A DNA stretch of 64,000 nucleotides, from the NCBI GenBank assembly GCA_021848365.1, contig JAJZUS010000001.1, positions 248,001-312,000 on the forward strand, read 5' to 3'. Below the pieces are notes generated by a model that had not been told where the DNA came from, ran no database searches, and saw only the letters and a list, made by a program, of their open reading frames with translations. Position 1 is the stretch's first letter, and each line of letters opens with the position of its first letter. The DNA comes from Actinomycetes bacterium (GTDB lineage Bacteria; Actinomycetota; Acidimicrobiia; Acidimicrobiales; RAAP-2). This document shows positions 1 to 64,000 of this stretch, piece by piece. A program made the position numbers and the translations under genes.

Positions 1-1550
1 TCGCGCTCGGCGGAACTCGTCGAGCCGATCGGTCCGGTGGCGGGCCCGTGGGGGCCGTAGGGGCCGTCGGGGGTATAGAGCGCGACCTGATTGGGTGCCA
101 GGTTGACACCCGCGTAGTCCAGCGCGTTGTTGGATCCCCGGGCGGCGACGGCGAGCGCGACGCGACTCGCGATCAGCACACCGAGGGCGATCGCTCCGAC
201 CGCGGGTCCCGACCGGGCTCGGTACCGGCGCAGATCTGTGAGAGCGAGGCGCGCGCCGATCGGCATTCGACGTCCGGCGCGGGTCACCAACGACAGTGCG
301 GGCGGGGCGAGCAGCGTCACGGCGACGACGAGGGCGACCAGCCCCCCGACGAGCTCGAGCGCGCTCGCCGCGCCCCGCCCCTGCGAGCTGGCGTTGCCCG
401 GAGCCAGGTGGAGCAGCACTAACGCCACGAGGACGCAGAGCCCACCGGCGACGACGGAACGACGAGCCCGGGGGGCTGGTGCGGGCCGGCTCGAGAGGGC
501 CGACAGCACCGAGAGCTGCGCGATCGCCCGGGCCGGTCGCGACGCCGCAGCCACCATGGCGACGACTCCGAGCGCCACGGCACCCCCGACCACCGGCCAG
601 GGCAGCTGCCAGGCCCCGATCCGATGGTGCGAACTCTGCTCGAGAAGGGGACGGTAGGCGAGCCACAGCCCGAGCCCGAGGGCCGTTCCGAGGACCGCCC
701 CCAGCACCCCGACCAGCGCCCCGTCGGAGCGAACCAAGTAGCGGACGTGCCGAGGCGTCGCGCCGAGCGCCCCAAGCTGGCCGAGGGAGCGCAGTCGGCG
801 CTGAGCGAGCACGCTGAAGCCGCCCGTCGCGAGCATGGCGATGAGGAGCATCCCCAGGGTCACGAGGGCCAGCTCCATCGTGGACGAGGCGAGCGGGCTC
901 GAACTCGACGACTGGCCCCGCCAGGTGATCTCGTGGCGGAGCGACGCGGGCAACGAGCGGGCTCGATCGAAGAGCAACTCGACCTGGCTCGTCGACGCGA
1001 GCTCGCCCGGTGGCACCAGCGCGAACTCATCGAGCAGGCTCCCGGGGTTCTGCACCACGCCCACGACGCGCCGGCGCACCCCAGCGATCTGCTCCCACGA
1101 GCCCACGCTCGCCCCGACGGCGTTGAGCAGCCCCGCGGTCATGGCGGTCTCGTGCGAGCCTCGCGGCCAGCGCCCCGAGACGAGGGTGAGCATCGGACCA
1201 CTGAATGGGCCGCGAGGGTCCTCGGCGCGGACCGCGTAGGGAGTCGTCGTCCCCGGGACCGTCGTCAACTTCGACTCGATCACCTCGACGGCTCCGGCGA
1301 CTCGCTCGAGGGTGGCCACCGTTCCAGCGAGCGCGGGGTCACCGCCCCCCAGCACGATCATCGCCTGCGCCGACCCGAAGGTGGCCGACTCCGGCGGTGG
1401 CGTGTCCGCGGCGACCGCCGACCCGACCACGGTCGTGGCGATGGCCAGCGCGAGCAGGGCCAGGATCAGGCTCTGCTGGCGCCACTCACGCCGCAGCAGC
1501 CGCCATGACCAGCGGGTGAGGGCCCGACGTGCGCTGACCGAGATCCTCAC
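1..1550 (-). CDS. FtsX-like ABC transporter permease, 3' part missing
   Basis: Permease half of a MacB/FtsX-type ABC exporter in the cytoplasmic membrane; the frame stays open from the GTG start to the left edge (516 codons seen). An N-terminal basic segment is followed by a transmembrane helix near residues 26-47 (LILALLALAIATTVVGSAV) and an extracytoplasmic domain of about 200 residues. Further hydrophobic helices follow in pairs around conserved basic patches (RRLRSLGQLGALGATPRHVR), typical of the FtsX core domain. The start overlaps the stop of the upstream ATPase by 4 nt (GTGA), so the two are translationally coupled. Substrate unknown; the family exports lipoproteins, peptides or drugs, or acts mechanically. 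Confidence 0.85.
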   Translation of the reverse strand, partial: MRISVSARRALTRWSWRLLRREWRQQSLILALLALAIATTVVGSAVAADTPPPESATFGSAQAMIVLGGGDPALAGTVATLERVAGAVEVIESKLTTVPGTTTPYAVRAEDPRGPFSGPMLTLVSGRWPRGSHETAMTAGLLNAVGASVGSWEQIAGVRRRVVGVVQNPGSLLDEFALVPPGELASTSQVELLFDRARSLPASLRHEITWRGQSSSSSPLASSTMELALVTLGMLLIAMLATGGFSVLAQRRLRSLGQLGALGATPRHVRYLVRSDGALVGVLGAVLGTALGLGLWLAYRPLLEQSSHHRIGAWQLPWPVVGGAVALGVVAMVAAASRPARAIAQLSVLSALSSRPAPAPRARRSVVAGGLCVLVALVLLHLAPGNASSQGRGAASALELVGGLVALVVAVTLLAPPALSLVTRAGRRMPIGARLALTDLRRYRARSGPAVGAIALGVLIASRVALAVAARGSNNALDYAGVNLAPNQVALYTPDGPYGPHGPATGPIGSTSSAER

Positions 1551-2263
1551 GGGACCGTCTCGGAGCGCTCCCCACCCGGCTCGACGGCTGCCTCCTCGCC
1601 GACGACCAGCCCGTCGCGCAGGTGGATCACCCGATCCGCGCGCGACGCGAGTTGGGCGTCGTGGGTGACGACAACCGCGGCGACGCCGCGCTGGCAGGTG
1701 GCGCGGATCAACTCCATCACGGACTCGCCGTTCCTCGTGTCGAGGGCCCCCGACGGCTCGTCGGCTAGGAGCAGACGCCGATCGCCCACGACGGCTCGAG
1801 CTATCGCGACGCGTTGGCGCTCGCCGCCCGAGAGCTCATCGGGGAATCGGTAAGCCTGCTCGGTGAGTCCCAGCTCGCCGAGCAGACGAGCCCCCTCGCG
1901 CTCGGCGCGGCCCCGGGCGACGCCGTCGAGCTCCAGCGGCAACGTCACGTTCTCGATGGCCGTGAGGCCGGCGAGGAGGTTGAAGTCCTGGAAGACGAAA
2001 CCGATCACCTCTCGCCGCAGGCGGGCCCGATCGTCAGCGCCGAGGGCGGCCACGTCGGCGTCGGCGATCCGTACCGATCCACTGGTCGGGTCCTCGAGGG
2101 TTCCGGCGATGGCCAGCAGCGTGCTCTTGCCCGAGCCGCTCGGTCCCATGATCGCCACCATCGAGCCGGGCTCGACGGCGAGTGAGACCCCGCCGAGGGC
2201 CTGGACCCGGGCGGCGCCACGACCGTAGATCTTGGTGAGGTCGCGGACGACGAGCAGGCTCAC
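1547..2263 (-). CDS. ABC transporter ATP-binding protein (LolD/MacB/FtsE type)
   Basis: ATPase (238 aa) energising the FtsX-like permease encoded immediately downstream. It shows Walker A GPSGSGKST, a Q-loop in VFQDFNLL, the signature LSGGERQRVAIARA, Walker B LLLADEPSGALD and the switch His in VVTHDAQLA, all in order. A longer open frame runs upstream to 2503 but would be read through the antisense of tRNA-Leu and lacks family similarity, so I chose the GTG at 2263, directly before SLLVVRDLTKIYG. A TATCAT hexamer ends 6 nt upstream of that GTG, consistent with a leaderless mRNA. Function as an ABC2-type exporter ATPase is firm; substrate is not known. Confidence 0.92.
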   Translation of the reverse strand: MSLLVVRDLTKIYGRGAARVQALGGVSLAVEPGSMVAIMGPSGSGKSTLLAIAGTLEDPTSGSVRIADADVAALGADDRARLRREVIGFVFQDFNLLAGLTAIENVTLPLELDGVARGRAEREGARLLGELGLTEQAYRFPDELSGGERQRVAIARAVVGDRRLLLADEPSGALDTRNGESVMELIRATCQRGVAAVVVTHDAQLASRADRVIHLRDGLVVGEEAAVEPGGERSETVP

Positions 2264-2269
2264 GAGGCG

Positions 2270-2275
2270 ATGATA
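2270..2275 (-). promoter_or_regulatory. -10 hexamer TATCAT, leaderless start
   Basis: TATCAT on the minus strand ends 6 nt before the GTG of the ABC ATPase gene, which places the transcription start at or next to the start codon. Confidence 0.5.
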
Positions 2276-2375
2276 AAGACGTCGTGACGCGTGGGTAATC
2301 GGGGAGAACCCCGAGGTCGGTGTAGGGGTCTGCGGGTCCGCAACTGCCTGGCGAGTCGGACAGAAGACTGCGTGA

Positions 2376-2461
2376 TGGTGGGCGAGGCGGGACTTGAACC
2401 CGCACGTCCTTTCGGACACAGGCACCTGAAGCCTGCGCGTCTGCCATTTCGCCACTCGCCC
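2376..2461 (-). tRNA. tRNA-Leu (CAG)
   Basis: An 86-nt tRNA including the encoded CCA end. The acceptor stem pairs GGGCGAG with CTCGCCC; the anticodon stem is CAGGC/GCCTG around loop TTCAGGT, giving anticodon CAG. The long variable arm (GTCCGAAAGGAC) is that of a class II tRNA, and the T-arm loop is GTTCAAG. It lies between the ABC exporter and fhaA. Confidence 0.96.
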
Positions 2462-2532
2462 TGGGCCCGACAACACTACCTGCTTTCGCGAGTCGTATCT
2501 CACGCGCCCTGAAAAGTCGAGTGTCGGACCGG

Positions 2533-2538
2533 TACAGT
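2533..2538 (+). promoter_or_regulatory. -10 hexamer TACAGT before fhaA
   Basis: TACAGT ends 10 nt upstream of the fhaA ATG, predicting a leader of only a few nt. No Shine-Dalgarno sequence is visible between it and the start. Confidence 0.45.
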
Positions 2539-2548
2539 TGGGGTCGCT

Positions 2549-3196
2549 ATGGTCCTGAAAGCCGTGGAAAACCGCCTGGAACGGCTCTTCGAGCGGACCC
2601 TGTCACGTCCGTTCCGGGGCGGGCTGCAGCCGATCGAGATCGGGGCTCGCATCATCCGCGAGGTCGACCTGACGCGACAGCTCACGAATCAGGGGCCCAT
2701 CTCACCCAACCACGTGCGAGTCTGGCTCAGTCCCCGCGACGCCGAGCGCTTCGACGGATTCCAGAAGGCCCTGATCAGCGAGCTGGAAGAGACCGTTCGT
2801 CAACACGCGATCAACGAGGGGTACAACTTCGTCGGCCCGGTCAGCGTCGAGGTCTTCGTCGACGACGACCTGTCGGCGGGCGACGTCGCGGTGAGCGCGG
2901 AGTTCGTCGGTGGAGAGAGCCAGCCGCGCGTCATCGCGAGCGACGGCCGATTCTTCCGTGTGGGCGACCGCCCGCTGGTCATCGGTCGCAGCCCGGACGT
3001 CGACGTCGTCATCAGCGACCCGAACGTGTCCCGTCGGCACGCCGAGATCTGGCGGACCACCGAAGGGGTGGCGATCCGTGACCTCCAGTCCACCAACGGC
3101 ACCTACGTCAACGGTCATCGGGTCACCGCGGTGTCGCTGTCGCCCCACGATGACGTGGTGGTCGGTGGCCTGCACCTACGGATCGAGCTGGCTTGA
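2549..3196 (+). CDS. fhaA: DUF3662/FHA domain protein FhaA
   Basis: Phosphothreonine-reading scaffold of the actinobacterial cell-wall signalling cluster. The N-terminal DUF3662 domain occupies about residues 1-115 (starts MVLKAVENRLERLFERT). After a short linker, an FHA domain occupies about 135-215 with the canonical elements IGRSPDVDVV, NVSRRHAEI and STNGTYVNG, the Arg, Ser, His and Asn residues that hold phosphothreonine. At 215 aa it is shorter than mycobacterial FhaA (over 500 aa) because the long low-complexity linker is missing. It is the first gene of an operon with fhaB, pstP, pbpA and probably pknB. In the family FhaA binds PknB-phosphorylated partners and modulates peptidoglycan synthesis; here that is inferred from context. 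Confidence 0.93.
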   Translation: MVLKAVENRLERLFERTLSRPFRGGLQPIEIGARIIREVDLTRQLTNQGPISPNHVRVWLSPRDAERFDGFQKALISELEETVRQHAINEGYNFVGPVSVEVFVDDDLSAGDVAVSAEFVGGESQPRVIASDGRFFRVGDRPLVIGRSPDVDVVISDPNVSRRHAEIWRTTEGVAIRDLQSTNGTYVNGHRVTAVSLSPHDDVVVGGLHLRIELA

Positions 3197-3645
3197 CGCT
3201 CCTCACCGCCACGAACTACGCGGCGGTCATCCGACCGCTCCAGGTGCTGGTCATGGTCGTCGCCGGCTTGTTCTTCCTCTGGGTGATGCGCGTCGCGATC
3301 GTCGAGTCGCGCCCGGCCGATCAGGTCTCCTCGGGAAGCCGACGTCGGCGGGGCTCATCCCTGTCGCTGCAGTTCATCGAGCCCGTCGAGCGCAAGGGTG
3401 AGCGGATCGTGGCCGATCCGCCCGTCGTCATCGGTCGTGGAGCCGACTGCGACGTCCAGGTCGCCGACACCTACATCTCGTCGCGGCACGCCCGCGTCGC
3501 GATCGACGGCGGCGACCTGACGATCGAGGACCTCGGCTCGACCAATGGCACCTACGTGAACCAGGAGATGGTGCGGGGACGACTCCTGCTCGAGCGGGGT
3601 GACATCGTCCAGGTCGGTGGCGTGCTGTTCGAGGTGGTTCGTTGA
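3193..3645 (+). CDS. fhaB: FHA domain membrane protein FhaB (FipA)
   Basis: A 150-aa membrane-anchored FHA protein. Residues about 16-36 form one transmembrane helix (VLVMVVAGLFFLWVMRVAIV), a basic linker follows, and the C-terminal FHA domain (about 70-150) shows IGRGADCDVQVAD, ISSRHARVA and STNGTYVN. The start is a TTG that overlaps the fhaA stop (TTGA), and the gene ends overlapping pstP in the same way, so all three are translationally coupled. In mycobacteria FhaB/FipA binds phosphorylated partners at the division site; the same role is likely here. Confidence 0.92.
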   Translation: MTLLTATNYAAVIRPLQVLVMVVAGLFFLWVMRVAIVESRPADQVSSGSRRRRGSSLSLQFIEPVERKGERIVADPPVVIGRGADCDVQVADTYISSRHARVAIDGGDLTIEDLGSTNGTYVNQEMVRGRLLLERGDIVQVGGVLFEVVR

Positions 3646-4871
3646 CGCGCTGGCGATCGGCGACGGCTACCGACGTCGGTCTCGTGCGGGACGCCAACGA
3701 GGACGCGTTGCACGCCGATCCCCGACTGGCGATCGTCGCGGACGGGATGGGCGGGCACGCCGCGGGTGAGGTCGCGTCAGCCCTCGCCGTCGAGGTCTTC
3801 GTCGAGGCCTTCCACGAGGACGAGAGCGTCGAGGGGCTCACTCGCGCCATGGATGCCGCGAACCGCGCGGTCCTGGCGGACGCGAAGGAGAATCCCGAGC
3901 GCTTCGGCATGGGCACGACCCTGATCGCGGTGGGGCTCACGATTGACGGGGACGGGGTCGTCGCCCCGACTCTCGTCAACGTGGGTGACTCTCGGGCCTA
4001 CCAACTGCGCGACGGTGCGCTGCGCCAGCTGAGCGAGGACCACAGCGTCGCCGAGGAGTGGGTCCGCCTGGGGCGCCTCACCCCGGAGGAGGCGGCCGTC
4101 CACCCTCGACGCCACCAGCTGACGCGGGTGCTGGGCTCCGACGAGCGCCTGGAGGTGGACATTGTCTCCCTCGACGTCCAGGCGGGCGACCGAGTCCTCC
4201 TCTGCAGCGACGGGCTCTCCAACGAGCTCTCGGCCGACGACATCGCGTCGATCGCGAGCGCGCCCGCCCCGCTCGAGGACGCGGTCGTCGCCCTGGTGAG
4301 CGCCGCTCGATCGCACGGTGGACACGACAACATCTCCGTCGTCCTGCTGGAGTTCGTCGAGGCGGAGCGCACCGCCGCCCCGGTGCGACGCACCGTCTCG
4401 ACGGCGACGCCCCCCCGGTCGACCTCCTCGGGGCCCGTCCACGCGTCCACCCGCCGGGGACCCACCTGGCGGTCCGGGGTAGGCGTCCTCATCCTGCTCG
4501 CCGTGGCGGCGGGGTTCGTCGGGATCATGCGCTGGTACGCGTACTCCGGTTACTACCTCGCGGCCGATCGCGGGGTCATCGCGATCTACCGCGGCCAGCC
4601 CGGTGGGGTCCTCTGGTTCAAGCCCACGCGGGTGTTCGACACCTCCTACCCGGTGGCCCACCTGCTGAGCGCCGACCGCCAGGCCCTGGCCCGAACGATT
4701 GCGGAGCCGTCGTTGTCGGCGGCGATGAACTACGCCCAGAGCCTCAACCGGGCCTGGCACCTCTCCCAGTCCACGCCGACGACCACTCTGGCGCCGGTGA
4801 CCACGACGACGGTTCGTTCCACCACGACGGTCCGCTCGACGACGACCACTCGACCCAAGGCCGCGGGGTAG
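3642..4871 (+). CDS. pstP: PP2C-family Ser/Thr protein phosphatase PstP
   Basis: Metal-dependent phosphatase (409 aa) that reverses Ser/Thr kinase signalling. The catalytic PP2C domain (about 1-240) has the metal-binding motifs RDANEDA, VADGMGGH, NVGDSRAY and GGHDNISVVL. A transmembrane helix lies near 278-297 (GVGVLILLAVAAGFVGI), and the exterior part is about 110 residues ending in a Thr-rich tail with TTTVRSTTT repeats. The TTG start overlaps the fhaB stop. Usually rodA/ftsW follows pstP; here pbpA starts 4 nt after the stop. PstP acts on PknB and its substrates. Confidence 0.93.
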   Translation: MTRWRSATATDVGLVRDANEDALHADPRLAIVADGMGGHAAGEVASALAVEVFVEAFHEDESVEGLTRAMDAANRAVLADAKENPERFGMGTTLIAVGLTIDGDGVVAPTLVNVGDSRAYQLRDGALRQLSEDHSVAEEWVRLGRLTPEEAAVHPRRHQLTRVLGSDERLEVDIVSLDVQAGDRVLLCSDGLSNELSADDIASIASAPAPLEDAVVALVSAARSHGGHDNISVVLLEFVEAERTAAPVRRTVSTATPPRSTSSGPVHASTRRGPTWRSGVGVLILLAVAAGFVGIMRWYAYSGYYLAADRGVIAIYRGQPGGVLWFKPTRVFDTSYPVAHLLSADRQALARTIAEPSLSAAMNYAQSLNRAWHLSQSTPTTTLAPVTTTTVRSTTTVRSTTTTRPKAAG

Positions 4872-4874
4872 GCG

Positions 4875-6374
4875 ATGTCGCGTCGCATCAGCGTCTTCGC
4901 CGTCCTGATCGTCCTACTGCTGGCGGCGGCGGTCGTGCAGTCGGCCAACATCCAGTTCTTCCGCGCCCCCGCCCTCAACGCCTCCATCCTCAATCCGCGC
5001 AACAACCAGAGCTCGAGCCAGTCGCCGCGAGGCGAGATCATCGCGGCCGACGGCACCGTCCTCGCCGAGTCGGTGCCCACGTCGGGCGGCTACTACGCCT
5101 ACCGCCGCGTCTACCCGCTGGGCTCGCTGACGGCCGGCGTCGTCGGCTTCGCCTCGCCCTCCTACGGGACGTGGGCCCTCGAGGCGCAGTACAACCAGTA
5201 CCTGACCGCGCACGCTCTCCCGCCCCAGAGCTTCGCCCAGGTCCTCGCTCCGGCCTCCGGCGCCGACTCGATCACGCTGACCCTGCAGCCGGCGCTCGAA
5301 CGAGTGGCGGCCACGGCCCTCGCGGGTCGCGACGGGGCGGCCGTCGTCCTCGACCCCCGGACCGGCGCGGTGCTCGCGATGTACTCGAACCCCACCTACA
5401 ACCCCGCCCCCCTCGAGTCCCCGCTCTTCACTGTGGCGGCCGCCCAGTGGAAGAAGATCACGACCAACAACGCGCACGGCTTCCCACCCCTAGGCGAGCT
5501 CGCGACGCAGCAGACGTTCCCCCCGGGCTCGACCTTCAAGATCGTCACCACCAGTGGCGTCCTCGCCTTCAAGCCCAAGCTCTTCACCAAGTCCTACCCG
5601 GTGGTCGCGACGATCACGCTGCCCCACTCGAACAGGACGCTCTCGAACTTCGGCTTCGTGCCCTGCGGAGGGACCGTCGCCCAGATGCTCCCGCCGTCGT
5701 GCGACCCCGGTTACGCGATGCTCGGGATGGACCTCGGCGGGCAGAACCTGGCCGCCGAGGCCAACGCGTACGGCTTCAACTCGGTGCCGCCGCTCGACAT
5801 GCCCGGAGTCCAGCCGGCGTACTTCCCCCCGGCCTCGTCCTTCACCTACAACATCCCCGGTGTTGCCTACTCCTCGATCGGCCAGCAGAACGTCCGGGCC
5901 ACGGCCCTGCAGATGGCCCTGGTGGCTGCGGGGGTCGCCAACGGTGGCCAGGTCATGACGCCCCACTTCCTCGACTACGTGACCGGCCCGGACGGCTCGA
6001 TCGTCAAGCGCTACCAGGACAGCGTGTGGAAGACGGCCCTCACCCCGGCCCAGGCCGCCCGCATCCTGCCCCTGATGCACTCGGTCACCGAGTACGGTAC
6101 GGCCGCCGGGATCTTCCCCGCCAACTTGGACGTGGGGGCGAAGACCGGTACCGCCCAGACCGGCAACGCCGCCCAGAACACCGACGACTGGATGATCGCC
6201 CTCGCCCCCGTCGCCCACCCCACGATCGCCGTCGCGGTGGTCGTCCCCTTCCAGGTCGTCTCCGACACCGGAGCCGCCGTCGCGGGACCGGTGATCCGGT
6301 GCATGGTCGAGGGCGCCCTGGCGCTCCAGGCCGGTCAGAAGGCCTACGGAACCCCCACCACGTGCGCCGGATGA
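4875..6374 (+). CDS. pbpA: class B penicillin-binding protein PbpA
   Basis: Peptidoglycan D,D-transpeptidase anchored by an N-terminal signal-anchor (about 7-24), 499 aa, acting outside the membrane. The transpeptidase domain has the active Ser219 in PGSTFK and the KTG triad motif at 423-425 (GAKTGTAQTG). The place of the second motif, normally SxN, reads S275-C-D277 (PPSCDPGYAML). The segment GVAYSSIGQQNVRATALQMA is characteristic of the PbpA/PBP2 family. It normally works with a SEDS glycosyltransferase (RodA/FtsW), which is absent from this cluster. The gene lies 4 nt after pstP. Confidence 0.92.
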   Translation: MSRRISVFAVLIVLLLAAAVVQSANIQFFRAPALNASILNPRNNQSSSQSPRGEIIAADGTVLAESVPTSGGYYAYRRVYPLGSLTAGVVGFASPSYGTWALEAQYNQYLTAHALPPQSFAQVLAPASGADSITLTLQPALERVAATALAGRDGAAVVLDPRTGAVLAMYSNPTYNPAPLESPLFTVAAAQWKKITTNNAHGFPPLGELATQQTFPPGSTFKIVTTSGVLAFKPKLFTKSYPVVATITLPHSNRTLSNFGFVPCGGTVAQMLPPSCDPGYAMLGMDLGGQNLAAEANAYGFNSVPPLDMPGVQPAYFPPASSFTYNIPGVAYSSIGQQNVRATALQMALVAAGVANGGQVMTPHFLDYVTGPDGSIVKRYQDSVWKTALTPAQAARILPLMHSVTEYGTAAGIFPANLDVGAKTGTAQTGNAAQNTDDWMIALAPVAHPTIAVAVVVPFQVVSDTGAAVAGPVIRCMVEGALALQAGQKAYGTPTTCAG

Positions 6375-6415
6375 CGATGTCGATACGCCGCAGCGTGGCC
6401 GCGAGGGCCACGGCG

Positions 6416-6421
6416 TAGGCT
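6416..6421 (+). promoter_or_regulatory. -10 hexamer TAGGCT before the PASTA kinase gene
   Basis: TAGGCT ends 9 nt upstream of the kinase ATG with no clear ribosome binding site between, so the kinase may have its own near-leaderless promoter in addition to read-through from pbpA. Confidence 0.4.
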
Positions 6422-6430
6422 GGGGCGGAT

Positions 6431-8326
6431 ATGGAGCCGGTGAGCGAGGGACGCGTCTACTCCAATCGGTACCAGGTCACGCACCTCATCGCTCGCGGGG
6501 GGATGGCGCTCGTGTACCGGGCCCAAGACCTCCTGCTCGGTCGCGCGGTCGCCCTCAAGGTCCTCTACCCGGAGTTGAGCGCCGACCCCACCTTCGTCGA
6601 GCGATTCCGGCGCGAGGCGCAGGCGGCGGCCAATCTCAGCCACCCGAACATCGTGCCGGTCTTCGACTGGGGACAGGACGAGGGCACCTACTTCATCGTC
6701 ATGGAGCTGATCGAGGGGACCTCCCTCGCTGAGATGGTGCGGGCCCAGCGGACGATCTCGCCGTCCCGGGCCGCGTCGATCACCGCCTCGGTCGCCTCGG
6801 CGCTCGGCTACGCCCATCGCAGTGGCGTCGTCCACCGCGACGTCAAGCCGGGCAACATCCTCATCACCCCGGACGGACAGGTCAAGGTCACGGACTTCGG
6901 GATCGCCCAGGCCGTCGCGAGCGAGGATCACCTCGCCGAGGCCGGGTCGGTGATGGGCACCGCCACCTACTTCTCGCCCGAGCAGGCCGAGGGGTCGCCC
7001 GTCGACGGGCGCAGCGACGTGTACTCCCTGGGCGTCGTCCTCTACGAGCTCCTGGTGGGTCGTCCGCCCTTCGTGGGGGACAGTCCCGTCGCGGTCTCGA
7101 GTCAGCACGTCCACGGCGTCGTCCCGCCACCCAGCGAGTTCGGCGCCGTGCCGAGCGACCTCGAGGCGATCGTGCTGACGGCCCTCGCCAAGTCCCCGGC
7201 CCAGCGCTACCAGACGGCCGACGAGTTGCGGGCCGACCTCGTGCGCTTCACCGAGGGTCAGCCCGTGCGCGCGGCCACGCGCGAGCGCGACTACTTCACC
7301 GAGGACGCGACCCGCGCGGTCCAGGCGGTGGCGCCGGCCGAGCGCACCCAGGCCGTCCCGGTGATGACCGGACCACGGACCGACGTACGCCGCCGGGGCG
7401 GACGGACGGCCGCGTGGCTCGTCCCGCTCCTCGTGGTCATCGTGGCGGCTGCGGGAGCGCTGGCCTACGTCCAGATGCACAAGACGTCGAGCGCCACCAC
7501 GATGCCGAACGTCGTCGGCCAGACGGTGGCGAACGCCACGGCGGCCCTCCAGGCCGACGGCCTCTCGATCGGCACGACGAAGCTGGTGAACTCGAACCAG
7601 CCCTCGGGGACCGTCATCGGCACCGATCCGAAGGCCGGCGCGTCGGTGAAGAAGACCCAGTCCGTCACGCTGCGGGTGAGCCAGGGGCCGGCCGGATCGC
7701 CGGTGACCGTGCCCGACACGACCGGCCAGCAGCTCTCCGTCGCGGAGTCGACCCTCCAGCAGCTGGGACTCGTGCCGAAGGTGGCCTTCACCCAGACGGC
7801 GCCGTCCGGTGGGGCGACTCCGAACTCGGTGATCTCCCAGAACCCGGTCGGCGGGTCGAGCTCGCGTACGGGCCGCACGGTCGTCTTGACCGTCCTCGCG
7901 CCCAACTCCAGCTTCGCGCTGCCGAACGTCCGGGGCCAGACCCAGCTGCAGGCCGCCGCGACGCTCGGGCAGTACGGACTCACCGTCTCGTCGAGTTCGC
8001 AGACCTCGTGCTCGAACACCGTCAACCAGGGTTCAGTGCTGCGCACCGTGCCGGCCGCGGGCGCCTCGGTCCAGGCCGGTGCGTCGATCCAGCTCGTCAC
8101 CTCCTCCGGCTACTGCAACGTGGTGGTGCCGAGCATCATCGGCAGCACGACCGTCGACGCCCAGGGAACGCTCTCGGGCCAGGGCCTCTCGCTCGGCATC
8201 GTGACCGACGCGCCGCCGGACGCGTGCACCGCGCCCAACTCCTCGGGCACGATCGTGACGCAGAACCCGGGTCCGGGGGCCTCCGCCCTCTACAACTCGA
8301 GCGTCGACGTCACCGTCTGCCCCTAG
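6431..8326 (+). CDS. pknB: PASTA-domain Ser/Thr protein kinase PknB
   Basis: Transmembrane kinase (631 aa) sensing muropeptides or lipid II and controlling cell-wall growth. The kinase domain (about 14-275) has the glycine loop ARGGMALVY, Lys43 in VALKVL, catalytic Asp137 in HRDVKPGN and Asp155 in TDFG. A juxtamembrane segment leads to one transmembrane helix near 325-345 (AAWLVPLLVVIVAAAGALAY). Four PASTA repeats follow outside, beginning near TMPNVVGQTV, VTVPDTTGQQ, ALPNVRGQTQ and VVVPSIIGST. Together with the upstream FHA proteins and phosphatase it forms a complete write-read-erase set. Conserved Cys appear in the third and fourth repeats. Confidence 0.95.
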   Translation: MEPVSEGRVYSNRYQVTHLIARGGMALVYRAQDLLLGRAVALKVLYPELSADPTFVERFRREAQAAANLSHPNIVPVFDWGQDEGTYFIVMELIEGTSLAEMVRAQRTISPSRAASITASVASALGYAHRSGVVHRDVKPGNILITPDGQVKVTDFGIAQAVASEDHLAEAGSVMGTATYFSPEQAEGSPVDGRSDVYSLGVVLYELLVGRPPFVGDSPVAVSSQHVHGVVPPPSEFGAVPSDLEAIVLTALAKSPAQRYQTADELRADLVRFTEGQPVRAATRERDYFTEDATRAVQAVAPAERTQAVPVMTGPRTDVRRRGGRTAAWLVPLLVVIVAAAGALAYVQMHKTSSATTMPNVVGQTVANATAALQADGLSIGTTKLVNSNQPSGTVIGTDPKAGASVKKTQSVTLRVSQGPAGSPVTVPDTTGQQLSVAESTLQQLGLVPKVAFTQTAPSGGATPNSVISQNPVGGSSSRTGRTVVLTVLAPNSSFALPNVRGQTQLQAAATLGQYGLTVSSSSQTSCSNTVNQGSVLRTVPAAGASVQAGASIQLVTSSGYCNVVVPSIIGSTTVDAQGTLSGQGLSLGIVTDAPPDACTAPNSSGTIVTQNPGPGASALYNSSVDVTVCP

Positions 8327-8337
8327 TGACCGCGGGC

Positions 8338-8343
8338 TAGCAT
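8338..8343 (+). promoter_or_regulatory. -10 hexamer TAGCAT before crgA
   Basis: TAGCAT ends 8 nt before the ATG of crgA; no Shine-Dalgarno sequence lies between. Confidence 0.45.
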
Positions 8344-8351
8344 CGTCGTCT

Positions 8352-8624
8352 ATGGCGAGCAACGGGCGTCGGCGCTCCAGCAAGGAAATGGGGCGGTACC
8401 GCAGTGCGGAGCAGCGGGGTCGCTACACCGCGCCCAAGCCCGCGAGCGCGCACCACAGCCCTCACTGGTACGGGTGGCTGCTCCTCGACCTGCTGGCGTT
8501 CGGGCTGCTGGTGATCGTGCTCAACTACCTGCAGGTGCTGCCGGGCTCGACGTCGTCGTGGTACCTGGTGCTCGGGCTGGTCTCGATGTTCAGCGCCTTC
8601 TACCTGGCGACGCGCTACCGCTAG
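8352..8624 (+). CDS. crgA: cell division protein CrgA
   Basis: A 90-aa inner-membrane protein with two transmembrane helices (about 41-60 and 68-86) after a basic N-terminus. The pattern HHSPHWYGWLLLDLLAFGLL and a second helix ending FYLATRYR fits the CrgA family, which links FtsZ/FtsI and CwsA at the actinobacterial septum. In other actinobacteria crgA sits near pknA/pknB, and the position directly after pknB supports the call. Confidence 0.88.
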   Translation: MASNGRRRSSKEMGRYRSAEQRGRYTAPKPASAHHSPHWYGWLLLDLLAFGLLVIVLNYLQVLPGSTSSWYLVLGLVSMFSAFYLATRYR

Positions 8625-8625
8625 T

Positions 8626-9804
8626 TCAGCCCAGCCGCTCGATCACGGTGGCGTTGGCGAGTCCACCGCCCTCGCACATGGTGAGCAGGCCCCACCGGCC
8701 GCTGGTGCGCTCGAGCTCGTTGAGCAGCGTGGCGGCGAGCTTGGCCCCGGAAGCGCCGAGGGGGTGCCCGAGGGCGATGGCGCCGCCGTTCACGTTGACC
8801 TTGGCGAGGTCGGCGTCGTGCTCCTTCTGCCACGCGAGGACCACCGAGGCGAAGGCCTCGTTGATCTCGACGAGGTCGATGTCGTGGAGCGTGAGCCCGG
8901 CCTTCGCGAGGACCTTGGACGTCGCCGGGATGGGACCGGTCAGCATCGTGACCGGGTCGACGCCGGCGAGGGCGAAGGCGTGGAAGCGGGCGCGCGGGGT
9001 GTAGCCCAACTCGCGGGCGCGCTCCTCGCTCATGATGAGGACCGCCGAGGCGCCGTCGGTGATCTGCGACGAGTTGCCGGCCGTCACCTTGCCCCCCTCG
9101 CGGAAGGCGGGCTTCAGGGCGGCGAGCACCTCGAGCGAGGTGTCCGGGCGGATCCCCTCGTCGGCGACCATCACCTCACCCGTGGGGTTCCCCTCCTCGT
9201 CGAGGATCGGGACGGGGATGATCTCGTTCTCGAAGCGGCCCTCCGCCGTGGCGCGGGCGGCCCGGCGGTGGCTCTCGAGGGAGAAGGCGTCGAGTTCCTC
9301 GCGACTGATGCCCCACTGGTCGGCGATCATCTCGGCCCCGATGCCCTGGCCGCGCAGTCCCCCGACGGGGGCGTAGCGCGCGCTGACGCGCGGTCCGAAC
9401 GGGAATCCCGCGTCCTTGCCGATCGACGAGCCCATGGCCACCCGCGTCATCACCTCGACGCCGGCGGCCACGACCACGTCGTAGGCCCCGGCCATCACGC
9501 CCTGGGCCGCGAAGTGGAGGGCCTGCTGACTGGATCCGCACTGGCGGTCGATCGTGGTGGCGGGGACCGACTCGGGCCACCCGGCCGCGAGCACGGCGTT
9601 ACGACCGACGTTGAAGGCCTGCTCGCCCACCTGGGAGACGCAGCCCATGATCACGTCGTCGACGAGCTCGGGGTCGAGGTCGTTGCGCGAGGCGATGGCC
9701 CGCAGCGCCTCCGAGGCCAGGTCGGCCGAGTGCCACGTGCGCAGCTTCCCGTTGCGCCGACCCCCCGGCGTGCGCACCGCGTCGACAATCACCGCCGTCG
9801 TCAT
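8626..9804 (-). CDS. acetyl-CoA C-acyltransferase (thiolase)
   Basis: Cytosolic thiolase of 392 aa, the usual family length, cleaving 3-ketoacyl-CoA with CoA or condensing two acyl-CoA units. The nucleophile Cys89 lies in DRQCGSSQQ, His347 in ALGHPLGASGAK and the second catalytic Cys377 in CEGGGLA. The start is supported by GAGGAGG 6 nt upstream. The gene stands alone, convergent with crgA and divergent from a hotdog thioesterase gene; both point to fatty-acid degradation, although the direction of the reaction cannot be read from the sequence. Confidence 0.94.
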   Translation of the reverse strand: MTTAVIVDAVRTPGGRRNGKLRTWHSADLASEALRAIASRNDLDPELVDDVIMGCVSQVGEQAFNVGRNAVLAAGWPESVPATTIDRQCGSSQQALHFAAQGVMAGAYDVVVAAGVEVMTRVAMGSSIGKDAGFPFGPRVSARYAPVGGLRGQGIGAEMIADQWGISREELDAFSLESHRRAARATAEGRFENEIIPVPILDEEGNPTGEVMVADEGIRPDTSLEVLAALKPAFREGGKVTAGNSSQITDGASAVLIMSEERARELGYTPRARFHAFALAGVDPVTMLTGPIPATSKVLAKAGLTLHDIDLVEINEAFASVVLAWQKEHDADLAKVNVNGGAIALGHPLGASGAKLAATLLNELERTSGRWGLLTMCEGGGLANATVIERLG

Positions 9805-9848
9805 GGGAACCTCCTCGTCCTGTGGCGAAGCCTAGCGATACCCCGGGG

Positions 9849-9854
9849 TAACCT
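9849..9854 (+). promoter_or_regulatory. -10 hexamer TAACCT, leaderless start
   Basis: TAACCT ends exactly 6 nt before the GTG at 9861, so the mRNA should begin at the start codon. Confidence 0.55.
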
Positions 9855-9860
9855 CGCCCC

Positions 9861-10313
9861 GTGGCGCGCGACATGGACCGCTGGCTCGGGGACGGGGGGA
9901 TGGCCCTGCTGCGCGAGCTCGGAGCCTCGCTCGACGCCTACGGCGTCGACGGGGAGGATCTGGGGTGGGCCGAGGGCGACCTCGAGCCGACGGCGCTCGC
10001 CCTCAACCCCGCCGGGGGCGTCCAGGCGGGCGTCCACGTGACGGTGCTCGACGCCGCGATGAACTTCGCGATCAACGCTGCGCTCGCGAGGGGGGAGCGG
10101 GCCGAGGCCACTCTCGAGATCTCGACCGAGCTCGTGCGCGGCGCGCGGGCGGGCGTGCGGTACCGGTTCCGCGGTGAGGTGGTACGGCTCAGTCGGCGCG
10201 CCGCCTTCGCCGAGGGAACGATCCGTGACCCGGACGGTCAGGTGGTGAGCCGGGCGAGCGCCACGTTCCTCGTTCGGCGGGCCGACGAGGCGGGTCGGGG
10301 GCTGGTCTCCTAG
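9861..10313 (+). CDS. PaaI-type hotdog acyl-CoA thioesterase
   Basis: A 150-aa single hotdog-fold protein of the PaaI/4HBT group, hydrolysing acyl-CoA or aryl-CoA thioesters in the cytosol. The hotdog helix carries NPAGGVQAGVHVTVLDAAM, matching the family pattern in which an Asp or Glu on this helix is catalytic, and the strand TLEISTELVRGARAG follows. The usual HGG motif is replaced by AGV, so the exact chemistry is uncertain. Its last 4 nt overlap the end of the pirin gene on the other strand. Confidence 0.78.
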   Translation: MARDMDRWLGDGGMALLRELGASLDAYGVDGEDLGWAEGDLEPTALALNPAGGVQAGVHVTVLDAAMNFAINAALARGERAEATLEISTELVRGARAGVRYRFRGEVVRLSRRAAFAEGTIRDPDGQVVSRASATFLVRRADEAGRGLVS

Positions 10314-11266
10314 ATGTGCTGGGCCGGGATCTGGCCGAGCCGTCCCGCCTGGTAGTCGTCGAAGGCCTGCTGGAGCTCGTCCCGCGTGTTCATCACGAAG
10401 GGACCGTAGGCGGCGACGGGCTCACGGATCGGCTGACCACCGAGCACGAGCACCTCGAAGGCGGTGGTCCGGGAGTCTTGGTGGTCGGCGGCGGTGAGGG
10501 AGAGGTAGTCCCCGTCGACGTGCACCGCGAGCTGATGCTCGCGGATGGCGTGGTGGTCGGCGCCGACGGTGCCCCGACCGGCGAGGACGTAGGTCAACGC
10601 GTTGTACCCGCTCGACCAGGGCAGCTCGACTCGGGCGCCGGGCATCAGGCTGACGTGGACGAGCGTGATCGGGGTGTGGGTGACGCCCGGGCCGTCGTGT
10701 CCGTCGAGCGCGCCGGCGATGACGCGCACGACGGCGTCACCCTGGGCGTTGGTGAGGAGCGAGACGGCGCGCGCGCCGATGTCCTGGTAGCGCGGGGCGG
10801 TCATCTTGAGGCGCGACGGCAGGTTGACCCAGAGCTGGATGCCGTGGAAGAGGCCCCCCGAGTCGATGAGGGCGTCCGGTGGACGCTCGATGTGGAGGAT
10901 GCCGGCGCCGGCCGTCATCCACTGCGTCGCCCCGTCCTCGATCACGCCGCCGCCCCCGATCGAGTCCTGGTGGAGGAAGGTCCCCTCCATCATGTAGGTG
11001 ACGGTCTCGAAGCCGCGGTGCGGGTGCCACGGCGTGCCCTTGGGCTCGCCCGGTCCGTAGTCGACCTCGCCCATCTGGTCCATGTGGACGAAGGGGTCGA
11101 GCGCCGCGAGGTCGACCCCGGCGAAGGCGCGGTAGACGGGGAATCCCTCACCCTCGAGGCCGCGCGGGGCGGTCGTCACACTGACGACGCGGCGCGGCCG
11201 GTCGATCACGCCCGGGACGCTGAGGCGGGGGAGTTCTAGGGGATTCTCGACGGTGATGGCGGGCAC
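10310..11266 (-). CDS. pirin family protein (cupin quercetinase-like)
   Basis: A bicupin of 318 aa. The N-terminal cupin has the metal-binding pattern GTPWHPHRGFETVTYM followed by HQDSIGG and a further His-Glu pair at HIERPPD, the four-ligand set of pirins. The C-terminal cupin (about 190-300) is the pirin_C domain. Bacterial pirins bind Fe and some oxidise quercetin; others modulate central metabolism. The GTG start is chosen because TAGGCT lies 6 nt upstream of it. No functional partner is adjacent, so the substrate is unknown. Confidence 0.9.
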   Translation of the reverse strand: MPAITVENPLELPRLSVPGVIDRPRRVVSVTTAPRGLEGEGFPVYRAFAGVDLAALDPFVHMDQMGEVDYGPGEPKGTPWHPHRGFETVTYMMEGTFLHQDSIGGGGVIEDGATQWMTAGAGILHIERPPDALIDSGGLFHGIQLWVNLPSRLKMTAPRYQDIGARAVSLLTNAQGDAVVRVIAGALDGHDGPGVTHTPITLVHVSLMPGARVELPWSSGYNALTYVLAGRGTVGADHHAIREHQLAVHVDGDYLSLTAADHQDSRTTAFEVLVLGGQPIREPVAAYGPFVMNTRDELQQAFDDYQAGRLGQIPAQHI

Positions 11267-11272
11267 TCCGCC

Positions 11273-11278
11273 AGCCTA
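11273..11278 (-). promoter_or_regulatory. -10 hexamer TAGGCT before pirin gene
   Basis: TAGGCT on the minus strand ends 6 nt before the GTG of the pirin gene, the spacing expected for a leaderless transcript. Confidence 0.5.
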
Positions 11279-11319
11279 CGGGTCGCTCTCGCGGGCTCTT
11301 CCGGTACCCGGCGGACGCC

Positions 11320-11934
11320 TCAATCGGTGCGGAGCGAGAAGAGCGCGGGGTCGACCGCGATGAAGAGGGCCTCGCCGTCGGCGACGTGGATCTCGCCGGC
11401 GTCGATCCGAGCGCGGATGGTCAGCTTGCGGTCGTCGCGGGCTTCGAGCCAGGCACGCGCCCGCACCGGGACCCCGATCGGGGCGGCGTCGCGGTAGTCG
11501 ATGCGCAACCAGCCGGTGAGGGCGAAGATGGCGTGACGGGCGAGCACGTAGCCCATGGTCTCGTCGACGAGCGTCGCGAGGATGCCGCCGTGGCTCCGAC
11601 CCGGAGCGCCCTCGAAGGCGCGACCGATCGTGACCTCCATGACGGCCACGTCGTCCTCGTACCAGTGCTGCGCGCCGAGTCCCATCGGATTGGCCGGACC
11701 GGCCACCACCGCGTCGTTCGCGAGGGAGCGGTGGAAGGCCGTGACGTCCGACTCGACGCCGGCTCCGTCGTCGGAGCGCCGACGAGGCCGTCCCCGGCGG
11801 ACGTCGCCGAGCAGTCCCTCGATCGTCTCGGCGAGAGCGTCGAGGTCGTCGTCGTCGAGCTCGTGGTCGACGAAGTCGTGCCCGAGAGCCCGCAGCGCGC
11901 GGGCGACGCGCGCCCGGCGCTCGGCGGTGGTCAC
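11320..11934 (-). CDS. hotdog-fold thioesterase with N-terminal helical extension
   Basis: A 204-aa protein. The C-terminal part (about 85-200) is a PaaI/4HBT hotdog domain with the helix motif SHGGILATLVDETMGYVLA, where the Asp/Glu pair suits catalysis. About 80 residues precede it, rich in Arg, Asp and Glu, beginning VTTAERRARVARALRALG. I set the start at the GTG whose codon overlaps the aminotransferase stop (GTGA); the open frame continues upstream only as an antisense-like reading of the aminotransferase. The coupling suggests co-expression with the aminotransferase. Thioester substrate unknown. Confidence 0.82.
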   Translation of the reverse strand: MTTAERRARVARALRALGHDFVDHELDDDDLDALAETIEGLLGDVRRGRPRRRSDDGAGVESDVTAFHRSLANDAVVAGPANPMGLGAQHWYEDDVAVMEVTIGRAFEGAPGRSHGGILATLVDETMGYVLARHAIFALTGWLRIDYRDAAPIGVPVRARAWLEARDDRKLTIRARIDAGEIHVADGEALFIAVDPALFSLRTD

Positions 11935-13274
11935 GACCCCGTGTAGAAGCGGTCGGCCACGGCGAGGGCTCGGTCGAGCCGCGCGAGGCCGTCCCGCACC
12001 TCCGCCTCGCTGATGGTGCACGGCGGAACGACGTGCAGGCGGTTGTAGTTCGCGAAGATGAGGAGCCCCTCGGCGCGAGCCGCCGCGATCACCTCGTTCA
12101 TGGCCGGAGAGCTCGACCCGTAGGGGGCGAGGGGCTCCTTGGTGGCCCGGTCGGTGACGAGGTCGATGGCGAAGAAGACGCCGAGGCCCCGCACGTCGCC
12201 CATCGAGGGGTGGCGCTCCGCCATCTCTGCGAGGGTCGGTCGGATCACCTCGTCGCCCAGGCGACGGGCGTGCTCGACGACCCCGTCCCGCTCCATCACC
12301 TCGATGGTGGCGACGGCCGACGCGCAGGCCAGCGGGTGCCCGGAGTAGGTGAGGCCGCCCGGGTAGACGCGGTCGGCGAACGAGGCGGCGACCGTCTCCG
12401 AGAGGACGACGCCACCCAGGGGTACGTAGCCCGAGTTCACGCCCTTGGCGAAGGTGACGAGGTCGGGCGTCACGCCGAAGTGCTCGTAGGCGAACCAGGC
12501 CCCGGTCCGGCCGAAGCCGGCCATCACCTCGTCGGCGATGTAGACGATGCCGTAGCGGTCGCAGATCTCGCGCACCCCCGCGAGGAATCCCGGCGGCGGG
12601 ACCATGATGCCCGCCGTGCCCGGGATGGTCTCGAGGATGATCGCGGCGATCGTCGAGGGACCCTCGAAGCGGATCGTCTGCTCGAGGCTGGCGAGGGCGC
12701 GGGCGCTCTCCTCCTCGGGGCTCGACGCGTAGTACTCCGAGCGGTAGAGGAAGGGGCCGAAGAAGTGCACGACTCCCGCCGACCCCAGGTCGTTGGGCCA
12801 CCGACGCGGGTCACCCGTCAGGTTGATCGACATCGTCGTCGCCCCGTGGTAGCTGCGGTACGCGGCGATGACCTTGTGCCGACCGGTGTGCAGGCGGGCC
12901 ATGCGCACGGCGTGCTCGTTCGCCTCGGTGCCGCCGTTGGTGAAGAAGACCTTCGCGGCGCCCTCGAAGGAGTGGTCGAGGATGAGCTCGGCCGCGCGGT
13001 AGCGCGACTCGTACCCGTGCTGGGGGGCGATGGTGCACAGCTGCGCCGCCTGGGCCTGGATGGCGGCCACGACGTCGGGGTGCTGGTGCCCGAGGTTGGT
13101 GTTCACCAGCTGGGAGGAGAAGTCGAGCAGCGTGGTGCCGTCCTCAAGGGTGAGCGTCGAGCCCTGGGCGCTGCGCACCATCATCGGGTTGAGGGTGTTC
13201 TGGGCCGACCAGGAGTGGAAGACCGAGGCCTTCTCGCGCTCCACGCTGGTCAGGCCATCACGGTTCGTCGTCAT
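11931..13274 (-). CDS. class III (omega) aminotransferase
   Basis: PLP-dependent aminotransferase of 447 aa. The PLP lysine is Lys277 in VTFAKGVNSGY; other family marks are FTNGGTEANEHAVRMARLH, the Asp of YIADEVMAGFGRTG and GGLTYSGHPLACAS. The closest subfamily by eye is that of taurine/beta-alanine/omega-amino acid:pyruvate transaminases (VFHSWSAQNTLNPMM near the N-terminus), which move an amino group from an omega-amine to pyruvate. Substrate cannot be fixed from sequence. It is the first gene of a two-gene operon with a thioesterase; GAGGA lies about 8 nt before the ATG. Confidence 0.92.
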   Translation of the reverse strand: MTTNRDGLTSVEREKASVFHSWSAQNTLNPMMVRSAQGSTLTLEDGTTLLDFSSQLVNTNLGHQHPDVVAAIQAQAAQLCTIAPQHGYESRYRAAELILDHSFEGAAKVFFTNGGTEANEHAVRMARLHTGRHKVIAAYRSYHGATTMSINLTGDPRRWPNDLGSAGVVHFFGPFLYRSEYYASSPEEESARALASLEQTIRFEGPSTIAAIILETIPGTAGIMVPPPGFLAGVREICDRYGIVYIADEVMAGFGRTGAWFAYEHFGVTPDLVTFAKGVNSGYVPLGGVVLSETVAASFADRVYPGGLTYSGHPLACASAVATIEVMERDGVVEHARRLGDEVIRPTLAEMAERHPSMGDVRGLGVFFAIDLVTDRATKEPLAPYGSSSPAMNEVIAAARAEGLLIFANYNRLHVVPPCTISEAEVRDGLARLDRALAVADRFYTGS

Positions 13275-13347
13275 GGATATCGTCCTCGAGTCTCGCCGTC
13301 GACGCTACCAATAGCCGCCACGGTCGCGGTTCTCCCCTTAAACGCGG

Positions 13348-13373
13348 CTAAGAGACGGCGCACGAACTCTTAG
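13348..13373. promoter_or_regulatory. inverted repeat CTAAGAG-N12-CTCTTAG
   Basis: Perfect 7-bp arms (13348-13354 and 13367-13373) in the 188-bp gap between the leftward aminotransferase operon and the rightward secreted protein gene. Its place in a divergent promoter region fits an operator; no regulator can be named. Confidence 0.35.
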
Positions 13374-13462
13374 TGATGCTTTAGCGCGACCACAGGCCCC
13401 TCCCAGGGAGACCCGCGACACTGGTCAGGTCTCGATCCCGAGCCCGCAGAAAAGAGGACCCG

Positions 13463-14011
13463 ATGTACCGCTCCACCGCCAAGAAGGCCAAGTTCGCCGG
13501 CACGTGGGCGCTCGCCGCCCTGGCCGCCGTGGGCGTCGGAGCCGTCGCCGCCCGCGCCGTCGCTCCGTCGGCCGCTTCGCACGCGGCGGCCCCCGCCCCC
13601 GCCACGGCCACCACGGGGAGCGCCACGACGGCCGCGGCGACCGTGACCCCGGTGGTGGCGACCGCCGTCGCGGCCACTCCGGCCACCACTCCCGTCGTGC
13701 GCACGGCCGCCGTCTCGACGCACGTCGCGGTGACGTCCGAGACCGTGGTCGCGGTGACTCCCTCGTCCCTCACGGTCCGCACCGCCGCGGGCACCACGTC
13801 GACGTACGGAGTGACCTCCGCGACCATGGTGCTCCAGGGCCGCTCGCGCGTCTCCTTCAGCGCCGTTCACCCCGGTAGCACCGTCTTCGTCGTCCCCTCC
13901 GCCACCAACGCGAGCCTCGCTCAGACGATCGGGATCCTCCCCTCGACCGGTGAGCACGAGGGCTCCGGCGACGGCGGCGGTGGCGACGGCGGCTTCGGCG
14001 GCGACAACTAG
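13463..14011 (+). CDS. secreted Ala/Thr-rich protein, DUF5666-like
   Basis: A 182-aa exported protein of unknown function. A basic N-terminus and hydrophobic segment (about 10-35) form a signal peptide or anchor. A low-complexity Ala/Thr stretch runs to about residue 90, then a compact beta-rich domain (about 92-160) of the type TVVAVTPSSLTVRTAAG and SVHPGSTVFVV-like strands resembles the DUF5666 fold. The tail is Gly/Asp-rich (GDGGGGDGGFGGDN), suggestive of metal binding or a flexible surface tail. A strong hairpin follows the stop. Preceded by a GAGGA-type ribosome site. Confidence 0.72.
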   Translation: MYRSTAKKAKFAGTWALAALAAVGVGAVAARAVAPSAASHAAAPAPATATTGSATTAAATVTPVVATAVAATPATTPVVRTAAVSTHVAVTSETVVAVTPSSLTVRTAAGTTSTYGVTSATMVLQGRSRVSFSAVHPGSTVFVVPSATNASLAQTIGILPSTGEHEGSGDGGGGDGGFGGDN

Positions 14012-14013
14012 AC

Positions 14014-14050
14014 CGATCGGCCCGCCCCACCCCCCGGGGCGGGCCGATCG
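14014..14050 (+). terminator. 15-bp hairpin after the secreted-protein gene
   Basis: A perfect 15-bp inverted repeat (14014-14028 with 14036-14050, core CGATCGGCCCGCCCC) starts 2 nt after the stop codon. No T-run follows, so it is a GC-type terminator or mRNA stabiliser. Confidence 0.6.
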
Positions 14051-14127
14051 CGTCGGCCGTGGTGAATCCTGAGAAACTGAAATCCACCATACGAATTGTT
14101 AAGAAATTGTTGTTACCCTTCGCGCAC

Positions 14128-14149
14128 GCCCGGGACGTAAGTCCCGGGC
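14128..14149 (+). promoter_or_regulatory. 9-bp hairpin with GTAA loop in 5' leader
   Basis: GCCCGGGAC-GTAA-GTCCCGGGC (GNRA-type tetraloop) lies 6 nt upstream of the GTG start of the OmpA-domain protein gene, at the position of the ribosome binding site. AT-rich DNA with TTGTTAAGAA lies just upstream and may hold the promoter. It could limit translation initiation; I cannot match it to a known riboswitch. Confidence 0.35.
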
Positions 14150-14155
14150 CCCGGC

Positions 14156-16015
14156 GTGGAGGTGGTGGTGGCAGTACGGGACGATCGCGAGAGGCGCGAC
14201 CGAGCGATCCTCACTGCCGCGTGGTCGCGGCGTCTCGCGCGTGCCACCGCAACCCTCGCTTTGGCCGGCGCGGTGGTGGCACTCCCGGTGGGCGTCGCGA
14301 GCGCACACGGACGCGACGGTGGATCATCCTGGACGTCCCCGACGGGTGACGGTGGCGCAAGCCGCCAACCCGGCGGAGGGCGCCAGGGCGACGGCCCGGC
14401 TCCCGTACCGACCCCGGTCTCGACGACCGACGGAGTTCCGACCGATGGCGGACCGAGTGGTCCGCGTGACGGGAGTGCTCCCTCGCCGACTCCGGTCTCG
14501 ACGTCCGGCGGGGTCGCCATCGGTGGTGGTCCGAGCATCCCGAGTGACGGGAGAGGTCCCACGTCGACGCCGGTCTCGACGACGGGTGGAGCCCCGACTG
14601 GTGGCGGATCGAGCGCCCCGAATGACGGCCGGGGACCCGTACCGACGGACGGCGGATCTGACGGCCCGGTCGGTCCATCCCAGCCGCCGACGGTCACCTT
14701 CGTCGGGGCGAGCGCGACGGGCGGCGGCACGTACGTCGCCGTGATCACCGCGCCGAACGGCTACACGCCCGTGGCGTCGCTCAGCACCGGAACACCGGCC
14801 CCATTCTCGTATTCCGCCAGCGGATCGGCGGGCTGCTCGATCGCTGCGGTCGGTGGTCCCGTGCAGTACGCGAGCGCCGGGACGTGCGTCGTGGTCGCGA
14901 CGACCACGGTCGCGACCTCGACGACCGACGGCGACGAGATGTCGACGCTCGACGCGTCCTCGATCGCCGGAACGCTCGTTCTCACGGTGCTGCCCGCGTC
15001 GCGCTCGATCACTCTCGCGGGGGGATCCGCCACGGTCGGTGACGTCGTGACCCTCGCGGCTCGGTACGTCGGTGGCGGCGTGGTGACCTACGCCCTGGCT
15101 CCCGGATCGACCGCGGGGTGCCAACTGGGTGCTGCTCAACTCACCGCGGCGACCCCCGCCACGTGCAACGTGGTGGCGTCGCTCTCGTCGTCCGGCCTCG
15201 ACGGACCCGCCGTCTCCGAACCCGCCACCTTCACCTTCTCGAGCCCGCCGGTCGTCGTCTCCCCGCCTCCGGTGACGCCGCCGCCGCCGGTCGTCGTCTC
15301 CCCGCCTCCGGTGACGCCCGCGCCCCGCCTCGCTCCACTCACGGTGTTCGTCACGAGCGAGGTCGTGACTGAGGGCCACCCGATCCTCGTGAGCGCGGAG
15401 GTGTCGGGCGCACTCGCGGGTGACGCCGTGAGCGTCGCTCGGGTCACCCTGACCTACACCGGGGAGGGCGGTCACGCCTACGGCCCGAGCGGGACGCCGC
15501 CCCAGGTACCGGGCACCTACCGGGTGACGCCGTCGCGCGCGACGCTCGAGATCAGCCCGTCCGCGGACGCCGCTCGGTACGCGTCGACCGTGCGCTACGT
15601 CGCCGGGACCCTGGTGGTCGACGCCAAGGTGCGGGCCGTGCGGGTGGCCCCGGTGATCGCCCCGGCGCGCCGTTTCGTCATCGACCCCTTCCCCGAGGGC
15701 TCGTACCAGCTCACGCCCTCGCTCGTTCGCCAGGTGCGTACCATCGCCGAGGTGATCCGTCGTGACGGCTATCGCCACGTCACGATCACGGGCTACACCG
15801 ACAACGTCTTCACCCCGGCCTTCAACGCACTCCTCGACGAGATGCGCGCTCGCTCGGTGGGTGACCTGCTCCGCTCCGAGCTCCAGGCCCTCGGCGTACG
15901 CGGGGTCGGTCTCGCCGAGACGTCGAGTCGAACGGGCGGCTCCGTCGCGAGCAACACGACCGCGGCGGGCCGGGCGCTCAACCGACGCGTCGTCGTGGTC
16001 GTCACGGTCCACTGA
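14156..16015 (+). CDS. secreted repeat protein with C-terminal OmpA/MotB domain
   Basis: A 619-aa exported protein. A long basic N-terminus leads to a signal segment (about 32-50, ending VGVASAHG). Residues 81-158 are three 26-residue Pro/Gly/Thr-rich repeats around TPVSTTGG. Ig-like segments with paired Cys fill about 175-360, then a Pro-Val hinge (two copies of PPVVVSPPPVTP), an MBG-like domain with VTLTYTGEGG, and a C-terminal OmpA-like peptidoglycan-binding domain (about 505-619: VTITGYTDN, TTAAGRALNRRVVV). It probably sits in the wall, tethered to peptidoglycan. The GTG at 14156 is the most upstream candidate; several in-frame GTGs follow within 15 nt. It is followed 15 nt later by a propeller/membrane protein gene, likely in one operon. 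Confidence 0.8.
   Translation: MEVVVAVRDDRERRDRAILTAAWSRRLARATATLALAGAVVALPVGVASAHGRDGGSSWTSPTGDGGASRQPGGGRQGDGPAPVPTPVSTTDGVPTDGGPSGPRDGSAPSPTPVSTSGGVAIGGGPSIPSDGRGPTSTPVSTTGGAPTGGGSSAPNDGRGPVPTDGGSDGPVGPSQPPTVTFVGASATGGGTYVAVITAPNGYTPVASLSTGTPAPFSYSASGSAGCSIAAVGGPVQYASAGTCVVVATTTVATSTTDGDEMSTLDASSIAGTLVLTVLPASRSITLAGGSATVGDVVTLAARYVGGGVVTYALAPGSTAGCQLGAAQLTAATPATCNVVASLSSSGLDGPAVSEPATFTFSSPPVVVSPPPVTPPPPVVVSPPPVTPAPRLAPLTVFVTSEVVTEGHPILVSAEVSGALAGDAVSVARVTLTYTGEGGHAYGPSGTPPQVPGTYRVTPSRATLEISPSADAARYASTVRYVAGTLVVDAKVRAVRVAPVIAPARRFVIDPFPEGSYQLTPSLVRQVRTIAEVIRRDGYRHVTITGYTDNVFTPAFNALLDEMRARSVGDLLRSELQALGVRGVGLAETSSRTGGSVASNTTAAGRALNRRVVVVVTVH
14396..14629 (+). repeat. three 78-bp tandem repeats inside CDS
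   Basis: Three imperfect 78-bp units, each encoding 26 residues centred on TPVST[TS]xG, plus a partial fourth unit to about 14665. Period and frame are kept, so they change only repeat number of the surface stalk. Confidence 0.75.
15245..15315 (+). repeat. two 36-bp tandem repeats encoding a Pro-rich hinge
   Basis: Nearly identical 36-bp units (15245-15280, 15281-15315) encoding PPVVVSPPPVTP twice, linking the Ig-like part to the C-terminal half of the OmpA-domain protein. Confidence 0.8.
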
Positions 16016-16029
16016 GAGCGGGTCGATCG

Positions 16030-18657
16030 ATGCGTCGCGGGGGTCGTGTCACCGCGCTCGTCGCCACGCTCGCTCTGGGGTGGCCCCTCGGGGGGGTGGC
16101 CCACGCGGCGGCCCCGCTGCTGCGCGCGGGAACGGTTCTCGTCACGAACCTCAACGCCAACTCGATCACCCTGGTGGGAACCGGTTCGTCGCGGGCGACA
16201 ACCATCGCGAGCGGAGCCTTCGACGGACCCCTCGGGGTCGCGATCACGCCGGACGGTCGCACCGCCCTCGTGACCAACTCCCTCGGCGACACCGTCGTCC
16301 CCGTCACGCTCGCGACTGGCGTCGTCGGCACGCCGGTGCGGGTGGGTTCGGGACCCTCGGCGGTGGCGATCGCCCCCGACGGGCGTCGCGCCTACGTCTC
16401 CAACTTCAACGACAACACGGTCACCCCGCTGGTGATCTCGGGCGATCAGCTGGTGGCCCAGCCCCCGATCCCCGTCGGGGTGGGCCCGTGGAGCGTCGCC
16501 GTCTCGCCCGATGGTCGCACGGTGCTGGTGTCGGACTCCGAGTCGCGCGCGGTGTCCGTGATCGACGTCGCGACGAGGCGGGTCACCTCGATTGGCCTCG
16601 ACGCCCGTCCGGACGCCATCGCGATCGCTCCCGGGAGCCACCACGCCTACGTCGTGGACGGCGCCACGCTGACCGAGATCCGGCTCGGAGCCGGGACGGC
16701 CCGGCGGGGGCCGTCGGTGGCGATCGCGGGTGGCCCCGTGGGTGTCGCCGTCTCCCCCCGGGGAACCGTCGGCTACACGGTCAACTCGGACGGGACGCTC
16801 TCGGCCTTCTCGCCCGGGAACCTCACCGTCGGGGTGACGACGACGTCCTCCGCCCAGCTGACCCAGCCCGACGGGCTCGCTCTCTCGCCCGACGGCCGGA
16901 CGGCCTACGTGGCGAGCGGCAGCGGCGTCGTCGTGGCCCTCGACCTCGCCCGTCGTCCGATCACCGAGGTGACGGCCGTCGCGGTCGGGGGGCCGGCCTA
17001 CGGGATCGCCGTCGAGCCCGACGAGGCTCCGATCGCGGTGCTGCACGTCCGCGTCGGGGGGGCTGGTCGGACCAGCACCCTGAGCGCGGCCGGCTCCTAC
17101 GCGCCGAACGACGTGATCCGTTCCTACCGATGGGACTTCGGAGACGGGACGCGCGTGGTCACGGTCTCGCCCGTCGTTCATCACACGTACGCCCGGGTCG
17201 GTCACTACCAAGCCCGCCTCGTCGTCGTGACGGCCGACGGGACGTCGACGGCGACGACCTACACGGGTCAGATGGTCCTCAGCCACGGGGCCGCGAGCGC
17301 CGGGGCGAGCACGGAGGTTCTCGTCCCCTCCTCCCTCCGGCTCTCGCCGCCGTCCGGCACGCCGGGCGGGGCGGTCTCCCTCGTCGACCCGTCGCTCGGG
17401 AGGGCGTGCCCCACCGCCTACGTCTTCTTCGACGGCAACCTGGTCGCGTCGGCGCCCGTCGTTCGGGGTGCACTACGACTGTCCGACCTGGTGGTCCCGG
17501 GCGACGCCCGGATCGGCGCTCACGCGATTCGGCTCGCCTGCACCCTGCGTGGGGCGGTCGTCGCCACCTCGGGGTTCCGCGTCCTGGCGGCGGCGAGCCA
17601 CCTCACCGAGTTCTCGGTGGCCCTGCCCAGCCTGCACGAGCTCGGTCGGCACCTGCCGGCGGCGGGCGGGATCTCCCTGCTCCTCGTCCTGCTCGGTCGG
17701 CTCATCGCGGCGGGATTCCCGAGCGACTGGGTCAATCACACCTACGCCGAGAATCGCGATCGCATCTGGGGGCCGTGGCGGCGGCGCTTCGCTCGCCACC
17801 TGTACGACCCGGATCGCCCCCGATCCATCCTGCGTCGCTTGGCCGGGGGCCTCGGGGTGTTCGTCCTCTTCGTGGGCGTCGGGGCCGTCATCAACTCCTT
17901 CCTCGACCCGTCGTTCGGACTCAACCGGTCGTCCCTGTGGCTTCTGCTGGGCCAGGCCGCCGGTATCGCGCTCACGACCCTCGTCTCGGGGCTGCCGGTC
18001 GCCGTCGACGCGTGGCGCCGGCGACGCCGGATCCATCTCGAAGTTCTCGTCGGGGGGCTCGCCATCGCCACCGTCTCGGTAGCCGTCTCGCGGATCATCG
18101 GCCTGGCTCCCGGGTACTGCTACGGGCTGATCGCGGGCTTCTCCATGGTGCCGGGGGTGTCGGACGAGGAGCGGGGGCGCGTCCACGCGATCGCCGAGAC
18201 CGTTGTCCTCGTCTCGTCGGCCACCGCCTTCGTCCTCTCGACGGTGGTCTTCCGCGCAGCCACCCAGCCGCACCCGGCGGCGTGGCTGCTCGTCCTCACA
18301 CCGGCTCTGCAGACCACCTTCCTCGCGGGATTCACGAGCCTGGCGTTCGGCATGTTCCCGCTGCCCTTCCTCCCCGGACGCCACGTCGCGGAGTGGAACC
18401 GGGTGGTCTGGTACGTCCTGAGCGGTCTCGGCCTCGTCGGGTTCGTCGGCGTCCTGCTCAGTCCCGGGAGCGGGAGTCAACAGGAGCTCGCCCACGTCGG
18501 ACTCGTGCCTCTTCTCGCGAGTTTCGGTGGGGTCGCCGCGGTCTCGCTCGCCCTGATGCTCTTCTTCCACCGGAGCCGCGAGCGGCGGACCGCTCTCGCC
18601 GAAGTCGAGACGACGTCGTCGCACGACGGGCCCGTGGAGCCCGCCGTCTCGTCGTAG
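16030..18657 (+). CDS. beta-propeller/PKD surface protein with multi-TM C-terminus
   Basis: An 875-aa protein. Signal peptide about 1-27 (ending GVAHAAAP); a YVTN/NHL-type beta-propeller about 30-345 with repeated blades carrying VAITPDGRTALVTN-like motifs; a PKD domain about 345-430 with WDFGDGT at 368-373; a further beta domain (about 435-535); then a membrane region from about 545 to 860 with at least seven helices. The loop FGMFPLPFLPG in the membrane part resembles the FGLLP-motif membrane proteins of actinobacteria. It begins 15 nt after the OmpA-domain gene. The exterior probably binds protein or glycan; the function of the family is unknown. Confidence 0.75.
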   Translation: MRRGGRVTALVATLALGWPLGGVAHAAAPLLRAGTVLVTNLNANSITLVGTGSSRATTIASGAFDGPLGVAITPDGRTALVTNSLGDTVVPVTLATGVVGTPVRVGSGPSAVAIAPDGRRAYVSNFNDNTVTPLVISGDQLVAQPPIPVGVGPWSVAVSPDGRTVLVSDSESRAVSVIDVATRRVTSIGLDARPDAIAIAPGSHHAYVVDGATLTEIRLGAGTARRGPSVAIAGGPVGVAVSPRGTVGYTVNSDGTLSAFSPGNLTVGVTTTSSAQLTQPDGLALSPDGRTAYVASGSGVVVALDLARRPITEVTAVAVGGPAYGIAVEPDEAPIAVLHVRVGGAGRTSTLSAAGSYAPNDVIRSYRWDFGDGTRVVTVSPVVHHTYARVGHYQARLVVVTADGTSTATTYTGQMVLSHGAASAGASTEVLVPSSLRLSPPSGTPGGAVSLVDPSLGRACPTAYVFFDGNLVASAPVVRGALRLSDLVVPGDARIGAHAIRLACTLRGAVVATSGFRVLAAASHLTEFSVALPSLHELGRHLPAAGGISLLLVLLGRLIAAGFPSDWVNHTYAENRDRIWGPWRRRFARHLYDPDRPRSILRRLAGGLGVFVLFVGVGAVINSFLDPSFGLNRSSLWLLLGQAAGIALTTLVSGLPVAVDAWRRRRRIHLEVLVGGLAIATVSVAVSRIIGLAPGYCYGLIAGFSMVPGVSDEERGRVHAIAETVVLVSSATAFVLSTVVFRAATQPHPAAWLLVLTPALQTTFLAGFTSLAFGMFPLPFLPGRHVAEWNRVVWYVLSGLGLVGFVGVLLSPGSGSQQELAHVGLVPLLASFGGVAAVSLALMLFFHRSRERRTALAEVETTSSHDGPVEPAVSS

Positions 18658-18666
18658 GGGACTCCC

Positions 18667-18672
18667 TACACT
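18667..18672 (+). promoter_or_regulatory. -10 hexamer TACACT, leaderless start
   Basis: TACACT ends 7 nt before the GTG at 18680 and starts just after the stop of the preceding gene. Confidence 0.5.
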
Positions 18673-18679
18673 GCCGTGG

Positions 18680-19081
18680 GTGCGACTCGCGATCCTGGCC
18701 GGTGACGCCTACCTGAGCGGACTCGCGGTTACGGTGGCCCTGGTCGTCTACCCGGCGTTCCGCCTCGTCGGCGAGTCGGAGTGGCCGCGCGTCCATCGTG
18801 CCCACGTGGCCCGCATCACGTGGGCCGTCGGACCGATCTGGGTCCTCGAGGGAGCGCTCAGTCTCTGGTGGGCCGTGCGGGGTCCGGACCGCGCCGTGGC
18901 GATGGGGCACCTCGCCGCGGAGGCGCTCGCCGTCGCGGTGACCGTAGCGGGAGCGGTTCCCCGTCACGCGCGCCTCGAGGGCCGGCGCGATGAGCGCGGC
19001 ATCTCGATCCTGCAGCGCTGGCACGCGGTTCGGACCCTCTGCTGGGTGGGAGCGGTCATCCTCGTCCTGACCTCGTGGTAG
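18680..19081 (+). CDS. small multi-pass membrane protein
   Basis: A 133-aa hydrophobic protein with four likely transmembrane helices (about 3-24, 45-65, 72-93, 112-131). The pattern is that of small DUF-type integral membrane proteins with DAYLSGLAVTVALVVYPAF at the start and a conserved-looking HRAHVARITW loop. I do not recognise the family and see no catalytic motif. The GTG start is chosen because of the TACACT hexamer 7 nt upstream; there is no Shine-Dalgarno sequence. Confidence 0.7.
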   Translation: MRLAILAGDAYLSGLAVTVALVVYPAFRLVGESEWPRVHRAHVARITWAVGPIWVLEGALSLWWAVRGPDRAVAMGHLAAEALAVAVTVAGAVPRHARLEGRRDERGISILQRWHAVRTLCWVGAVILVLTSW

Positions 19082-19697
19082 TTCCGCCAGAAGGGGGACC
19101 TGGACCACCACGAAACCCCTCATCGACACGGTCGGTCCGGTGACCGACGGTGACTCCTCCACCCGCCTGACCGGGACCGGTCACCAGCGGAGCCGCCCGT
19201 CGTCGCCAGCGAGGCGCGGTGGTCAACGCCATGAGCCGGCCATCTACGAAGCGAACACGCGAAGCGGGCATCCATTTCGTTGTCCGTCGGGTCGCACTCC
19301 TCGGGGGGGGGAGCTACGAATCGTCCAGAACGAAGCAGTCGCCACAGGGGTCGATGACCTGGCAGATCCGACGACGAGGCGTGCATTCGAGGGAGCCACG
19401 ATGGCGGCTGCCATCAGCGGCGACGAGTTCGCGAAGGTGTTTGACCTGCCCCAGGAAGAGTTTCCAGATCACGTGTTGAGTTCGGGCCTTGAAGAAAGGC
19501 TCAACCCATGCCACGTGCCTACCGCGCCGGTGTCCCGTCCAGTGCGCTGGAAGGTCGACGGACTGCTGGTCCTGGGTAGATGGGCGGAGGCGGCAGTCGC
19601 TGGGGTGGCGCGGTAGTTGCACGCGCGCACCGCCCGACGCCCACGGGATCGAGGACGCACGGCGGTGGAGGCTGCGCGCCGCGGGCGTCCGGTCGCG
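19082..19697. other. 616-bp stretch without a confident gene
   Basis: A rightward reading from GTG 19140 to 19616 (158 codons) is open, but its first half is Arg/Pro-rich and out of character. Only its second half (from ATG 19401, containing DEFAKVFDLPQEEFPDHV) looks protein-like, and it has no ribosome site or recognisable domain. It may be a decayed gene remnant. A run of eight G at about 19305-19312 marks a possible frameshift point. Confidence 0.4.
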
Positions 19698-20588
19698 TCA
19701 GCTGAGTGAGTGATCCTGCTTGATCACGTCGAGGTGTGCCCAACTTTCGAGGGACTCGACTCCCGCGAGCTCACGGATCTCGTCGAGCGCGTTCACCAGC
19801 TCAGCCTGGGTGCTCACCAGCAGAGTGCCGATCGCGTCATAGCGCCCGAGGGTCAAGCTCAGGTAGCTCACGGCCTCCAGCGCGGTGATGGCTGCCACGT
19901 CGGCGTCCTCGTCCGGACCGTGAAGGCGCAGGCCGAAGCCGCACATGTGGCGGAGACCGACCTTGCCAGGAGCGACCAGAGCGGTCACCCGCACGACTCC
20001 GGAGGCGAGGAGGTGCTGCACTCTGCCGCGCACCGCCGAGGGCGAGAAGTTGGTCTCGCGCGCCAGGCTCGCGTAACTGGTCCGCCCGTCGGCCTTGAGG
20101 ACGTCGAGGATCGCGCGATCCACGTCGTCGATCTCGGCCGGGGCGATCGGGGTCGGCGGAGCGAATAGGTCCTTGACGCGTTCGGTGTAGAGAGTCGACT
20201 CGACGTGCACGACCCCCGGCGTGGCGGCAATACGGTTGACCTCGTCGCGCAGCGCCCCCGTGCCCGCCGCACGCGCTTCGGCGACCAGCGCGGCCCGCCC
20301 GGCCACCACCGAGACCAGGGGTACCGTGTCGGACTCAGCGATCACGCGCCCGATGGCGGACGCCGGACCGTCCACCGTGATGGACAGGTGCGCGAAAGCC
20401 CGCAGTTGCTGGGTGCTGGGGTGCACGATCCCCACGATGCGCAGAGTCCCGCTCTCGACCAGGCGCGCGACCCGGGCTCGGGCGGCGACGCGCGAAAGCC
20501 CCACCGAGGCGGCCAGGCTCTCCATGGAGGCCCGCCCGTCGCGCTGGAGCGCCTCACACAGTCGGGTGTCGATGTCGTCGAGGTTCAC
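19698..20588 (-). CDS. Lrp/AsnC family regulator with two HTH-ligand modules
   Basis: A 296-aa transcription factor built from two Lrp/AsnC units in tandem. Each has an AsnC-type HTH (first: LDDIDTRLCEALQRDGRAS; second: IDDVDRAILDVLKADGRTS) followed by a RAM-like ligand domain. The second HTH keeps FSPSAVRGRVQHLLASGVV. The single-unit family is about 150 aa, so this is a fused dimer-like form known in actinobacteria. The frame is open up to 20672 but the GTG at 20588, just before NLDDIDTR, starts the first HTH. It is divergent from the hydrolase and peptide importer genes, with a palindrome between, so it probably regulates them; the effector may be an amino acid or peptide. Confidence 0.88.
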   Translation of the reverse strand: MNLDDIDTRLCEALQRDGRASMESLAASVGLSRVAARARVARLVESGTLRIVGIVHPSTQQLRAFAHLSITVDGPASAIGRVIAESDTVPLVSVVAGRAALVAEARAAGTGALRDEVNRIAATPGVVHVESTLYTERVKDLFAPPTPIAPAEIDDVDRAILDVLKADGRTSYASLARETNFSPSAVRGRVQHLLASGVVRVTALVAPGKVGLRHMCGFGLRLHGPDEDADVAAITALEAVSYLSLTLGRYDAIGTLLVSTQAELVNALDEIRELAGVESLESWAHLDVIKQDHSLS

Positions 20589-20678
20589 GGCAGCTCCGGA
20601 AACATCGAAACGTCGGTGAGGACCCCCTCCTCGGCGCCGCCGCCACCGATCGTGCGGCCTTGAGTCGACCAATCGCTC

Positions 20679-20768
20679 ATATGAGAGATGGTATCAACGC
20701 ATAACGTCGGTGATAAACCATTCTCACCGACGTTTCGGTGGTTGACGGGCCTAATGACCACTCATATG
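20679..20768. promoter_or_regulatory. outer inverted repeat around CATATGAG/CTCATATG
   Basis: CATATGAG at 20679-20686 and CTCATATG at 20761-20768 are exact inverted copies about 80 bp apart, bracketing the inner palindrome. Paired distant sites of this kind suit Lrp-type regulators, which wrap DNA as octamers. Confidence 0.4.
20705..20732. promoter_or_regulatory. operator-like palindrome CGTCGGTGA-N10-TCACCGACG
   Basis: Perfect 9-bp arms (20705-20713 and 20724-20732) in the divergent region between the Lrp/AsnC regulator and the serine hydrolase operon. Length and symmetry fit a dimer-binding operator; the neighbouring double-AsnC protein is the obvious candidate. Confidence 0.6.
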
Positions 20769-20813
20769 CTCGGGGCCACGTCGCGGTCGACTGACCGCAG
20801 GAGGAGGACATTG

Positions 20814-22034
20814 GTGGGCGTGAGTGCGCTGATGAAGGGTCCCCAGCCGATCCCCTCCGAGCATCTGGTCACCCTGGCCAACTGGCAGCTCGCTCCCGGG
20901 AATCGCTGGGCCTTCCAGCACGTGCGCGAACTCGTCCCGACGGCCCCGATCCGGCGGGGCGACGGCCCGCTGTGGCGCCTCGAACGCGACGAGGTCGACC
21001 TGGATGACTTGCTCGTCGACTCGTCGAGCTCGAGCCGAAGCCTGCGAGCGTTGCTGGACAGCAGCGAGACCGACGGGTTCCTGGTCATCCACCGTGGGCG
21101 AGTGGTCACTGAGCAGTACTTCAACGGCATGACGGAGGACACCCCTCACCTGCTCCAGTCGGTCTCCAAGTCGATCACCGCGGCCGTCGCCGGGCGCCTG
21201 ATCGGTCGCGGGTCGCTCGAGCCGTCCGCTCAGCTCGAGGACGTCGTACCCGAGCTTGCCGGGACCGCCTTCGCCGGCGCCACCGTGCAGCAGCTGCTCG
21301 ACATGCGCACCGGTACGCGCTTCAGCGAGGACTACGCCGACGAGGACGCCGACGTGCGGCGCTTCGAGGAGGTCTACCTCTGGCGCCCACGGCGCCGCGC
21401 CGAGTTGCCGGCGGACGCGTTGGCCTACTTCGCGACGTTGGAGAACGACGAGCCCCACGGCGGGGAGTTCCGCTATCGCTCGGTGCTGACTGACGTCATG
21501 GCCTGGGTCATCGAGGCTGCCGCCGGCGCGCGGTTCCACGAGGTCGTGGCGCGCGAGCTCTGGGGGCCGATGGGTGCCGAGTTCGACGCCGCGGTCACCG
21601 TCGACGCCCACGGCAACGCCATGGCCGACGGGGGACTCTGCGTCACCTTGCGCGACCTCGGCCGCTTCGGCCTCCTGTACGCCAACGACGGGCGGCGTGG
21701 CGCGGAGACGGTGGTGCCCGCCGAGTGGGTCGCCGATACCGTCGCCGGCACGCCGCAGAGCCGCGCGGCCTTCGCGCGCAGCGCCGAGTCACGTGGCTTT
21801 CCCGCCAGCGCGCACTACCGCAACTACTGGTGGGTCTACGACGCCGACGCTCCGCTGCTGTACGCGGCCGGCATCAACGGCCAGAACCTCTTCGTGCACG
21901 GGCCGACCCAGACCGTCGTGGTGAAGCTCTCGACGTGGCCGACGGCCCTGGACGGGGCCAAGCAGTCGGCGCTCCGCGAGGCCACGGTGGCCATCGGGGA
22001 GTACCTCGAGGGCCGCCGAGGACTCCGCGCATGA
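20814..22034 (+). CDS. serine hydrolase, beta-lactamase class C / PBP4 fold
   Basis: A 406-aa penicillin-recognising serine hydrolase. Nucleophile Ser116 and Lys119 form SVSK (LLQSVSKSITAA), and the Tyr motif is Y221-R-S in FRYRSVLTD. No signal peptide is visible, so it appears cytoplasmic, as for EstB-type esterases and 6-aminohexanoate-dimer hydrolase-like amidases. The frame is open upstream to 20688, which would run through the palindromic operator; AGGAGGA at 20800-20806 points instead to the GTG at 20814 (TTG 20811 and GTG 20820 are alternatives). It leads an operon with a peptide importer, so hydrolysis of an imported amide or D-peptide is plausible. Confidence 0.85.
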   Translation: MGVSALMKGPQPIPSEHLVTLANWQLAPGNRWAFQHVRELVPTAPIRRGDGPLWRLERDEVDLDDLLVDSSSSSRSLRALLDSSETDGFLVIHRGRVVTEQYFNGMTEDTPHLLQSVSKSITAAVAGRLIGRGSLEPSAQLEDVVPELAGTAFAGATVQQLLDMRTGTRFSEDYADEDADVRRFEEVYLWRPRRRAELPADALAYFATLENDEPHGGEFRYRSVLTDVMAWVIEAAAGARFHEVVARELWGPMGAEFDAAVTVDAHGNAMADGGLCVTLRDLGRFGLLYANDGRRGAETVVPAEWVADTVAGTPQSRAAFARSAESRGFPASAHYRNYWWVYDADAPLLYAAGINGQNLFVHGPTQTVVVKLSTWPTALDGAKQSALREATVAIGEYLEGRRGLRA

Positions 22035-22099
22035 TCGATGTTCGAATCCTGATCCGCTCAGGAGAGATGCGCGCGCAGCGCGTGGTAAGGGGGGATGAC

Positions 22100-23749
22100 G
22101 TGAGTCAACACACTGCACGGCGAGGGCGCCGCGGCGCCTGGTGGGGGGCGGCGCTCGTCGGGGTGGTCAGCCTGATGGTGGCCCCGATGGCGACCGGGGC
22201 GTCGACCGGGTCGGGGATTCACCTCGTCTCCACGACACCAGCGGCCAAGGGCACGCTCTCGTCGATCACCTGGGATCTGCCGGGGGGCGAGCCTACGACG
22301 CTTGACTACGTCAAGTCGGCGGACTACTCGCCCGACATCATGGTGTCGAACCTCTGCGACGACCTGCTGCGCCTGACGCCGACCTTCAGGATCGCGCCGG
22401 GTATCGCCACGTCGTGGAAGTACACGTCACCCACGACGGTGGTGTTCCAGATCCGCCACGGCGTGACGTTCTGGGACGGGCACCCGCTGACAGCCGCCGA
22501 CGTGGCCTACAGCATGCTGCGCAACCTCAATCCCAAGGACAGCCCGGTCAACGGCGCGTACTACGGATCGGTCAAGTCGATCGTGGCGAGCGCCCCGTAC
22601 GAGGTGACCGTGACCCTCTCCAAGCCCGACGAGCTCTTCGTCAAGGAGATGGCCACGATTTCCGGGGCCATCGCGGAGAAGGCCTACATGGCCAAGGCGG
22701 GCGCGACGTTCGGCACGGCCGCCGGTGGGGTGATGTGCTCGGGTCCCTACGAGCTGACCAAGTGGAACGCGGGCAACGACATCGTGCTCACGGCCAACCC
22801 GCACTACTGGGACCCTGCCTACCGGGCCAAGATCCACACGATCACGGTCAAGTTCATCAACAACTCCTCGACGCTGACCAGCGCCCTGCTCTCGGGCCAG
22901 ATCGCCGGCGCGTACGGGGTGCCCGCCACCAGTTACCCCGAGCTGCGCACGGCGAGCTCGGGCACTCTCTACTTTGGGCCGAGCCTCTCGATCACTGAGC
23001 TGGCGCCGACGTCGACGAGCGGTCCGATCGCCAACGTCAAGATCCGCGAGGCGCTTTCACTGGCCCTCGACCGATCGGCGATCGCCAAGGTCGTCTACGG
23101 TGGCGCGGCCACGCCGAACCTCGCGTTGACGCCGCCAACCGCGTGGGACCCGTCGGCGACGTCGATCTACCGTGCGGCCTACGCCAAGCTCGGACCGAGC
23201 TCTCCGCAGATCGCCCAGGCCAGCGCGCTGGTCAAGTCGGTGCCGAACCACGGCGCGCCGATCACGCTGGCGCTCCTGTCGGGGGACCAGACCGAGCTCG
23301 CGCTGGCCACCGCGGTCCAGCAGGCCGGGGCGTCGATCGGGCTCAACATCAAGCTCGACGAGATGCAGCCGCTGGCCTTCTCCAACGCGTTCTTCGTCGC
23401 CTCGTACCGGAAGGGCGTCGACATGCTGATCGACGAGGGCTACCTCGACGTGCCGGACCCGCTCGACTACCTCGGGCTGTGGTTCCCCAAGGGCGCGCTG
23501 TTCGACTACACGAACTACAACAACGCGACGGTGAACGCCGACCTAGCCAAGGCCCAGCAGACCTACGACGCCGCGAAGCGCGCCACGCTCATCACCGCGG
23601 CCCAGTCGATCTACATGGCCGACAAGGTCGTGATCCCGGTGGTGAACCCCGACCAGTCGCTGTTCCTCAACAAGTCCATCACCGGGGCGCCGGCGTCGTT
23701 CGCCTACATCTACGAGCCCTGCCTGGCGAAGTTGGGCGCGGCGAAGTAG
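22100..23749 (+). CDS. peptide ABC transporter substrate-binding protein (SBP family 5)
   Basis: Extracytoplasmic binding component of a dipeptide/oligopeptide importer, 549 aa from the chosen GTG. The signal peptide has basic residues RRGRRGAWW and a hydrophobic core ending PMATGAS. Family 5 marks include LRLTPTFRIAPGIATSWKY, VTFWDGHPLTAADVAYSM and IREALSLALDRSAIA. No lipobox Cys is seen, unlike most actinobacterial homologues, so it may be anchored by an uncleaved helix or secreted. GTG 22100 is preceded by AAGGGGGG; an alternative ATG at 22031 overlaps the hydrolase stop (ATGA) and adds 23 residues. Confidence 0.9.
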   Translation: MSQHTARRGRRGAWWGAALVGVVSLMVAPMATGASTGSGIHLVSTTPAAKGTLSSITWDLPGGEPTTLDYVKSADYSPDIMVSNLCDDLLRLTPTFRIAPGIATSWKYTSPTTVVFQIRHGVTFWDGHPLTAADVAYSMLRNLNPKDSPVNGAYYGSVKSIVASAPYEVTVTLSKPDELFVKEMATISGAIAEKAYMAKAGATFGTAAGGVMCSGPYELTKWNAGNDIVLTANPHYWDPAYRAKIHTITVKFINNSSTLTSALLSGQIAGAYGVPATSYPELRTASSGTLYFGPSLSITELAPTSTSGPIANVKIREALSLALDRSAIAKVVYGGAATPNLALTPPTAWDPSATSIYRAAYAKLGPSSPQIAQASALVKSVPNHGAPITLALLSGDQTELALATAVQQAGASIGLNIKLDEMQPLAFSNAFFVASYRKGVDMLIDEGYLDVPDPLDYLGLWFPKGALFDYTNYNNATVNADLAKAQQTYDAAKRATLITAAQSIYMADKVVIPVVNPDQSLFLNKSITGAPASFAYIYEPCLAKLGAAK

Positions 23750-23794
23750 TGAACTAGGGACCGGGCGAGTCCGGGGGTCCAGGGGAGAGTCGGC

Positions 23795-24730
23795 ATGTGG
23801 AAAGTCATCGGTGAGCGAGCGGTCTCGCTCGTCGTAACGCTCCTCGTGGCCAGCGTCGGCATCTACGGCGCGCTCTTCCTGGCCCCGGGCAACCCGGCCA
23901 CCCTCCTGGCTGGCGGCCACGCCACGCCCGCGGTGCTGGCCACCATCGAGCGCACGGAGCACCTCAACGAGCCGTTCTTCACGCGCTACTGGGACTGGCT
24001 CGTCGGCGTCCTGCACGGGAACCTCGGCCAGTCCTTCGTCTACCGGGAGCCGGTGACCACACTGCTGGCCGGGCGGGTCGGCAACACGGTCTTCCTGGTG
24101 CTCTACGCCGCCACGCTCATCATCGCGGGCGGCGTGGTACTCGGCTTGCTCGCGGCGCTCGACCGGCGCGCCGGCGCGGCGATCACGGTGCTGACCAGCG
24201 TGGGTCTGGGCATCCCCTCGTTCGTCGCGGCCATCGCCCTGATCACCGTCTTCTCGGTCAAACTCGGCTGGTTTCCGGTCTTCGGCAGCGGCACCGGCTT
24301 GCTCAGCCAGTTGTGGCACCTCACCCTGCCCGCCGTCGCCCTGGCTATCTCCTGGACCGCCTACACGGCTCAGCTGACCAAGGCCGCCGTGCGCGAGGAA
24401 CTGGGCCGCGAACACGTCGAGACCGCGCGCAGCCGCGGCATCTCGAGGCGTCACGTGATCCTGCGCCACGTACTGCGCAACGCGATGATCCCGATCACGA
24501 CGGTGTCGGGACTAACCGTGGCGGGTCTGATCGCCGGCGACGTCGTCGTCGAGCAGGCCTTCGGGATCAATGGCCTGGGGTCCTTCCTCGTCCAGTCGAC
24601 GCTGCAGAAGGACTTCGCCAGCGTCCAGGCGGTCTCGCTGATCCTGGTGGCCACCTTCGTCATCGTCAACGGCCTGGTCGACCTGTGGAGCCTCGTGCTC
24701 GATCCGCGCCTGCGAACGGGGCGGGCCTGA
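23795..24730 (+). CDS. peptide ABC transporter permease, DppB/OppB type
   Basis: First permease (311 aa) of the peptide importer, with six predicted membrane helices. The N-terminal ERAVSLVVTLLVASVGIYG helix, the GNPATLLAGG segment and the EAA loop REELGREHVETARSRG followed by HVLRNAMIPI are typical of DppB. It lies 45 nt after the binding-protein gene and overlaps the next permease by 1 nt (TGATG). Substrate class is peptide-like by family; exact ligand unknown. Confidence 0.92.
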   Translation: MWKVIGERAVSLVVTLLVASVGIYGALFLAPGNPATLLAGGHATPAVLATIERTEHLNEPFFTRYWDWLVGVLHGNLGQSFVYREPVTTLLAGRVGNTVFLVLYAATLIIAGGVVLGLLAALDRRAGAAITVLTSVGLGIPSFVAAIALITVFSVKLGWFPVFGSGTGLLSQLWHLTLPAVALAISWTAYTAQLTKAAVREELGREHVETARSRGISRRHVILRHVLRNAMIPITTVSGLTVAGLIAGDVVVEQAFGINGLGSFLVQSTLQKDFASVQAVSLILVATFVIVNGLVDLWSLVLDPRLRTGRA

Positions 24731-25593
24731 TGGCGACCCTGGAGGCACCCCTCGTCGCCACGCCCGCGCCGCGCTCTCGCCGCCGACCCGATTGGGTCGT
24801 GCTCAGCACCGGCACGGTCATCGCGCTGCTCGTGCTGATGGCCGTCTTCGCCCCGCTCCTCGCGCCCGACAACCCCGACTACGCCAACATCCTGGCGACC
24901 AACCAGGGCCCGAGCGCCGCGCACCTGCTGGGCACCGACTCCTTCGGTCGGGACCTACTCAGCCGGCTCATCTACGGGGTGCGCCTGAGCCTGCTCGGCC
25001 CGGCCCTCATCATCCTCATCGCGACGTTGGTGGGCACCGTGCTGGCGATCCTCTCGGCCTGGTACGGGGGGTGGTTCGACCGGGTGGTCAGCCGCGCCGC
25101 CGACATCCTCTTCGCCTTCCCCGGGCTGATCTTCGCGATGTTGGCCGTCGCGATGTTCGGACCCGGCCTCGTCGCCCCGGTGGTGGCGCTCTCGATCTCC
25201 TACACCCCGTACCTCATGCGCGTCATCCGCGCCGAGGCGCTGCGCCAGCGCAACCTGCCCTACGTGGCCGCCTGCTACGTCGGGGGACTGAGCGTGCGCA
25301 CGATCTGCACACGGCACATCCTGCGCAACGTGATGCCCCTGCTGGTGGTGCAGGCTGCGCTCTCCTTCGGCTACGCCCTGGTCGACCTGGCGGCGGTCTC
25401 CTACCTCGGCCTGGGGGTGCAGCCGCCGACGCCAGAGTGGGGGGTCATGGTCTCGACGGGCCAGTCGGCGATCTTGGCCGGACACCCCCAGGAGTCGCTG
25501 CTGGCCGGGCTGATGATCGTGATCACCGTGGTCGCCTTCAACCTGTTGGGCGACCGGCTCGCCTCGCGCCAGAAGGGCACGGTGCGCCCGTGA
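24730..25593 (+). CDS. peptide ABC transporter permease, DppC/OppC type
   Basis: Second permease (287 aa). The N-terminus MATLEAPLVATPAPRSRRR is followed by a first helix (about 22-43) and the DppC-specific segment HLLGTDSFGRDLLSRLIYG. The EAA loop reads IRAEALRQRNLPYVAACYVG. The ATG overlaps the DppB stop; the open frame further upstream is a shadow of that gene. It ends overlapping the ATPase start (GTGA). Confidence 0.93.
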   Translation: MATLEAPLVATPAPRSRRRPDWVVLSTGTVIALLVLMAVFAPLLAPDNPDYANILATNQGPSAAHLLGTDSFGRDLLSRLIYGVRLSLLGPALIILIATLVGTVLAILSAWYGGWFDRVVSRAADILFAFPGLIFAMLAVAMFGPGLVAPVVALSISYTPYLMRVIRAEALRQRNLPYVAACYVGGLSVRTICTRHILRNVMPLLVVQAALSFGYALVDLAAVSYLGLGVQPPTPEWGVMVSTGQSAILAGHPQESLLAGLMIVITVVAFNLLGDRLASRQKGTVRP

Positions 25594-26588
25594 ACGTCCT
25601 GGAGATCAACCACCTGGCCGTCGAGCTGCCCGTCGAGGGGGCGCTGCGCCGGGTACTGCACGACGTGACCCTGTCTATCGGCCCTGGCGAGGCGGTCGGT
25701 CTGGTCGGCGAGTCGGGCGCGGGCAAGTCGATGGCCTCTCGCGCCGTGATCCGCCTGCTGCCCGCTGGCGCGGCGGTCCACGGCGACATCCGCTACTCGG
25801 GTGACTCGGTGCTCGCGATGGACCGCGCGGCGCTGCGTCACTTCCGCACGCACGACGTGGCCATGGTCTTCCAGGATCCGCGCGCGCACATCAACCCGGT
25901 GCGCACGATCGGCGACTTCCTCCTCGAAGCGCTCCTCGAGCGCGGCGAACGCCGAGATGACGCGAGGGCCGCGGTAATCGCGGTGCTCGCCGCGGTCGGG
26001 GTGAGCGAGCCGGAGAGACGGCTCCGCCAGTTCCCCCACGAGCTCTCGGGCGGCCTCCTCCAGCGCGTCATGATCGCCGCGGCCCTCGCGGTGTCGCCGA
26101 CCCTGCTGCTGGCCGACGAGCCCACGACGGCCCTCGACGTGACGACCCAGTCTGACGTCATGGTCATCCTCGACGCACGTCGGCGCGAGCGCGGCCTCGC
26201 CATGCTCTTCGTCACCCACGACCTTGAGCTCGCCGCCGCGGTCTGTGACCGCATCGCGGTCCTCTACGCCGGTTTTCTGGTGGAGGACGCACCCGCGGGC
26301 GACCTGCACCGGAACCTGCGCCATCCCTACACGGCCGGCCTGCTCGCTTCGCGACCCGATCCCGTCGCGCCGCGTCCGCGCCTCGCGGCGATCCCTGGCC
26401 GGCCTCTGTCGGCCTTCGAGGTCGGTGCGGGCTGCGCGTTCGCGCCGCGCTGTGCCTTCGCGGTCGAGCGCTGCCACCTCGAGCGACCAGAGCTGCGCGT
26501 GCTCGACGCGGGGCGCGTCGCCTGCCACCGGGCGGAGGAGCTGGCCGGACAGCTCGCGTTGTCCCCGACACCGGGGGGTAGCGAGTGA
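25590..26588 (+). CDS. peptide ABC transporter ATPase, DppD/OppD type
   Basis: First ATPase (332 aa). Walker A GESGAGKS, Q-loop VFQDPRAHINPV, signature LSGGLLQRVMIAAAL, Walker B LLADEPTTALD and the switch His in VTHDLELA are all present. The C-terminal oligopeptide ATPase region carries Cys residues (GCAFAPRCAFAVERCH) of the type that holds an Fe-S cluster in DppD/OppD. The signature has LL where QQ or RQ is usual. The GTG start overlaps the DppC stop by 4 nt. Confidence 0.93.
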   Translation: MNVLEINHLAVELPVEGALRRVLHDVTLSIGPGEAVGLVGESGAGKSMASRAVIRLLPAGAAVHGDIRYSGDSVLAMDRAALRHFRTHDVAMVFQDPRAHINPVRTIGDFLLEALLERGERRDDARAAVIAVLAAVGVSEPERRLRQFPHELSGGLLQRVMIAAALAVSPTLLLADEPTTALDVTTQSDVMVILDARRRERGLAMLFVTHDLELAAAVCDRIAVLYAGFLVEDAPAGDLHRNLRHPYTAGLLASRPDPVAPRPRLAAIPGRPLSAFEVGAGCAFAPRCAFAVERCHLERPELRVLDAGRVACHRAEELAGQLALSPTPGGSE

Positions 26589-27460
26589 CGGACGAGCCGG
26601 TCCTGGAGGTTCGCGAGCTGCGCAAGGAGTACCGCGTGCGCACCTCGCGCGCCGAGGCCGTACCCGCCGCGGGATCCGCACTTCTCGGCCACGCGGTGAC
26701 GCGTCGCGAACGGGCCGGTGTCCTCGTGGCCGTGGACGACGTCTCTTTCTCCGTGTCACCCGGCCAGTCGTTGGCCGTCGTGGGCGAATCGGGCTCGGGC
26801 AAGACGACCGTCGCACGCATGGTGGTCGGCCTGGAGCGGCCGACCAGCGGGACCATCATGGTCTCGGGCCGCGAGCGCTCCTGGCGCCACGTCAGTTCGC
26901 GCGAGCGACGCCGGCGCGCGCGCGAGGTCCAGATCGTCTTCCAGGACCCGTACTCCTCGCTCGATCCGCGCATGAGCGTGCGCGCGAGCCTGGACGAGTC
27001 GCTGCGCCTGCACTTCGACTGGACACGCGAGCGCCGCGACGAGCGCGTGGCCGAGCTGCTCGACCAGGTCGGTCTCGACAGGCGGCAGGCTAACTCGCTG
27101 CCCAAAGCCCTCTCGGGAGGTCAGCGCCAGCGCGTGGCGATCGCCCGGGCCCTAGCCAGCGAGCCCCGAGTCCTCATCTGCGACGAGGCAGTCGCCTCCC
27201 TCGACGTCTCGATCCAGGCCCAGATCCTCAACCTGCTCAGCGACATTCGCGACGCCACCGGCGTGTCGTACCTCTTCATCTCCCACGATCTCGCCGTCGT
27301 GCGCCAGGTGAGCGACGCCGTGCTGGTCATGCGTCGCGGCCGCGTGATCGAAGCCGGCCCGACGGCGTCGGTCCTCTCGGAGCCGAGCGACGCGTATACG
27401 AAGCAGCTGCTCGCTGCCATCCCCCGGCCCGGCTGGAAGCCGACACCCAGCAACTCGTAG
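26585..27460 (+). CDS. peptide ABC transporter ATPase, DppF/OppF type
   Basis: Second ATPase (291 aa), last gene of the operon. It has Walker A GESGSGKTT, Q-loop VFQDPYSSLDPRM, signature LSGGQRQRVAIARA, Walker B LICDEAVASLD and HDLAVVRQ. The middle of the N-terminal strand region contains a 20-residue insertion (ALLGHAVTRRERAG) before the core begins. The GTG overlaps the DppD stop by 4 nt, completing an operon of hydrolase, binding protein, two permeases and two ATPases. Confidence 0.93.
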   Translation: MTDEPVLEVRELRKEYRVRTSRAEAVPAAGSALLGHAVTRRERAGVLVAVDDVSFSVSPGQSLAVVGESGSGKTTVARMVVGLERPTSGTIMVSGRERSWRHVSSRERRRRAREVQIVFQDPYSSLDPRMSVRASLDESLRLHFDWTRERRDERVAELLDQVGLDRRQANSLPKALSGGQRQRVAIARALASEPRVLICDEAVASLDVSIQAQILNLLSDIRDATGVSYLFISHDLAVVRQVSDAVLVMRRGRVIEAGPTASVLSEPSDAYTKQLLAAIPRPGWKPTPSNS

Positions 27461-27634
27461 GCGCGGGTCGGTCGATTCGCACGACGGCGGACTGCCCTGC
27501 CCACCCGATCAGAGCGCGCGATGCTTAGGCCTCACGGCGCGACCAGCTTGCGGGTGCGCTTGGAGAACCGAGCTGGTTGACATCCCCTGAAGTGGTGTGA
27601 GCCCCGAGTTCGTTCGTGAGGAAGGGCTACCGGA

Positions 27635-27775
27635 GTGGTTCTTGATGTCTCCATCGCAGGGCACGAATGGAACACCCCGGTGACCCAGACAGATCTGGGA
27701 CTATCCGCGGTGCTCGACGCGCTTCGGAGCGACGACAGCAGTCCCGCCGTCGACGAACTGCTGGAACGCGGTTGA
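27635..27775 (+). CDS. possible 46-aa small protein
   Basis: A GTG-initiated frame of 46 codons (begins VVLDVSIAGHEWNTP, ends DELLERG) with balanced amino-acid usage. GAGGAAG lies about 12 nt upstream, farther than usual. It has an acidic helical C-terminus and no recognised domain. It could be a real small protein or the end of a decayed gene. Confidence 0.3.
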   Translation: MVLDVSIAGHEWNTPVTQTDLGLSAVLDALRSDDSSPAVDELLERG

Positions 27776-28033
27776 TCGCAAGTCGCGCTGTGGTCGTCTC
27801 GAGCGTTGCCTGGCGGTCATGTCAACGTCCTGCCTGGTTGGAGTCACACGAGAGCGGTTTCAATCGGGCCGGTTGTCTTTAGGAGCCTCTGGGTGGCTTC
27901 GATGATCAAAGGGAAGCCGACACAGGGGCAGAAGGACGATGGCCCGTCAGTGATTGCCGCTCCTCACTTCGACTCACCATCGCTGGAGTTCCAGTCGCTT
28001 CGATCCGAACCGTCGTTGTCCGAACGGGGAGCG

Positions 28034-28051
28034 GGGATTTGTCCAAATCCC
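28034..28051. repeat. 7-bp hairpin GGGATTT-GTCC-AAATCCC
   Basis: Perfect inverted repeat at the left margin of the island, 9 nt before the motif that recurs near tRNA-Ile. It may mark a recombination end. Confidence 0.4.
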
Positions 28052-28059
28052 TCGTGGTG

Positions 28060-28078
28060 GGGGATTCACGAAAGTCGG
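28060..28078 (-). repeat. left copy of island-end motif
   Basis: Read on the minus strand this is CCGACTTTCGTGAATCCCC; the copy at 37612-37631 (+) reads CCGACTTTCGTGACTTCCCC. The two differ by one substitution and one base of length, and lie in opposite orientations at the two sides of the accessory island. Confidence 0.5.
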
Positions 28079-28275
28079 AGACTAAGGGGCTTCTGGGCGT
28101 TCGGGTAGGTGCCGGGCGCTTGTTAACTGGAAGTCGATGCTGCGCTAACTGGTGACCGCCGCCACCAGGAACTATGCTTGCGTGCGTCAAAGGCCAATCT
28201 GGGCAGTTTCGTCATCACGCATGGCTGCGAGACACGCCGACGCGCGCGATGCCGCCAATTTCCTGTACTGCGCGT

Positions 28276-28734
28276 CTACGAGTCCTGTTCTTCGTCAGCC
28301 CGGAAGAGGGTACCGCGCCGAAGTGCGGCTCGTTTGAGTTCTACCGCTACACGTTCGCACTGCCTGCGAGAGGTGTGGATATCCCTGAAGTCGATCGAGC
28401 GGTGGTGCGGGGTTGTGGGGGTGCATGCGGCATCATCAATCACGCGACGCTTCACTTCCTCGGCCTCGGCGACAGTGACACCCCATATCCCCGCCGAGGA
28501 CCGTTTGAGTGTGTCGGTGTACAACTCCCAAGCCGCTTGTGGAGTCAGAGCGGTACCGTCTTGAAAGGACAGCTTCCCTCCATCGTTGGCACTCGGTCGG
28601 AATGCGTGGGAACCAGGCTCTCCACCCGAGAGCATTCCGGGATGGATCTGGCGGTATAGCAACGCTTCGCCGTTGGTCACCAGCGACTCGCACGGCTCAA
28701 GTTCGGGGAACTGTCCAGGTGTGTTGATGCTCAC
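28276..28734 (-). CDS. conserved-looking protein of unknown function (module gene B)
   Basis: A 152-aa soluble protein, second gene of a two-gene unit; its ATG overlaps the stop of the upstream gene (ATGA). It begins MSINTPGQFPELEPCESLV and has sequence-like landmarks that do not look random: LLYRQIHPGMLSGGEPGSHAF, ANDGGKLSFQDG, SAGIWGVTVAEAEEV and a C-terminal basic helix RRQCERVAVELKRAALRRG. No transmembrane segment or known catalytic signature. I recall similar uncharacterised proteins in actinobacterial accessory regions but cannot name a family. Confidence 0.7.
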   Translation of the reverse strand: MSINTPGQFPELEPCESLVTNGEALLYRQIHPGMLSGGEPGSHAFRPSANDGGKLSFQDGTALTPQAAWELYTDTLKRSSAGIWGVTVAEAEEVKRRVIDDAACTPTTPHHRSIDFRDIHTSRRQCERVAVELKRAALRRGTLFRADEEQDS

Positions 28735-29834
28735 ATGAGATCCCTGAGGAGGAAGACTGCATCGGATGGAGTGACGCGCTCATGGTGCGCATCGGATTCG
28801 CTCGTATCGCCGACGACGAACATATCGAGTGCGCCACTTACGGCGACATCAAGTGCCACGTCTGCACCGTCGATGGTCCACTCAAACCGGACCCCTCCTT
28901 CTACGGTCGGGTAGACGCGGGGCGCGGGGAGTTCATCCGCCGCGAAGAGCTCCAGTACGGAACGAGCGGCGTCCACGGCGTCGGTCGACGGTCCGGTCCC
29001 GGTCCCATCGAACCAGCCGTCTGTGAGCAGGACAATCCCGTTGAGGCTGGCCATTGCAGCCACATAATCCGGCGTCGGCGGTCCAACGAGGTCAAAGCTT
29101 TGGATGCTTTCCATGCTCACAACGGTGTCGCTTGCGTCGAGGACGGCAACCCCTTCGACGCGGACTCGTGGTCCTGAGCCCAGGGGGTGCAGAGCCTCCT
29201 TGATACTGTCAAAGTGTTCGAGGGCTTCGGCGGCTCGGATTGTCTTCCCGTTGAGTTGCCTGATGTCGAAATCGCCGCGGTCGGCCAGATCCGAGACGGT
29301 ACCAAGCAGAATCCAGTCTCTCTTGTAGTTCTTCGATGCGCGTAGGACGAGCTCCTTTCGCACCGATGGCGTGTAGCGCGGGTTGCGGTCAGACCCAGGA
29401 GAGTGGAGTTCGATCACTTCGTCCCCACGCAGCGTCTTGCCGAACCGGTTGAACTGCGCCAGCGCCTCCAGTGGGAACTCTGTCGGGAAATCTATCGAGC
29501 CGTCGACTGATGCTACGGCGTCGCTCACCAAGTCACGTGCTCCCGTGAACGGGTCATCGACGCCGAAAAGTCTATCGCTCGGCCGTTCGAGAACCGGAAT
29601 GGCACTACCGTTGTCGACACGGACCAGACGGAGATCCAGCCCGTCAGCGAAATTCTTGGGCACACGCTGCCTTTCAGGATTACGCCCGCGAAATACGGCG
29701 CGAGCGACCTCGAAAAGCAGATCGCGGTATGCGGCGAGCTCGGCCAAAGAGTCCACCGGTATTCCAGGGTCTTCGAACCTAGCGCCGATGAACCGAAGTT
29801 CGGCAAAGCGCCTTCCCCCCGTTGCTTCGGACAC
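28731..29834 (-). CDS. protein of unknown function (module gene A)
   Basis: A 367-aa soluble protein, first gene of the two-gene unit. The N-terminal third (RFAELRFIGARFEDPGIPVD, then LAAYRDLLFEVARAVFRGR and KNFADGLDLRLVRVDNGSA) reads as a folded domain; the middle has RKELVLRASKNYKRDWILLG followed by a beta-rich region with ADRGDFDIRQLNG; the C-terminus is acidic and beta-rich. No membrane segment, no Walker or metal motif. Base composition is lower in GC than the core genes. The tight coupling with the 152-aa gene says the two products act together; whether as toxin-antitoxin, defence or something else is not visible. Confidence 0.75.
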   Translation of the reverse strand: MSEATGGRRFAELRFIGARFEDPGIPVDSLAELAAYRDLLFEVARAVFRGRNPERQRVPKNFADGLDLRLVRVDNGSAIPVLERPSDRLFGVDDPFTGARDLVSDAVASVDGSIDFPTEFPLEALAQFNRFGKTLRGDEVIELHSPGSDRNPRYTPSVRKELVLRASKNYKRDWILLGTVSDLADRGDFDIRQLNGKTIRAAEALEHFDSIKEALHPLGSGPRVRVEGVAVLDASDTVVSMESIQSFDLVGPPTPDYVAAMASLNGIVLLTDGWFDGTGTGPSTDAVDAARSVLELFAADELPAPRVYPTVEGGVRFEWTIDGADVALDVAVSGALDMFVVGDTSESDAHHERVTPSDAVFLLRDLM

Positions 29835-30038
29835 AACGGCAGTCTAAGGCAGTTCGACGCCGCTGTCACGCGCTACGGGCTCGCACATCTTCCTGATACA
29901 GGAGGAGATTTCGCGGGCGAAACTGATGTCATGGCTGCTGCCGTGTGACAAAGGGGAGAAGAACTCACCACTCGATTCGGTTTCCAGGTGGTGAATCGGC
30001 CTCCAGAGGTCCGGAGAGTCGACGCAGGTTCGTGAGGC

Positions 30039-30677
30039 TCAAGTCTTCGCTACCGACTGCGACACGCGAAGCCACCGATGACGAGCAACATCAAGTCGGT
30101 AGATGGCGTGGTCGCTCTTGGGCAGGGTCGAGTACGAAGCCGGCGCAACTTGGATCCGAATCTCTCCGCTCGACTGCGGGGCCTGGGTTATCGACCAGGT
30201 GTCAGCACCGTTGACGTACTGGTACCACTGGTGACCCGCGTCGGTCGAGACGTCGATGACCGCGTTGCTCACCATGACTACCGCGCTGGCGCCGAACGAC
30301 ATCACGCGGCCGATGTAGAAGATGCTCCCGCCGGCCCAGTCAGTCGCGAGCATTGATCCGGCGGCCCTCCACCTCAGACCTCCGTTTGTGCTGCGCACCG
30401 CGAACTCGCCCGGTCCCCCGTCCTGCTTCCATACTCCCCACTCGACCGGGGACTTCGCGGAGTGAAGGACTACCCACTTGGCCTGAGAAGTTGGGATGAG
30501 CGTCCCCCAGGGGAGTGGGCGCACCACGTTCGCCTCAGTCAATCCGTGCTGCATCGGCAGCACCGCCGGGAATGGGACTGAGGTGGTCGCAGCGGCCGGG
30601 GCGTCGGAGGCTGCAAAGGAAGCGACGGCGACTCCTGAGACGACCAGCGCGGGTATCGCTCGCAGGACGTTCTTCAT
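30039..30677 (-). CDS. secreted protein, BNR/sialidase-like beta fold
   Basis: A 212-aa exported protein. The ATG at 30677 is preceded by GGAG at 8 nt and begins MKNVLRAIPALVVSGVAVAS, a signal peptide cleaved near AAATTS. The mature part contains two copies of an Asp/Gly-rich turn following beta strands (STNGGLRWRAAGS and STDAGHQWYQYVNG), the Asp-box S-x-D/N-x-G-x-x-W pattern of BNR repeats, as in extracellular glycan-binding or photosystem-assembly-like propellers. Too short for a full propeller. Single gene; function unknown. Confidence 0.7.
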   Translation of the reverse strand: MKNVLRAIPALVVSGVAVASFAASDAPAAATTSVPFPAVLPMQHGLTEANVVRPLPWGTLIPTSQAKWVVLHSAKSPVEWGVWKQDGGPGEFAVRSTNGGLRWRAAGSMLATDWAGGSIFYIGRVMSFGASAVVMVSNAVIDVSTDAGHQWYQYVNGADTWSITQAPQSSGEIRIQVAPASYSTLPKSDHAIYRLDVARHRWLRVSQSVAKT

Positions 30678-30995
30678 GCTTAGCTCCACTGTGATCTGCC
30701 TCCCTTGACATTCGACAGCTCGTGCACCCGTGAGTTCATCTCCTCACTGTGCCCATCCTTACCGGTCAGGCCAGGAGACAGACAGCGGATTCGACCGTGC
30801 GGTCGGCGACTTCAGCGGCACTTTCGAGGTACGTTCTTCTCCCCTCTATCACACGGCAGCATGGCTGGGAAGACTTCCACCGAGGTATAGCTAGGAGGCT
30901 CCCGACGACTTCGTGGCGGCAATCAAGGCGCCTATGGCTGGTCGTTACCTCCAACACCTACTTGGGCCACTGTCTCTGGTGGCTCGGCGTGTGAA
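30678..30995. other. 318-bp gap, nothing recognised
   Basis: No open frame over 80 codons has plausible content, and I see no tRNA, repeat or convincing terminator. The promoter for the leftward secreted-protein gene should lie in its first 100 bp. Confidence 0.5.
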
Positions 30996-31517
30996 TCAGC
31001 ACTCGTTTGCACGGGCACGCCTCCAACCAGCCCTGCCGTCGATCAGGCGCTCCTGACTGGGCAGCCTTCTCAACTGCATGATGAATCGAAGGTCTGTGAG
31101 CGACGCAATGGCCAAGTAGAAGAGTGAGGTCGTCAGGGCTATGCGCCACACGCTTGAAACGAAGAACAATGCACCGATTCCGATGGGTAGGAGCAAGGTC
31201 GGTGCCAGGAGGACGAGAACTGCTTGTCGGGCAGTGTGACACCCTATCCCAACAAGACCAAGCGACCCCCGCGAGAAAATCGGTCGCGGCAGTCTCCCAG
31301 TGCAGCCTGCCCATCCAATTGCGTGAACCACTTCATGTGACACGGTGGCGCAAATGAGCACGGCAAGGACAGCGACAGCGGACTTGACTCCATGTAGATG
31401 TAATGCAGTAAGGGCACCGACAACGACAACCGTGACGGCGACGATGCCCTCAGTGACGTACCGCGGGCCGCTACGGACCACGAATGCGACCAGCTCCGGG
31501 CTGGTCTCTTCATTCAT
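30996..31517 (-). CDS. DUF3267-like membrane metalloprotease homologue
   Basis: A 173-aa integral membrane protein with four predicted helices. The second helix holds the zinc-protease motif HEVVHAIGW (HExxH). The arrangement of a small protein with HExxH inside the membrane and further helices (VLVLLAPTLLLPIGIGALFF) matches the DUF3267 group of putative site-2-like proteases. Residues such as FRIMQ and a basic C-terminus suggest a cytoplasmic end. Divergent from a small membrane protein gene only 24 bp away, which may share its promoter region. Substrate unknown. Confidence 0.72.
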   Translation of the reverse strand: MNEETSPELVAFVVRSGPRYVTEGIVAVTVVVVGALTALHLHGVKSAVAVLAVLICATVSHEVVHAIGWAGCTGRLPRPIFSRGSLGLVGIGCHTARQAVLVLLAPTLLLPIGIGALFFVSSVWRIALTTSLFYLAIASLTDLRFIMQLRRLPSQERLIDGRAGWRRARANEC

Positions 31518-31541
31518 CGGACAGTGGTGCAGGTGATCGAC

Positions 31542-31775
31542 ATGCCGTCCCCCTTCAGTTCTGTAAGCATCTCACTCGGAGTCGTTCTGGTGCTCGCGTA
31601 TCATCACTCGATCACTGGGCAAGTACTTGGTCTTCTCTCATTGCTCGCCGGAATCGTGATGTTCTCATGGGAGCACGGGCTGTTCAAGCCGGAACGGAAG
31701 CGGAGGGATTACACGAGTCCGGTATCCGACCTGGCCGAGGCGCCTGAAGGACCGTTAGGTCGGACACGGGATTAG
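31542..31775 (+). CDS. small membrane protein of unknown function
   Basis: A 77-aa protein with two adjacent hydrophobic segments (about 8-23 and 26-44) and a charged C-terminal tail (LFKPERKRRDY onward). I chose the ATG at 31542 with AGGTG about 7 nt before it; a GTG at 31524 is also in frame. It is transcribed away from the HExxH membrane protein. Possibly a partner or substrate of that protein; this is only a neighbour-based guess. Confidence 0.5.
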   Translation: MPSPFSSVSISLGVVLVLAYHHSITGQVLGLLSLLAGIVMFSWEHGLFKPERKRRDYTSPVSDLAEAPEGPLGRTRD

Positions 31776-31848
31776 CATGCTCGACGGTCATAATTGTCCC
31801 GTCGCGCTGGTCTTGAAGTAAGAGGTGGGCACTGGTCTTTCGTGAAAG

Positions 31849-32811
31849 TCAGCACACAGTTCTCAGCGCAGCCTCAAAGTCGTGCCGAGCTTCATCCACA
31901 CTCACGCGCTGTCCAGCCATGAGTAAGAGCAGCCCCTCGACGGTCCAGACCACCTGGACGCCGTGACGAGAGAAGTAGAGGCCGACTTCGTCGACCCGGT
32001 ACTGCTGATTCGTGTCAAGCAGGACGTAGCCCAGGATCTGCCAGAGGTCGAGGCGCTCGATCTGGGAGGCGGTGACGGTCTTGACGTCGATCAGTCGATG
32101 TCCTGCGATGAGATCGGCGTCGGCACCTCCGACGAACGCACTGGCCGCGAAAGTTGGATTCGCGACGATCTCAGATTCGAGCAGGACGTCTTGGGTGGCC
32201 GTCAGTGTTCCCGCGAGCGCGGCGAGATCGGCTCTCATCGTGGGTGTAGCGAGAGTGAGCACGTCTTGGAGCTCGACTAGGGGACCGAGGTCGTCTAGTG
32301 GGGAGTGGACCGCCCCGCCCATTCGGAAGACCTCCTCATAGAGAGCGAGCACTAAGCAGAGCGCTCCGAGCTCCTGCTCGAACTCGGTCTCGCCTCGGCG
32401 GGAGGGCTCCTCCTCTCTCAGGGCTGCCACGCGCTCCTCGAGCTCCTCGAAGGCATGCGGGAGACCAACATTGCCCCACGCCTCGTTGAGCCTCTCGGCT
32501 CCGCGGTGGGCCCCCCGGTGATCACCATCGCGTGGCGGGTAGAAGAAGCGCACGCGGTAGTCGAAGGCAACGCCCACGCTGGACCAGCGGTACGAGCGCC
32601 GGTCCGTCAACTCGGGTATCACCACGGGGTCACCAAGGCGCCAGACTGGCTTCTTCGGGCGAGCGGCTGACGGTACGTAGAGTCCTCGAACGATCCCCGG
32701 GTCCTCAGTCGGCGCGAGCACGGCGCGAGCCGCGCCAACATCGCCGAAGCGCTCGGCGAAGAAGCGGTGAATCGGGCTCGAGGTGTCCTTCAGGTGACTC
32801 GTCAGCGACAC
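31849..32811 (-). CDS. PD-(D/E)XK nuclease-like protein
   Basis: A 320-aa soluble protein. Around residues 228-244 it has GGADADLIAGHRLIDVKT: Asp231/Asp233, then Asp242-Val-Lys244 on the next strand, which is the layout of the PD-(D/E)XK nuclease core (acidic residue, hairpin, D-x-K). A Gln-containing helix follows (IERLDLWQILGYVLL), as in many such enzymes. The N-terminal two thirds are helical with no known domain. The GTG has GGAGGA upstream. It lies downstream of the zinc-ribbon/GIY-YIG gene in the same orientation, separated by 96 bp. Likely DNA target; type (restriction, defence) not proven. Confidence 0.72.
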   Translation of the reverse strand: MSLTSHLKDTSSPIHRFFAERFGDVGAARAVLAPTEDPGIVRGLYVPSAARPKKPVWRLGDPVVIPELTDRRSYRWSSVGVAFDYRVRFFYPPRDGDHRGAHRGAERLNEAWGNVGLPHAFEELEERVAALREEEPSRRGETEFEQELGALCLVLALYEEVFRMGGAVHSPLDDLGPLVELQDVLTLATPTMRADLAALAGTLTATQDVLLESEIVANPTFAASAFVGGADADLIAGHRLIDVKTVTASQIERLDLWQILGYVLLDTNQQYRVDEVGLYFSRHGVQVVWTVEGLLLLMAGQRVSVDEARHDFEAALRTVC

Positions 32812-32907
32812 GACCTATTCCTCCTTCGCGTGGTTCGCACTGCTTTGCTCAAGCAGCTGCGACGTACCTGTTGCAGAGAACCAGAGTCGCGGGTGGGTGC
32901 CACAGAC

Positions 32908-34263
32908 TCATCCGACATGAGTAGGAGAACCTCCGCCCCCCGCTGACCGAACGTCCGTGACAAGCTCCCCAAGTTCGGCCACCGGGAACTCTCTCTCGAT
33001 CCACGCCTCCGTGTAGCCACTGAAGCGACCCGCAATGCGGGTGTCGCCGAGAGTGACGCCGCGCCCCCGCAAATCCTTCAGTGTCGTCTGTTCGAGGTCT
33101 CGGGCGAGCTGTCCGTCCATAGGCCCGCGCATCTCGATGAGCCGCCACCCGAGGGCGCGGTGTGCGGCCATGCGCGACTTGGGAGAGTTGGTGATCCCGA
33201 TCTGCAGCATGCCCCAGCGGTCGTGCCGCAGTAGGTAGAGCCACGCGGGTTTAATCGGGTCGTAGCCGTACTTGGCGCAAGTGGCGCACCCTCGACCGTC
33301 GCACCGTGACTTGATCTCGGCTCGCCACTGGTGACCCGCTTCGCATCGCCACGCACGGATGTGGTGTGAGTCGACGACTTCGGTGGAGGGGTCCCAGCCG
33401 TCGGCCTCGGCAGCGAGCTGGGGAAAGTGCGTGGCGAGGTCGTTGAAGCCAGCGAGCACGCGGCGATTGGCGCAGTAGGGGCAACCCTGGTTGCGACCGG
33501 TCCGGTGGAGCACCGTCGTCGTCCACCGGTGTCCGAGCGAGCACACCCAGGCCATCTTGCGATGGGATCCAGCGAGGACGGCGCTCGGGTCCCAGCCGTC
33601 GGCCTCGGCAGCGACGTCTGGAAAGAGCGTGGCCAGGTCATTGAAGCCGGTTAGTACCTGGCGTTTGGCACACACGGGACAGCCGTTGCCCGCGACGCGG
33701 CTGTTCATGGCGGCTCGCCACTGGTGCCCCTCCCCGCAGATCCAGGCGAGACCCTTGCCGGAACCGGCGATGACGGTCGTGGGGTCCCAGCCGTCAGCCT
33801 GGGCAGCGAGTTCTGGATGAGTGGTCGCGAGGTCGTTGAACCCCGCCAGCACCTTCTGATTGGCGCAGTAGGGACAACCAACACCGCTGGCTCGGCTCTT
33901 CACCTGAGCCGCCCACTGATGTCCATCGGCGCAGCGCCACAGACGCAGCGCGTGCGAACCGGGAACCAAGGTTGCCGGGTCCCAGCCGTCAGCCTGGGCA
34001 GCGAGTTCTGGATGAGTGGTCGCGAGGTCGTTGTATCCCGGCCAAGCGAGGCGGTTCGTGCAGTAGGGGCACCCCGCGCCATCGCCATGGGTGCGCTGAT
34101 TCGGCGACGCGAGCCACCGATGTCCTCGCCGACAGACCCACGGTAACTTCGCGGCCGAGCCGTAGGAGACGGTCGACGCATCCCAGCCGTCTGCCTCCGC
34201 TGCTAACTCGGGTGAAGCGTCGAGGACTGACCTGTGGGGTCGCGAATGCGGCTGGCGGGACAC
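32908..34263 (-). CDS. five-fold zinc-ribbon (DUF4379-like) protein with GIY-YIG nuclease domain
   Basis: A 451-aa protein. Residues about 15-335 are five tandem units of about 62 residues, each with ELAAQADGWDP, WxCxxGHxW and a CPYC pair, so four zinc ligands (C, H, C, C) per unit, as in the treble-clef/zinc-ribbon DUF4379 family. The C-terminal domain (about 338-430) starts WLYLLRHDRWGMLQIGIT: Tyr343 and the QIG segment match GIY-YIG, followed by an Arg in SPKSRMAAHR. That architecture joins repeated DNA reading with a single cutting domain. It begins 3 nt after the upstream gene's stop. Host defence or a homing-type endonuclease are both possible. Confidence 0.8.
   Translation of the reverse strand: MSRQPHSRPHRSVLDASPELAAEADGWDASTVSYGSAAKLPWVCRRGHRWLASPNQRTHGDGAGCPYCTNRLAWPGYNDLATTHPELAAQADGWDPATLVPGSHALRLWRCADGHQWAAQVKSRASGVGCPYCANQKVLAGFNDLATTHPELAAQADGWDPTTVIAGSGKGLAWICGEGHQWRAAMNSRVAGNGCPVCAKRQVLTGFNDLATLFPDVAAEADGWDPSAVLAGSHRKMAWVCSLGHRWTTTVLHRTGRNQGCPYCANRRVLAGFNDLATHFPQLAAEADGWDPSTEVVDSHHIRAWRCEAGHQWRAEIKSRCDGRGCATCAKYGYDPIKPAWLYLLRHDRWGMLQIGITNSPKSRMAAHRALGWRLIEMRGPMDGQLARDLEQTTLKDLRGRGVTLGDTRIAGRFSGYTEAWIEREFPVAELGELVTDVRSAGGGGSPTHVG
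33290..34220 (-). repeat. five tandem repeats of about 186 bp inside CDS
   Basis: The DNA encodes the same 62-residue zinc-ribbon unit five times; segments such as the 20 bases before GGGTCCCAGCCGTC recur at 33385, 33585, 33785 and 33975. The near identity at DNA level implies recent expansion or gene conversion. Confidence 0.7.
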
Positions 34264-34266
34264 GGG

Positions 34267-34812
34267 CTACTTCGACCGCGCCTCGTCGCGGAGCAGTTGG
34301 CGAAGACTCAGCGAGCTCTCCTTTAGCCGCTCGAAGGCCACGTTCATCCCCTTGTACGCGTCGAACCTCGGCTGTCCATGCTCCGCCGTGTCGATCGCGC
34401 TGCAGCTCGATAGGAACGCGTTCCATCGGCCGTTCGCCTCCTCCACCGCCGTCTCCACCTGCCCAGGCAGGAACAGCGAGACCATGGCGTCGACGTTCGG
34501 ATTCTGGATGTCGGAGTGGTCCTCTCGCTCGACGAACTCCGTGCCGCGCCGGTACTTCGCGACGAGGGCTTCGGCGGTCTCCAGCTGGAGCGTGCGTTGA
34601 CGCTCGAGGAGTAGGCACGCATCGCGGCGGCTCGCGTAGTCGCGGTCCTCCCGAGCGTCGGCGGCTCGTTGGCGTCGATCGCGAGCACCGCCGAGGTAGG
34701 TCAGACCCCCACCGGCGATTGCGGCGCCGGCGCCGATGACTACGTCGATCCACGACATCGTCTGCCAGTCTGCCCGCTGCATGTGACGAGTGGGGAGAAT
34801 CCGATTGGCCAT
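34267..34812 (-). CDS. membrane-anchored helical protein of unknown function
   Basis: A 181-aa protein with one transmembrane helix near the N-terminus (about 23-43, VVIGAGAAIAGGGLTYLGG) and a long charged helical, likely coiled-coil, cytoplasmic part (QRAADAREDRDYASRRDACL and following). No catalytic motif. It is the first gene of a three-gene leftward run with the GIY-YIG and PD-(D/E)XK-like genes; the next gene starts 3 nt after its stop. AGGG lies just before the ATG at 34812; an ATG at 34758 gives a shorter N-terminus. Its 5' end touches the left end of the transposable element. Confidence 0.65.
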   Translation of the reverse strand: MANRILPTRHMQRADWQTMSWIDVVIGAGAAIAGGGLTYLGGARDRRQRAADAREDRDYASRRDACLLLERQRTLQLETAEALVAKYRRGTEFVEREDHSDIQNPNVDAMVSLFLPGQVETAVEEANGRWNAFLSSCSAIDTAEHGQPRFDAYKGMNVAFERLKESSLSLRQLLRDEARSK

Positions 34813-34838
34813 ACTGGTCCCTAACCAGGTCGAACGCG
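34812..34838 (+). repeat. candidate left inverted repeat of the transposable element
   Basis: This segment, starting TACTGGTCCC and ending TCGAACGCG, resembles the reverse complement of 37437-37463, which starts TACTACCTCA and ends CCGAACGTG. The ends match, the centre does not, so the pairing is imperfect. It overlaps the start of the leftward helical-protein gene. Confidence 0.3.
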
Positions 34839-34906
34839 GTTCACGGCGCTATTTTGTGCCGTCTGCTCCCGCGGGAACGCACCGGCACCGTGTAGGCGTG
34901 GCCCGA

Positions 34907-35794
34907 ATGACACCCAAGGCGAGCGCCCAGGTGGTGGAGTCCTACAACCCCGCGATCGGGCGCCACCACCTGGTGAGTCCCGCGGAGTGGCGGGTTGTTG
35001 CGCCCGTGGTGCGCGAGGCGGTCGCGCCCTTCAAGTACTTGCGCGGTGAGCAGATCCGCGACTACCTGCGAGCGATGACCAAGCTGGCGGCCTTCGTGCT
35101 GCGCCTGGACGGTGAGATGTGTGTCACGGCGGTGCTCTCTCCCACGGCGATCCGGGGCTTCTTGCGCAGTCAGACGGTGGGCGCCCGGGATGAGGAGCCC
35201 TACCTCTGGCGTCTGGCCCGAGCTCATGGCACGCTGCCCGAGACAGCGCCCGTGCGCCACCAGGTCGGTCGGCGCGACCTGCACCCGCCCTACTACGTTG
35301 AGGAGGTCGAGGCCCTCCTGCTCGCCGGACGCAGTCAGCCCACCGAATTGCGCCAGCTCAATGTTCTGGCCATCGTCGTGCTCGGCGCCGGCGCGGGCCT
35401 GGTGCGTGAGAGCGCTCGTGACGTGTGCGCGTTCGACGTGCACCGGCACGCAGATGGTGTGTTCGTGCGCGCACGCGGTCGCTGTGCCAAGGTTCTCCCC
35501 GAGTTCGAAGCCGAGCTCGAAGAGCTGGTACGCGCTCGCCCGGAGGGTCGCCTACTCGGCACGGCTCAGGCGCGCTTCATCACGGCCCAGGCTCACCAGT
35601 GGCTGGACGATCGGCGTGGCGTGCCGCGGCTCTCGGTCGACCGCCTGAGGGCGCGCTACCTCATCGAGCTGATGCGCAGTGGTCACAGTCTCCTCGAGGT
35701 GCTGGCCTTCTCGGGACTCAAGTCCCCCGAGAGCCTGATGCGCCTCGCGGCGCTCCTGCCGGCGCCCTCGATGTGCCCGAAGGACGAGACGTGA
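34907..35794 (+). CDS. tyrosine-recombinase-like protein, catalytic residues incomplete
   Basis: A 295-aa protein. The C-terminal half aligns by pattern with phage-type integrases: LGAGAGLVRESARDVCAFDV around Arg167 matches the first catalytic Arg box, and VDRLRARYLIELMRSGHSLLEVLAFSGLKS matches the H-x-L-R/helix box, with Arg248 in place. However, the usual His before the Leu-Arg is Asp, the position of the second His/Trp is replaced, and no Tyr lies at the nucleophile position before the protein ends. It may be an accessory DNA-binding protein for the transposase. I chose ATG 34907; GTG 34898 is an alternative. Its stop overlaps the transposase start. Confidence 0.7.
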   Translation: MTPKASAQVVESYNPAIGRHHLVSPAEWRVVAPVVREAVAPFKYLRGEQIRDYLRAMTKLAAFVLRLDGEMCVTAVLSPTAIRGFLRSQTVGARDEEPYLWRLARAHGTLPETAPVRHQVGRRDLHPPYYVEEVEALLLAGRSQPTELRQLNVLAIVVLGAGAGLVRESARDVCAFDVHRHADGVFVRARGRCAKVLPEFEAELEELVRARPEGRLLGTAQARFITAQAHQWLDDRRGVPRLSVDRLRARYLIELMRSGHSLLEVLAFSGLKSPESLMRLAALLPAPSMCPKDET

Positions 35795-37434
35795 GCGTCT
35801 CCTGGCTCGCCGAGCACTTGCCCGAGGCCGAGCGCCTGGTTGATGCGGCGCTCGTCGACGACACCCCGGTCCACGAGCACCTGGAGGCCCTACTCGCACA
35901 GAGTTGCCCGCGGCGCGGTCGTCCCCGGGGGCTCTCGGTGCGCACGCTGCTCGTGGCCATCCAACTCGGGGCCTTCGCCGGGCGCTTCTTCCTCATCGAC
36001 CTGCCCGATCTGTTGGAGCCCCTGGGCCCGGCGACGAGGTCTCGCCTGGGCCTCAAGCGCCGCGGTGAGCCGGTCACCTACCGCCAGATCTGCTACCTGG
36101 TCACGCGCATCGACGAGGTGCTGCGTGCGAGCTTCCTCTACCAGGACGGCCGGCTGGTCGACGGACTCGGCGAGTTCGACCGCGTCTTCAACGCCCTGGC
36201 GACAACCGGCGCGCATCCCGACGCAGCGTCAGTCTCCTCAGTCGCCATCGACGGCTCGGACATCCCCACCTGGGGGACGTCCTCTGTCCGAGAGGAGCTC
36301 GTCTGGGAAAGTGACGAGTCTGGTGAGGCGCGCATCGTGCGCGACGATGACGGCGGAGCCCTCTGGAAGAAGGCGCGCATCATCACCGACTCCGACGCCA
36401 CTTGGCGGGGCAGTCGCGAGGTCGAGGGCAAGCCCTCGCACTTCGGCTACAGCCTCACGGTCGCCATCTCGGCGCGCGAGGAGAACGGCCCCGAGGTACC
36501 GCGCGCGGCGCTCGCCGCCCGCCTGCGCCCGGTCACCGTCCAGGACAAGGCCATGGGACTCGCCTGCGTGGGCGAGGTCGCGGAGCGCCGCGACCAGCTC
36601 GGTGACGTGCTGGTGGACCGGGGCTACACGAGCTCACTGGACGGCAAGGACTTCCTACTGCCGCTGCGGGCCCTGGGCGCCGAGCCCGTCTTTGACCTCA
36701 CCGTCCACCAGGTGGGGCCTCAGGGAACGGTGCGCGGAGCCCTCATCCTCGGTGGACACCCCTTCTCGCCCGCCACGCCGCGGGCCATGCACCAGATCGA
36801 TCGGCCCACCGGCACGCAGAACGGCACCTACATGCCGGCGCATCGGGCAGTGCGCGAGTACCAGGCGCAGATCGCCGCGCGCGCGGCCTACGCGCTCGTG
36901 CCTCACGGGGCGGTCCGCGACAATTTGACCCAGGTCTTCCAGTGCCCGGGCTCGGCCGGCAAGCTCGAGTGTCCGCTGCGCCCCGCGCGACGGAGGCTTC
37001 GTGAAGGAGCTCTGCCGGTCCTCAACGCACCGCGGCGCCCCGGTGACGACAGCGTCTGTGCGAGGTCCTTCACGACGTTCTGCCTCGAGGAGATCCCGCT
37101 CATCCAGCGCCACATCCACGGCTCGACCGAGTGGGCGAGGAGCTACTCGCGCCGCCAGACCACTGTGGAGACCTACTTCGCCAACATCAAGGACGGCGCG
37201 AGCGAGAACTTCTCGCGTGGGCGCATCCGGGTCATGGGCATCGTGAAGATCGGTCTCTTCGTCGCGGCCACCCTCGCGAGCGCCAACCGGCGTCTGGCCC
37301 TCTCCTTTGATCCCGAACGCATCGCCAAGCGCCAGGCCCACCGGCGTCCCGGTCGTCCCACCCGCCATCGCCGCCTCACCTACCGCAAGGTGGTTGAGGA
37401 CGCGAAGGCCTCGATGGTCGTCCTGCGCACCTGA
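35791..37434 (+). CDS. DDE-type transposase
   Basis: A 547-aa transposase. Asp154 (VAIDGSDIPTWG), Asp276 (GDVLVDRGYTSS) and Glu460 (QTTVETYFANIKDG) are spaced as in RNase H-fold DDE enzymes with a long insertion between the second Asp and Glu. A Cys-rich patch (CPGSAGKLECPLRP) may bind zinc inside the insertion. The C-terminal helix VMGIVKIGLFVAATLASANRR is typical after the Glu. The GTG start overlaps the stop of the recombinase-like gene. Family not named with certainty; it is not one of the best-known IS groups by eye. Confidence 0.8.
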   Translation: MSVSWLAEHLPEAERLVDAALVDDTPVHEHLEALLAQSCPRRGRPRGLSVRTLLVAIQLGAFAGRFFLIDLPDLLEPLGPATRSRLGLKRRGEPVTYRQICYLVTRIDEVLRASFLYQDGRLVDGLGEFDRVFNALATTGAHPDAASVSSVAIDGSDIPTWGTSSVREELVWESDESGEARIVRDDDGGALWKKARIITDSDATWRGSREVEGKPSHFGYSLTVAISAREENGPEVPRAALAARLRPVTVQDKAMGLACVGEVAERRDQLGDVLVDRGYTSSLDGKDFLLPLRALGAEPVFDLTVHQVGPQGTVRGALILGGHPFSPATPRAMHQIDRPTGTQNGTYMPAHRAVREYQAQIAARAAYALVPHGAVRDNLTQVFQCPGSAGKLECPLRPARRRLREGALPVLNAPRRPGDDSVCARSFTTFCLEEIPLIQRHIHGSTEWARSYSRRQTTVETYFANIKDGASENFSRGRIRVMGIVKIGLFVAATLASANRRLALSFDPERIAKRQAHRRPGRPTRHRRLTYRKVVEDAKASMVVLRT

Positions 37435-37436
37435 GA

Positions 37437-37463
37437 CACGTTCGGTCCTGAGTTGAGGTAGTA
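37437..37463 (-). repeat. candidate right inverted repeat of the transposable element
   Basis: Partner of 34812-34838; matches are concentrated at the two ends (TACT and CGAACG) and it lies 2 nt after the transposase stop. Confidence 0.3.
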
Positions 37464-37466
37464 GCT

Positions 37467-37492
37467 GACCCCCGCACGCCCGTGCGGGGGTC
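37467..37492. terminator. 11-bp hairpin GACCCCCGCAC-GCCC-GTGCGGGGGTC
   Basis: A perfect 11-bp stem with a 4-nt loop 32 nt after the transposase stop; symmetric, so it can end transcription in either direction. Confidence 0.65.
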
Positions 37493-37561
37493 TCGCCACA
37501 TCTACGCCGCGCGCTCGACGGCGACGAGGCCCGAACGAGGCCAACGCCGGGCCGCGAAAGC

Positions 37562-37599
37562 AAAAATCCCGGCTCGCACGACGCGAACCGGGACTTTTG
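37562..37599. terminator. bidirectional terminator with A and T tracts
   Basis: AAAAAT before and ACTTTT after an imperfect 11-bp stem (TCCCGG-TCGC paired with GCGA-CCGGGA, one mismatch) around 37566-37593: the form of an intrinsic terminator on both strands. It ends transcription of tRNA-Ile and of the island side. Confidence 0.65.
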
Positions 37600-37611
37600 T
37601 GACTTGGGAAG

Positions 37612-37631
37612 CCGACTTTCGTGACTTCCCC
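37612..37631 (+). repeat. right copy of island-end motif
   Basis: CCGACTTTCGTGACTTCCCC, immediately before the 3' end of tRNA-Ile (in tRNA orientation). A related tandem copy, GGGACTTTTGTGACTT, lies just upstream at about 37591-37606. Inverted partner at 28060-28078. Confidence 0.5.
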
Positions 37632-37632
37632 G

Positions 37633-37709
37633 TGGTGGGGCTAGTAAGAATCGAACTTACGACCTCGTCATTATCAGTGACGCGCTCTAACCGACTGAGC
37701 TATAGCCCC
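37633..37709 (-). tRNA. tRNA-Ile (GAT)
   Basis: 77 nt with encoded CCA. Acceptor GGGGCTA/TAGCCCC, D-arm AGCTCAGTCGGTTAGAGC, anticodon loop TGATAAT (anticodon GAT), T-loop TTCGATT. It forms the right border of the accessory island. Confidence 0.96.
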
Positions 37710-37738
37710 GCAGGCCCACCAATCTACACCGTCAGGCG

Positions 37739-38536
37739 TTACGACTCGTCGGCCCAGACCCGGGCCACGATGGTCTGACTGGCGGTCCCGAGAAGGATCC
37801 CCTCCTCGCTCCACAGGAAGGCCGTCCCCTGCCCGAAGCCCCCGACGAGGGCGTGCATGTGGATGTCGACGAGGATCCATTCGGTCGGGGCCAGGGTGGC
37901 GACGCGGATCGTGTTGTCGAGGCTCCGACCGCGCGTGCGTCGACCGAGTGGCTCGGTGGCCCCACCGGACACGAGGTCGCCCACGATGCCGAGGGTGGCC
38001 GCTGAGGGGGTCAGGTGTCCGGGGACCCGCGCCCAGAGCGCCGAACGGGGTGAACCCGGGGTGCCGTCGATCTCGTGAAACCGTCGACCGAGGGCGACGC
38101 GGGTCTCGACGTGCTCGAAGATCGACTGGCGGTACCAGTCGGGCAGGTCACGTCGTGGGCACTCGGTGGGGGGAGGGACCGCCGGCATCTCGGTCCAGGG
38201 CGGGGCGTCGAGGTCTCCCGTGCCGAGGGCGGCACTGACCGTGACGACGTCACGGTCGTCGACGGCGAGGGTCGCCCGGGCCTGAGTCACGCGCCGACCG
38301 ACGACGGCGAGGTCCGTCGTGATCTGGACGTCGGCACCGAGCGGTGCGTAGGAGAGGTACTGGGCCGTGGCCCAGACGCAGGGTCGGCCACTCGCGATCT
38401 CGAGGGCGGCGACGGCCGCACCGATCCCGCAGCCCCCGAAGAGGAATCGGCCGGGTGTGACCAGCTTCTCCGTCACGGTGAGGGAGAAGTCGCCGTCGCC
38501 GTGGCGCTCCAACCCGAGGAACTCGACCGCGTCCAC
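37739..38536 (-). CDS. acyl-CoA thioesterase II family protein (double hotdog)
   Basis: A 265-aa protein with two hotdog halves, as in TesB-like acyl-CoA thioesterases. The N-terminal half has TPGRFLFGGCGIGAAVAALE and ATAQYLSYAPLGADVQITTD; the C-terminal half ends with WILVDIHMHALVGGFGQGTAFLWSE, the beta-strand and Gln/Gly box typical of the family. It would release fatty acids from acyl-CoA in the cytosol. The GTG start follows a TAGCCT hexamer by 6 nt. It directly follows tRNA-Ile in opposite direction of the island. Confidence 0.87.
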   Translation of the reverse strand: MDAVEFLGLERHGDGDFSLTVTEKLVTPGRFLFGGCGIGAAVAALEIASGRPCVWATAQYLSYAPLGADVQITTDLAVVGRRVTQARATLAVDDRDVVTVSAALGTGDLDAPPWTEMPAVPPPTECPRRDLPDWYRQSIFEHVETRVALGRRFHEIDGTPGSPRSALWARVPGHLTPSAATLGIVGDLVSGGATEPLGRRTRGRSLDNTIRVATLAPTEWILVDIHMHALVGGFGQGTAFLWSEEGILLGTASQTIVARVWADES

Positions 38537-38542
38537 CGGCGC

Positions 38543-38548
38543 AGGCTA
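38543..38548 (-). promoter_or_regulatory. -10 hexamer TAGCCT, leaderless start
   Basis: On the minus strand TAGCCT ends 6 nt before the GTG of the thioesterase gene. Confidence 0.5.
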
Positions 38549-38579
38549 TCCGAGCGATTGAGCCGGCTGGCGCGTCAGG

Positions 38580-38585
38580 CAGACT
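38580..38585 (+). promoter_or_regulatory. -10-like hexamer CAGACT before the membrane protein gene
   Basis: CAGACT, one base off TANNNT, ends 6 nt before GTG 38592; the GGAGG in between is too close to serve as a ribosome site. The two divergent hexamers are only 31 bp apart. Confidence 0.35.
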
Positions 38586-38591
38586 GGAGGG

Positions 38592-39191
38592 GTGATCGAT
38601 CCCCGCTTCGTCTACCTCGCGGCCGCCATCTCGGTCGCCGGGGCGTTGGGGTACATCCGCGACGTACTAGCTGGCACCACCCAGCCGAACCGCGTCACGT
38701 GGGGCCTCTGGGGCGTCGAGGGCGTGCTGGCCTTCGTCGTCGAGGTGCAGCAGCACGTGGGCACGCCGGCCCTCATGACGCTGATGTTCGGGCTCATCCC
38801 CCTCTTCATCGTGGCATCGTCCTTCCGTCACCGCGGGGGCGTGTGGCGCATGAACGCGTTCGACTGGGTCTGCGGCGCCACGTCCCTCGTCGGACTGGTC
38901 TTCTGGCTCGCCATCCGCCAGTCGACCGTCGCCCTCGTCGCCTTCGTCGCCGCCGACGCGATCGCGGGGCTACCCACGTGGCGCAAGGCGTGGATCGCCC
39001 CGGAGTCGGAGACGGGCTGGCCGTTTCTCACCGGGGTCATCAACACCATCCTCACGCTGCTGGCCCTGCAGCGCGTCACGACGGCCGGAGCGCTCTTCCC
39101 GGCGGTGATCCTGGGAACCGACGTCGTGATCTGGTCGATGGTGGCGTTCCGCCTGGGTCCCCGGTTCCGCCAGCGGGTGGCGGTCGCATGA
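38592..39191 (+). CDS. multi-pass membrane protein of unknown function
   Basis: A 199-aa protein with six or seven hydrophobic helices and short loops. The first loop GYIRDVLAGTTQPNRVTWGLWG and repeated Trp/Gly motifs suggest a PQ-loop or SWEET-like small transporter arrangement, but this is not firm. It starts an operon with the DUF2252 and CtaG genes: its stop overlaps the next ATG (ATGA). Function not known. Confidence 0.7.
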   Translation: MIDPRFVYLAAAISVAGALGYIRDVLAGTTQPNRVTWGLWGVEGVLAFVVEVQQHVGTPALMTLMFGLIPLFIVASSFRHRGGVWRMNAFDWVCGATSLVGLVFWLAIRQSTVALVAFVAADAIAGLPTWRKAWIAPESETGWPFLTGVINTILTLLALQRVTTAGALFPAVILGTDVVIWSMVAFRLGPRFRQRVAVA

Positions 39192-40543
39192 GCTCGCCCC
39201 CCGACCGCGCTCGGGGGAGAGAGCGCCGGCGTGACGCGCCCCGTCGGCGACTGGCCACGCTGGCCCCGCGCCCGGCGGGCGCCGACGTCGTCGACGCACT
39301 GTTGATCGACACTCGCGGCTACGACGCCACGTTGCTCCCCACCCGGTGGTCCCGCATGGCGACCGACCCACTCTCGTTCCTCCGCGGCGCGGCCTCCCTG
39401 ATGTCCGCGGACCTCGCGGCCACCCCCGCGAGCGGCATCACCGTCCAGCTGAGCGGAGACGCCCACGTGATGAACTTCGGGATCTTCGCCTCGCCCGAGG
39501 GCCGTCCCGTTTTCGACCTGAACGACTTCGACGAGACCGAGGAGGGTCCCTTCGAGTGGGACGTGAAGCGACTCGCGACCTCGGCGGTGGTCCTCGCCGC
39601 GACACGGGGGATGTCGGTCGAACGGGCTCGCTCCCTCGCCGATGCGGCGGTCGACGAGTACCGGGAGTCGATCGAGCGCTTCTCACGGATGAGGTGGCTC
39701 GAGGTGTGGTACAGCGCCCTCGACGTCGCCGACGCCGTAGCTGACCTGCGCGGCTTCTTCGCCGCGGACGATCGGCGGGTCGTCGAGGGGATGCTCGGTC
39801 GGGTCCGTGTTGATCCCGACCGGCGTCGCTTCGAGCGGCTCATGGAGCCCGACCGGTTCGCCATCCGCCACGATCCCCCTCACCTCGTCCCCCTCGCGGA
39901 GCTGGCCGAGCCCCTCGCCACTCGGGATCTCGTGTACCAAGTCCTCGACGGCTACCCGTCGACCCTGGTGAGCGATCGGCGCTTCCTCCTCTCGCGGTTC
40001 CGAGCCGTGGACGTCGCTCGACAAGTCGTCGGCGTGGGATCGGTCGGGCTCGCCGTCTACGCCGTGCTGATGCGGGGTCGCGACGACGACGACCCCTTCT
40101 TCTTGCAGGTGAAGGAGGCACGGACGCCCACCCGGTCGACGTCGTCGGAGATGGCGCTCGAACCGGCTGAGCGAGTCGTGCGGGGGCAGCGCCTGCTTCA
40201 GGCGACGCCGGACCCCTTCCTCGGGTGGCACACGGTGCGCACGCGCTCGGGCCCGCGCAGCTTCTACGTGCGCCAGCTCTACGACGGGAAGGCCTCCGTG
40301 GCGCTCGACCAGCTCGACCACGCACGGGTGACCGACTACGTCCGACTCTGCGCGTGGGCGCTCGCGCGCGCCCACGCGCGCAGTGGCCGCGCCGGGGAGA
40401 TCGCCGGCTACGTGGGCCGAGGCGACGCCTTCCGGGAGGCCGTCGGGCGCTTCGCGATGGACTACGCGGCCCGTACGCACGAGGACCACGCGGCGCTCCG
40501 GCACGCCCTCGACGAGGGTCGGGTCGCGGCGGCGCCGAGGTGA
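39188..40543 (+). CDS. DUF2252 family protein
   Basis: A 451-aa protein of the DUF2252 family, about 400-450 aa and common in actinobacteria. Family marks are RMATDPLSFLRGAASLMSAD, SGDAHVMNFG and the acidic box DLNDFDETEEGPFEWDVKRL, which resemble the catalytic and metal loops of the aminoglycoside phosphotransferase/protein-kinase fold; later segments include FFLQVKEARTPT and ALARAHARSG. A small-molecule kinase activity is possible but unproven. The start at ATG 39188 overlaps the upstream stop, and the stop overlaps the downstream GTG. Confidence 0.87.
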   Translation: MSSPPDRARGRERRRDAPRRRLATLAPRPAGADVVDALLIDTRGYDATLLPTRWSRMATDPLSFLRGAASLMSADLAATPASGITVQLSGDAHVMNFGIFASPEGRPVFDLNDFDETEEGPFEWDVKRLATSAVVLAATRGMSVERARSLADAAVDEYRESIERFSRMRWLEVWYSALDVADAVADLRGFFAADDRRVVEGMLGRVRVDPDRRRFERLMEPDRFAIRHDPPHLVPLAELAEPLATRDLVYQVLDGYPSTLVSDRRFLLSRFRAVDVARQVVGVGSVGLAVYAVLMRGRDDDDPFFLQVKEARTPTRSTSSEMALEPAERVVRGQRLLQATPDPFLGWHTVRTRSGPRSFYVRQLYDGKASVALDQLDHARVTDYVRLCAWALARAHARSGRAGEIAGYVGRGDAFREAVGRFAMDYAARTHEDHAALRHALDEGRVAAAPR

Positions 40544-41367
40544 ACCTCCCCGCCGTTCGCCTCCACGCGTTGGCCGTGGCCGTCGCGGTGGCGATCGTGG
40601 TCGCGCACCACGTCGTGGTCCACTCCGGGCGCGAACGTCGGCGCGCCGAGGGGGCGGCGCTCCTCTGGCTGGCGGTGACCACGTGGCCGATCGGGGATCT
40701 GGCGGCGGGGGTCTCCCTGTCGGTCGCCACGCTGCAGCGCCTCGTGATCATGCTCGGGGTGGCTCCCCTCGCCATCGCGAGCGTCCCGCTCACTCTCTGG
40801 GTGAGGGTCACCCGTCCCGCCCCTCTCGATGCGGTCGCCTCCCGCCTGGCCCATCCGGGGGTGGCGCTCGTCGTGGTGAGCCTCGTCGGGACGGCGAGCC
40901 TCATGCCGGTTGTCGTCGACGCGGGGGCCCATTCGTCGATCGGACGGACCCTGGTACTCGGATTGACCATCGTCGCCGGCGTCGAGCTCTGGCTCCCGAT
41001 CCTCGCCCCGATCCCCGGGGCCCGACACCTCTCGGCTCTCGCCCGCAGCGGATTCCTCTTCGCCGCCTCGCTCACCGTCACGAGCCTGTCGTTCGTGTGG
41101 ATCTTCGCCCACCACTCCCTCTACCCGGCCCTGACCGGCCAGCGGAAGTTCCTCGGCATCTCCCCCCTCGCGGACCAGCAGGTGGCGGGCTTCCTAGCGA
41201 AGCTGGGCGCCTACCTCCCCATGTGGGCGGTGGCCTTCACCATCTTCTCGCGGGCCGATCGAGTCGGCGAGGTCGAGTCGAGTCCTCTCCACTGGGCCGA
41301 CGTGGAACGCCACCTGGAGCGGGCCGACCGGCGCGCCGCGCGGGCCCGTCGCCACCGGGTCGGGTAG
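40540..41367 (+). CDS. CtaG/caa3-type cytochrome c oxidase assembly protein
   Basis: A 275-aa integral membrane protein of the CtaG (caa3_CtaG) family. Seven predicted helices; conserved histidines lie at AHHVVVHSGRER and in IFAHHSLYPALTGQRKF, a usual place for copper-related ligands. In the family it helps deliver copper to or assemble heme-copper oxidase. The GTG overlaps the DUF2252 stop (GTGA). ctaA and ctaB lie about 5-6 kb downstream, consistent with a respiratory role. Confidence 0.82.
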   Translation: MNLPAVRLHALAVAVAVAIVVAHHVVVHSGRERRRAEGAALLWLAVTTWPIGDLAAGVSLSVATLQRLVIMLGVAPLAIASVPLTLWVRVTRPAPLDAVASRLAHPGVALVVVSLVGTASLMPVVVDAGAHSSIGRTLVLGLTIVAGVELWLPILAPIPGARHLSALARSGFLFAASLTVTSLSFVWIFAHHSLYPALTGQRKFLGISPLADQQVAGFLAKLGAYLPMWAVAFTIFSRADRVGEVESSPLHWADVERHLERADRRAARARRHRVG

Positions 41368-41381
41368 GCTGAGCGGACCCC

Positions 41382-41454
41382 GGGGACGTAGCTCAGTTGG
41401 TAGAGCGCGGGCTTTGCAAGCCTGAGGTCGTGGGTTCGAGCCCCATCGTCTCCA
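41382..41454 (+). tRNA. tRNA-Ala (TGC)
   Basis: 73 nt; acceptor GGGGACG pairs CGTCTCC with one G-T, D-arm AGCTCAGTTGGTAGAGC, anticodon loop TTTGCAA with anticodon TGC, T-loop TTCGAGC. No CCA is encoded (CCG follows). Confidence 0.96.
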
Positions 41455-41569
41455 CCGCCACTTCGTCAGCGACGACAGGTCGCCGCTTCGTCCGCTCCGT
41501 GAGAGGGCGGGTCGAGGGACGACTCGGTCGCGACCCTCCGGTCGGGGGTCCGGTCGACCCCCCGGGGGC

Positions 41570-41575
41570 TAGCGT
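41570..41575 (+). promoter_or_regulatory. -10 hexamer TAGCGT, leaderless start
   Basis: Ends 6 nt before the ATG of the VOC-family gene; no Shine-Dalgarno sequence. Confidence 0.5.
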
Positions 41576-41581
41576 GCGGGA

Positions 41582-42049
41582 ATGGCCGTTACCGGGCTCA
41601 CGACGTTCCTCTGGTTCGACGATCAGGCCCTCGCAGCCGCGGATCTCTACGTCGCCACCTTCGGGGGCGAACTCCTCGAGGTGTCGACCTATCCGGAGGG
41701 CGCGCGCCACCCGGCGGGATCGGTCATGACCGTCGCCTTTCGGATCTTCGACCACGACCTCGTCGCGCTCAACGGAGGACCGGGATTCCCTCACAGCGAG
41801 GCCGTCTCGTTCCAGGTGTGGTGCGACGACCAGTCGGAGATCGACCGAGTCTGGGAGGCGCTGATCGCCGAGGGGGGCGCCGAGGGGGCGTGCGGATGGT
41901 GTCGCGACCGATTCGGCGTCAGCTGGCAGGTGCTACCTCGCGCGCTGCCCACCCTCCTCGCCGGTGCGGGCGATCCGGGCGCCGGGGCCCACGCCTACGA
42001 GCGGCTGATGGGGATGTCGAAGATCGTCATCCGCGAGCTCGCGGGCTGA
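41582..42049 (+). CDS. PhnB-like VOC superfamily protein
   Basis: A 155-aa protein of the PhnB/3-demethylubiquinone-9 3-methyltransferase-like group of the vicinal oxygen chelate superfamily. TFLWFDDQALAAADLYVATF, FRIFDHDLVALNGG and the C-terminal YERLMGMSKIVI are characteristic. A metal-binding pair is not complete by eye, so it may bind a small ligand without catalysis, as several PhnB-like proteins do. Single gene. Confidence 0.85.
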   Translation: MAVTGLTTFLWFDDQALAAADLYVATFGGELLEVSTYPEGARHPAGSVMTVAFRIFDHDLVALNGGPGFPHSEAVSFQVWCDDQSEIDRVWEALIAEGGAEGACGWCRDRFGVSWQVLPRALPTLLAGAGDPGAGAHAYERLMGMSKIVIRELAG

Positions 42050-42055
42050 GGTCGC

Positions 42056-42664
42056 TCACGAGCCGACGAGGCTCGCGGTGACCCAGGTCCGGAGGGGCTC
42101 GTGGATGGACGGGTCGATGGCGTGCCCCCCGGGGTGGCGACGGAGGACCGATCCCGGGACTCGCGCGATGAGCGCCTCGGAGTGGTCGAGGAGATCGCGG
42201 GGGATGACCCCATCGTCGTCCGCTCGAGCGAAGAACACCGGCAGGCCCGTCAGGCGTGACGGCTCCGACGCCAGCCCGGCGTCGAAGGGCAGCGTGCCGT
42301 AGAGCAGGGCGACGCCGGCCAGCCGCTCGGGTCGGTCGAGTGCCAGCCCCCCGGCGAAGGCGGCCCCGCCGGAGAATCCGATGGCGACGACCGGTCGGGC
42401 GGGGGCGACCTCCTCGAGCCACGACCAGACCATGTCGAGCTCGTGGCGCAGCGAGTCGGCGCGGGGACGCCCGATGCCGCGGTTCTCGAACCATCCGTAA
42501 CCGCCGGTCGGCAGCGTCACGCCACCGCGCGGGGCGACGCAGTCGATCGCGGGGTCGAGGAGTGAGGCGACGGGAGCGATCGAGGTCTCGTCAGCTCCTC
42601 GTCCGTGAAGGAGGACGGCCAGGGGGCCGCCGCGGTCCGCCCGCGGCCAGAGGGCCGCGATCAC
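42056..42664 (-). CDS. alpha/beta hydrolase, carboxylesterase/phospholipase family
   Basis: A 202-aa hydrolase of the YpfH/Abhydrolase_2 group. Oxyanion-hole motif LLHGRGADE, nucleophile Ser in GFSGGAAFAG, Asp in ADDDGVIP and the final His in HPGGHAID make a full triad. It is coupled by a 4-nt ATGA overlap to the upstream extradiol dioxygenase gene, a pairing known in many bacteria in which the hydrolase may act on the dioxygenase product. Cytoplasmic. Confidence 0.88.
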   Translation of the reverse strand: MIAALWPRADRGGPLAVLLHGRGADETSIAPVASLLDPAIDCVAPRGGVTLPTGGYGWFENRGIGRPRADSLRHELDMVWSWLEEVAPARPVVAIGFSGGAAFAGGLALDRPERLAGVALLYGTLPFDAGLASEPSRLTGLPVFFARADDDGVIPRDLLDHSEALIARVPGSVLRRHPGGHAIDPSIHEPLRTWVTASLVGS

Positions 42665-43443
42665 GCCTCACCACCCACGACGTACGAGGTCATCGAGAGT
42701 GAGCCCATGGTGCACCCGTCGATGAGGGTCCGCGGCGTCTCGCCTCGCGCGTCGGCGACGCCGGCGAGGTAGGCGAGGGGGATGAAGTGATCGGGCGTCG
42801 GCGCGGCGAGTTCGTACTCGGCGCTGCCGGTCAGGCGTCCGAGGGCCGTCGGGTCGTCCGTGAGGACGCGCCGGGCCTCGTCGTCGAAGCGCTGCGCCCA
42901 GTCGTACCCCTGCTCGGTGGCTTGCCAGGCGATGGCGCGAAGGTTGTGCACCACGTTCCCCGACGCGACGATCATGACGCCCTCCTCGAGCAGTGGGGCG
43001 AGGCGGCGCCCGATCTCGATGTGGTGGTCGAGCGGCTGGGTGGCGTCGATGGACAGCTGGACGACGGGGACGTCGGCGCGCGGGAAGACGTGGGCGAGCA
43101 CCGACCACGTGCCGTGATCGAGTCCCCAGGTCGCGTCGTCGAGACCGACGGGCGTGGGGCGGACGAGATCGGCCACCTCGGCGGCGAGCTCCGTCGATCC
43201 CGGGGCCGGGTAGTCGAAGTCGAAGAGCTGCGGGGGGAAGCCGTAGAAGTCGTGGATGACCGGGGGGTGGTCCATGGAGGTGACCGCCGTCGTTCCCACG
43301 TACCAGTGGGCGGAGACGGCGAGGACGGCGCGGGGTCGCTCGACCGAGAGGCCGAGGGCCGCCCAGGCGTCGGTGAAGCGGTTGTGCTCGAGCGTGTTCA
43401 TGGGGCTGCCGTGTCCGAGGAAGGCGGCGGGCATCGTGGTCAT
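42661..43443 (-). CDS. DODA-type (LigB) extradiol ring-cleavage dioxygenase
   Basis: A 260-aa non-heme enzyme of the LigB/DODA (YgiD) family. His in FLGHGSPMNTLE and SAHWYVG, the residues in DYPAPGSTELA, and the later GLDHGTWSVLAHVFP and SGNVVHNLRA supply the metal-binding and catalytic His/Glu/Asp residues. It opens catechol rings with O2. AAGGAGGT lies 6 nt before ATG 43443; the open frame to 43497 is ignored. A divergent MarR gene shares the upstream region, so regulation by phenolic or quinone compounds is likely. Confidence 0.92.
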   Translation of the reverse strand: MTTMPAAFLGHGSPMNTLEHNRFTDAWAALGLSVERPRAVLAVSAHWYVGTTAVTSMDHPPVIHDFYGFPPQLFDFDYPAPGSTELAAEVADLVRPTPVGLDDATWGLDHGTWSVLAHVFPRADVPVVQLSIDATQPLDHHIEIGRRLAPLLEEGVMIVASGNVVHNLRAIAWQATEQGYDWAQRFDDEARRVLTDDPTALGRLTGSAEYELAAPTPDHFIPLAYLAGVADARGETPRTLIDGCTMGSLSMTSYVVGGEA

Positions 43444-43480
43444 GGGACCTCCTTCGCGTCCCGTCCAGTATAGGAATGTA

Positions 43481-43494
43481 GTTGACGTATCAAC
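43481..43494. promoter_or_regulatory. MarR-type operator candidate GTTGA-CGTA-TCAAC
   Basis: Perfect palindrome with 5-bp arms in the 70-bp gap between the dioxygenase and marR genes, just upstream of the marR -10 hexamer. MarR repressors generally bind such sites in divergent promoters. Confidence 0.6.
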
Positions 43495-43501
43495 CACTTG
43501 G

Positions 43502-43507
43502 TACGCT
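43502..43507 (+). promoter_or_regulatory. -10 hexamer TACGCT before marR
   Basis: Ends 6 nt before the GTG at 43514; the operator palindrome lies immediately upstream, where bound repressor would block it. Confidence 0.5.
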
Positions 43508-43513
43508 GCTGGG

Positions 43514-43975
43514 GTGACCCACTGGCTGAGCGACGACGAGCGGCGGGCCTGGAAGGCGCTCGCCCTGATGGAGCTCCAGCTCGGGCGAGCGCTCGAGCGG
43601 GGGCTGGTCGCTGAGGGGCTCTCGCTCTCCGACTACCACGTCCTCGCCACCCTGACCGACGAGCCCGACGGACGCCGGCGCGTCGTCGAGCTGGGCGACG
43701 AGCTCGGATGGGAGAAGAGTCGGATCTCGCATCACGTGGCTCGCATGGCGCGCCGGGGGCTCGTCGCCAAGGTCGAGTGCCCCACCGATCGTCGTGGGGC
43801 CTACGTCGTCGTGACCGAGGTCGGACGCCGCGTCATCGAGCGGGCGGCGCCCCTCCACGTGGCGGCGGTCCGGCGTCTCGTGATCGATCGTGTCGACCCG
43901 TCGGACCTGGCCGCGGTCGAGCGGGTGGCCGAGAGGGTGCTCGAGGGACTCGCCGCGGAGCGCCCAACGTCATGA
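43514..43975 (+). CDS. MarR-family transcriptional regulator
   Basis: A 153-aa winged-helix repressor. WLSDDERRAWKALALMELQL starts the dimerisation helix; the HTH and wing are LGDELGWEKSRISHHVARMARRGLV and CPTDRRGAYVVVTEVGR, matching the MarR consensus. The long frame upstream is discarded in favour of GTG 43514, 6 nt after a -10 hexamer. Divergent from the dioxygenase/esterase operon, which it probably represses in the absence of an aromatic or oxidative signal. Confidence 0.92.
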   Translation: MTHWLSDDERRAWKALALMELQLGRALERGLVAEGLSLSDYHVLATLTDEPDGRRRVVELGDELGWEKSRISHHVARMARRGLVAKVECPTDRRGAYVVVTEVGRRVIERAAPLHVAAVRRLVIDRVDPSDLAAVERVAERVLEGLAAERPTS

Positions 43976-44007
43976 GGCCGGGCCCCGAAGGGCCCGGCCT
44001 CATGACG
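43968..44007. terminator. 18-bp perfect bidirectional hairpin
   Basis: CGTCATGAGGCCGGGCCC (43968-43985) and its exact inverse (43990-44007) with loop CGAA. It overlaps the last codons and stop (TGA 43973-43975) of marR and lies just beyond the end of the leftward cytochrome operon, so it can stop both. The stop codon being part of the stem is unusual. Confidence 0.75.
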
Positions 44008-44023
44008 TCGTGGGGGGACGAGG

Positions 44024-44971
44024 TCAGCTGTTGCGGTAGTGCTCGCGCCAGATCAGTCGGTAGATCTTCACCTTGCGCGGGATCGCCCGCAGGCCCGGGA
44101 TCACCGGCACCAGGAGCAGCAGGACCGACAGCAGCATCATGACGGCCCAGACCTGGACGTCGGCGTTGGCGCTCGACGAGAAGGGCGAGACCTGGTACCA
44201 GAAGGTGTAGAGCCACAGCCACGCCTGTCCGGGGTAGCTGTTGGTCTCGTTCATCATTCCCCACTGGCTGCCCAGCAGGTGCTGGTTCTGGGCCAGGTTG
44301 GGCAGGTACCCGCTGTCGGCGATGAACAGCAACGGCTTGGTGTAGTCCGTCGTGTAGTAGCCGCCCTTGCCGGTGATGAGAGCCTGGTCGAGCGCACCCG
44401 ATCGGGCCATCTCGGTCAACTCGTTGATCATCTTCGGCAGGGGACCGACGTTCGTCGCCGGGACCGAGATGATCCCGTTCGAGAACGTCATCTTCGGGTC
44501 AGCGTTGGTGTAGTTGGTCACCCAGGTCGTCTGCTGGCTCGCGCTGGCACCCCTCCACATCGCGAGGGCGGCCTTCAGGTCCGAGTCGTTCGGCACGCTC
44601 GCGAGCGGGTCGAGGACGAAGTCCTTCACCGGGTCGACGGGAATCGTGACTCCGGTCCACTGAGCCAGCTTGAGCGGCCCCAACGCCTGGCCGGAGCCGT
44701 TGGTGTTGTAGGGGGCGCCGTAGCTCGCCGTGATGGAGGAGCCGTTCATCTCGTTGATCGCGGTCGTGGCGAAGTCGATCGGGTCGGCGTTCGCCCAGGA
44801 CTTGACCGTCACCGACGGCTCGTCGGGCGAGCCGAACAGGATCGAGAGGAACAGGACCAGGATGGCGACCACCGCGATGGCGATGGTGCCCTCCTTGATG
44901 ATGTCGTAGGGCGCGTAGTGACCCTTGTACTCCGGAGCGTCGACGTCCGGGCGGAATCCCTTCTTGCTCAC
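44024..44971 (-). CDS. two-TM protein partner of a split cytochrome b, large exterior domain
   Basis: A 315-aa protein with helices near 29-48 and 272-292 and about 225 residues between them outside the membrane. The N-terminal HYAPYDIIKEGTIAIAVVAIL, the segment DPIDFATTAINEMNGSS and TIPVDPVKDFVLDPL resemble an uncharacterised partner found beside cytochrome b N-terminal proteins in actinobacteria. It does not contain the C-terminal cytochrome b histidines or a CxxCH heme site. It overlaps the cytochrome b gene by 4 nt. Probably a structural subunit of a bc-like quinol complex. Confidence 0.75.
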   Translation of the reverse strand: MSKKGFRPDVDAPEYKGHYAPYDIIKEGTIAIAVVAILVLFLSILFGSPDEPSVTVKSWANADPIDFATTAINEMNGSSITASYGAPYNTNGSGQALGPLKLAQWTGVTIPVDPVKDFVLDPLASVPNDSDLKAALAMWRGASASQQTTWVTNYTNADPKMTFSNGIISVPATNVGPLPKMINELTEMARSGALDQALITGKGGYYTTDYTKPLLFIADSGYLPNLAQNQHLLGSQWGMMNETNSYPGQAWLWLYTFWYQVSPFSSSANADVQVWAVMMLLSVLLLLVPVIPGLRAIPRKVKIYRLIWREHYRNS

Positions 44972-45591
44972 TTGGCAGCTCCAGTCTTGTCGTCAAACGG
45001 GGGAACGACGCCCTTCAGGCGCACCAGCACTACGTGCACGGCGGTCAGCAGGACGGCGACCAGGGGCAGCAGCACGATGTGCCACATCAGCATCTGGCCG
45101 AGGTTCAGCACGTTGAAGAACGAGCCGGCACCCGTCGCGTTGATGCCGTCCTTCGCCTGCGTGGTGATCCACTGCGAGTCGAAGTTCGTCTGGGACGCGT
45201 ACCCGGTGAAGGCGGTCGCGATCGAGACGAGGAAGGTGACCACGCCGGTCATCCACGTCATCGTGCGTCCGCCGCGCCAGGCGGCCATGAAGAACTTGCC
45301 CCACAGGTGGATGACCATGGAGAAGAAGAGGATCTCCACGCTCCACAGGTGCAGCGAGTTGACGAAGTGGCCGACCGAGGAGACGTGCCACCACTGGGGG
45401 CCCCGGAGGGCCAGGATGAAGCCCGAGAGGATCACCATCACGAACGAGGCGATCGTCGCCACGCCGAAGACGTAGATCCACGAGGCGACGTAGGCCGGCT
45501 GCGTGTCGGGCAGGGCCTTCTCGGGAGGGAGCTTTCCGGTCGCGCGCTTGCGCAACCGGGTCGTCCACTGCCGCTCGATGGTCGTGCTCAC
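44968..45591 (-). CDS. cytochrome b N-terminal domain (diheme) protein
   Basis: A 207-aa four-helix cytochrome b/b6 with both heme pairs: His81 and His95 (HX13H) and His171 and His186 (HX14H). The HX14H spacing in the second pair is that of the b6f/Gram-positive type rather than mitochondrial bc1. The C-terminal half of a normal QcrB is missing, so it is a split, b6-like protein. Its ATG overlaps the stop of the 60-aa gene. The neighbouring genes lack Rieske and cytochrome c1, which must be encoded elsewhere or are not used. Confidence 0.9.
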   Translation of the reverse strand: MSTTIERQWTTRLRKRATGKLPPEKALPDTQPAYVASWIYVFGVATIASFVMVILSGFILALRGPQWWHVSSVGHFVNSLHLWSVEILFFSMVIHLWGKFFMAAWRGGRTMTWMTGVVTFLVSIATAFTGYASQTNFDSQWITTQAKDGINATGAGSFFNVLNLGQMLMWHIVLLPLVAVLLTAVHVVLVRLKGVVPPFDDKTGAAK

Positions 45592-45770
45592 TTGGATTCC
45601 TTTCGACTAGCGCGGCCGGGGAACGGCACGAAGAGGGCTGCCAAGAAGACCAGCACCATCAGGAGAATCACGATGAAGTTCGCGACGCTCAGATAGATGA
45701 AGTGCCAGTGGATGTAGTGGCCCTTGCCCTCTAGCGATATCAGGGACGCTAGAGACCACAGAAACGCCAT
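45588..45770 (-). CDS. 60-aa single-TM subunit, first gene of the cytochrome b operon
   Basis: A small membrane protein with one helix (about 25-48, FIYLSVANFIVILLMVLVF) followed by a short basic tail. GGGAGGAG lies about 8 nt before its ATG, one of the strongest ribosome sites in the window. Its stop overlaps the cytochrome b start. Small subunits of this kind occur in b6f-type complexes, so it is probably a structural subunit; no family recognised. Confidence 0.75.
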   Translation of the reverse strand: MAFLWSLASLISLEGKGHYIHWHFIYLSVANFIVILLMVLVFLAALFVPFPGRASRKESK

Positions 45771-45887
45771 AGCTGTTTAACTCCTCCCAACCTGCGATCC
45801 AGGTTGTTTTCAGCATGGCAGTGAGTGAAAAAGGGCCACTAGGGCCGAAATTCCTATCGGGCACTATGCGTAGTGACGCACTACACG

Positions 45888-46814
45888 TCAAGCGCGACGC
45901 GTACCGGGGACTCGATCGCGCGCCGTCTGGCGGAGGTGGAACTGCGTGACGCCGATCGAGAGGGAGACGGCGCCCGCGATGTGCAGCTCGACGAGCACGA
46001 CGGGCACGTGCGTCGCGTACTGGATGAAGCCGAGGGCCGCCTGGACCATCGCGATCACCGCGAGGCGACGGACGCCGAAGCGCAGCGGCTCGGGCGTGCT
46101 CGGTCGCCACACGGCGACGAGGAGGCCGATCACCACGCCGAGGAAGGCGACGGCGACCACCGAGTGGAACCACGCGGCGGTGGCGAAGGAGAAGGGGAGT
46201 CGACGTGCCACGAGCTGACCCTGACTGCCACCGGCGTGCGGACCCGAGCCCGTCGCGCCGGTCCCCGCGAGGATGACCGCGCCGAAGAGGAACCACAGCC
46301 CGCGGGCCACGGTGCGCATGTGCGGGTCGCGCACGTCGGCGCGAGCGCCCGGCCCGTAGACGTACTTCGAGCGGTGGTAGAGGATGGCGCCCACGACGAC
46401 CATGCTGAGCGAGAGGACCATGTGCAGGGAGACGAGCCAGGGGTTGAGCTTCGAGTAGACGACGAAGGCGCCGAGGACCGCGTCGGCCACGACGCCGAGG
46501 ACGAGGAGCCCCGACAGCTGGATGAGGTCACGTCGGCGCTCGTGTCGTAGCCACGAGGCGATGAAGGTCACTCCCGTGACGACCACGAGGACGATCGTCA
46601 CGATGCGGTTGGTGTACTCGATCAGTGGGTGGATCGACCACGACCCGGCGATGCGGTGGTGGTAGCAGGTCGGCCAGTCGGGACAGCCGAGACCGGAGCC
46701 GGTCAGGCGCACGGCCCCTCCGGTCAGGACAATCACGATCATCGAGAGGAAGGCGCTGAAGGCAAACCAGCGAAAGCGCGGGGGGCTCACGACCAGGTGA
46801 CGCTCGAGGGGCAC
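45888..46814 (-). CDS. ctaA: heme A synthase CtaA (COX15)
   Basis: A 308-aa eight-helix membrane enzyme converting heme O to heme A. It has LTGSGLGCPDWPTC (the conserved Cys pair between helices), Glu/His in IEYTNRIVTI, HMVLSLSMVV and the later WFHSVVAVAFL and ELHIAGAV, which give the heme-binding His residues. The GTG start follows a TAGGCT hexamer by 6 nt. It is divergent from ctaB, which makes its substrate heme O; the two starts are only 42 bp apart. Confidence 0.94.
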   Translation of the reverse strand: MPLERHLVVSPPRFRWFAFSAFLSMIVIVLTGGAVRLTGSGLGCPDWPTCYHHRIAGSWSIHPLIEYTNRIVTIVLVVVTGVTFIASWLRHERRRDLIQLSGLLVLGVVADAVLGAFVVYSKLNPWLVSLHMVLSLSMVVVGAILYHRSKYVYGPGARADVRDPHMRTVARGLWFLFGAVILAGTGATGSGPHAGGSQGQLVARRLPFSFATAAWFHSVVAVAFLGVVIGLLVAVWRPSTPEPLRFGVRRLAVIAMVQAALGFIQYATHVPVVLVELHIAGAVSLSIGVTQFHLRQTARDRVPGTRRA

Positions 46815-46820
46815 TCCCGT

Positions 46821-46826
46821 AGCCTA
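46821..46826 (-). promoter_or_regulatory. -10 hexamer TAGGCT before ctaA
   Basis: On the minus strand it ends 6 nt before the ctaA GTG; a divergent hexamer for ctaB starts 18 bp away. Confidence 0.55.
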
Positions 46827-46843
46827 CGAAACCGGCGCGCCCG

Positions 46844-46849
46844 TAAGAT
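46844..46849 (+). promoter_or_regulatory. -10 hexamer TAAGAT before ctaB
   Basis: Ends 7 nt before the GTG of ctaB. Together with the ctaA hexamer this makes a back-to-back leaderless promoter pair in 42 bp. Confidence 0.55.
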
Positions 46850-46856
46850 ACGCCCC

Positions 46857-47771
46857 GTGACTCTGGCCGCCCCGAAGGCGTTCTCGACGCGTGAGGTCCT
46901 TAAGGGCTACGTGGCCCTGACCAAGCCGCGCATCATCGAGTTGCTCCTGGTCACGACCGTTCCGGCCATGATCGTGGCGGCTCAGGGCATCCCCTCGCTG
47001 ACCCTGGTGCTCCTGACGCTGGTGGGCGGGACCCTGGCCGCGGGTGGGGCCAACGCGTGCAACATGGTCATCGACCGCGATATCGACGCCGTGATGGAGC
47101 GCACCAAGAATCGTCCGCTCGTACGCGGCGTGATGACACCCCGCGCCGCCCTGGTGTTCGCCCTGGCCCTCGAGGCCATCGCCTTCGCGATCCTCGCGGT
47201 GTGGGTGAACCTGCTCTCCGCCGTGCTCGCCGTGTCGGCGATGCTCTTCTACGTCTTCGTGTACACGATCTGGCTGAAGCGTCGGAGCCGTCAGAACATC
47301 GTCATCGGTGGCGCCGCCGGCGCCGTGCCGGCCCTCGTCGGGTGGGCCGCGGTGACGGGGAGCCTCACGTGGACGCCGGTCCTCATCTTCCTCGTCGTCT
47401 TCGTCTGGACGCCGCCGCACTTCTGGGCTCTGGCGGTGCGCTACCGCGACGACTACAACGTGGCGCACGTGCCGATGATGCCGGTGGTGGCCTCCCTGCG
47501 GCACACGACCCTCGAGATCCTCGTCTACACGGTCGTGATGTGGGCCCTCACGGTCCTGATCGGACCGTCGGCGCACCTGGGGTGGGTCTACGCGGTGTCG
47601 GCGACGGTGCTCGGAGCCCTCTTCACCCTCTACGCGATCCGACTGCACCGTCACGCGGTGGAGGGCCGAGCGGACGCCGGCGAGGCGATGCGGCTCTTCC
47701 ACTTCTCCGTCACCTACCTCACGGCCCTCTTCGTGGCGATGGCGGTGGACGTCCTGGTGCGTCATGGCTGA
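46857..47771 (+). CDS. ctaB: protoheme IX farnesyltransferase (heme O synthase) CtaB
   Basis: A 304-aa UbiA-family prenyltransferase that adds a farnesyl group to heme B, first step to heme A. Family marks: VALTKPRIIELLLVTTVPA, the Asp-rich NMVIDRDIDAVMERTKNRPL and the second motif WTPPHFWALAVRYRDDYN. Nine helices. The GTG start is fixed by the TAAGAT hexamer 7 nt upstream. Its last 8 nt overlap the next gene. Confidence 0.95.
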   Translation: MTLAAPKAFSTREVLKGYVALTKPRIIELLLVTTVPAMIVAAQGIPSLTLVLLTLVGGTLAAGGANACNMVIDRDIDAVMERTKNRPLVRGVMTPRAALVFALALEAIAFAILAVWVNLLSAVLAVSAMLFYVFVYTIWLKRRSRQNIVIGGAAGAVPALVGWAAVTGSLTWTPVLIFLVVFVWTPPHFWALAVRYRDDYNVAHVPMMPVVASLRHTTLEILVYTVVMWALTVLIGPSAHLGWVYAVSATVLGALFTLYAIRLHRHAVEGRADAGEAMRLFHFSVTYLTALFVAMAVDVLVRHG

Positions 47772-48333
47772 GGAGCGTCGGCGGGGTCGCCCGTCGCCGA
47801 TGGCGCTCATCCCGCTCACCGTCGGCACGGTGGTGGCGTTGATCGTGATCTCGCTCGTCTCGTGGGCCACGTCGCACTCGACGTCGACGAACGCCGGGGC
47901 CTCAACGAACTCCCTCGTGGGGACGGTGGTGAAGCCCTTCGGCCCCCTCCCGGGGCTGAACGGGGGCACGGTGAGCGCCCCCTACGCCTCGGGTCACCCC
48001 ACCGTGGTGATGATGATGGCCAGCTGGTGCGACCCGTGCAAGGCCGAGATGCCGTCGATCGCCGCGTACCTGCGGACGCACTCGACCGGTGACGTGCGCG
48101 TCGTCGCGGTCGACACCAACGACCAGCGCTCGAGCGCCCAGGCCTTCGTCCGTCGCGACGGCGTCACGATCCCGGTCGCCTTCGACCAGGCCGCGAGTGT
48201 CGCCACCAACACCTTCGGCTTTCTCGCCATTCCCGACACCGTCTTCCTCAACGGACACGGTCGCGTCGTCGCCGTGGTCGAGGGGCGGCTCACCGTCGCG
48301 CGGCTGCGCTCCGGGATCGCCTCCCTGCGCTGA
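47764..48333 (+). CDS. membrane-anchored TlpA/ResA-like thioredoxin
   Basis: A 189-aa protein with one N-terminal helix (about 13-34) and an exterior thioredoxin fold with CxxC in ASWCDPCKAEMP and the cis-Pro in FLAIPDTVFL. It is coupled to ctaB (8-nt overlap), so it probably reduces disulfides needed for oxidase maturation (copper or heme attachment) outside the membrane, as ResA and ScoI partners do. The specific target is an inference. Confidence 0.88.
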   Translation: MAEERRRGRPSPMALIPLTVGTVVALIVISLVSWATSHSTSTNAGASTNSLVGTVVKPFGPLPGLNGGTVSAPYASGHPTVVMMMASWCDPCKAEMPSIAAYLRTHSTGDVRVVAVDTNDQRSSAQAFVRRDGVTIPVAFDQAASVATNTFGFLAIPDTVFLNGHGRVVAVVEGRLTVARLRSGIASLR

Positions 48334-49065
48334 TCAGTCGAGTCGGAAGGTCCGCGCCGCGAGTAGCGGGGCGGCGAGCGCCCAGACGGCGAGGGAGAGC
48401 CAGTCGGCCCCACTCGGCGCGAGACCCGATCCGAGGACGCGGTGCACCGCGTCGGCCATGGCGCCCGAGGGCAGCGCGACCGCGACGCGGCCGAGCGCGC
48501 TCGGGAGACTTCTGAGCGGGACCACGACGCCCGAGACGAGGAGTAGGACGAGGTAGAGACCGTTGCTCGCGGCCAGGTTCACCTCGGCGCGGAGCTGTCC
48601 GGCGAGTCCGAGGCCGATGCCGGCGAGGCCGGCCGATCCGAGGACGAGGACGAGGGCCGTGACGAGTCCCCCGGGAAGACCCCCGTGGGGGCGCCAGCCG
48701 AGGGCCAGGCCCACCAGGGCGATCACGACGACCTGGATCGCCTCGGTGACGACGACGCCGACGATCTTCGCTCCCACGAGTCGGCGCCGCCCCAGTGGCG
48801 TCACGTGCAGCCGTCGCAGCACGCCGTAACTGCGCTCGAAGCCGGTCGCGATGGAGAGGGCGACCATCGACGTCGAGAGGACGGCCAGGGCGAGGACTCC
48901 GGGGGCGATGAAGTCGACGCGGTGCGCCGTGGGCGTGCGCACCACCGCGGCGAGGGAGAAGAAGACCTCGAGGAGTACCGGGATCGCCAGCGTGAGCAGC
49001 AGGGTCTCACCCCGCCGGATCGTCATGCGCACCTCGGCGGCGCTCTGAGCGAGCAGGGCTCTCAC
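48334..49065 (-). CDS. ABC-2 type transporter permease
   Basis: A 243-aa integral membrane permease with six helices. The N-terminal VRALLAQSAAEVRMTIRRGE leads to helix one, and the central GFERSYGVLRRLHVTPLGRR amphipathic stretch is typical of ABC-2 drug/polyketide exporters. The GTG overlaps the ATPase stop (49062-49064), so the two form one exporter operon. The open frame continues upstream only as a shadow of the ATPase. Substrate unknown. Confidence 0.88.
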   Translation of the reverse strand: MRALLAQSAAEVRMTIRRGETLLLTLAIPVLLEVFFSLAAVVRTPTAHRVDFIAPGVLALAVLSTSMVALSIATGFERSYGVLRRLHVTPLGRRRLVGAKIVGVVVTEAIQVVVIALVGLALGWRPHGGLPGGLVTALVLVLGSAGLAGIGLGLAGQLRAEVNLAASNGLYLVLLLVSGVVVPLRSLPSALGRVAVALPSGAMADAVHRVLGSGLAPSGADWLSLAVWALAAPLLAARTFRLD

Positions 49066-49964
49066 GCGCGACTCCGCTCGTCCGCGATGATCTGCAGGTA
49101 GCGCTCCTCGAGCGTGGCGCGGGTGCGCAGCGAGAGGAGGTTCGCCCCGGCGCGGGTCACGTGAGCGCTCACGACGGTGACGATCTCGGGCCGCGAGACG
49201 ATCGCGCAGCGCAGTTGCGTCCCGTCGATCGTCACGTCGCAGTCGAGCTCGACGGCGAGGGCCGCCGGGTCGATCGGGCGGTCGAGCTCGATGATCAGTT
49301 CGGGCTCGCCGCCCAGGTCGTCGAGGGCGCCGTCGACGACCACGTGGCCGTGGTGCAGGACGGCGACGCGATCGGCCATCCGCTCGGCCTCGACGAGCTC
49401 GTGGGTGGTGATGAGGATGGCGCACCCCCGCGCCCGCTCGGTCGCGATGACCTCGCGGATGACGGCCCGTCCCTCGGGGTCGACGGCCGTCGTGGGCTCG
49501 TCGAGGACGAGCGCGCGCGGACGGGCCAGCAGGGCGAGGGCGAGGAGCGTGCGCTGCTGCTCCCCACCGGACAGGCGCCGCCAGGGCGTCCGCGAGCAGC
49601 GCTCGAGGTCGAGGAGCGCGATCAGCTCGTCGGGCGGGCGAGTCTCCGCGTAGTAGGTGGCCGTGAGGGTAAGGACCTGGCGCGGCGTCATCGGGGCCCA
49701 CACACCGCCCCGCTGGAGCAGGGCGCCGGTGCGGGTGACGACCTCGGCGTGGTCCCGCATCGGATCGAGGCCGTGGAGTCGCACCGTGCCGTGGTCGGGT
49801 CGGCGAAAGCCGAGGAGGGTCTCGACGAGGGTCGTCTTGCCGGCGCCGTTCGGGCCGAGCAAGGCCACCGTCTCGCCGTACTCGACGCGCAGGGAGGCGT
49901 CCCGCAGCGCCGCGGTGGCCCCGAAGTCGACACCCACCCCGACGGCCTCGATCGCGTGACTCAT
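49062..49964 (-). CDS. ABC transporter ATP-binding protein (drug/antibiotic exporter type)
   Basis: A 300-aa ATPase. Walker A GPNGAGKTT, Q-loop LLQRGGVWAPMT, signature RRLSGGEQQRTLLALAL, Walker B ALVLDEPTTAVD and HELVEAER are all seen. The C-terminal DrrA-like domain (about 220-300) marks the antibiotic-exporter group. The ATG at 49964 is followed on the same strand by the permease gene. A TAGGTT hexamer ends 8 nt upstream. Confidence 0.93.
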   Translation of the reverse strand: MSHAIEAVGVGVDFGATAALRDASLRVEYGETVALLGPNGAGKTTLVETLLGFRRPDHGTVRLHGLDPMRDHAEVVTRTGALLQRGGVWAPMTPRQVLTLTATYYAETRPPDELIALLDLERCSRTPWRRLSGGEQQRTLLALALLARPRALVLDEPTTAVDPEGRAVIREVIATERARGCAILITTHELVEAERMADRVAVLHHGHVVVDGALDDLGGEPELIIELDRPIDPAALAVELDCDVTIDGTQLRCAIVSRPEIVTVVSAHVTRAGANLLSLRTRATLEERYLQIIADERSRA

Positions 49965-49972
49965 CGGGAACG

Positions 49973-49978
49973 AACCTA
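49973..49978 (-). promoter_or_regulatory. -10 hexamer TAGGTT before the exporter operon
   Basis: On the minus strand it ends 8 nt before the ATPase ATG; it lies 34 bp from the divergent serS hexamer. Confidence 0.4.
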
Positions 49979-50011
49979 GACGCTGGCCCGGGGGGTCGAG
50001 ACGGCCGTCGG

Positions 50012-50017
50012 TAGTCT
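50012..50017 (+). promoter_or_regulatory. -10 hexamer TAGTCT before serS
   Basis: Ends 6 nt before the GTG start of serS, the spacing of a leaderless promoter. Confidence 0.55.
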
Positions 50018-50023
50018 GGGGGC

Positions 50024-51328
50024 GTGATCGACCTGGTTCAGTTGCGCAAGGAGCCCGACGTCGTTCGAGCCGCCCTCGGTCGTCGGGGCGTGTCCCCGGC
50101 CCTCGTCGACGAGCTCGTCACCATCGACGTCGAGCACCGCCGTCTGCTCCAGGAGGCCGAGCGCCTGCGCGCCGAGATCAAGTCGCTCTCGCGCCAGGTG
50201 GGCGACGCGCGGCGCTCGCACGACACCCAGCGCGCCGAGGAGCTGAGCGCGGTGAGCCGCGAGTTGGGCGAAGAGGAGGCCCGGGCCGGGGCCGACGCCG
50301 ACACCGTGGCGGAGCGGCTGCGAGAGATCTGGCTCAGTCTGCCGAACCTGCCCGCACCCGACGCCCCCGACGGCATCGACGAGAACGACAACGTCGAGGT
50401 CCGCCGGTGGTGGCGGGGTCTCGAGGACGGGGCCGACTTCCCGGAGTTCGGCCCGCACCAGCGGTTGCCGCACTGGGACATCGGGCGCGAGCTCGGGATC
50501 CTCGACCTGGAGGCGGGCGCGAAGCTCGCCGGGTCGATGTTCCCCTTGTTCCGGGGCGCCGGCTCGCGACTGATCCGCGCCCTCGGCGCCTTCGCCCTCG
50601 ACCGTCACGCCGACGCCTACGAGGAGATCCGCCCCCCGACGTTCGCCCTCACCGAGACGATGCAGTCGACGGGTCATCTGCCGAAGTCGGTCGACGACAT
50701 GTACGCGATCGAGCGCGATGGGCTGTGGGCCATCCCGACCGCCGAGGTCCCGCTCACCTCGATGCACCGCGGCGAGATCCTCGAGGAGTCACGCCTGCCC
50801 GTACGCATGACCGCGCTCACCCCCTGCTTCCGGCGCGAGGCCGGGGCGGCCGGACGCGACACGCGAGGTCTCCTGCGCGTGCACGAGTTCGACAAGGTGG
50901 AGCTCTTCGCCTACTGCACGCCCGACCAGGCCCCGGCCGCCCACGCCGACATCCTCGAGCGCGCGGAAGGCCTGCTGCGCGAACTCGGGCTCACCTACCG
51001 CCTTCTCGACCTGTGCGCCGGGGACCTCGGGACCTCGTCCGCGCGCACGATCGATCTCGAGGTCTACAGCCCCGGTGTCGATCGGTGGCTGGAGGTCTCC
51101 TCGGTGAGCTGGTTCCGCGACTACCAGTCGCGTCGGGCCAACGTTCGCTACCGTCGGGCCGACGGGACCACGGCCCTCGTCCACACGGTCAACGGATCGG
51201 CTCTCGCCTGGGCGCGGATCTGGGCGGCCCTCGTCGAGACCTACCGTCAGCCCGACGGGTCGGTCGAGCTGCCCGCGGTGCTGGCCCCCTACCTCGGGGG
51301 CCGGACCACCATCACTCGTCGCGCGTGA
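50024..51328 (+). CDS. serS: seryl-tRNA synthetase
   Basis: A 434-aa class II synthetase charging tRNA-Ser with serine. The N-terminal helical arm (about 30-105, coiled coil with LLQEAERLRAEIKSLSRQ) grips the tRNA long arm. Motif 2 is RMTALTPCFRREAGAAG and motif 3 is GSALAWARIWAALVE near the C-terminus; PTAEVPLTSMH precedes motif 2. GTG start with TAGTCT 6 nt upstream. Its last 17 nt overlap the end of the response regulator gene on the other strand. Confidence 0.96.
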   Translation: MIDLVQLRKEPDVVRAALGRRGVSPALVDELVTIDVEHRRLLQEAERLRAEIKSLSRQVGDARRSHDTQRAEELSAVSRELGEEEARAGADADTVAERLREIWLSLPNLPAPDAPDGIDENDNVEVRRWWRGLEDGADFPEFGPHQRLPHWDIGRELGILDLEAGAKLAGSMFPLFRGAGSRLIRALGAFALDRHADAYEEIRPPTFALTETMQSTGHLPKSVDDMYAIERDGLWAIPTAEVPLTSMHRGEILEESRLPVRMTALTPCFRREAGAAGRDTRGLLRVHEFDKVELFAYCTPDQAPAAHADILERAEGLLRELGLTYRLLDLCAGDLGTSSARTIDLEVYSPGVDRWLEVSSVSWFRDYQSRRANVRYRRADGTTALVHTVNGSALAWARIWAALVETYRQPDGSVELPAVLAPYLGGRTTITRRA

Positions 51329-52028
51329 CCTCGAAGCGGTAGCCGACGCCGCGCACCGTCGTGAGGAGACGGGGCTTCTTCGGGTCCTCTTCGATGAGCG
51401 TGCGCAGTCGCTTCACGTGGACGTCGAGGGTCTTCGTGTCTCCGACGTAGTCGCTGCCCCACACCCGGTCGATCAGGACCTCCCGCGTGAGGACGCGGCC
51501 GGCGTTCTCCATCAGCAGTCGCAGCAGCGCGAACTCCTTCTTGCGCAGTCGGACCTCCTCGCCGCGGACGAAGCAGCGGCGCGACTCCACGTCGAGGCGC
51601 ACCGAGCCCCGGCGGACGGACTCCTCCTCGACGACGTCGAGACCCGCCTCGCGTCGGCGCAGGACGGCACGAATGCGGGCGACCAGCTCGCGGAGCCGGT
51701 AGGGCTTCGTCACGTAGTCGTCGGCGCCGATCTCGAGGAGGAGGACCATGTCCACCTCCTCGCCCTTCGCGGAGACGACGATGATCGGGACCTCGCTCTC
51801 CGCGCGCAGGGCCCGGCACACGTCGAGTCCGGACATCTTCGGGAGCATCAGGTCGAGCAGGACGACGTCGACCGGGGCCTCGGCGAAGCGGACGAGCGCG
51901 TCGGCACCGTCGCGCGCGACGACGACCTCGAAGCCCTCGCGGGTGAGCCCCACCGTCAGGGCGTCGATGAAGGACTCCTCGTCTTCGACGAGCAGCACGC
52001 GCACCGAGTTCTCGCGCCGGGACATCAC
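51312..52028 (-). CDS. OmpR/PhoB-family response regulator (RegX3-like)
   Basis: A 238-aa two-domain regulator. The receiver has acidic residues VEDEES, phosphoacceptor Asp59 in LLDLMLPK and Lys in VTKPYR. The C-terminal winged helix (about 140-238) has LRKKEFALLRLLMENAGRVLTRE and TVRGVGYRFEV. It overlaps the sensor kinase gene by 4 nt, so it forms a pair with it. By analogy to SenX3-RegX3 the target may be phosphate starvation genes; this is by similarity only. Confidence 0.92.
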   Translation of the reverse strand: MMSRRENSVRVLLVEDEESFIDALTVGLTREGFEVVVARDGADALVRFAEAPVDVVLLDLMLPKMSGLDVCRALRAESEVPIIVVSAKGEEVDMVLLLEIGADDYVTKPYRLRELVARIRAVLRRREAGLDVVEEESVRRGSVRLDVESRRCFVRGEEVRLRKKEFALLRLLMENAGRVLTREVLIDRVWGSDYVGDTKTLDVHVKRLRTLIEEDPKKPRLLTTVRGVGYRFEVTRDE

Positions 52029-53323
52029 GCTCCGCCGACGGGCAGCTCGAGGGTGAAGGTGGAGCCCTCACCCTCGCGTGAGTTCACCGTCACCGTCCCT
52101 CCGTGGTTGTGCGCCACGTGGCGCACGATGCTGAGGCCGAGTCCCGTGCCCCCGGTCTCGCGGGCCCGACCCGGGTCGACCCGGTAGAAGCGCTCGAAGA
52201 TGCGCTCGAGGTCCTTCGCGGGGATGCCGATCCCCTGGTCTGTGACGGAGATGCAGACGCAGGCGGGGGTCGTCTCGCCCCCGTCGTCGAGGCCGGGCTC
52301 GCGGCGCGTGACCGCGATGCGCACGAGGCTCCCCACCGGGGAGTAGACGACGGCGTTCTCCAGGAGTGCGTGGACGGCCGAGACCAGCTGACGGCGGTCG
52401 CCCGCGACGACGGGGGCGCCCTCGGGCTCGTCGAAGACGACCGCGACGTCGCGCTGGTCCGCGGCGGTGCGGATCCGCTCGATGGCCTCGGCGACGAAGA
52501 GGGCGACCGGGAGAGGCTCGCGGGCCGGCGATCCCTCGCTCTCGATGCGCGACAGGTCGAGGAGGTCCTCGATGATCCGATTGACGCGAAAGGCCTCGAC
52601 GTTGATCCGTTCGGCGAGCCGGCGCGCGACGGCGGCGTCCTGCTCGTACTGCAGGGTCTCGGCGAGCAGTCCCAGCGCACCCATCGGGGTCTTCAGCTCG
52701 TGGGAGACGTTGGCGATGAAGTCTCGCCGGATCTCCTCGAGTCGACGGCGCTCGCTGGTGTCCTCGATCACCGCGAGCACGCCAAGAGGGCGACGGCCGT
52801 CATCGATGATGGCGGCCCGCACCAGGAGGGTGCGGCGGGGCGGGCCGTAGATGTCGACCGTCTGCTCGGCGACGCCCGCGTTCCAGGCCTCGGCCAGGCT
52901 GTCGGTGACCGCCTGGGCCGCGATCGCCTCGCCGTAGCGGCTCGCCATCAGGGTCTCGGCCTGGTGGTTCCGGAAGACGACCTCACCGCCCTCGTCGACG
53001 AGGATCAGCCCCAGGGGCAGGCTGTCGAGCGAACGACGCAGGCGCAGGGACTCGGCGCTCGACTCACTGACGACGGTCGTCGCGGCCCCGGTGACCTCCT
53101 CGAGGTACGCGAGGGCGGCCTCGACCCTCCCAGAGTCGCTGCGGGGCTCGACCCCCAGCCGCGACGCCAGCGCGGTCAGGCGCTGGGCGATCGATCGGTG
53201 GTCGCGCCACCGATCGATGAGGTACCCGAGGAGGGCGCCCACGAGGAGCACGCCCGCCCCGAGGGCGTAGACGGCCGCGGCGGGCCAGCGGTCGAAGAGG
53301 GTGAAGGCGGTCGCGAGGGCCAC
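52025..53323 (-). CDS. PAS-containing sensor histidine kinase (SenX3-like)
   Basis: A 432-aa membrane kinase. An N-terminal helix (about 14-36) is the only clear membrane segment, followed by a short linker and a PAS domain (about 90-190), then HisKA with the phosphorylated His208 in NVSHELKTPMGA, and HATPase with the N-box LLENAVVYSP, G1 DQGIGIP and G2 GTGLGLSIV. The single helix and PAS are as in SenX3. GTG start; a GAGAAT hexamer lies 6 nt upstream but lacks the first T of TANNNT. It is the first gene of the pair. Confidence 0.92.
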   Translation of the reverse strand: MALATAFTLFDRWPAAAVYALGAGVLLVGALLGYLIDRWRDHRSIAQRLTALASRLGVEPRSDSGRVEAALAYLEEVTGAATTVVSESSAESLRLRRSLDSLPLGLILVDEGGEVVFRNHQAETLMASRYGEAIAAQAVTDSLAEAWNAGVAEQTVDIYGPPRRTLLVRAAIIDDGRRPLGVLAVIEDTSERRRLEEIRRDFIANVSHELKTPMGALGLLAETLQYEQDAAVARRLAERINVEAFRVNRIIEDLLDLSRIESEGSPAREPLPVALFVAEAIERIRTAADQRDVAVVFDEPEGAPVVAGDRRQLVSAVHALLENAVVYSPVGSLVRIAVTRREPGLDDGGETTPACVCISVTDQGIGIPAKDLERIFERFYRVDPGRARETGGTGLGLSIVRHVAHNHGGTVTVNSREGEGSTFTLELPVGGA

Positions 53324-53391
53324 GGCGTCATTCTCGCAGACGCACGGCCCCGCGCCGCGACCGTTGCGAGGTTCTCGAACGAAAGGTCGCC

Positions 53392-53676
53392 ATGTCGCTG
53401 CTCTCGGTCACTCTCACCCCCTCCCTCACCGATCTCCCCGGCGGCTCGGTGATCCAGCAGTTCGCCGACGGACTCGCCGCGTGGGGCTTGCTCGCCGCCT
53501 TGATCGCCCTCGTCGTCGGGGCGGCCCTGTGGGCGATCGGCAGTCACACGCAGAACATGCACCACTCGCTCACCGGTCGACGCGCGGTCACCTCGGCGCT
53601 GGTGGCCGCCCTCCTCATCGGGGCCGCGCCAACGCTCATCAACTTCTTCTTCTCGGCGGGACTCAAGGTCCACTGA
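53392..53676 (+). CDS. DUF6112-like small membrane protein, possible pilin-like T4SS component
   Basis: A 94-aa protein with two membrane helices (about 33-52 and 69-88) and a short loop containing AIGSHTQNMHHSLTGRRAV. This pattern matches the small DUF6112/VirB2-like proteins at the start of actinobacterial conjugation modules. In such modules it likely forms the channel or pilus lining. First of four overlapping genes (stop TGA overlaps the next ATG). Confidence 0.72.
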   Translation: MSLLSVTLTPSLTDLPGGSVIQQFADGLAAWGLLAALIALVVGAALWAIGSHTQNMHHSLTGRRAVTSALVAALLIGAAPTLINFFFSAGLKVH

Positions 53677-54788
53677 TGGGCACCATCGCCTGCTGGCTCT
53701 CGCCGACGGCCTGCGCCGCCACCTCGCTGGGGCGCGCCACGATCGGCGACCTCTTCGGTGCGCTCGCCGCCTGGGTGCTCGGGAGCGTCGGGTGGCTCCT
53801 GCACGCCCTCGGCGCTCTCCTCAACGCCCCCGGTTCGCCCTCGGCCGTGGTGGCCGACGCCTCAGGGGAGTTCACGACCCTGAGCACCGTCTCCCCGATC
53901 CTCCTCCTGCTGGGCTTGCTGGTTACGACGATCCGGTCGGTCGCGCGAGCCGACGCGGCGGCCCTGTGGCGCACGTACCTGGGCGCCGCGCCGCTCGCCG
54001 TCCTCGCCATCGCCGCGGCGCGCCCCCTGGCGCGTCTCGTGCTCTCCTCGGTCGACGCGGTGGCGAGTGCCGCCGGACGAGGGCTGCCCACCCGCATCGA
54101 CGGACTCTCGGGGACCCTGAGCGCGCTCGCCCCGACGATCCCGGGTTTCGGCCTGCTCGTGGTGTCGGCCCTCCTCACCCTGGGGGCCTGGATCCTGTGG
54201 TGCGAGCTCATCGTGCGCGGGGTCGTCCTGGCCCTGCTCCTGGTGACCGTGCCCCTCGTCGCCCCGCTCGCGGTGGTGCCGGCGGTGCGGCGCGTCGCCG
54301 GTCGTCTGGTCGAGGCCTTCCTCGCGGTGGCCGCCGCCAAGGTGCTCATCGTCGTGACGCTGGCCGTCGGGCTCCGAGCCCTCACCGGCGGGTCGCTCGT
54401 CGCCGTGTCGACCGGGGTGGTCACGATCGTGCTCGCCACCTTCGTCCCCGTCAGCCTCCTGCGCGTCGTCCCGGTCCTCGAGTCGGCCGCCCTCCACCAC
54501 GCCGCCGAGCTGCGCGGGCGAGCCGTCGCCCACGCCGTCGGGGCCCCGTGGTCGCCGTGGGGTCGAGCGGTCGACGCGATCCTGCCGCTACCCCCCGAGC
54601 CCGGTCCCTATGTGCCGCCCGAGGACTTCGGGCTGCCGGAGACGCCAGGGTCCGGGCATCGGACGATGCCGCCCCAGGACGGTCCCCCACCCCCGTGGCC
54701 GATCCTCCCCGCCCCACCACGTCGCGGCCACTTCGTCGCGAAGGAGGACGACATCGGTCCGGTGATCGGTTGGGAGGACGATGACTGA
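53676..54788 (+). CDS. TrbL/VirB6-like multi-pass membrane protein
   Basis: A 370-aa membrane protein with about eight helices between residues 10 and 285, then a hydrophilic Pro-rich tail of 85 residues that ends acidic. The position after a DUF6112 gene and the helix pattern fit the TrbL/VirB6-like channel component. The ATG overlaps the previous stop; the longer open frame upstream is not used. Its 3' end overlaps the next gene by 8 nt. Confidence 0.7.
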   Translation: MGTIACWLSPTACAATSLGRATIGDLFGALAAWVLGSVGWLLHALGALLNAPGSPSAVVADASGEFTTLSTVSPILLLLGLLVTTIRSVARADAAALWRTYLGAAPLAVLAIAAARPLARLVLSSVDAVASAAGRGLPTRIDGLSGTLSALAPTIPGFGLLVVSALLTLGAWILWCELIVRGVVLALLLVTVPLVAPLAVVPAVRRVAGRLVEAFLAVAAAKVLIVVTLAVGLRALTGGSLVAVSTGVVTIVLATFVPVSLLRVVPVLESAALHHAAELRGRAVAHAVGAPWSPWGRAVDAILPLPPEPGPYVPPEDFGLPETPGSGHRTMPPQDGPPPPWPILPAPPRRGHFVAKEDDIGPVIGWEDDD

Positions 54789-55815
54789 GCGCGTGGGCCT
54801 CGGTCACCCCGACGCCGACGGACGATGGCTGGGCCTCGCTCGTCACCAGGCCGGCCTCGCGATCACGGGGGCCTTCCTCGGAGTGGAGGGGATCGTGCAC
54901 CGGTCCGGGTGGTGGCTCGCGGTGGGAATGGCCGCCGCGGCGCTCGCGACGCCACTCGGTGGTCGCTCCCAGGGTGCGCGGGCCAGCGACGTCGCCCGCT
55001 TCGCGGCCCGTCGGCGCGTTGTGCACGTGAGCGTCGTGCGGCTGGCGCCCGACGCCCTGGTCACCGCGACCGGGGCGGCGACCTGCGCTCCGTTCGTGCT
55101 GCGCCATCACGGGCGGCTCGACCTGACCGGAGCGGACGGGGTCGTCACGGGCGCCGTCGTGGACGCGCTGCGCGAGGCGAGCGAGGACCCGCGAAGTCGG
55201 CACGTGTCGGTCCACACCGAGCCCGGGGTGGGGACGCTGCTCGCCGCGCGTGCGGGGTCCGACGTCCCACCCGGGTGGGACCGGGACGTCGACGCGCTCG
55301 AGGCGGCATGCGGCGTGGGCCCGGGCCGAGACGGGGTGTGGCTCGAGCGGTGGGGCTACCTCCGCGGGACGTCCGGCGTCGCGCGGGTCTGGCGCGTCGA
55401 CGACCTGACCGCCGCCGCGCCGTGGTCGGTCGCGCGCCTCGCTCGCCCCGGCGTCACGGTGTCGCTCCACGCCGAGGCCCTCGACCCCGCGCGAGCGGTG
55501 CGTCGGGCCGAGCGGCTGGTCCACGCGCTGCGCACCGAGGACGCGGCCGACGATCGCGCGGGTCGACGCTGGCGGGCGCGACGCCGTCGGGACCTCGAGC
55601 GCTCTCGCGAGCGCGAGGCGGACCTGGCGGCGGGGGCGACGCTCGTCCGGCTCGGCGTCTTCGTGGTGGCTCGAGCGACGGACCTCGCGGACCTCGCGCG
55701 CCGGGGTGCGCAGGTGGAGGCCCGGGCGCGGCGGCTGGGCCTCGGACTCGATCGTGGCCGGGGTCGGCAGGGTCCGTGGCTCGTCGCCCAGCTCCCCGGG
55801 GGGCCGGGCTGGTGA
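54781..55815 (+). CDS. SCO6880/PrgI-like T4SS membrane protein
   Basis: A 344-aa protein with two close helices at the N-terminus (about 22-58, ending ALATPLGG) and a long soluble part. The arrangement resembles PrgI/SCO6880-type VirB3-like proteins that dock the VirB4 ATPase. It is shorter than SCO6880 (near 490 aa), and the C-terminal part is Arg-rich, high-GC and of low similarity. It overlaps both neighbours, suggesting a single transcript. Confidence rests mainly on context. Confidence 0.62.
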   Translation: MTERVGLGHPDADGRWLGLARHQAGLAITGAFLGVEGIVHRSGWWLAVGMAAAALATPLGGRSQGARASDVARFAARRRVVHVSVVRLAPDALVTATGAATCAPFVLRHHGRLDLTGADGVVTGAVVDALREASEDPRSRHVSVHTEPGVGTLLAARAGSDVPPGWDRDVDALEAACGVGPGRDGVWLERWGYLRGTSGVARVWRVDDLTAAAPWSVARLARPGVTVSLHAEALDPARAVRRAERLVHALRTEDAADDRAGRRWRARRRRDLERSREREADLAAGATLVRLGVFVVARATDLADLARRGAQVEARARRLGLGLDRGRGRQGPWLVAQLPGGPGW

Positions 55816-56993
55816 GGCGCTGGACGCACTGGGCGACCTCGGGCGACCTCGGTGGGCTACGACTGCCGTCCCACGACGCCGGCACGGGTCTCGCCGGCGA
55901 GCCGATCGGCCGGATGCGGTGGGGCGCCCCCTTCGTCATCGACCCGCTCGACGCGTACCGGGCCGGTCTCGTCACCAACCCCAACCTCGTGGTGCTGGGG
56001 GCGATCGGGGCGGGCAAGAGCACCGCGGTCAAGCTCCTGCTCCACCGCGCCCTGCGCCGAGGGCGACGGGCGATCGTCATCGACCCGAAGGGGGAGTACG
56101 GCGAGCTCGCCCGCGCGGTCGGGGGCGTCCGAGTGGCGCTGGGCCGCGACGGATGGTGTGACCCGGTCGGCGACGACCCCGCCGGCCGCGCCACCCTGCG
56201 CCAGTTGCTCGCTGTCGTCATCGGACGGCCCCTCAGCGACGAGGAGCACCTCGTCCTCGACGAGGCGTGGATCGCGACGGCGCGACTCCCCGGGCCCCGG
56301 GTGCGCGCTCTCGCCGCGGCGCTCGCGCCCGACCTCGGCGGTCCGGCCGACGGACGACGGTCGCTGGCCCTGGCCCTGCGGCGGCTGGTGCGGGGCGACC
56401 TCGCCGGGATCGTGGACGGGCCGGGGTCCCCGGCCTCCCTCGACGCCCCTCTCGTGGTGTTCGACCTGGCCGACGCGTGGGGGAGTGCGGCCCTCGTCCC
56501 GACCGCCCTCGCCGCCGTCGCGGCCGCGCAGCGCATGGCCACCGTGGGCGGCGGGTACGTCGTCCTCGACGAGGCGTGGGCCCTGCTCGACGCCCCGGGG
56601 GCCGTCGACTGGCTACGGGCGAGCTGGAAGCTGGCCCGCGCCCGGGGCCTCAGCCACGTGATCGTGCTGCACCGCGCCGGCGACACGACGGCCGTCGGCG
56701 ACGCCGGCAGCGCGGCGCGGGCGCGGGCCGAGGGGCTGCTCGCCGAGTGCGAGACGGCACTCGTCTTCGCCCAGCCCCCGGACGAGGCCCGGAGCCTGGG
56801 TCGGTCGATGGGCCTCGGGGCGCTCGAGGTCGACCTGTTGGGCCGACTCGGCCGGGGGGAGGTGCTCGTTCGCTACGGTCTCCACCGATCGGTGGTGCGG
56901 CTCGAGCCGGCCCCCGGGGAGTGGGTCCTCGTCGACACCGACGGGGCGATGCGCGCGGACCGCGGAGAGGGACTCGGTACGATGCCCCGGTGA
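55812..56993 (+). CDS. VirB4/TraC-like conjugation ATPase
   Basis: A 393-aa ATPase. Walker A GAIGAGKSTAVK with Lys69 and Walker B YVVLDEAW (Asp253-Glu254) are separated by about 185 residues as in VirB4/TraC-type proteins that use a DEAW motif. The segment IDPKGEYGELARAVGG is a hallmark of this family. It lacks the long N-terminal domain of VirB4 (usually 700-800 aa), which is partly supplied by the upstream protein. The GTG overlaps the previous stop. It would power a small secretion or DNA-transfer system. Confidence 0.85.
   Translation: MRRWTHWATSGDLGGLRLPSHDAGTGLAGEPIGRMRWGAPFVIDPLDAYRAGLVTNPNLVVLGAIGAGKSTAVKLLLHRALRRGRRAIVIDPKGEYGELARAVGGVRVALGRDGWCDPVGDDPAGRATLRQLLAVVIGRPLSDEEHLVLDEAWIATARLPGPRVRALAAALAPDLGGPADGRRSLALALRRLVRGDLAGIVDGPGSPASLDAPLVVFDLADAWGSAALVPTALAAVAAAQRMATVGGGYVVLDEAWALLDAPGAVDWLRASWKLARARGLSHVIVLHRAGDTTAVGDAGSAARARAEGLLAECETALVFAQPPDEARSLGRSMGLGALEVDLLGRLGRGEVLVRYGLHRSVVRLEPAPGEWVLVDTDGAMRADRGEGLGTMPR
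56978..56983 (+). promoter_or_regulatory. -10 hexamer TACGAT inside the end of the VirB4-like gene
   Basis: Ends 6 nt before GTG 56990, so the ROK gene probably has its own leaderless promoter although its start overlaps the ATPase stop. Confidence 0.5.
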
Positions 56994-57733
56994 GCGACGT
57001 GTCCCCCCACCTGATCTTCGCCGTCGACATCGGGGCGACGAACATCAAGTTCGGCGTCGTCGATCCTTCGGGCGAGATCGTCTCGTCGCAGCGCCGCCCC
57101 ACGCCCTATCCCTGCACGCCGGACGTTCTGGTCGACCTCGTCGCTCGGCGGGCCCTGCGGAGCGAGTGCCGCCGCGTCGGCGTGGGCTTTCCCGGCGAGT
57201 TCGTCGACGGGCGGGCGATCGGCTGGGGCAACCTCGCCCGCCGGGGCGGGGCCGGGACGCCGGTCGATCCCGAGATCGAGGCGCAGTGGCGCGGCTTCCC
57301 GCTGGAGGCGGAGCTGCGACGGGCGACGAACCTCGACGTGCGCGTCGTGAACGACGCGACCCTCGCCGCCCTCGGCGCCATGGAGGGTCGTGGCCGCGAG
57401 GTGATCGTCACCCTGGGCACGGGCTGCGGCCTCGCGCTGACCGTCGACGGCGTGCCCACCAAGGTGCGTGACGTCGGGGCGGCGCGTCGCGCCGACGGTC
57501 GGACCTACGACGAGACTCTCGGGGAGCGCGCGCGCGAGGTCGACGAGGCCCGCTGGCGCGCCGACGTGGTCGCGGTCGTCGCGGAGCTGGCCGACGAGTT
57601 CGCGGCCGACCGGGTCCACCTCGCCGGCGGCAACGCTCGACGGGTCGACGGCTCGTGGTTCCCCGCCGATCCCCCCGTCGACGTCGGGACCAACGAGGTC
57701 TCCCTGCGCGGTGCGGTTCGGCTCTTCGCCTAG
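56990..57733 (+). CDS. ROK-family sugar kinase (polyphosphate glucokinase-like)
   Basis: A 247-aa kinase of the ROK family. Phosphate-binding motif FAVDIGATNIKFGVVD at the N-terminus, GVGFPGEFVDG, catalytic region VVNDATLAALGAME with Asp and the adenosine motif TLGTGCGLAL. The length is that of actinobacterial polyphosphate/ATP glucokinase (PPGK), which phosphorylates glucose. The Cys-rich zinc motif of other ROK repressors is missing, so it is an enzyme and not a regulator. It overlaps the end of the ATPase gene by one codon, and its 3' end overlaps the M20 gene on the other strand by 4 nt. Confidence 0.85.
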   Translation: MSDVSPHLIFAVDIGATNIKFGVVDPSGEIVSSQRRPTPYPCTPDVLVDLVARRALRSECRRVGVGFPGEFVDGRAIGWGNLARRGGAGTPVDPEIEAQWRGFPLEAELRRATNLDVRVVNDATLAALGAMEGRGREVIVTLGTGCGLALTVDGVPTKVRDVGAARRADGRTYDETLGERAREVDEARWRADVVAVVAELADEFAADRVHLAGGNARRVDGSWFPADPPVDVGTNEVSLRGAVRLFA

Positions 57734-58902
57734 GGCCGCGTCAGCTCGATCGCTCCCGCGAGGAGGCTGCGCGCCATGACCCTCAGGCTGGCGTCTTCGA
57801 CGAAGAAGTCCGGAGCGTGGTGCATGCCGACCGGTCGGTCGCTCGGCGCCCCCCCGACGAAGAGGTAGCAGCCGGGTACGCGCTCCAGGAGCTCGGCGAC
57901 GTCGTCGCTCGCCGAGGTCGGGGGAAGGTCCACGACGTGGGCGTCGCCCAGCGCCGTGACGAGCGCGGCGCGCACGCGGGCCGTGACCGTCGGGTCGTTC
58001 ACGACGGCGGGCGTCAGGCCCTGCCAAGCGGCGTGGGCCCGCACGCCGAAGTCGCGAGCGATCTGCTCGAGCAGCGCGTCGAAGCGCTCGAGGGCCGTCG
58101 CGCGCTGCTCGGGCGTGAAGGTGCGCAGGGTCCCGCGCGCCGTCGCGCGTCGCGGGACGACGTTGTTGGCGGTTCCCGCGCTCACGACCCCGGCCGAGCA
58201 GGCGCACGGCGCGCCGTCGGTCGCCAGGCGGGCGACGACCTCCTCGAGTCGGGGCAGTAGCGCGGCCAGGGCGAGGACCACGTTGCCCTCACGCGTCGAC
58301 ATCGCCCCGTGGCCCCCGGTCCCGTCGAGGGTGATCTCGAAGGCCTCGCCCCGGCTCATGGCGACGCCCGGTCGCACCCCGACGATGCCGGTCGGAGCGA
58401 GCGAGGTCACGTGGCCACCGAGGACGACGTCGGCGGGATGGCGGTCGAGGAGCCCGTCCTCGACGAGGGCTCGAGCCCCACCGAGACCCTCCTCGGCGGG
58501 CTGGAAGACGAGGGTCGTCGGCCCGACGAGGCCGTCCAGTCGGGCGAGGACCTCGGCCACGCCGAGCAGGGCGGCGGTGTGGACGTCGTGGCCGCAGGCG
58601 TGCATCACGCCCGGGTGGGTCGAGCGGAACGGGACGTCGACCTCCTCGTCGACCGGCAGGGCGTCGATGTCGGCGCGCAGGAGGACGCGCCGCCCGTCCC
58701 GGGCACCGGGCAGGGTGGCGACGACGCCCGTGTCGAGCCCGGTCGGGGCGACGGTCCAGCCCAGGTCGTCGAGCCGGGCCCGGATCACCTCAGTGGTGCG
58801 CCGCTCCCGGAAGGAGACCTCGGGGTGGGCGTGCAGGTCGTGGCGCAGCTCGACCATGGTCGGGTAGGCCGCGCCGACCAGGTCGTCGATGTCGGGGATC
58901 AT
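57730..58902 (-). CDS. M20D amidohydrolase
   Basis: A 390-aa metal-dependent amidohydrolase of the AbgB/HipO/N-acyl-amino-acid group. Conserved metal ligands appear as RHDLHAHPEVSF, HACGHDVHTAAL and FQPAEEGLGGAR, and the lid domain lies about 180-295. It cleaves N-acyl amino acids or indole-acetyl amides in the cytosol. The ATG at 58902 has a TACCAT hexamer 6 nt upstream. Single gene; substrate not defined. Confidence 0.93.
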   Translation of the reverse strand: MIPDIDDLVGAAYPTMVELRHDLHAHPEVSFRERRTTEVIRARLDDLGWTVAPTGLDTGVVATLPGARDGRRVLLRADIDALPVDEEVDVPFRSTHPGVMHACGHDVHTAALLGVAEVLARLDGLVGPTTLVFQPAEEGLGGARALVEDGLLDRHPADVVLGGHVTSLAPTGIVGVRPGVAMSRGEAFEITLDGTGGHGAMSTREGNVVLALAALLPRLEEVVARLATDGAPCACSAGVVSAGTANNVVPRRATARGTLRTFTPEQRATALERFDALLEQIARDFGVRAHAAWQGLTPAVVNDPTVTARVRAALVTALGDAHVVDLPPTSASDDVAELLERVPGCYLFVGGAPSDRPVGMHHAPDFFVEDASLRVMARSLLAGAIELTRP

Positions 58903-58908
58903 GGCCGA

Positions 58909-58914
58909 ATGGTA
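58909..58914 (-). promoter_or_regulatory. -10 hexamer TACCAT before the M20 gene
   Basis: On the minus strand it ends 6 nt before the ATG. Confidence 0.5.
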
Positions 58915-58967
58915 ACCAGCCGAGACCGTCCGGCGCCGCCTGGGCTAGACTGGCGTCTCGCATCAAC

Positions 58968-59044
58968 GCGGCTGTAGCTCAGCGGATTAGAGCATCGGTC
59001 TACGGAACCGAGGGTCGGGGGTTCGAATCCCTCCAGCCGCACCA
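58968..59044 (+). tRNA. tRNA-Arg (ACG)
   Basis: 77 nt including CCA. Acceptor GCGGCTG pairs with CAGCCGC; D-arm AGCTCAGCGGATTAGAGC; anticodon loop CTACGGA, anticodon ACG; T-loop TTCGAAT. Confidence 0.96.
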
Positions 59045-59125
59045 CTCCCTCCGCGTCCCGTGGCGGGCGCGACGGCCTCCGGGGCGCCGACCTCCCCGAC
59101 CCCGGGAATCTCACGCGAGATGCTT

Positions 59126-59131
59126 TAATCT
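59126..59131 (+). promoter_or_regulatory. -10 hexamer TAATCT before the SufR-like gene
   Basis: Ends 8 nt before ATG 59140 in an AT-rich patch (TTTAATCTAGCCATAT). Confidence 0.5.
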
Positions 59132-59139
59132 AGCCATAT

Positions 59140-59874
59140 ATGGAGAAAAAGGGCGGCGCGTCCACCGGTGACGTCGGGCGCGAGGCCCGCGCCCTCAGCG
59201 CGCCGACCCGACGTCGCATCCTGGAGATCGTCGCGGAGTCGCCGGAGCCGGTCTCGGTCGCCACGCTCACCGACGCCCTGGGCTTCAACCACAACGCGAT
59301 TCGTCAGCACCTGGTGATCCTGCGCGACGCCGGCCTGGTGCGAGAGATGGTGGAGGAGCGCACCGTCCCGGGTCGGCCTCGCCTGCTCTACCGCGCCGAG
59401 CCCGCCGCGCGGGGCCGACTCGGTGGCCCCGGCCCCTACGCGTGGTTGGCGACCCTGCTCAGCGTCGCGGTGCGCCGTCGGCTCGACCCCCGCGAGGTCG
59501 GTCGTCGGGAGGGCCGTCGACTCGCCGCGCGTCAGGACGCGTCGCGCGAGCCACTGGAGCGTCTCGAGGGCGAGCTCGCCCGCCAGGGCTTCCAGCCGGA
59601 GCGCGAGGAGCGGGGCCGCCGGGTCGAGCTCGTGCTGCGGCGCTGTCCCTTCGTCGAGGTCGCCGCGTCCGATCCCGCGACGATCTGCCAGCTGCACCGG
59701 GGCCTCGCCGAGGGCCTCGCCGAGGGCGTCGGCGGCGTCGTGGTGGAGCGTCTCGTGGCGAAGGACCCGCGCACGGCCGGGTGCCGCCTCCGACTGGAGG
59801 TCGAGGCGACGCGAGCGGGGCCCGGGTCCGCGGCCCGTCGCTCAGCGCGAGGCGACGAGGTCGTGTCCGGGTGA
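59140..59874 (+). CDS. SufR-like Fe-S cluster HTH regulator
   Basis: A 244-aa winged-helix (ArsR/DeoR-like) regulator with HTH at about 25-75 (LTDALGFNHNAIRQHLVILRD). The C-terminal part has Cys169 (RRCPF), Cys183 and His186 (ICQLH) and Cys215 (GCRLRL), in an order that matches the Cys ligands that hold the [4Fe-4S] cluster of SufR-type proteins. It thus probably senses Fe-S status or nitric oxide. The following genes encode NO- and Fe-S-related proteins. Its 3' end overlaps the convergent membrane protein gene by 33 nt. Confidence 0.82.
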   Translation: MEKKGGASTGDVGREARALSAPTRRRILEIVAESPEPVSVATLTDALGFNHNAIRQHLVILRDAGLVREMVEERTVPGRPRLLYRAEPAARGRLGGPGPYAWLATLLSVAVRRRLDPREVGRREGRRLAARQDASREPLERLEGELARQGFQPEREERGRRVELVLRRCPFVEVAASDPATICQLHRGLAEGLAEGVGGVVVERLVAKDPRTAGCRLRLEVEATRAGPGSAARRSARGDEVVSG

Positions 59875-61257
59875 GGGCGGGACCGCCGGACCCGTGGCGC
59901 GAGTGGCGACGGTGTGCGCCAGCCGCCACGGGACGATCGCCAGGTTGGCCGCCGTCACGAGTCCACTGAGCGCGAGGAGGACGCCGCCGGTCGCGACGAG
60001 AGCGGGGACCGCGCTCGCGAGGCCCGCACAGAGACCGGCGATCCCGAGAGTCGTCGTCACGTAGCTCGCGACGAAGGCGGTGGCGTTGTAGAGGTCGGAG
60101 AACATGAGTGGTCGACCGGCCGGTCCCTGGGCGACCCCCCAAGCCCTCAGCATCGACCACACGATGAACGGCACGACCTTGTGGGCGTGGCCCACCAGGG
60201 CTTCGAGGAGCCACCCACCGACCGCGGCGAGCGCGCCGGCGGCGAGTGCCACCCCGACGTGGTGATGCGACCCGACGACGAGCTCACTCGCGAGGCCGAG
60301 CCCGGCCGCGGGCACCAGCCAGCCGGCGGAGGTCAGCGTGACGACGAGGTAGACGTCGACGCCGCGGCGCCGATGGCGCACGTGGATGAGGAGGGACCCG
60401 ACGTGGGCCGCGACTCCGGCGGCGAGGGTCGCCGCGCCGAGGACGCCGGCGGCCGAGATCCCCCAGCCCAGTCCCACGGCGAGCGTCGTGGAACCCGCGA
60501 AGCTGAGGGAGACCGCGTACGTGCCGACGGGCCGACGGGTCGGGACGTGAGCGAGCAGGAACATCGGCCAGAGCTTCTGCGCGACGCCCATGTAAGTGAC
60601 CCCGAGCCAGGCGACGAGTCCGACGACGCCCATGGCGACGTCGGCGTGGCCGCTCAACCCGAACCAGCTCTCGCGACGGTCGAGGACGAAGGTCATGCCC
60701 AGCAAGGAGGTGAGCACCGCCCCGACGAGGGAGAGTCGTAGGCCGAGGACCGGGGCACCCTTGCCCGCGACGCGGAGGGGGCCCGCGAGGTTGGTGACCA
60801 CGAGGACGATGGCGAGGAGGGCGAGCACGCCACTGAGCGCCGCGATCGCCGGGTAGCCCCCGGCGACGCCGGCGACAAGCAGCCACGACGCGAGGACCCA
60901 CGTCACGAGCGTCGCCACGCCACGCCGAACCGATCGCAACGGGCGACCCGTGATGACCGGTGTGAACTGGTGGAGCGCCCCGAGGATCCCCGTCGCCAAG
61001 GTGGCGAGGACTCCGAGGTGGACGGCCGCGACGACGGGGTCGGCCGTCGGGTCGGTCGTGGCCGACGTCCGAACGAGCGCCACGGCGACCCCGCAGGCGA
61101 CGAGGCCGACCGCGGCCGCGGCGAGGAACCCGAGGGGGAGGTACGGCGGGGGGACGGTGGCGGGCACGCCGGTCGGACGTGCGCCCCAGGAGCCGGGGAG
61201 TCGATCCGCGGCGGGCCGTCGGGGGGGCGCTCCGCTCGTCGAGTCGGTGTCGCCCAT
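59842..61257 (-). CDS. NnrS/heme-copper-oxidase-like membrane protein
   Basis: A 471-aa, roughly 12-helix membrane protein. Histidines lie inside helices: AVHLGVLATLATGILGALHQ, GLSGHADVAMG, and the GSHHHVGVAL helix with LVGHAHKVVP. The layout resembles the subunit I-like/NnrS family, some of which bind heme and copper and relieve nitrosative stress. The ATG at 61257 has GAGGAGGT upstream (spacing 5); the longer frame to 61311 is ignored. It is divergent from the DUF2249 operon with a palindrome between. Function inferred from neighbours. Confidence 0.75.
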   Translation of the reverse strand: MGDTDSTSGAPPRRPAADRLPGSWGARPTGVPATVPPPYLPLGFLAAAAVGLVACGVAVALVRTSATTDPTADPVVAAVHLGVLATLATGILGALHQFTPVITGRPLRSVRRGVATLVTWVLASWLLVAGVAGGYPAIAALSGVLALLAIVLVVTNLAGPLRVAGKGAPVLGLRLSLVGAVLTSLLGMTFVLDRRESWFGLSGHADVAMGVVGLVAWLGVTYMGVAQKLWPMFLLAHVPTRRPVGTYAVSLSFAGSTTLAVGLGWGISAAGVLGAATLAAGVAAHVGSLLIHVRHRRRGVDVYLVVTLTSAGWLVPAAGLGLASELVVGSHHHVGVALAAGALAAVGGWLLEALVGHAHKVVPFIVWSMLRAWGVAQGPAGRPLMFSDLYNATAFVASYVTTTLGIAGLCAGLASAVPALVATGGVLLALSGLVTAANLAIVPWRLAHTVATRATGPAVPPSPGHDLVASR

Positions 61258-61326
61258 CGTGACCTCCTCGTCGGGGTGCGGGACCCGTCGGTCGGACCCA
61301 CGCGATCTCATGATAATTCTAGTAGA

Positions 61327-61340
61327 GTGTAGAAATACAC
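61327..61340. promoter_or_regulatory. operator candidate GTGTA-GAAA-TACAC
   Basis: Perfect 5-bp arms between the divergent NnrS-like gene and the DUF2249 operon, with AT-rich -10-like DNA (ATGATAATTCTAGT) just upstream. The nearby SufR-like protein is the candidate binder. Confidence 0.5.
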
Positions 61341-61364
61341 GTCCACCCCAGTGGAGGAGGCTTC

Positions 61365-61583
61365 ATGGCGACAGTTGACGCACGACCGATCATCGCGGAC
61401 GGCGGCGAGCCGTTCGACGCGATCATGGCGGCGGTGGCCGGTCTCGCGGGCGACGAGGAGTTGGAGATCCTGGCTCCCTTCGAGCCCGTCCCCCTCGAGG
61501 GGGTCCTCTCGTCGCAGGGCTTCACCTACGAGGCGGTGGAACTGGGGGGAGGCGACTGGCGCGTCACCTTCCGGCGCCCGTGA
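61365..61583 (+). CDS. DUF2249 domain protein
   Basis: A 72-aa single-domain DUF2249 protein (VDARPIIADGGEPFDAIM at the start, then LEILAPFEPVPLEGVLSSQG and GGDWRVTF). DUF2249 is common beside hemerythrin, nitric-oxide reductase and denitrification genes; its role is unclear (a small redox or metallo-chaperone-like protein). GGAGGAGG lies 6 nt before the ATG. Its stop overlaps the next GTG start. Confidence 0.85.
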   Translation: MATVDARPIIADGGEPFDAIMAAVAGLAGDEELEILAPFEPVPLEGVLSSQGFTYEAVELGGGDWRVTFRRP

Positions 61584-61927
61584 GTGACGATCGCCTTCCC
61601 GGGGTCGACGAGGCGCGCGCGCGGGCGACCTGGACGGCCCTCGGCGGAGTGTTCGACCCCGAGCTGGGACTCGACTTGGTGTCGCTCGGCCTCGTCTACG
61701 CCGTCGACGTCAGGGGAGACGCCGTGGAGGTCACGATGACCCTGACGACGCCCGGGTGCCCGGCCGCCGAGAGCATGCCGGAGATGGCCCGGTACGCGAT
61801 CGCCGAGACGGTGGGCGCCGACGTGGACGTTCGGGTCCACCTGGTGTGGTCGCCGCCGTGGGAGCTCTCGATGATGAGCGACGCCGCCGCGCGACGGCTC
61901 GGGGTCCGTCGACCCCTCGACGCGTGA
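61580..61927 (+). CDS. MIP18/DUF59-family Fe-S cluster assembly factor (SufT/PaaD-like)
   Basis: A 115-aa protein with the DUF59 core: GVFDPELGLDLVSLGLVYAVDV, LTTPGCPAAESMP and the C-terminal VWSPPWELSMMSDAAA, which matches the PaaD/SufT group that aids Fe-S maturation. Its Cys (GCP) is a possible metal ligand. The GTG overlaps the DUF2249 stop by 4 nt. Together with the SufR-like regulator nearby this points to Fe-S repair. Confidence 0.9.
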   Translation: MSDDRLPGVDEARARATWTALGGVFDPELGLDLVSLGLVYAVDVRGDAVEVTMTLTTPGCPAAESMPEMARYAIAETVGADVDVRVHLVWSPPWELSMMSDAAARRLGVRRPLDA

Positions 61928-62009
61928 GACGAGACCCCTCGGCGGTCCCGCGACGCGAGATCCCGCACCACCGTCGAGACCCCCACCACCACGAGACGAG
62001 GAGAGCAGC

Positions 62010-62948
62010 GTGACCGAGATGAGTCAGAGCGAGGCGTACGAGGCGGCCCGGGCCCACCACGTGGCCCTGCTCGCTGGCCTGAACGAGCGGGTGGAGCACC
62101 TGCGACGCGCCGTGAGTGCGGCGGCGGGGTGGGAACCCCAGGTCGGCGCCCTTGTCGCGTACCTCGCCGACGAGGTCCTGCCCCACGCGGCCGCGGAGGA
62201 GCGGGTGCTCTACCCGCTCGCCGCGCGGAGCGCGGATCTCGACGCCCCGGTCGGCGAGCTCATCGCCGAGCATCGGAGCCTCGAGGCGAGCGCGGGCGAC
62301 CTGACCCGAGTGAGCACCGGGGTCGACGCCCTGCGCGCGGCCGACGAGATCTCGATCGTCTTCGCGTCCCACGTCGCCCGGGAGAACGATCTCGTCCTTC
62401 CGGTGCTCCTCGCGGATTCCGAGGTCGACATCGCCGAGGCTCTCGCGTCGATGGGCGACGTCCTCGATGACCTCGCCCGACGCCCGTCGCGCGGAGCGGT
62501 CGCCGAGGAAGTGGAGGAGGCGTTGATGTCGCTCGTCCTCGCCACCGCGGACGAGCTCTCCCGCTCCGGACAGGCCGAGTGGGCGTGTCGCCTCGCGGCG
62601 CGGGCGTGGGGCCTCGTGCGAGCCGAGCGCCCGGACCTCGCGCGTCAGGTCACCGCCCGGCTGCACGTCCTCTCCCGTCGCGCCACGACGGCGCCGGTGC
62701 ATCTGACGAGCGCACCGGGACGAGGGCGCGACGAGGAGCTCGACGTGCGATCTCTCGCTCCCGCCGAGCGTCACGAGGCGATCTTCGCCGCCTTCGCGGC
62801 CCTCGCGCCCGGGACGTCGTTCGTCCTCGTCAACGATCACGATCCCAAGCCGCTGCGCTATCAGTTCGACGCGGAGCACGAGGGGACCTTCACCTGGGAC
62901 TACCTGGTCGCCGGGCCGCGCGAGTGGCGCGTGCGCATCGGGCGCTAG
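62010..62948 (+). CDS. hemerythrin HHE domain protein with C-terminal DUF2249
   Basis: A 312-aa fusion. The N-terminal HHE hemerythrin (about 10-150) offers His at ARAHHVALLAG, EVLPHAAAEER, LIAEHRSLE and VFASHVAREND, the diiron ligand set with interspersed Glu. The C-terminal DUF2249 domain (about 240-312, LDVRSLAPAERHEAIFAAF, VNDHDPKPLRYQFDAEH) repeats the domain of the small protein upstream. Family members bind O2 or NO or repair Fe-S centres (YtfE-like). GAGGAGAG precedes the GTG. It follows the DUF59 gene by 82 bp. Confidence 0.88.
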   Translation: MTEMSQSEAYEAARAHHVALLAGLNERVEHLRRAVSAAAGWEPQVGALVAYLADEVLPHAAAEERVLYPLAARSADLDAPVGELIAEHRSLEASAGDLTRVSTGVDALRAADEISIVFASHVARENDLVLPVLLADSEVDIAEALASMGDVLDDLARRPSRGAVAEEVEEALMSLVLATADELSRSGQAEWACRLAARAWGLVRAERPDLARQVTARLHVLSRRATTAPVHLTSAPGRGRDEELDVRSLAPAERHEAIFAAFAALAPGTSFVLVNDHDPKPLRYQFDAEHEGTFTWDYLVAGPREWRVRIGR

Positions 62949-62981
62949 GCGGCGTCGCGTCGCGTCGGGCGACGGGCCTCC

Positions 62982-63281
62982 CTAGTCTCTCGCCGTCGGG
63001 GCGATCGCCCTGCGGCAGGCGCGCGCCCAGAGCACGGCCGCGAGATCGGCCAGGGTCGCGACGGCGCCAACCCAGGCCCAGGGGCTGGCGGCCGCGGCGA
63101 GGGCCACGGTGATCACACCCAGCTCCAGGGAGATGATCCCCACCATGACCAGCGCGTAGGGCCCGTACTCGCGAGCGGCTCGGAGAACCCGGTCCGAGGG
63201 GTCGCCCCGTCGCGTCCAGAAGGCGCGCAGCACCCGGCGCTTCTCCGCGAACGAGCAGCTCCGGTAGGTCTCGAGGGCCAC
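62982..63281 (-). CDS. small membrane protein, two helices
   Basis: A 99-aa protein with a basic N-terminal region and two hydrophobic helices (about 37-60 and 65-85). I chose the GTG at 63281 because TACGCT ends 6 nt upstream of it; the ATG at 63317 lies upstream of that hexamer and would not be leaderless. I do not recognise the family. Confidence 0.6.
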   Translation of the reverse strand: MALETYRSCSFAEKRRVLRAFWTRRGDPSDRVLRAAREYGPYALVMVGIISLELGVITVALAAAASPWAWVGAVATLADLAAVLWARACRRAIAPTARD

Positions 63282-63287
63282 GGCGTC

Positions 63288-63293
63288 AGCGTA
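63288..63293 (-). promoter_or_regulatory. -10 hexamer TACGCT, leaderless start
   Basis: On the minus strand it ends 6 nt before the GTG at 63281, and so decides the start of this gene. Confidence 0.5.
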
Positions 63294-63367
63294 CTGATGG
63301 CGTCTCGTCGACCTCACGGCGCGGGCGACGATGGGGGAGAATCGCGTCGGAGGGTGGGGAGGTCATC

Positions 63368-64000
63368 GTGGTGCGATCACGCCGGGGTCGGTGGTCCGTC
63401 GCGATGGTGGTGCTCGCCCTCGCCCTCGCCGCGCTCGTCGTCCCCCGTGGCCCGACGGCCGAGGCGGCCGTCGCGGCCTGCCCGGCACCGGCGCTGCGAC
63501 TCGTGGTCGGCACCGCCGCCGCGGCCTACGGGCCGGGCGTGCGGATCGTGATCAGCGCTCGCGCGACGAACGTCTCGGCGACGCCGTGCGGCCTCGCCGT
63601 TGGCGCGACCGCACCGTCCATCCAGATCGTCGGCCCGACCGGGCGGGTCGTCTGGCGAGACTGCTGGGCCGCCGGTTCGCCGCAGCCGTGCCCGACCGTG
63701 TTGGTCGAGCGCGTGCTGCGCCCGGGCGCGTCCCTCGCCGCTCACGCCACGTGGGACCAGCTGACCGGTCCCGCGACGCGGGCCGCCGCGGGACCGTATC
63801 GCGTGTCGATGCGCTGGGGCCCCGGGGCCCCCGCGACGACGACCGTCCGGCTCGTCGCCGCGTCGACGCGGTCCCTCCGACTCGGACTCGCCGACGGCGG
63901 CGGCTGGTACGCACTCGTCGTGGGCGGGCGCCTCGCGGTGACCCTCGGCGGCTCCGCCCCCTATCGCTGGACGGTGCCGGTGTCGTCGCGTCCCGACCTC
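63368..64000 (+). CDS. secreted protein, 3' part cut by the window end
   Basis: 211 codons visible. A signal peptide of about 35 residues (RSRRGRWSVAMVVLALALAA, ending GPTAEAA) precedes a beta-rich mature part with Cys near ACPAPA, TPCGLAVG, DCWAAG and CPTVLV, likely two disulfide bridges. The last visible segment (GGGWYALVVGGRLAVTL) may begin a chagasin-like or Ig-like domain. GGGGAGG precedes the GTG. Function not identified. Confidence 0.68.
   Translation, partial: MVRSRRGRWSVAMVVLALALAALVVPRGPTAEAAVAACPAPALRLVVGTAAAAYGPGVRIVISARATNVSATPCGLAVGATAPSIQIVGPTGRVVWRDCWAAGSPQPCPTVLVERVLRPGASLAAHATWDQLTGPATRAAAGPYRVSMRWGPGAPATTTVRLVAASTRSLRLGLADGGGWYALVVGGRLAVTLGGSAPYRWTVPVSSRPDL

What the first reader, a model, noticed from the sequence alone, without database searches (positions are those of the whole stretch)
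31849..34812. Three-gene run: membrane helical protein, five zinc-ribbons plus GIY-YIG, PD-(D/E)XK-like protein
Two different nuclease folds next to each other, with a membrane-anchored helical protein and tight spacing (3 nt and 96 nt), inside an accessory island near a mobile element, is the layout of a defence operon. The five-fold zinc-ribbon array with a single GIY-YIG is unusual and its repeats look recently expanded. I know of no named defence system with these three components. This is the window's best candidate for an undescribed system.
Basis: inference. Interest (0 to 1): 0.78.

Follow-up and report, generated by a model that had tools for sequence, protein, structure and literature searches.

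The report
Nuclease cargo of a tRNA-seeking transposon
The three genes are real, but they are passengers of a small mobile DNA element that inserted beside a transfer-RNA gene; one encodes a nuclease from a poorly known family that elsewhere sits next to several different anti-virus systems, so it is a good single-gene defence candidate, while the trio does not look like a conserved system.

Summary
In detail: ORFs A (membrane-anchored helical), B (five DUF4379 zinc fingers plus GIY-YIG) and C (PD-(D/E)XK-like) lie where stated, 3 and 96 nt apart. They are cargo of one mobile element, 28063-37631: a 98%-identical relative has the empty site, and the insertion has inverted ends and a 9-bp direct repeat at the tRNA-Ile 3' end. 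It also carries a DDE transposase, a tyrosine-recombinase-like gene and a PADLOC defence candidate (PDC-M32A).

The trio is not a conserved system. Of 99 genus genomes, A is in 5, B in 11, C in 8, all three in 2; one copy keeps A and C without B. A is beside the recombinase-like gene in 5 of 5.

C is the interesting part. Its family is absent from Pfam; D231, D233 and K244 are invariant in 14 sequences. Some relatives sit next to Type III R-M, Wadjet, Avs2, pPIWI-RE or Hachiman genes; others are fused to UvrD helicase. B resembles free-standing or homing endonucleases; 8 neighbours of its relatives gave no defence match.

Most likely C is a defence-associated nuclease, B a selfish-type endonuclease, A an element protein. 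Interest 0.5; new member of a known kind.

The parts
28054..28062 (.). left copy of the direct repeat GTGGTGGGG
   Evidence: empty site in G744 (L153) has one copy
28063..37631 (.). whole inserted element, 9,569 bp (boundaries uncertain by up to about 4 nt because GGGG is shared by the direct repeat and the ends)
   Evidence: 98.2%-identical left flank (8,471 bp) and 96.0%-identical right flank (1,283 bp) join in G744 without it; inverted ends match at 18 of 20 positions
28731..29834 (-). cargo gene, PDC-M32A candidate defence protein (367 aa)
   Evidence: PADLOC E=7.4e-81; no PADLOC hit in the two neighbouring cargo ORFs
30039..30689 (-). cargo ORF, 216 aa, unknown; a 45%-identical relative lies near a recombinase-like/DDE pair in G727
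30996..31517 (-). cargo ORF, 173 aa, DUF3267 putative zincin
   Evidence: Pfam E=3.6e-6
31849..32811 (-). C: PD-(D/E)XK nuclease-like protein, 320 aa, core about 211-305
32908..34263 (-). B: five DUF4379 treble-clef zinc fingers plus C-terminal GIY-YIG, 451 aa
34267..34812 (-). A: N-terminal hydrophobic segment plus hydrophilic, probably helical protein; probable true start 34758 (163 aa)
34790..35794 (+). tyrosine-recombinase-like protein (334 aa ORF; homologues suggest a start near 34907)
   Evidence: the family assignment is weak
35794..37434 (+). DDE transposase, remotely IS1182-like (start approximate)
   Evidence: Pfam DDE_Tnp_1_6 E=1.7e-4, under its cut-off; NCBIfam transpos_IS1182 E=2.1e-7, far under its cut-off
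37632..37640 (.). right copy of the direct repeat GTGGTGGGG, covering the 3' end of tRNA-Ile plus 1 bp
37633..37709 (-). tRNA-Ile (gat), the insertion target, left intact
   Evidence: ARAGORN

Best explanation
The three genes are cargo of a 9.6-kb transposon-like element that inserted at the 3' end of tRNA-Ile (shown). They are separate modules, not one system (inferred from distribution). C is a defence-associated RecB/Cas4-like nuclease that most likely cuts or degrades incoming phage or plasmid DNA, alone or beside host defence systems (inferred). B is a sequence-recognising endonuclease of the free-standing or homing kind: its zinc-finger array reads DNA and its GIY-YIG domain cuts, probably harming competing elements or favouring its own spread (inferred). 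A is a single-pass membrane protein that goes with the element's recombinase-like gene (association shown in 5 of 5 genomes with A; role unknown).
For: Element and empty site. Same int/DDE/A/B/C block in G415 at the same tRNA. A next to int in 5 of 5 genomes with A. All three together in 2 of 99 genomes. C's core residues conserved in 14 sequences. C relatives beside Type III Res-Mod (23 nt), between a PDC-M68 pair and Hachiman HamAB, 77 nt before an Avs2 ORF, 87 nt after JetD of Wadjet, and 70-350 nt (depending on the start chosen) from pPIWI-RE genes. 90 neighbour proteins from 10 C regions gave Wadjet, Lamassu, Avs2, pPIWI-RE and R-M hits at E<=1e-20, against only mad3, DEDDh, PDC-S48 and a GlgB-like model in 76 control proteins. 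C relatives fused to UvrD helicase. B relatives lie among varied, mostly unrelated neighbours in the 9 of 12 loci where my gene calls found the B ORF; tandem roughly 60-aa DUF4379/CapR-like repeats plus a C-terminal nuclease is a published homing-endonuclease layout (PMC12350094, passages read).
Against: A, B and C keep the same order with a 3-nt A-B gap in the window, and the same order in a diverged genome, under purifying selection, which co-function would also explain. A and C co-occur more than chance (3 seen, 0.40 expected, P=0.003), though as parts of one element. No cleavage by any of the three is shown. The C control is small and not matched: 10 chosen regions, several on plasmid-like contigs or near contig ends, against 7 control regions from mid-contig positions, Streptomycetaceae only; a generally accessory location could give part of the difference. 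In the first C set only 10 of 124 neighbours went to PADLOC, and several were picked because they looked like defence genes. Five of the 10 proteins and three of the 10 had no defence hit. Profile comparison of C with PDDEXK_1 is not significant (E=0.064), though it aligns LIDxKT with IIDYKT and the Q..Y motif. Foldseek on B found only DUF4379 arrays, no GIY-YIG structure.
Confidence: 0.6

Rival explanations
1. A, B and C are one undescribed anti-phage system carried by the element: A senses or anchors at the membrane, B recognises and nicks foreign DNA, C degrades it.
For: Tight spacing, shared order and purifying selection in two genomes about 20% diverged in protein; a Shine-Dalgarno-like AAGGAGG before C in both G000 and G415; defence context of C's family.
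Against: Together in only 2 of 99 genomes; G730 keeps A and C without B; G421 has B with int-DDE but no A or C; A or C was not found around 13 B relatives, nor A or B around C relatives.
Confidence: 0.2
2. The trio serves the element itself: B is a homing-type nuclease that promotes spread or excludes rivals, C processes element DNA, A regulates the recombinase-like gene; there is no anti-phage role.
For: A is tied to int; B recurs near int-DDE in G421; C recurs beside a divergent int-DDE pair in G744; several element ends at the same tRNA in G415 suggest competition between elements.
Against: No int or DDE match in the fetched flanks of 4 other C genes of the genus (L061-L064) and no int match around the 12 C relatives L027-L038 (DDE not queried there); several C relatives sit against known defence genes. 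G424 has int and DDE with no A, B or C in its genome.
Confidence: 0.17
3. Passive cargo: unrelated genes swept up by the element, on their way to loss.
For: Cargo differs between copies: sigma-70-like and GNAT genes in G415; truncated A in G726.
Against: dN/dS well under 1 for all three in the close pairs, and intact frames.
Confidence: 0.03

Closest known systems
UvrD-Cas4-like helicase-nuclease fusions (pfam12705 group; Cas4 phylogenomics, PMC5704561, passages read)
   Same: PD-(D/E)XK nuclease fused to UvrD, found stand-alone as a gene, beside Type III Mod/Res genes and in other defence contexts; proposed ancillary role in several pathways.
   Different: The window's C is not fused. C's family does not match Pfam PDDEXK_1 (14 members), has only one cysteine column conserved in 10 or more of 14, and profile comparison is not significant.
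PADLOC RTasPDDEXK (nuclease associated with defence reverse transcriptases, from the model's name)
   Same: Only PADLOC match of the window's C, E=4.6e-10 over the catalytic core.
   Different: Only the core matches; no search for a reverse transcriptase gene around C was made.
Homing endonucleases with CapR/DUF4379/DUF723-like repeats in phage group II introns (PMC12350094, passages read)
   Same: Three to five roughly 60-aa domains distantly related to these models followed by one C-terminal nuclease domain.
   Different: There the nuclease is EDxHD/Vsr-like and intron-borne; B has GIY-YIG, and no intron was looked for.
Phage endonuclease family phrog_681 and phage relatives
   Same: B matches at E=2.6e-43; 225 phage records hold a tblastn match, 33 of them over at least 80% of B.
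   Different: The 20 listed rows are about 25-31% identical; their neighbours were not examined beyond the annotation under the match.
IS1182-type transposons
   Same: The element's DDE gene matches the IS1182 model weakly.
   Different: 30 bits against a cut-off of 270; it comes with a recombinase-like partner and cargo, and a 9-bp direct repeat at a tRNA 3' end.

Membership tests
multi-gene anti-phage defence system (A-B-C) | components conserved together across genomes | tested here: not met
   2 of 99 genus genomes hold all three; A-C without B in G730
multi-gene anti-phage defence system (A-B-C) | protects against phage | not testable with these tools
   needs plaque assays
PD-(D/E)XK nuclease superfamily (C) | conserved catalytic D ... 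(D/E)xK | tested here: met
   D231, D233, K244 in 14 of 14; position 242 D in 13, E in 1; PADLOC PDDEXK model E=4.6e-10
PD-(D/E)XK nuclease superfamily (C) | nuclease fold | tested here: inconclusive
   single-sequence AlphaFold2 model pLDDT 37; no credible PDB relative by sequence
Cas4/AddB-type nucleases (PF12705) | match to PDDEXK_1 and four-cysteine cluster | tested here: not met
   no PDDEXK_1 match at E<=1 in 14 members; one Cys column conserved in 10 or more of 14; hhalign E=0.064
UvrD-Cas4-like ancillary defence nucleases | fusion or linkage to UvrD helicase and defence neighbours | tested here: inconclusive
   met in some relatives, but the window protein itself is unfused and its nuclease domain is not shown to be the same family
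GIY-YIG nuclease (B) | two-strand/helix core with conserved Y, G, R, E (motif recalled) | tested here: met
   model and invariant Y343, G356, R364, E391; phrog_681; but no GIY-YIG structure matched by Foldseek and no GIY-YIG Pfam hit
homing endonuclease (B) | cuts alleles lacking it and copies itself into them | not testable with these tools
   no precise B-less allele with intact flanks found; the G730 junction is a replacement of about 1.8 kb
IS1182 family (element) | transposase over the NCBIfam cut-off | tested here: not met
   30.2 bits against 270
PDC-M32 defence candidate (element cargo) | M32A plus M32B (both names seen in PMC12429752, passages) | tested here: not met
   M32A E=7.4e-81; A, B and C give no M32B hit; nor do 30039 and 30996. 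int and DDE were not given to PADLOC

The most novel reading that the evidence does not exclude
A cargo-carrying transposon class in which a DDE transposase works with a tyrosine-recombinase-like partner (its putative catalytic Tyr replaced by Leu in the window's clade) that steers insertion to tRNA 3' ends and ferries exchangeable anti-phage genes; among these, C is a plug-in nuclease that serves several unrelated defence systems (Wadjet, Avs2, pPIWI-RE, Type III R-M, Hachiman).
Probability: 0.27. Interest if true: 0.72.

Novelty: new member of a known kind. Interest (0 to 1): 0.5.

Why it matters
C's family is absent from Pfam, and the window's C matches only one PADLOC model, over its core; yet relatives sit next to at least five different known defence systems (Type III R-M, Hachiman, Wadjet, Avs2, pPIWI-RE). 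If it is an accessory nuclease used by several of them, one small protein could be tested in several systems at once. The element gives a cleanly bounded example, with an empty site, of how candidate defence genes move into a 2-Mb genome through a tRNA gene.

Tried and rejected
Structure of C: single-sequence AlphaFold2 gave pLDDT 37 and was not used; a profile search of PDB sequences gave nothing credible (3 matches, best E=0.23); comparison with PDDEXK_1 proteins not significant (E=0.064; two unrelated comparisons gave 0.34 and 0.6). B against PDB sequences gave cutinase matches at E 0.017-0.16 (taken as chance) and one trypanosome DUF4379 protein at 0.13; Foldseek found only DUF4379 arrays at E<=0.001 (7 matches). 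Viral-contig scans for A and C found no relative; one for B. A has no Pfam, NCBIfam or PADLOC match and only weak PHROGs matches (best E=0.046), no plasmid match, and matches only its own genome among 296 class genomes. A-like architecture near C relatives was not enriched (3 of 46 and 3 of 52 eligible ORFs, against 1 of 24 controls). The idea that a degenerate end at 31837 makes the element composite was considered but is too short a match to claim. dN/dS for int pairs and for DDE pairs with G730 used wrong frames or ends and is discarded. The reading of a methylase fragment after A in G736 is from memory of the motif; it was dropped from the Pfam call because the frame I gave had stops. Insertion by an ordinary tyrosine integrase, with the 9-bp repeat as its att core, was not excluded; the inverted ends and the DDE gene made me prefer a transposon. 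Paper searches for tRNA-inserting DDE/tyrosine-recombinase or IS1182-like elements (12 of 20 papers listed; 8 of 803 listed) and for C-like defence nucleases showed no matching description in the listings, beyond the Cas4 paper used here; the listings are capped and cover only the held library.
Full report
Observation. The three minus-strand ORFs lie exactly as described, with gaps of 3 and 96 nt. B has five DUF4379 treble-clef fingers and a C-terminal endonuclease match. Its AlphaFold2 model is good locally (mean pLDDT 84.5, pTM 0.40), with a GIY-YIG-like order of strands and helices at 340-400 and invariant Y343, G356, R364, H368, E391 in 10 sequences. C has the D231/D233 ... D242-x-K244 ... 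Q258-x3-Y262 pattern; in 14 sequences D231, D233, K244, Q258, G261 and Y262 are invariant and D242 is replaced once, by E. A has one N-terminal hydrophobic stretch and is otherwise hydrophilic; its start is more likely 34758.

The mobile element. GC drops from about 0.70 to 0.60-0.67 across 28-35 kb. G744, a close relative, shows why: its DNA matches the window at 98.2% over 8,471 bp up to 28062 and then continues at 37628 with 96.0% identity over 1,283 bp. At the junction G744 has one copy of GTGGTGGGG; the window has two, at 28054-28062 and 37632-37640, the second covering the 3' end of tRNA-Ile. The ends are inverted repeats matching at 18 of 20 positions. So 28063-37631 is one insertion that carries a DDE transposase, a recombinase-like gene, A, B, C and three more ORFs, one of them PDC-M32A (PADLOC E=7.4e-81).

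The same block elsewhere. In G415, contig C4 starts inside tRNA-Ile and carries DDE, int, A, B and C in the same order (B 83%, A 80%, C 73.5% identity), after which the cargo differs. In G730 int, DDE, A (75%) and C (66%) are there, but B is not; about 1.8 kb of other sequence with an opposite-strand ORF lies in its place. DNA similarity to G415 runs a little way past the A stop, into the start of B, before it fades, which hints at loss of B but does not prove it. G736 has DDE, int and A, then about 600 bp and the contig end. G726 has a truncated A beside int. G424 has int and DDE without A, B or C.

Distribution. In 99 genomes of the genus: C in 8, int relatives in 24, many of them weak, A in 5, B in 11. 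All three occur together in G000 and G415 only. Many of these genomes are fragmented or incomplete, so absences are not all certain. Overlaps against chance: A with B 2 (0.56 expected, P=0.094), A with C 3 (0.40, P=0.003), B with C 2 (0.89, P=0.22) (genomes treated as independent, which they are not). Among 13 loci with B relatives from other genomes, tblastn at E<=0.01 found no A and no C in the DNA held. Among 237 predicted ORFs from C neighbourhoods (10 of them C itself) no A homologue and no DUF4379-like motif was found. C was found in 8 of 396 phylum genomes (own genome included) and in 26 of 200 genomes of one Streptomycetaceae sample using a profile.

What C is. Pfam has no family for it (no credible match in 14 members at E<=1). 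Relatives stand alone or are fused behind a UvrD helicase (Pfam-checked in one, L031; 8 of the 20 plasmid rows listed, of 64 records, are annotated so). Neighbours: in G717, Res, Mod (MTase_III E=5e-250) and C run in one direction with 23 nt before C; on an Embleya plasmid C lies between a PDC-M68 pair and HamA-HamB, all on one strand. Of 10 Streptomycetaceae regions fetched, at least 3 have a core defence gene next to C: an Avs2 ORF 77 nt downstream (E=6.7e-232), JetD of a Wadjet locus 87 nt upstream, and pPIWI-RE genes on the other strand, 70 nt away by the longest ORF and about 350 nt by the profile match. At E<=1e-20, 90 neighbour proteins of 100 aa or more from these 10 regions hit Wadjet, Lamassu, Avs2, pPIWI-RE, PDC-M19 and R-M models (28 families, 25 shown). 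76 proteins from control regions of the same genomes hit only mad3 (2 proteins), DEDDh, PDC-S48 and a GlgB-like model. Limits: the 10 regions were chosen by me from the list, mostly for stand-alone C; several lie near contig ends or on plasmid-like contigs while controls are mid-contig; two control stretches did not exist and one was only 1.4 kb and gave no protein; gene calls are my own; of the first set of 124 neighbours only 10 were given to PADLOC, several because they looked like defence genes, and 5 of those 10 had no hit. A published survey describes UvrD-Cas4-like fusions beside Type III Mod/Res genes and in other settings, with a proposed ancillary role (PMC5704561, passages read). 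C works like those, but I do not file it there: no PDDEXK_1 match, no cysteine cluster, profile comparison not significant.

What B is. Relatives were found in Prochlorococcus, Synechococcus and actinobacterial MAGs (13 loci). Of 10 such loci scanned, two lie within 300 bp of a tRNA or tmRNA gene (L014, L020) and four more have one 2.5-4.2 kb away (the base rate was not measured). Their neighbours vary (9 of 12 listed loci with a called B ORF), and the 8 that I tested give no PADLOC hit. In phages 225 records match; in 13 of the 20 listed rows, some of them duplicate records of one phage, the match overlaps or abuts an anaerobic ribonucleotide reductase gene, a typical place for homing endonucleases (recalled). 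A 2025 paper reports homing endonucleases with three to five roughly 60-aa domains distantly related to CapR, DUF4379 and DUF723 ahead of a C-terminal nuclease (PMC12350094, passages read). B's layout is therefore unusual but not unprecedented.

What A is. It has no relative outside the genus in what I searched and is beside int in 5 of 5 genomes that have it; G424 has a close int without A. I take it as part of the element's own gene set.

The carrier. Relatives of the int-DDE pair stand beside different tRNA genes: Ile (window, G415, G736; G730 with 2 kb between), a tRNA-Ile remnant (G711), Met (G424), Arg (G417) and Ser (G230, G744 contig 6). That is 9 of 15 such loci fetched; in three the contig ends inside the DDE gene (G421, G719, G726) and in three no tRNA was found (G727, G744 contig 46, G429). 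The recombinase-like family call rests on weak matches (XerD model E=0.14) and on motifs that I recall: in 11 aligned members the His-x-x-Arg box reads D-(R/Q)-L-R, and the column where the nucleophile tyrosine would fall is Leu in 5 (window, G415, G730, G424, G726) and Tyr in 6 (G736, G421, G719, G727, G230, G417). So the window's copy may be inactive, while others may not be. tRNA targeting by such a pair is the most novel reading; insertion by an ordinary tyrosine integrase is not excluded.

Verdict. The claim of an undescribed three-gene defence system is not supported as stated. The nuclease C, with its defence neighbourhoods, and the tRNA-seeking carrier are what deserve follow-up.

Noticed in passing
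34790-37631: Recombinase-like gene plus DDE transposase: int relatives in 24 of 99 genus genomes, beside tRNA genes of several kinds in 9 of 15 fetched loci; possibly an undescribed tRNA-targeting transposon with a tyrosine-recombinase-like partner.
   Followed up: partly
L047 43-11400: In G415 several element ends lie in tandem at the same tRNA-Ile (ends near 51, 9735/9763 and 11380), suggesting repeated insertion at one site.
   Followed up: partly
28731-29834: PDC-M32A defence candidate inside the element, without a PDC-M32B hit in the five other cargo proteins tested.
   Followed up: partly
31837-31860: A degenerate copy of the element end overlaps the C stop codon; the element might be a fusion of two.
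   Followed up: no
L108 8015-8620: After A in G736 a fragment that reads like an EcoRI-type adenine methylase, then what looks like the start of a transposase and the contig end (both readings recalled, not searched).
   Followed up: no
L112 6405-7154 and L059 10040-10819: A zinc-ribbon-like protein occurs both near a B relative in G728 and in the place of B in G730 (similarity seen by eye; no Pfam match over cut-off for the G730 copy); perhaps a recurring island gene.
   Followed up: no
L160, L162, L170, L180, L183: In some Streptomycetaceae genomes C or longer C-containing ORFs lie within about 50 kb of the ends of chromosome-sized contigs (G912 and G926 at both ends, G828 at one), as if telomere-proximal.
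   Followed up: no
43967-44008: 42-bp inverted repeat (90% match) in the window, in a GC dip.
   Followed up: no
14399-14628: Tandem repeat with a 78-bp offset, 74% identical; the same stretch is where G744 aligns in two overlapping pieces.
   Followed up: no
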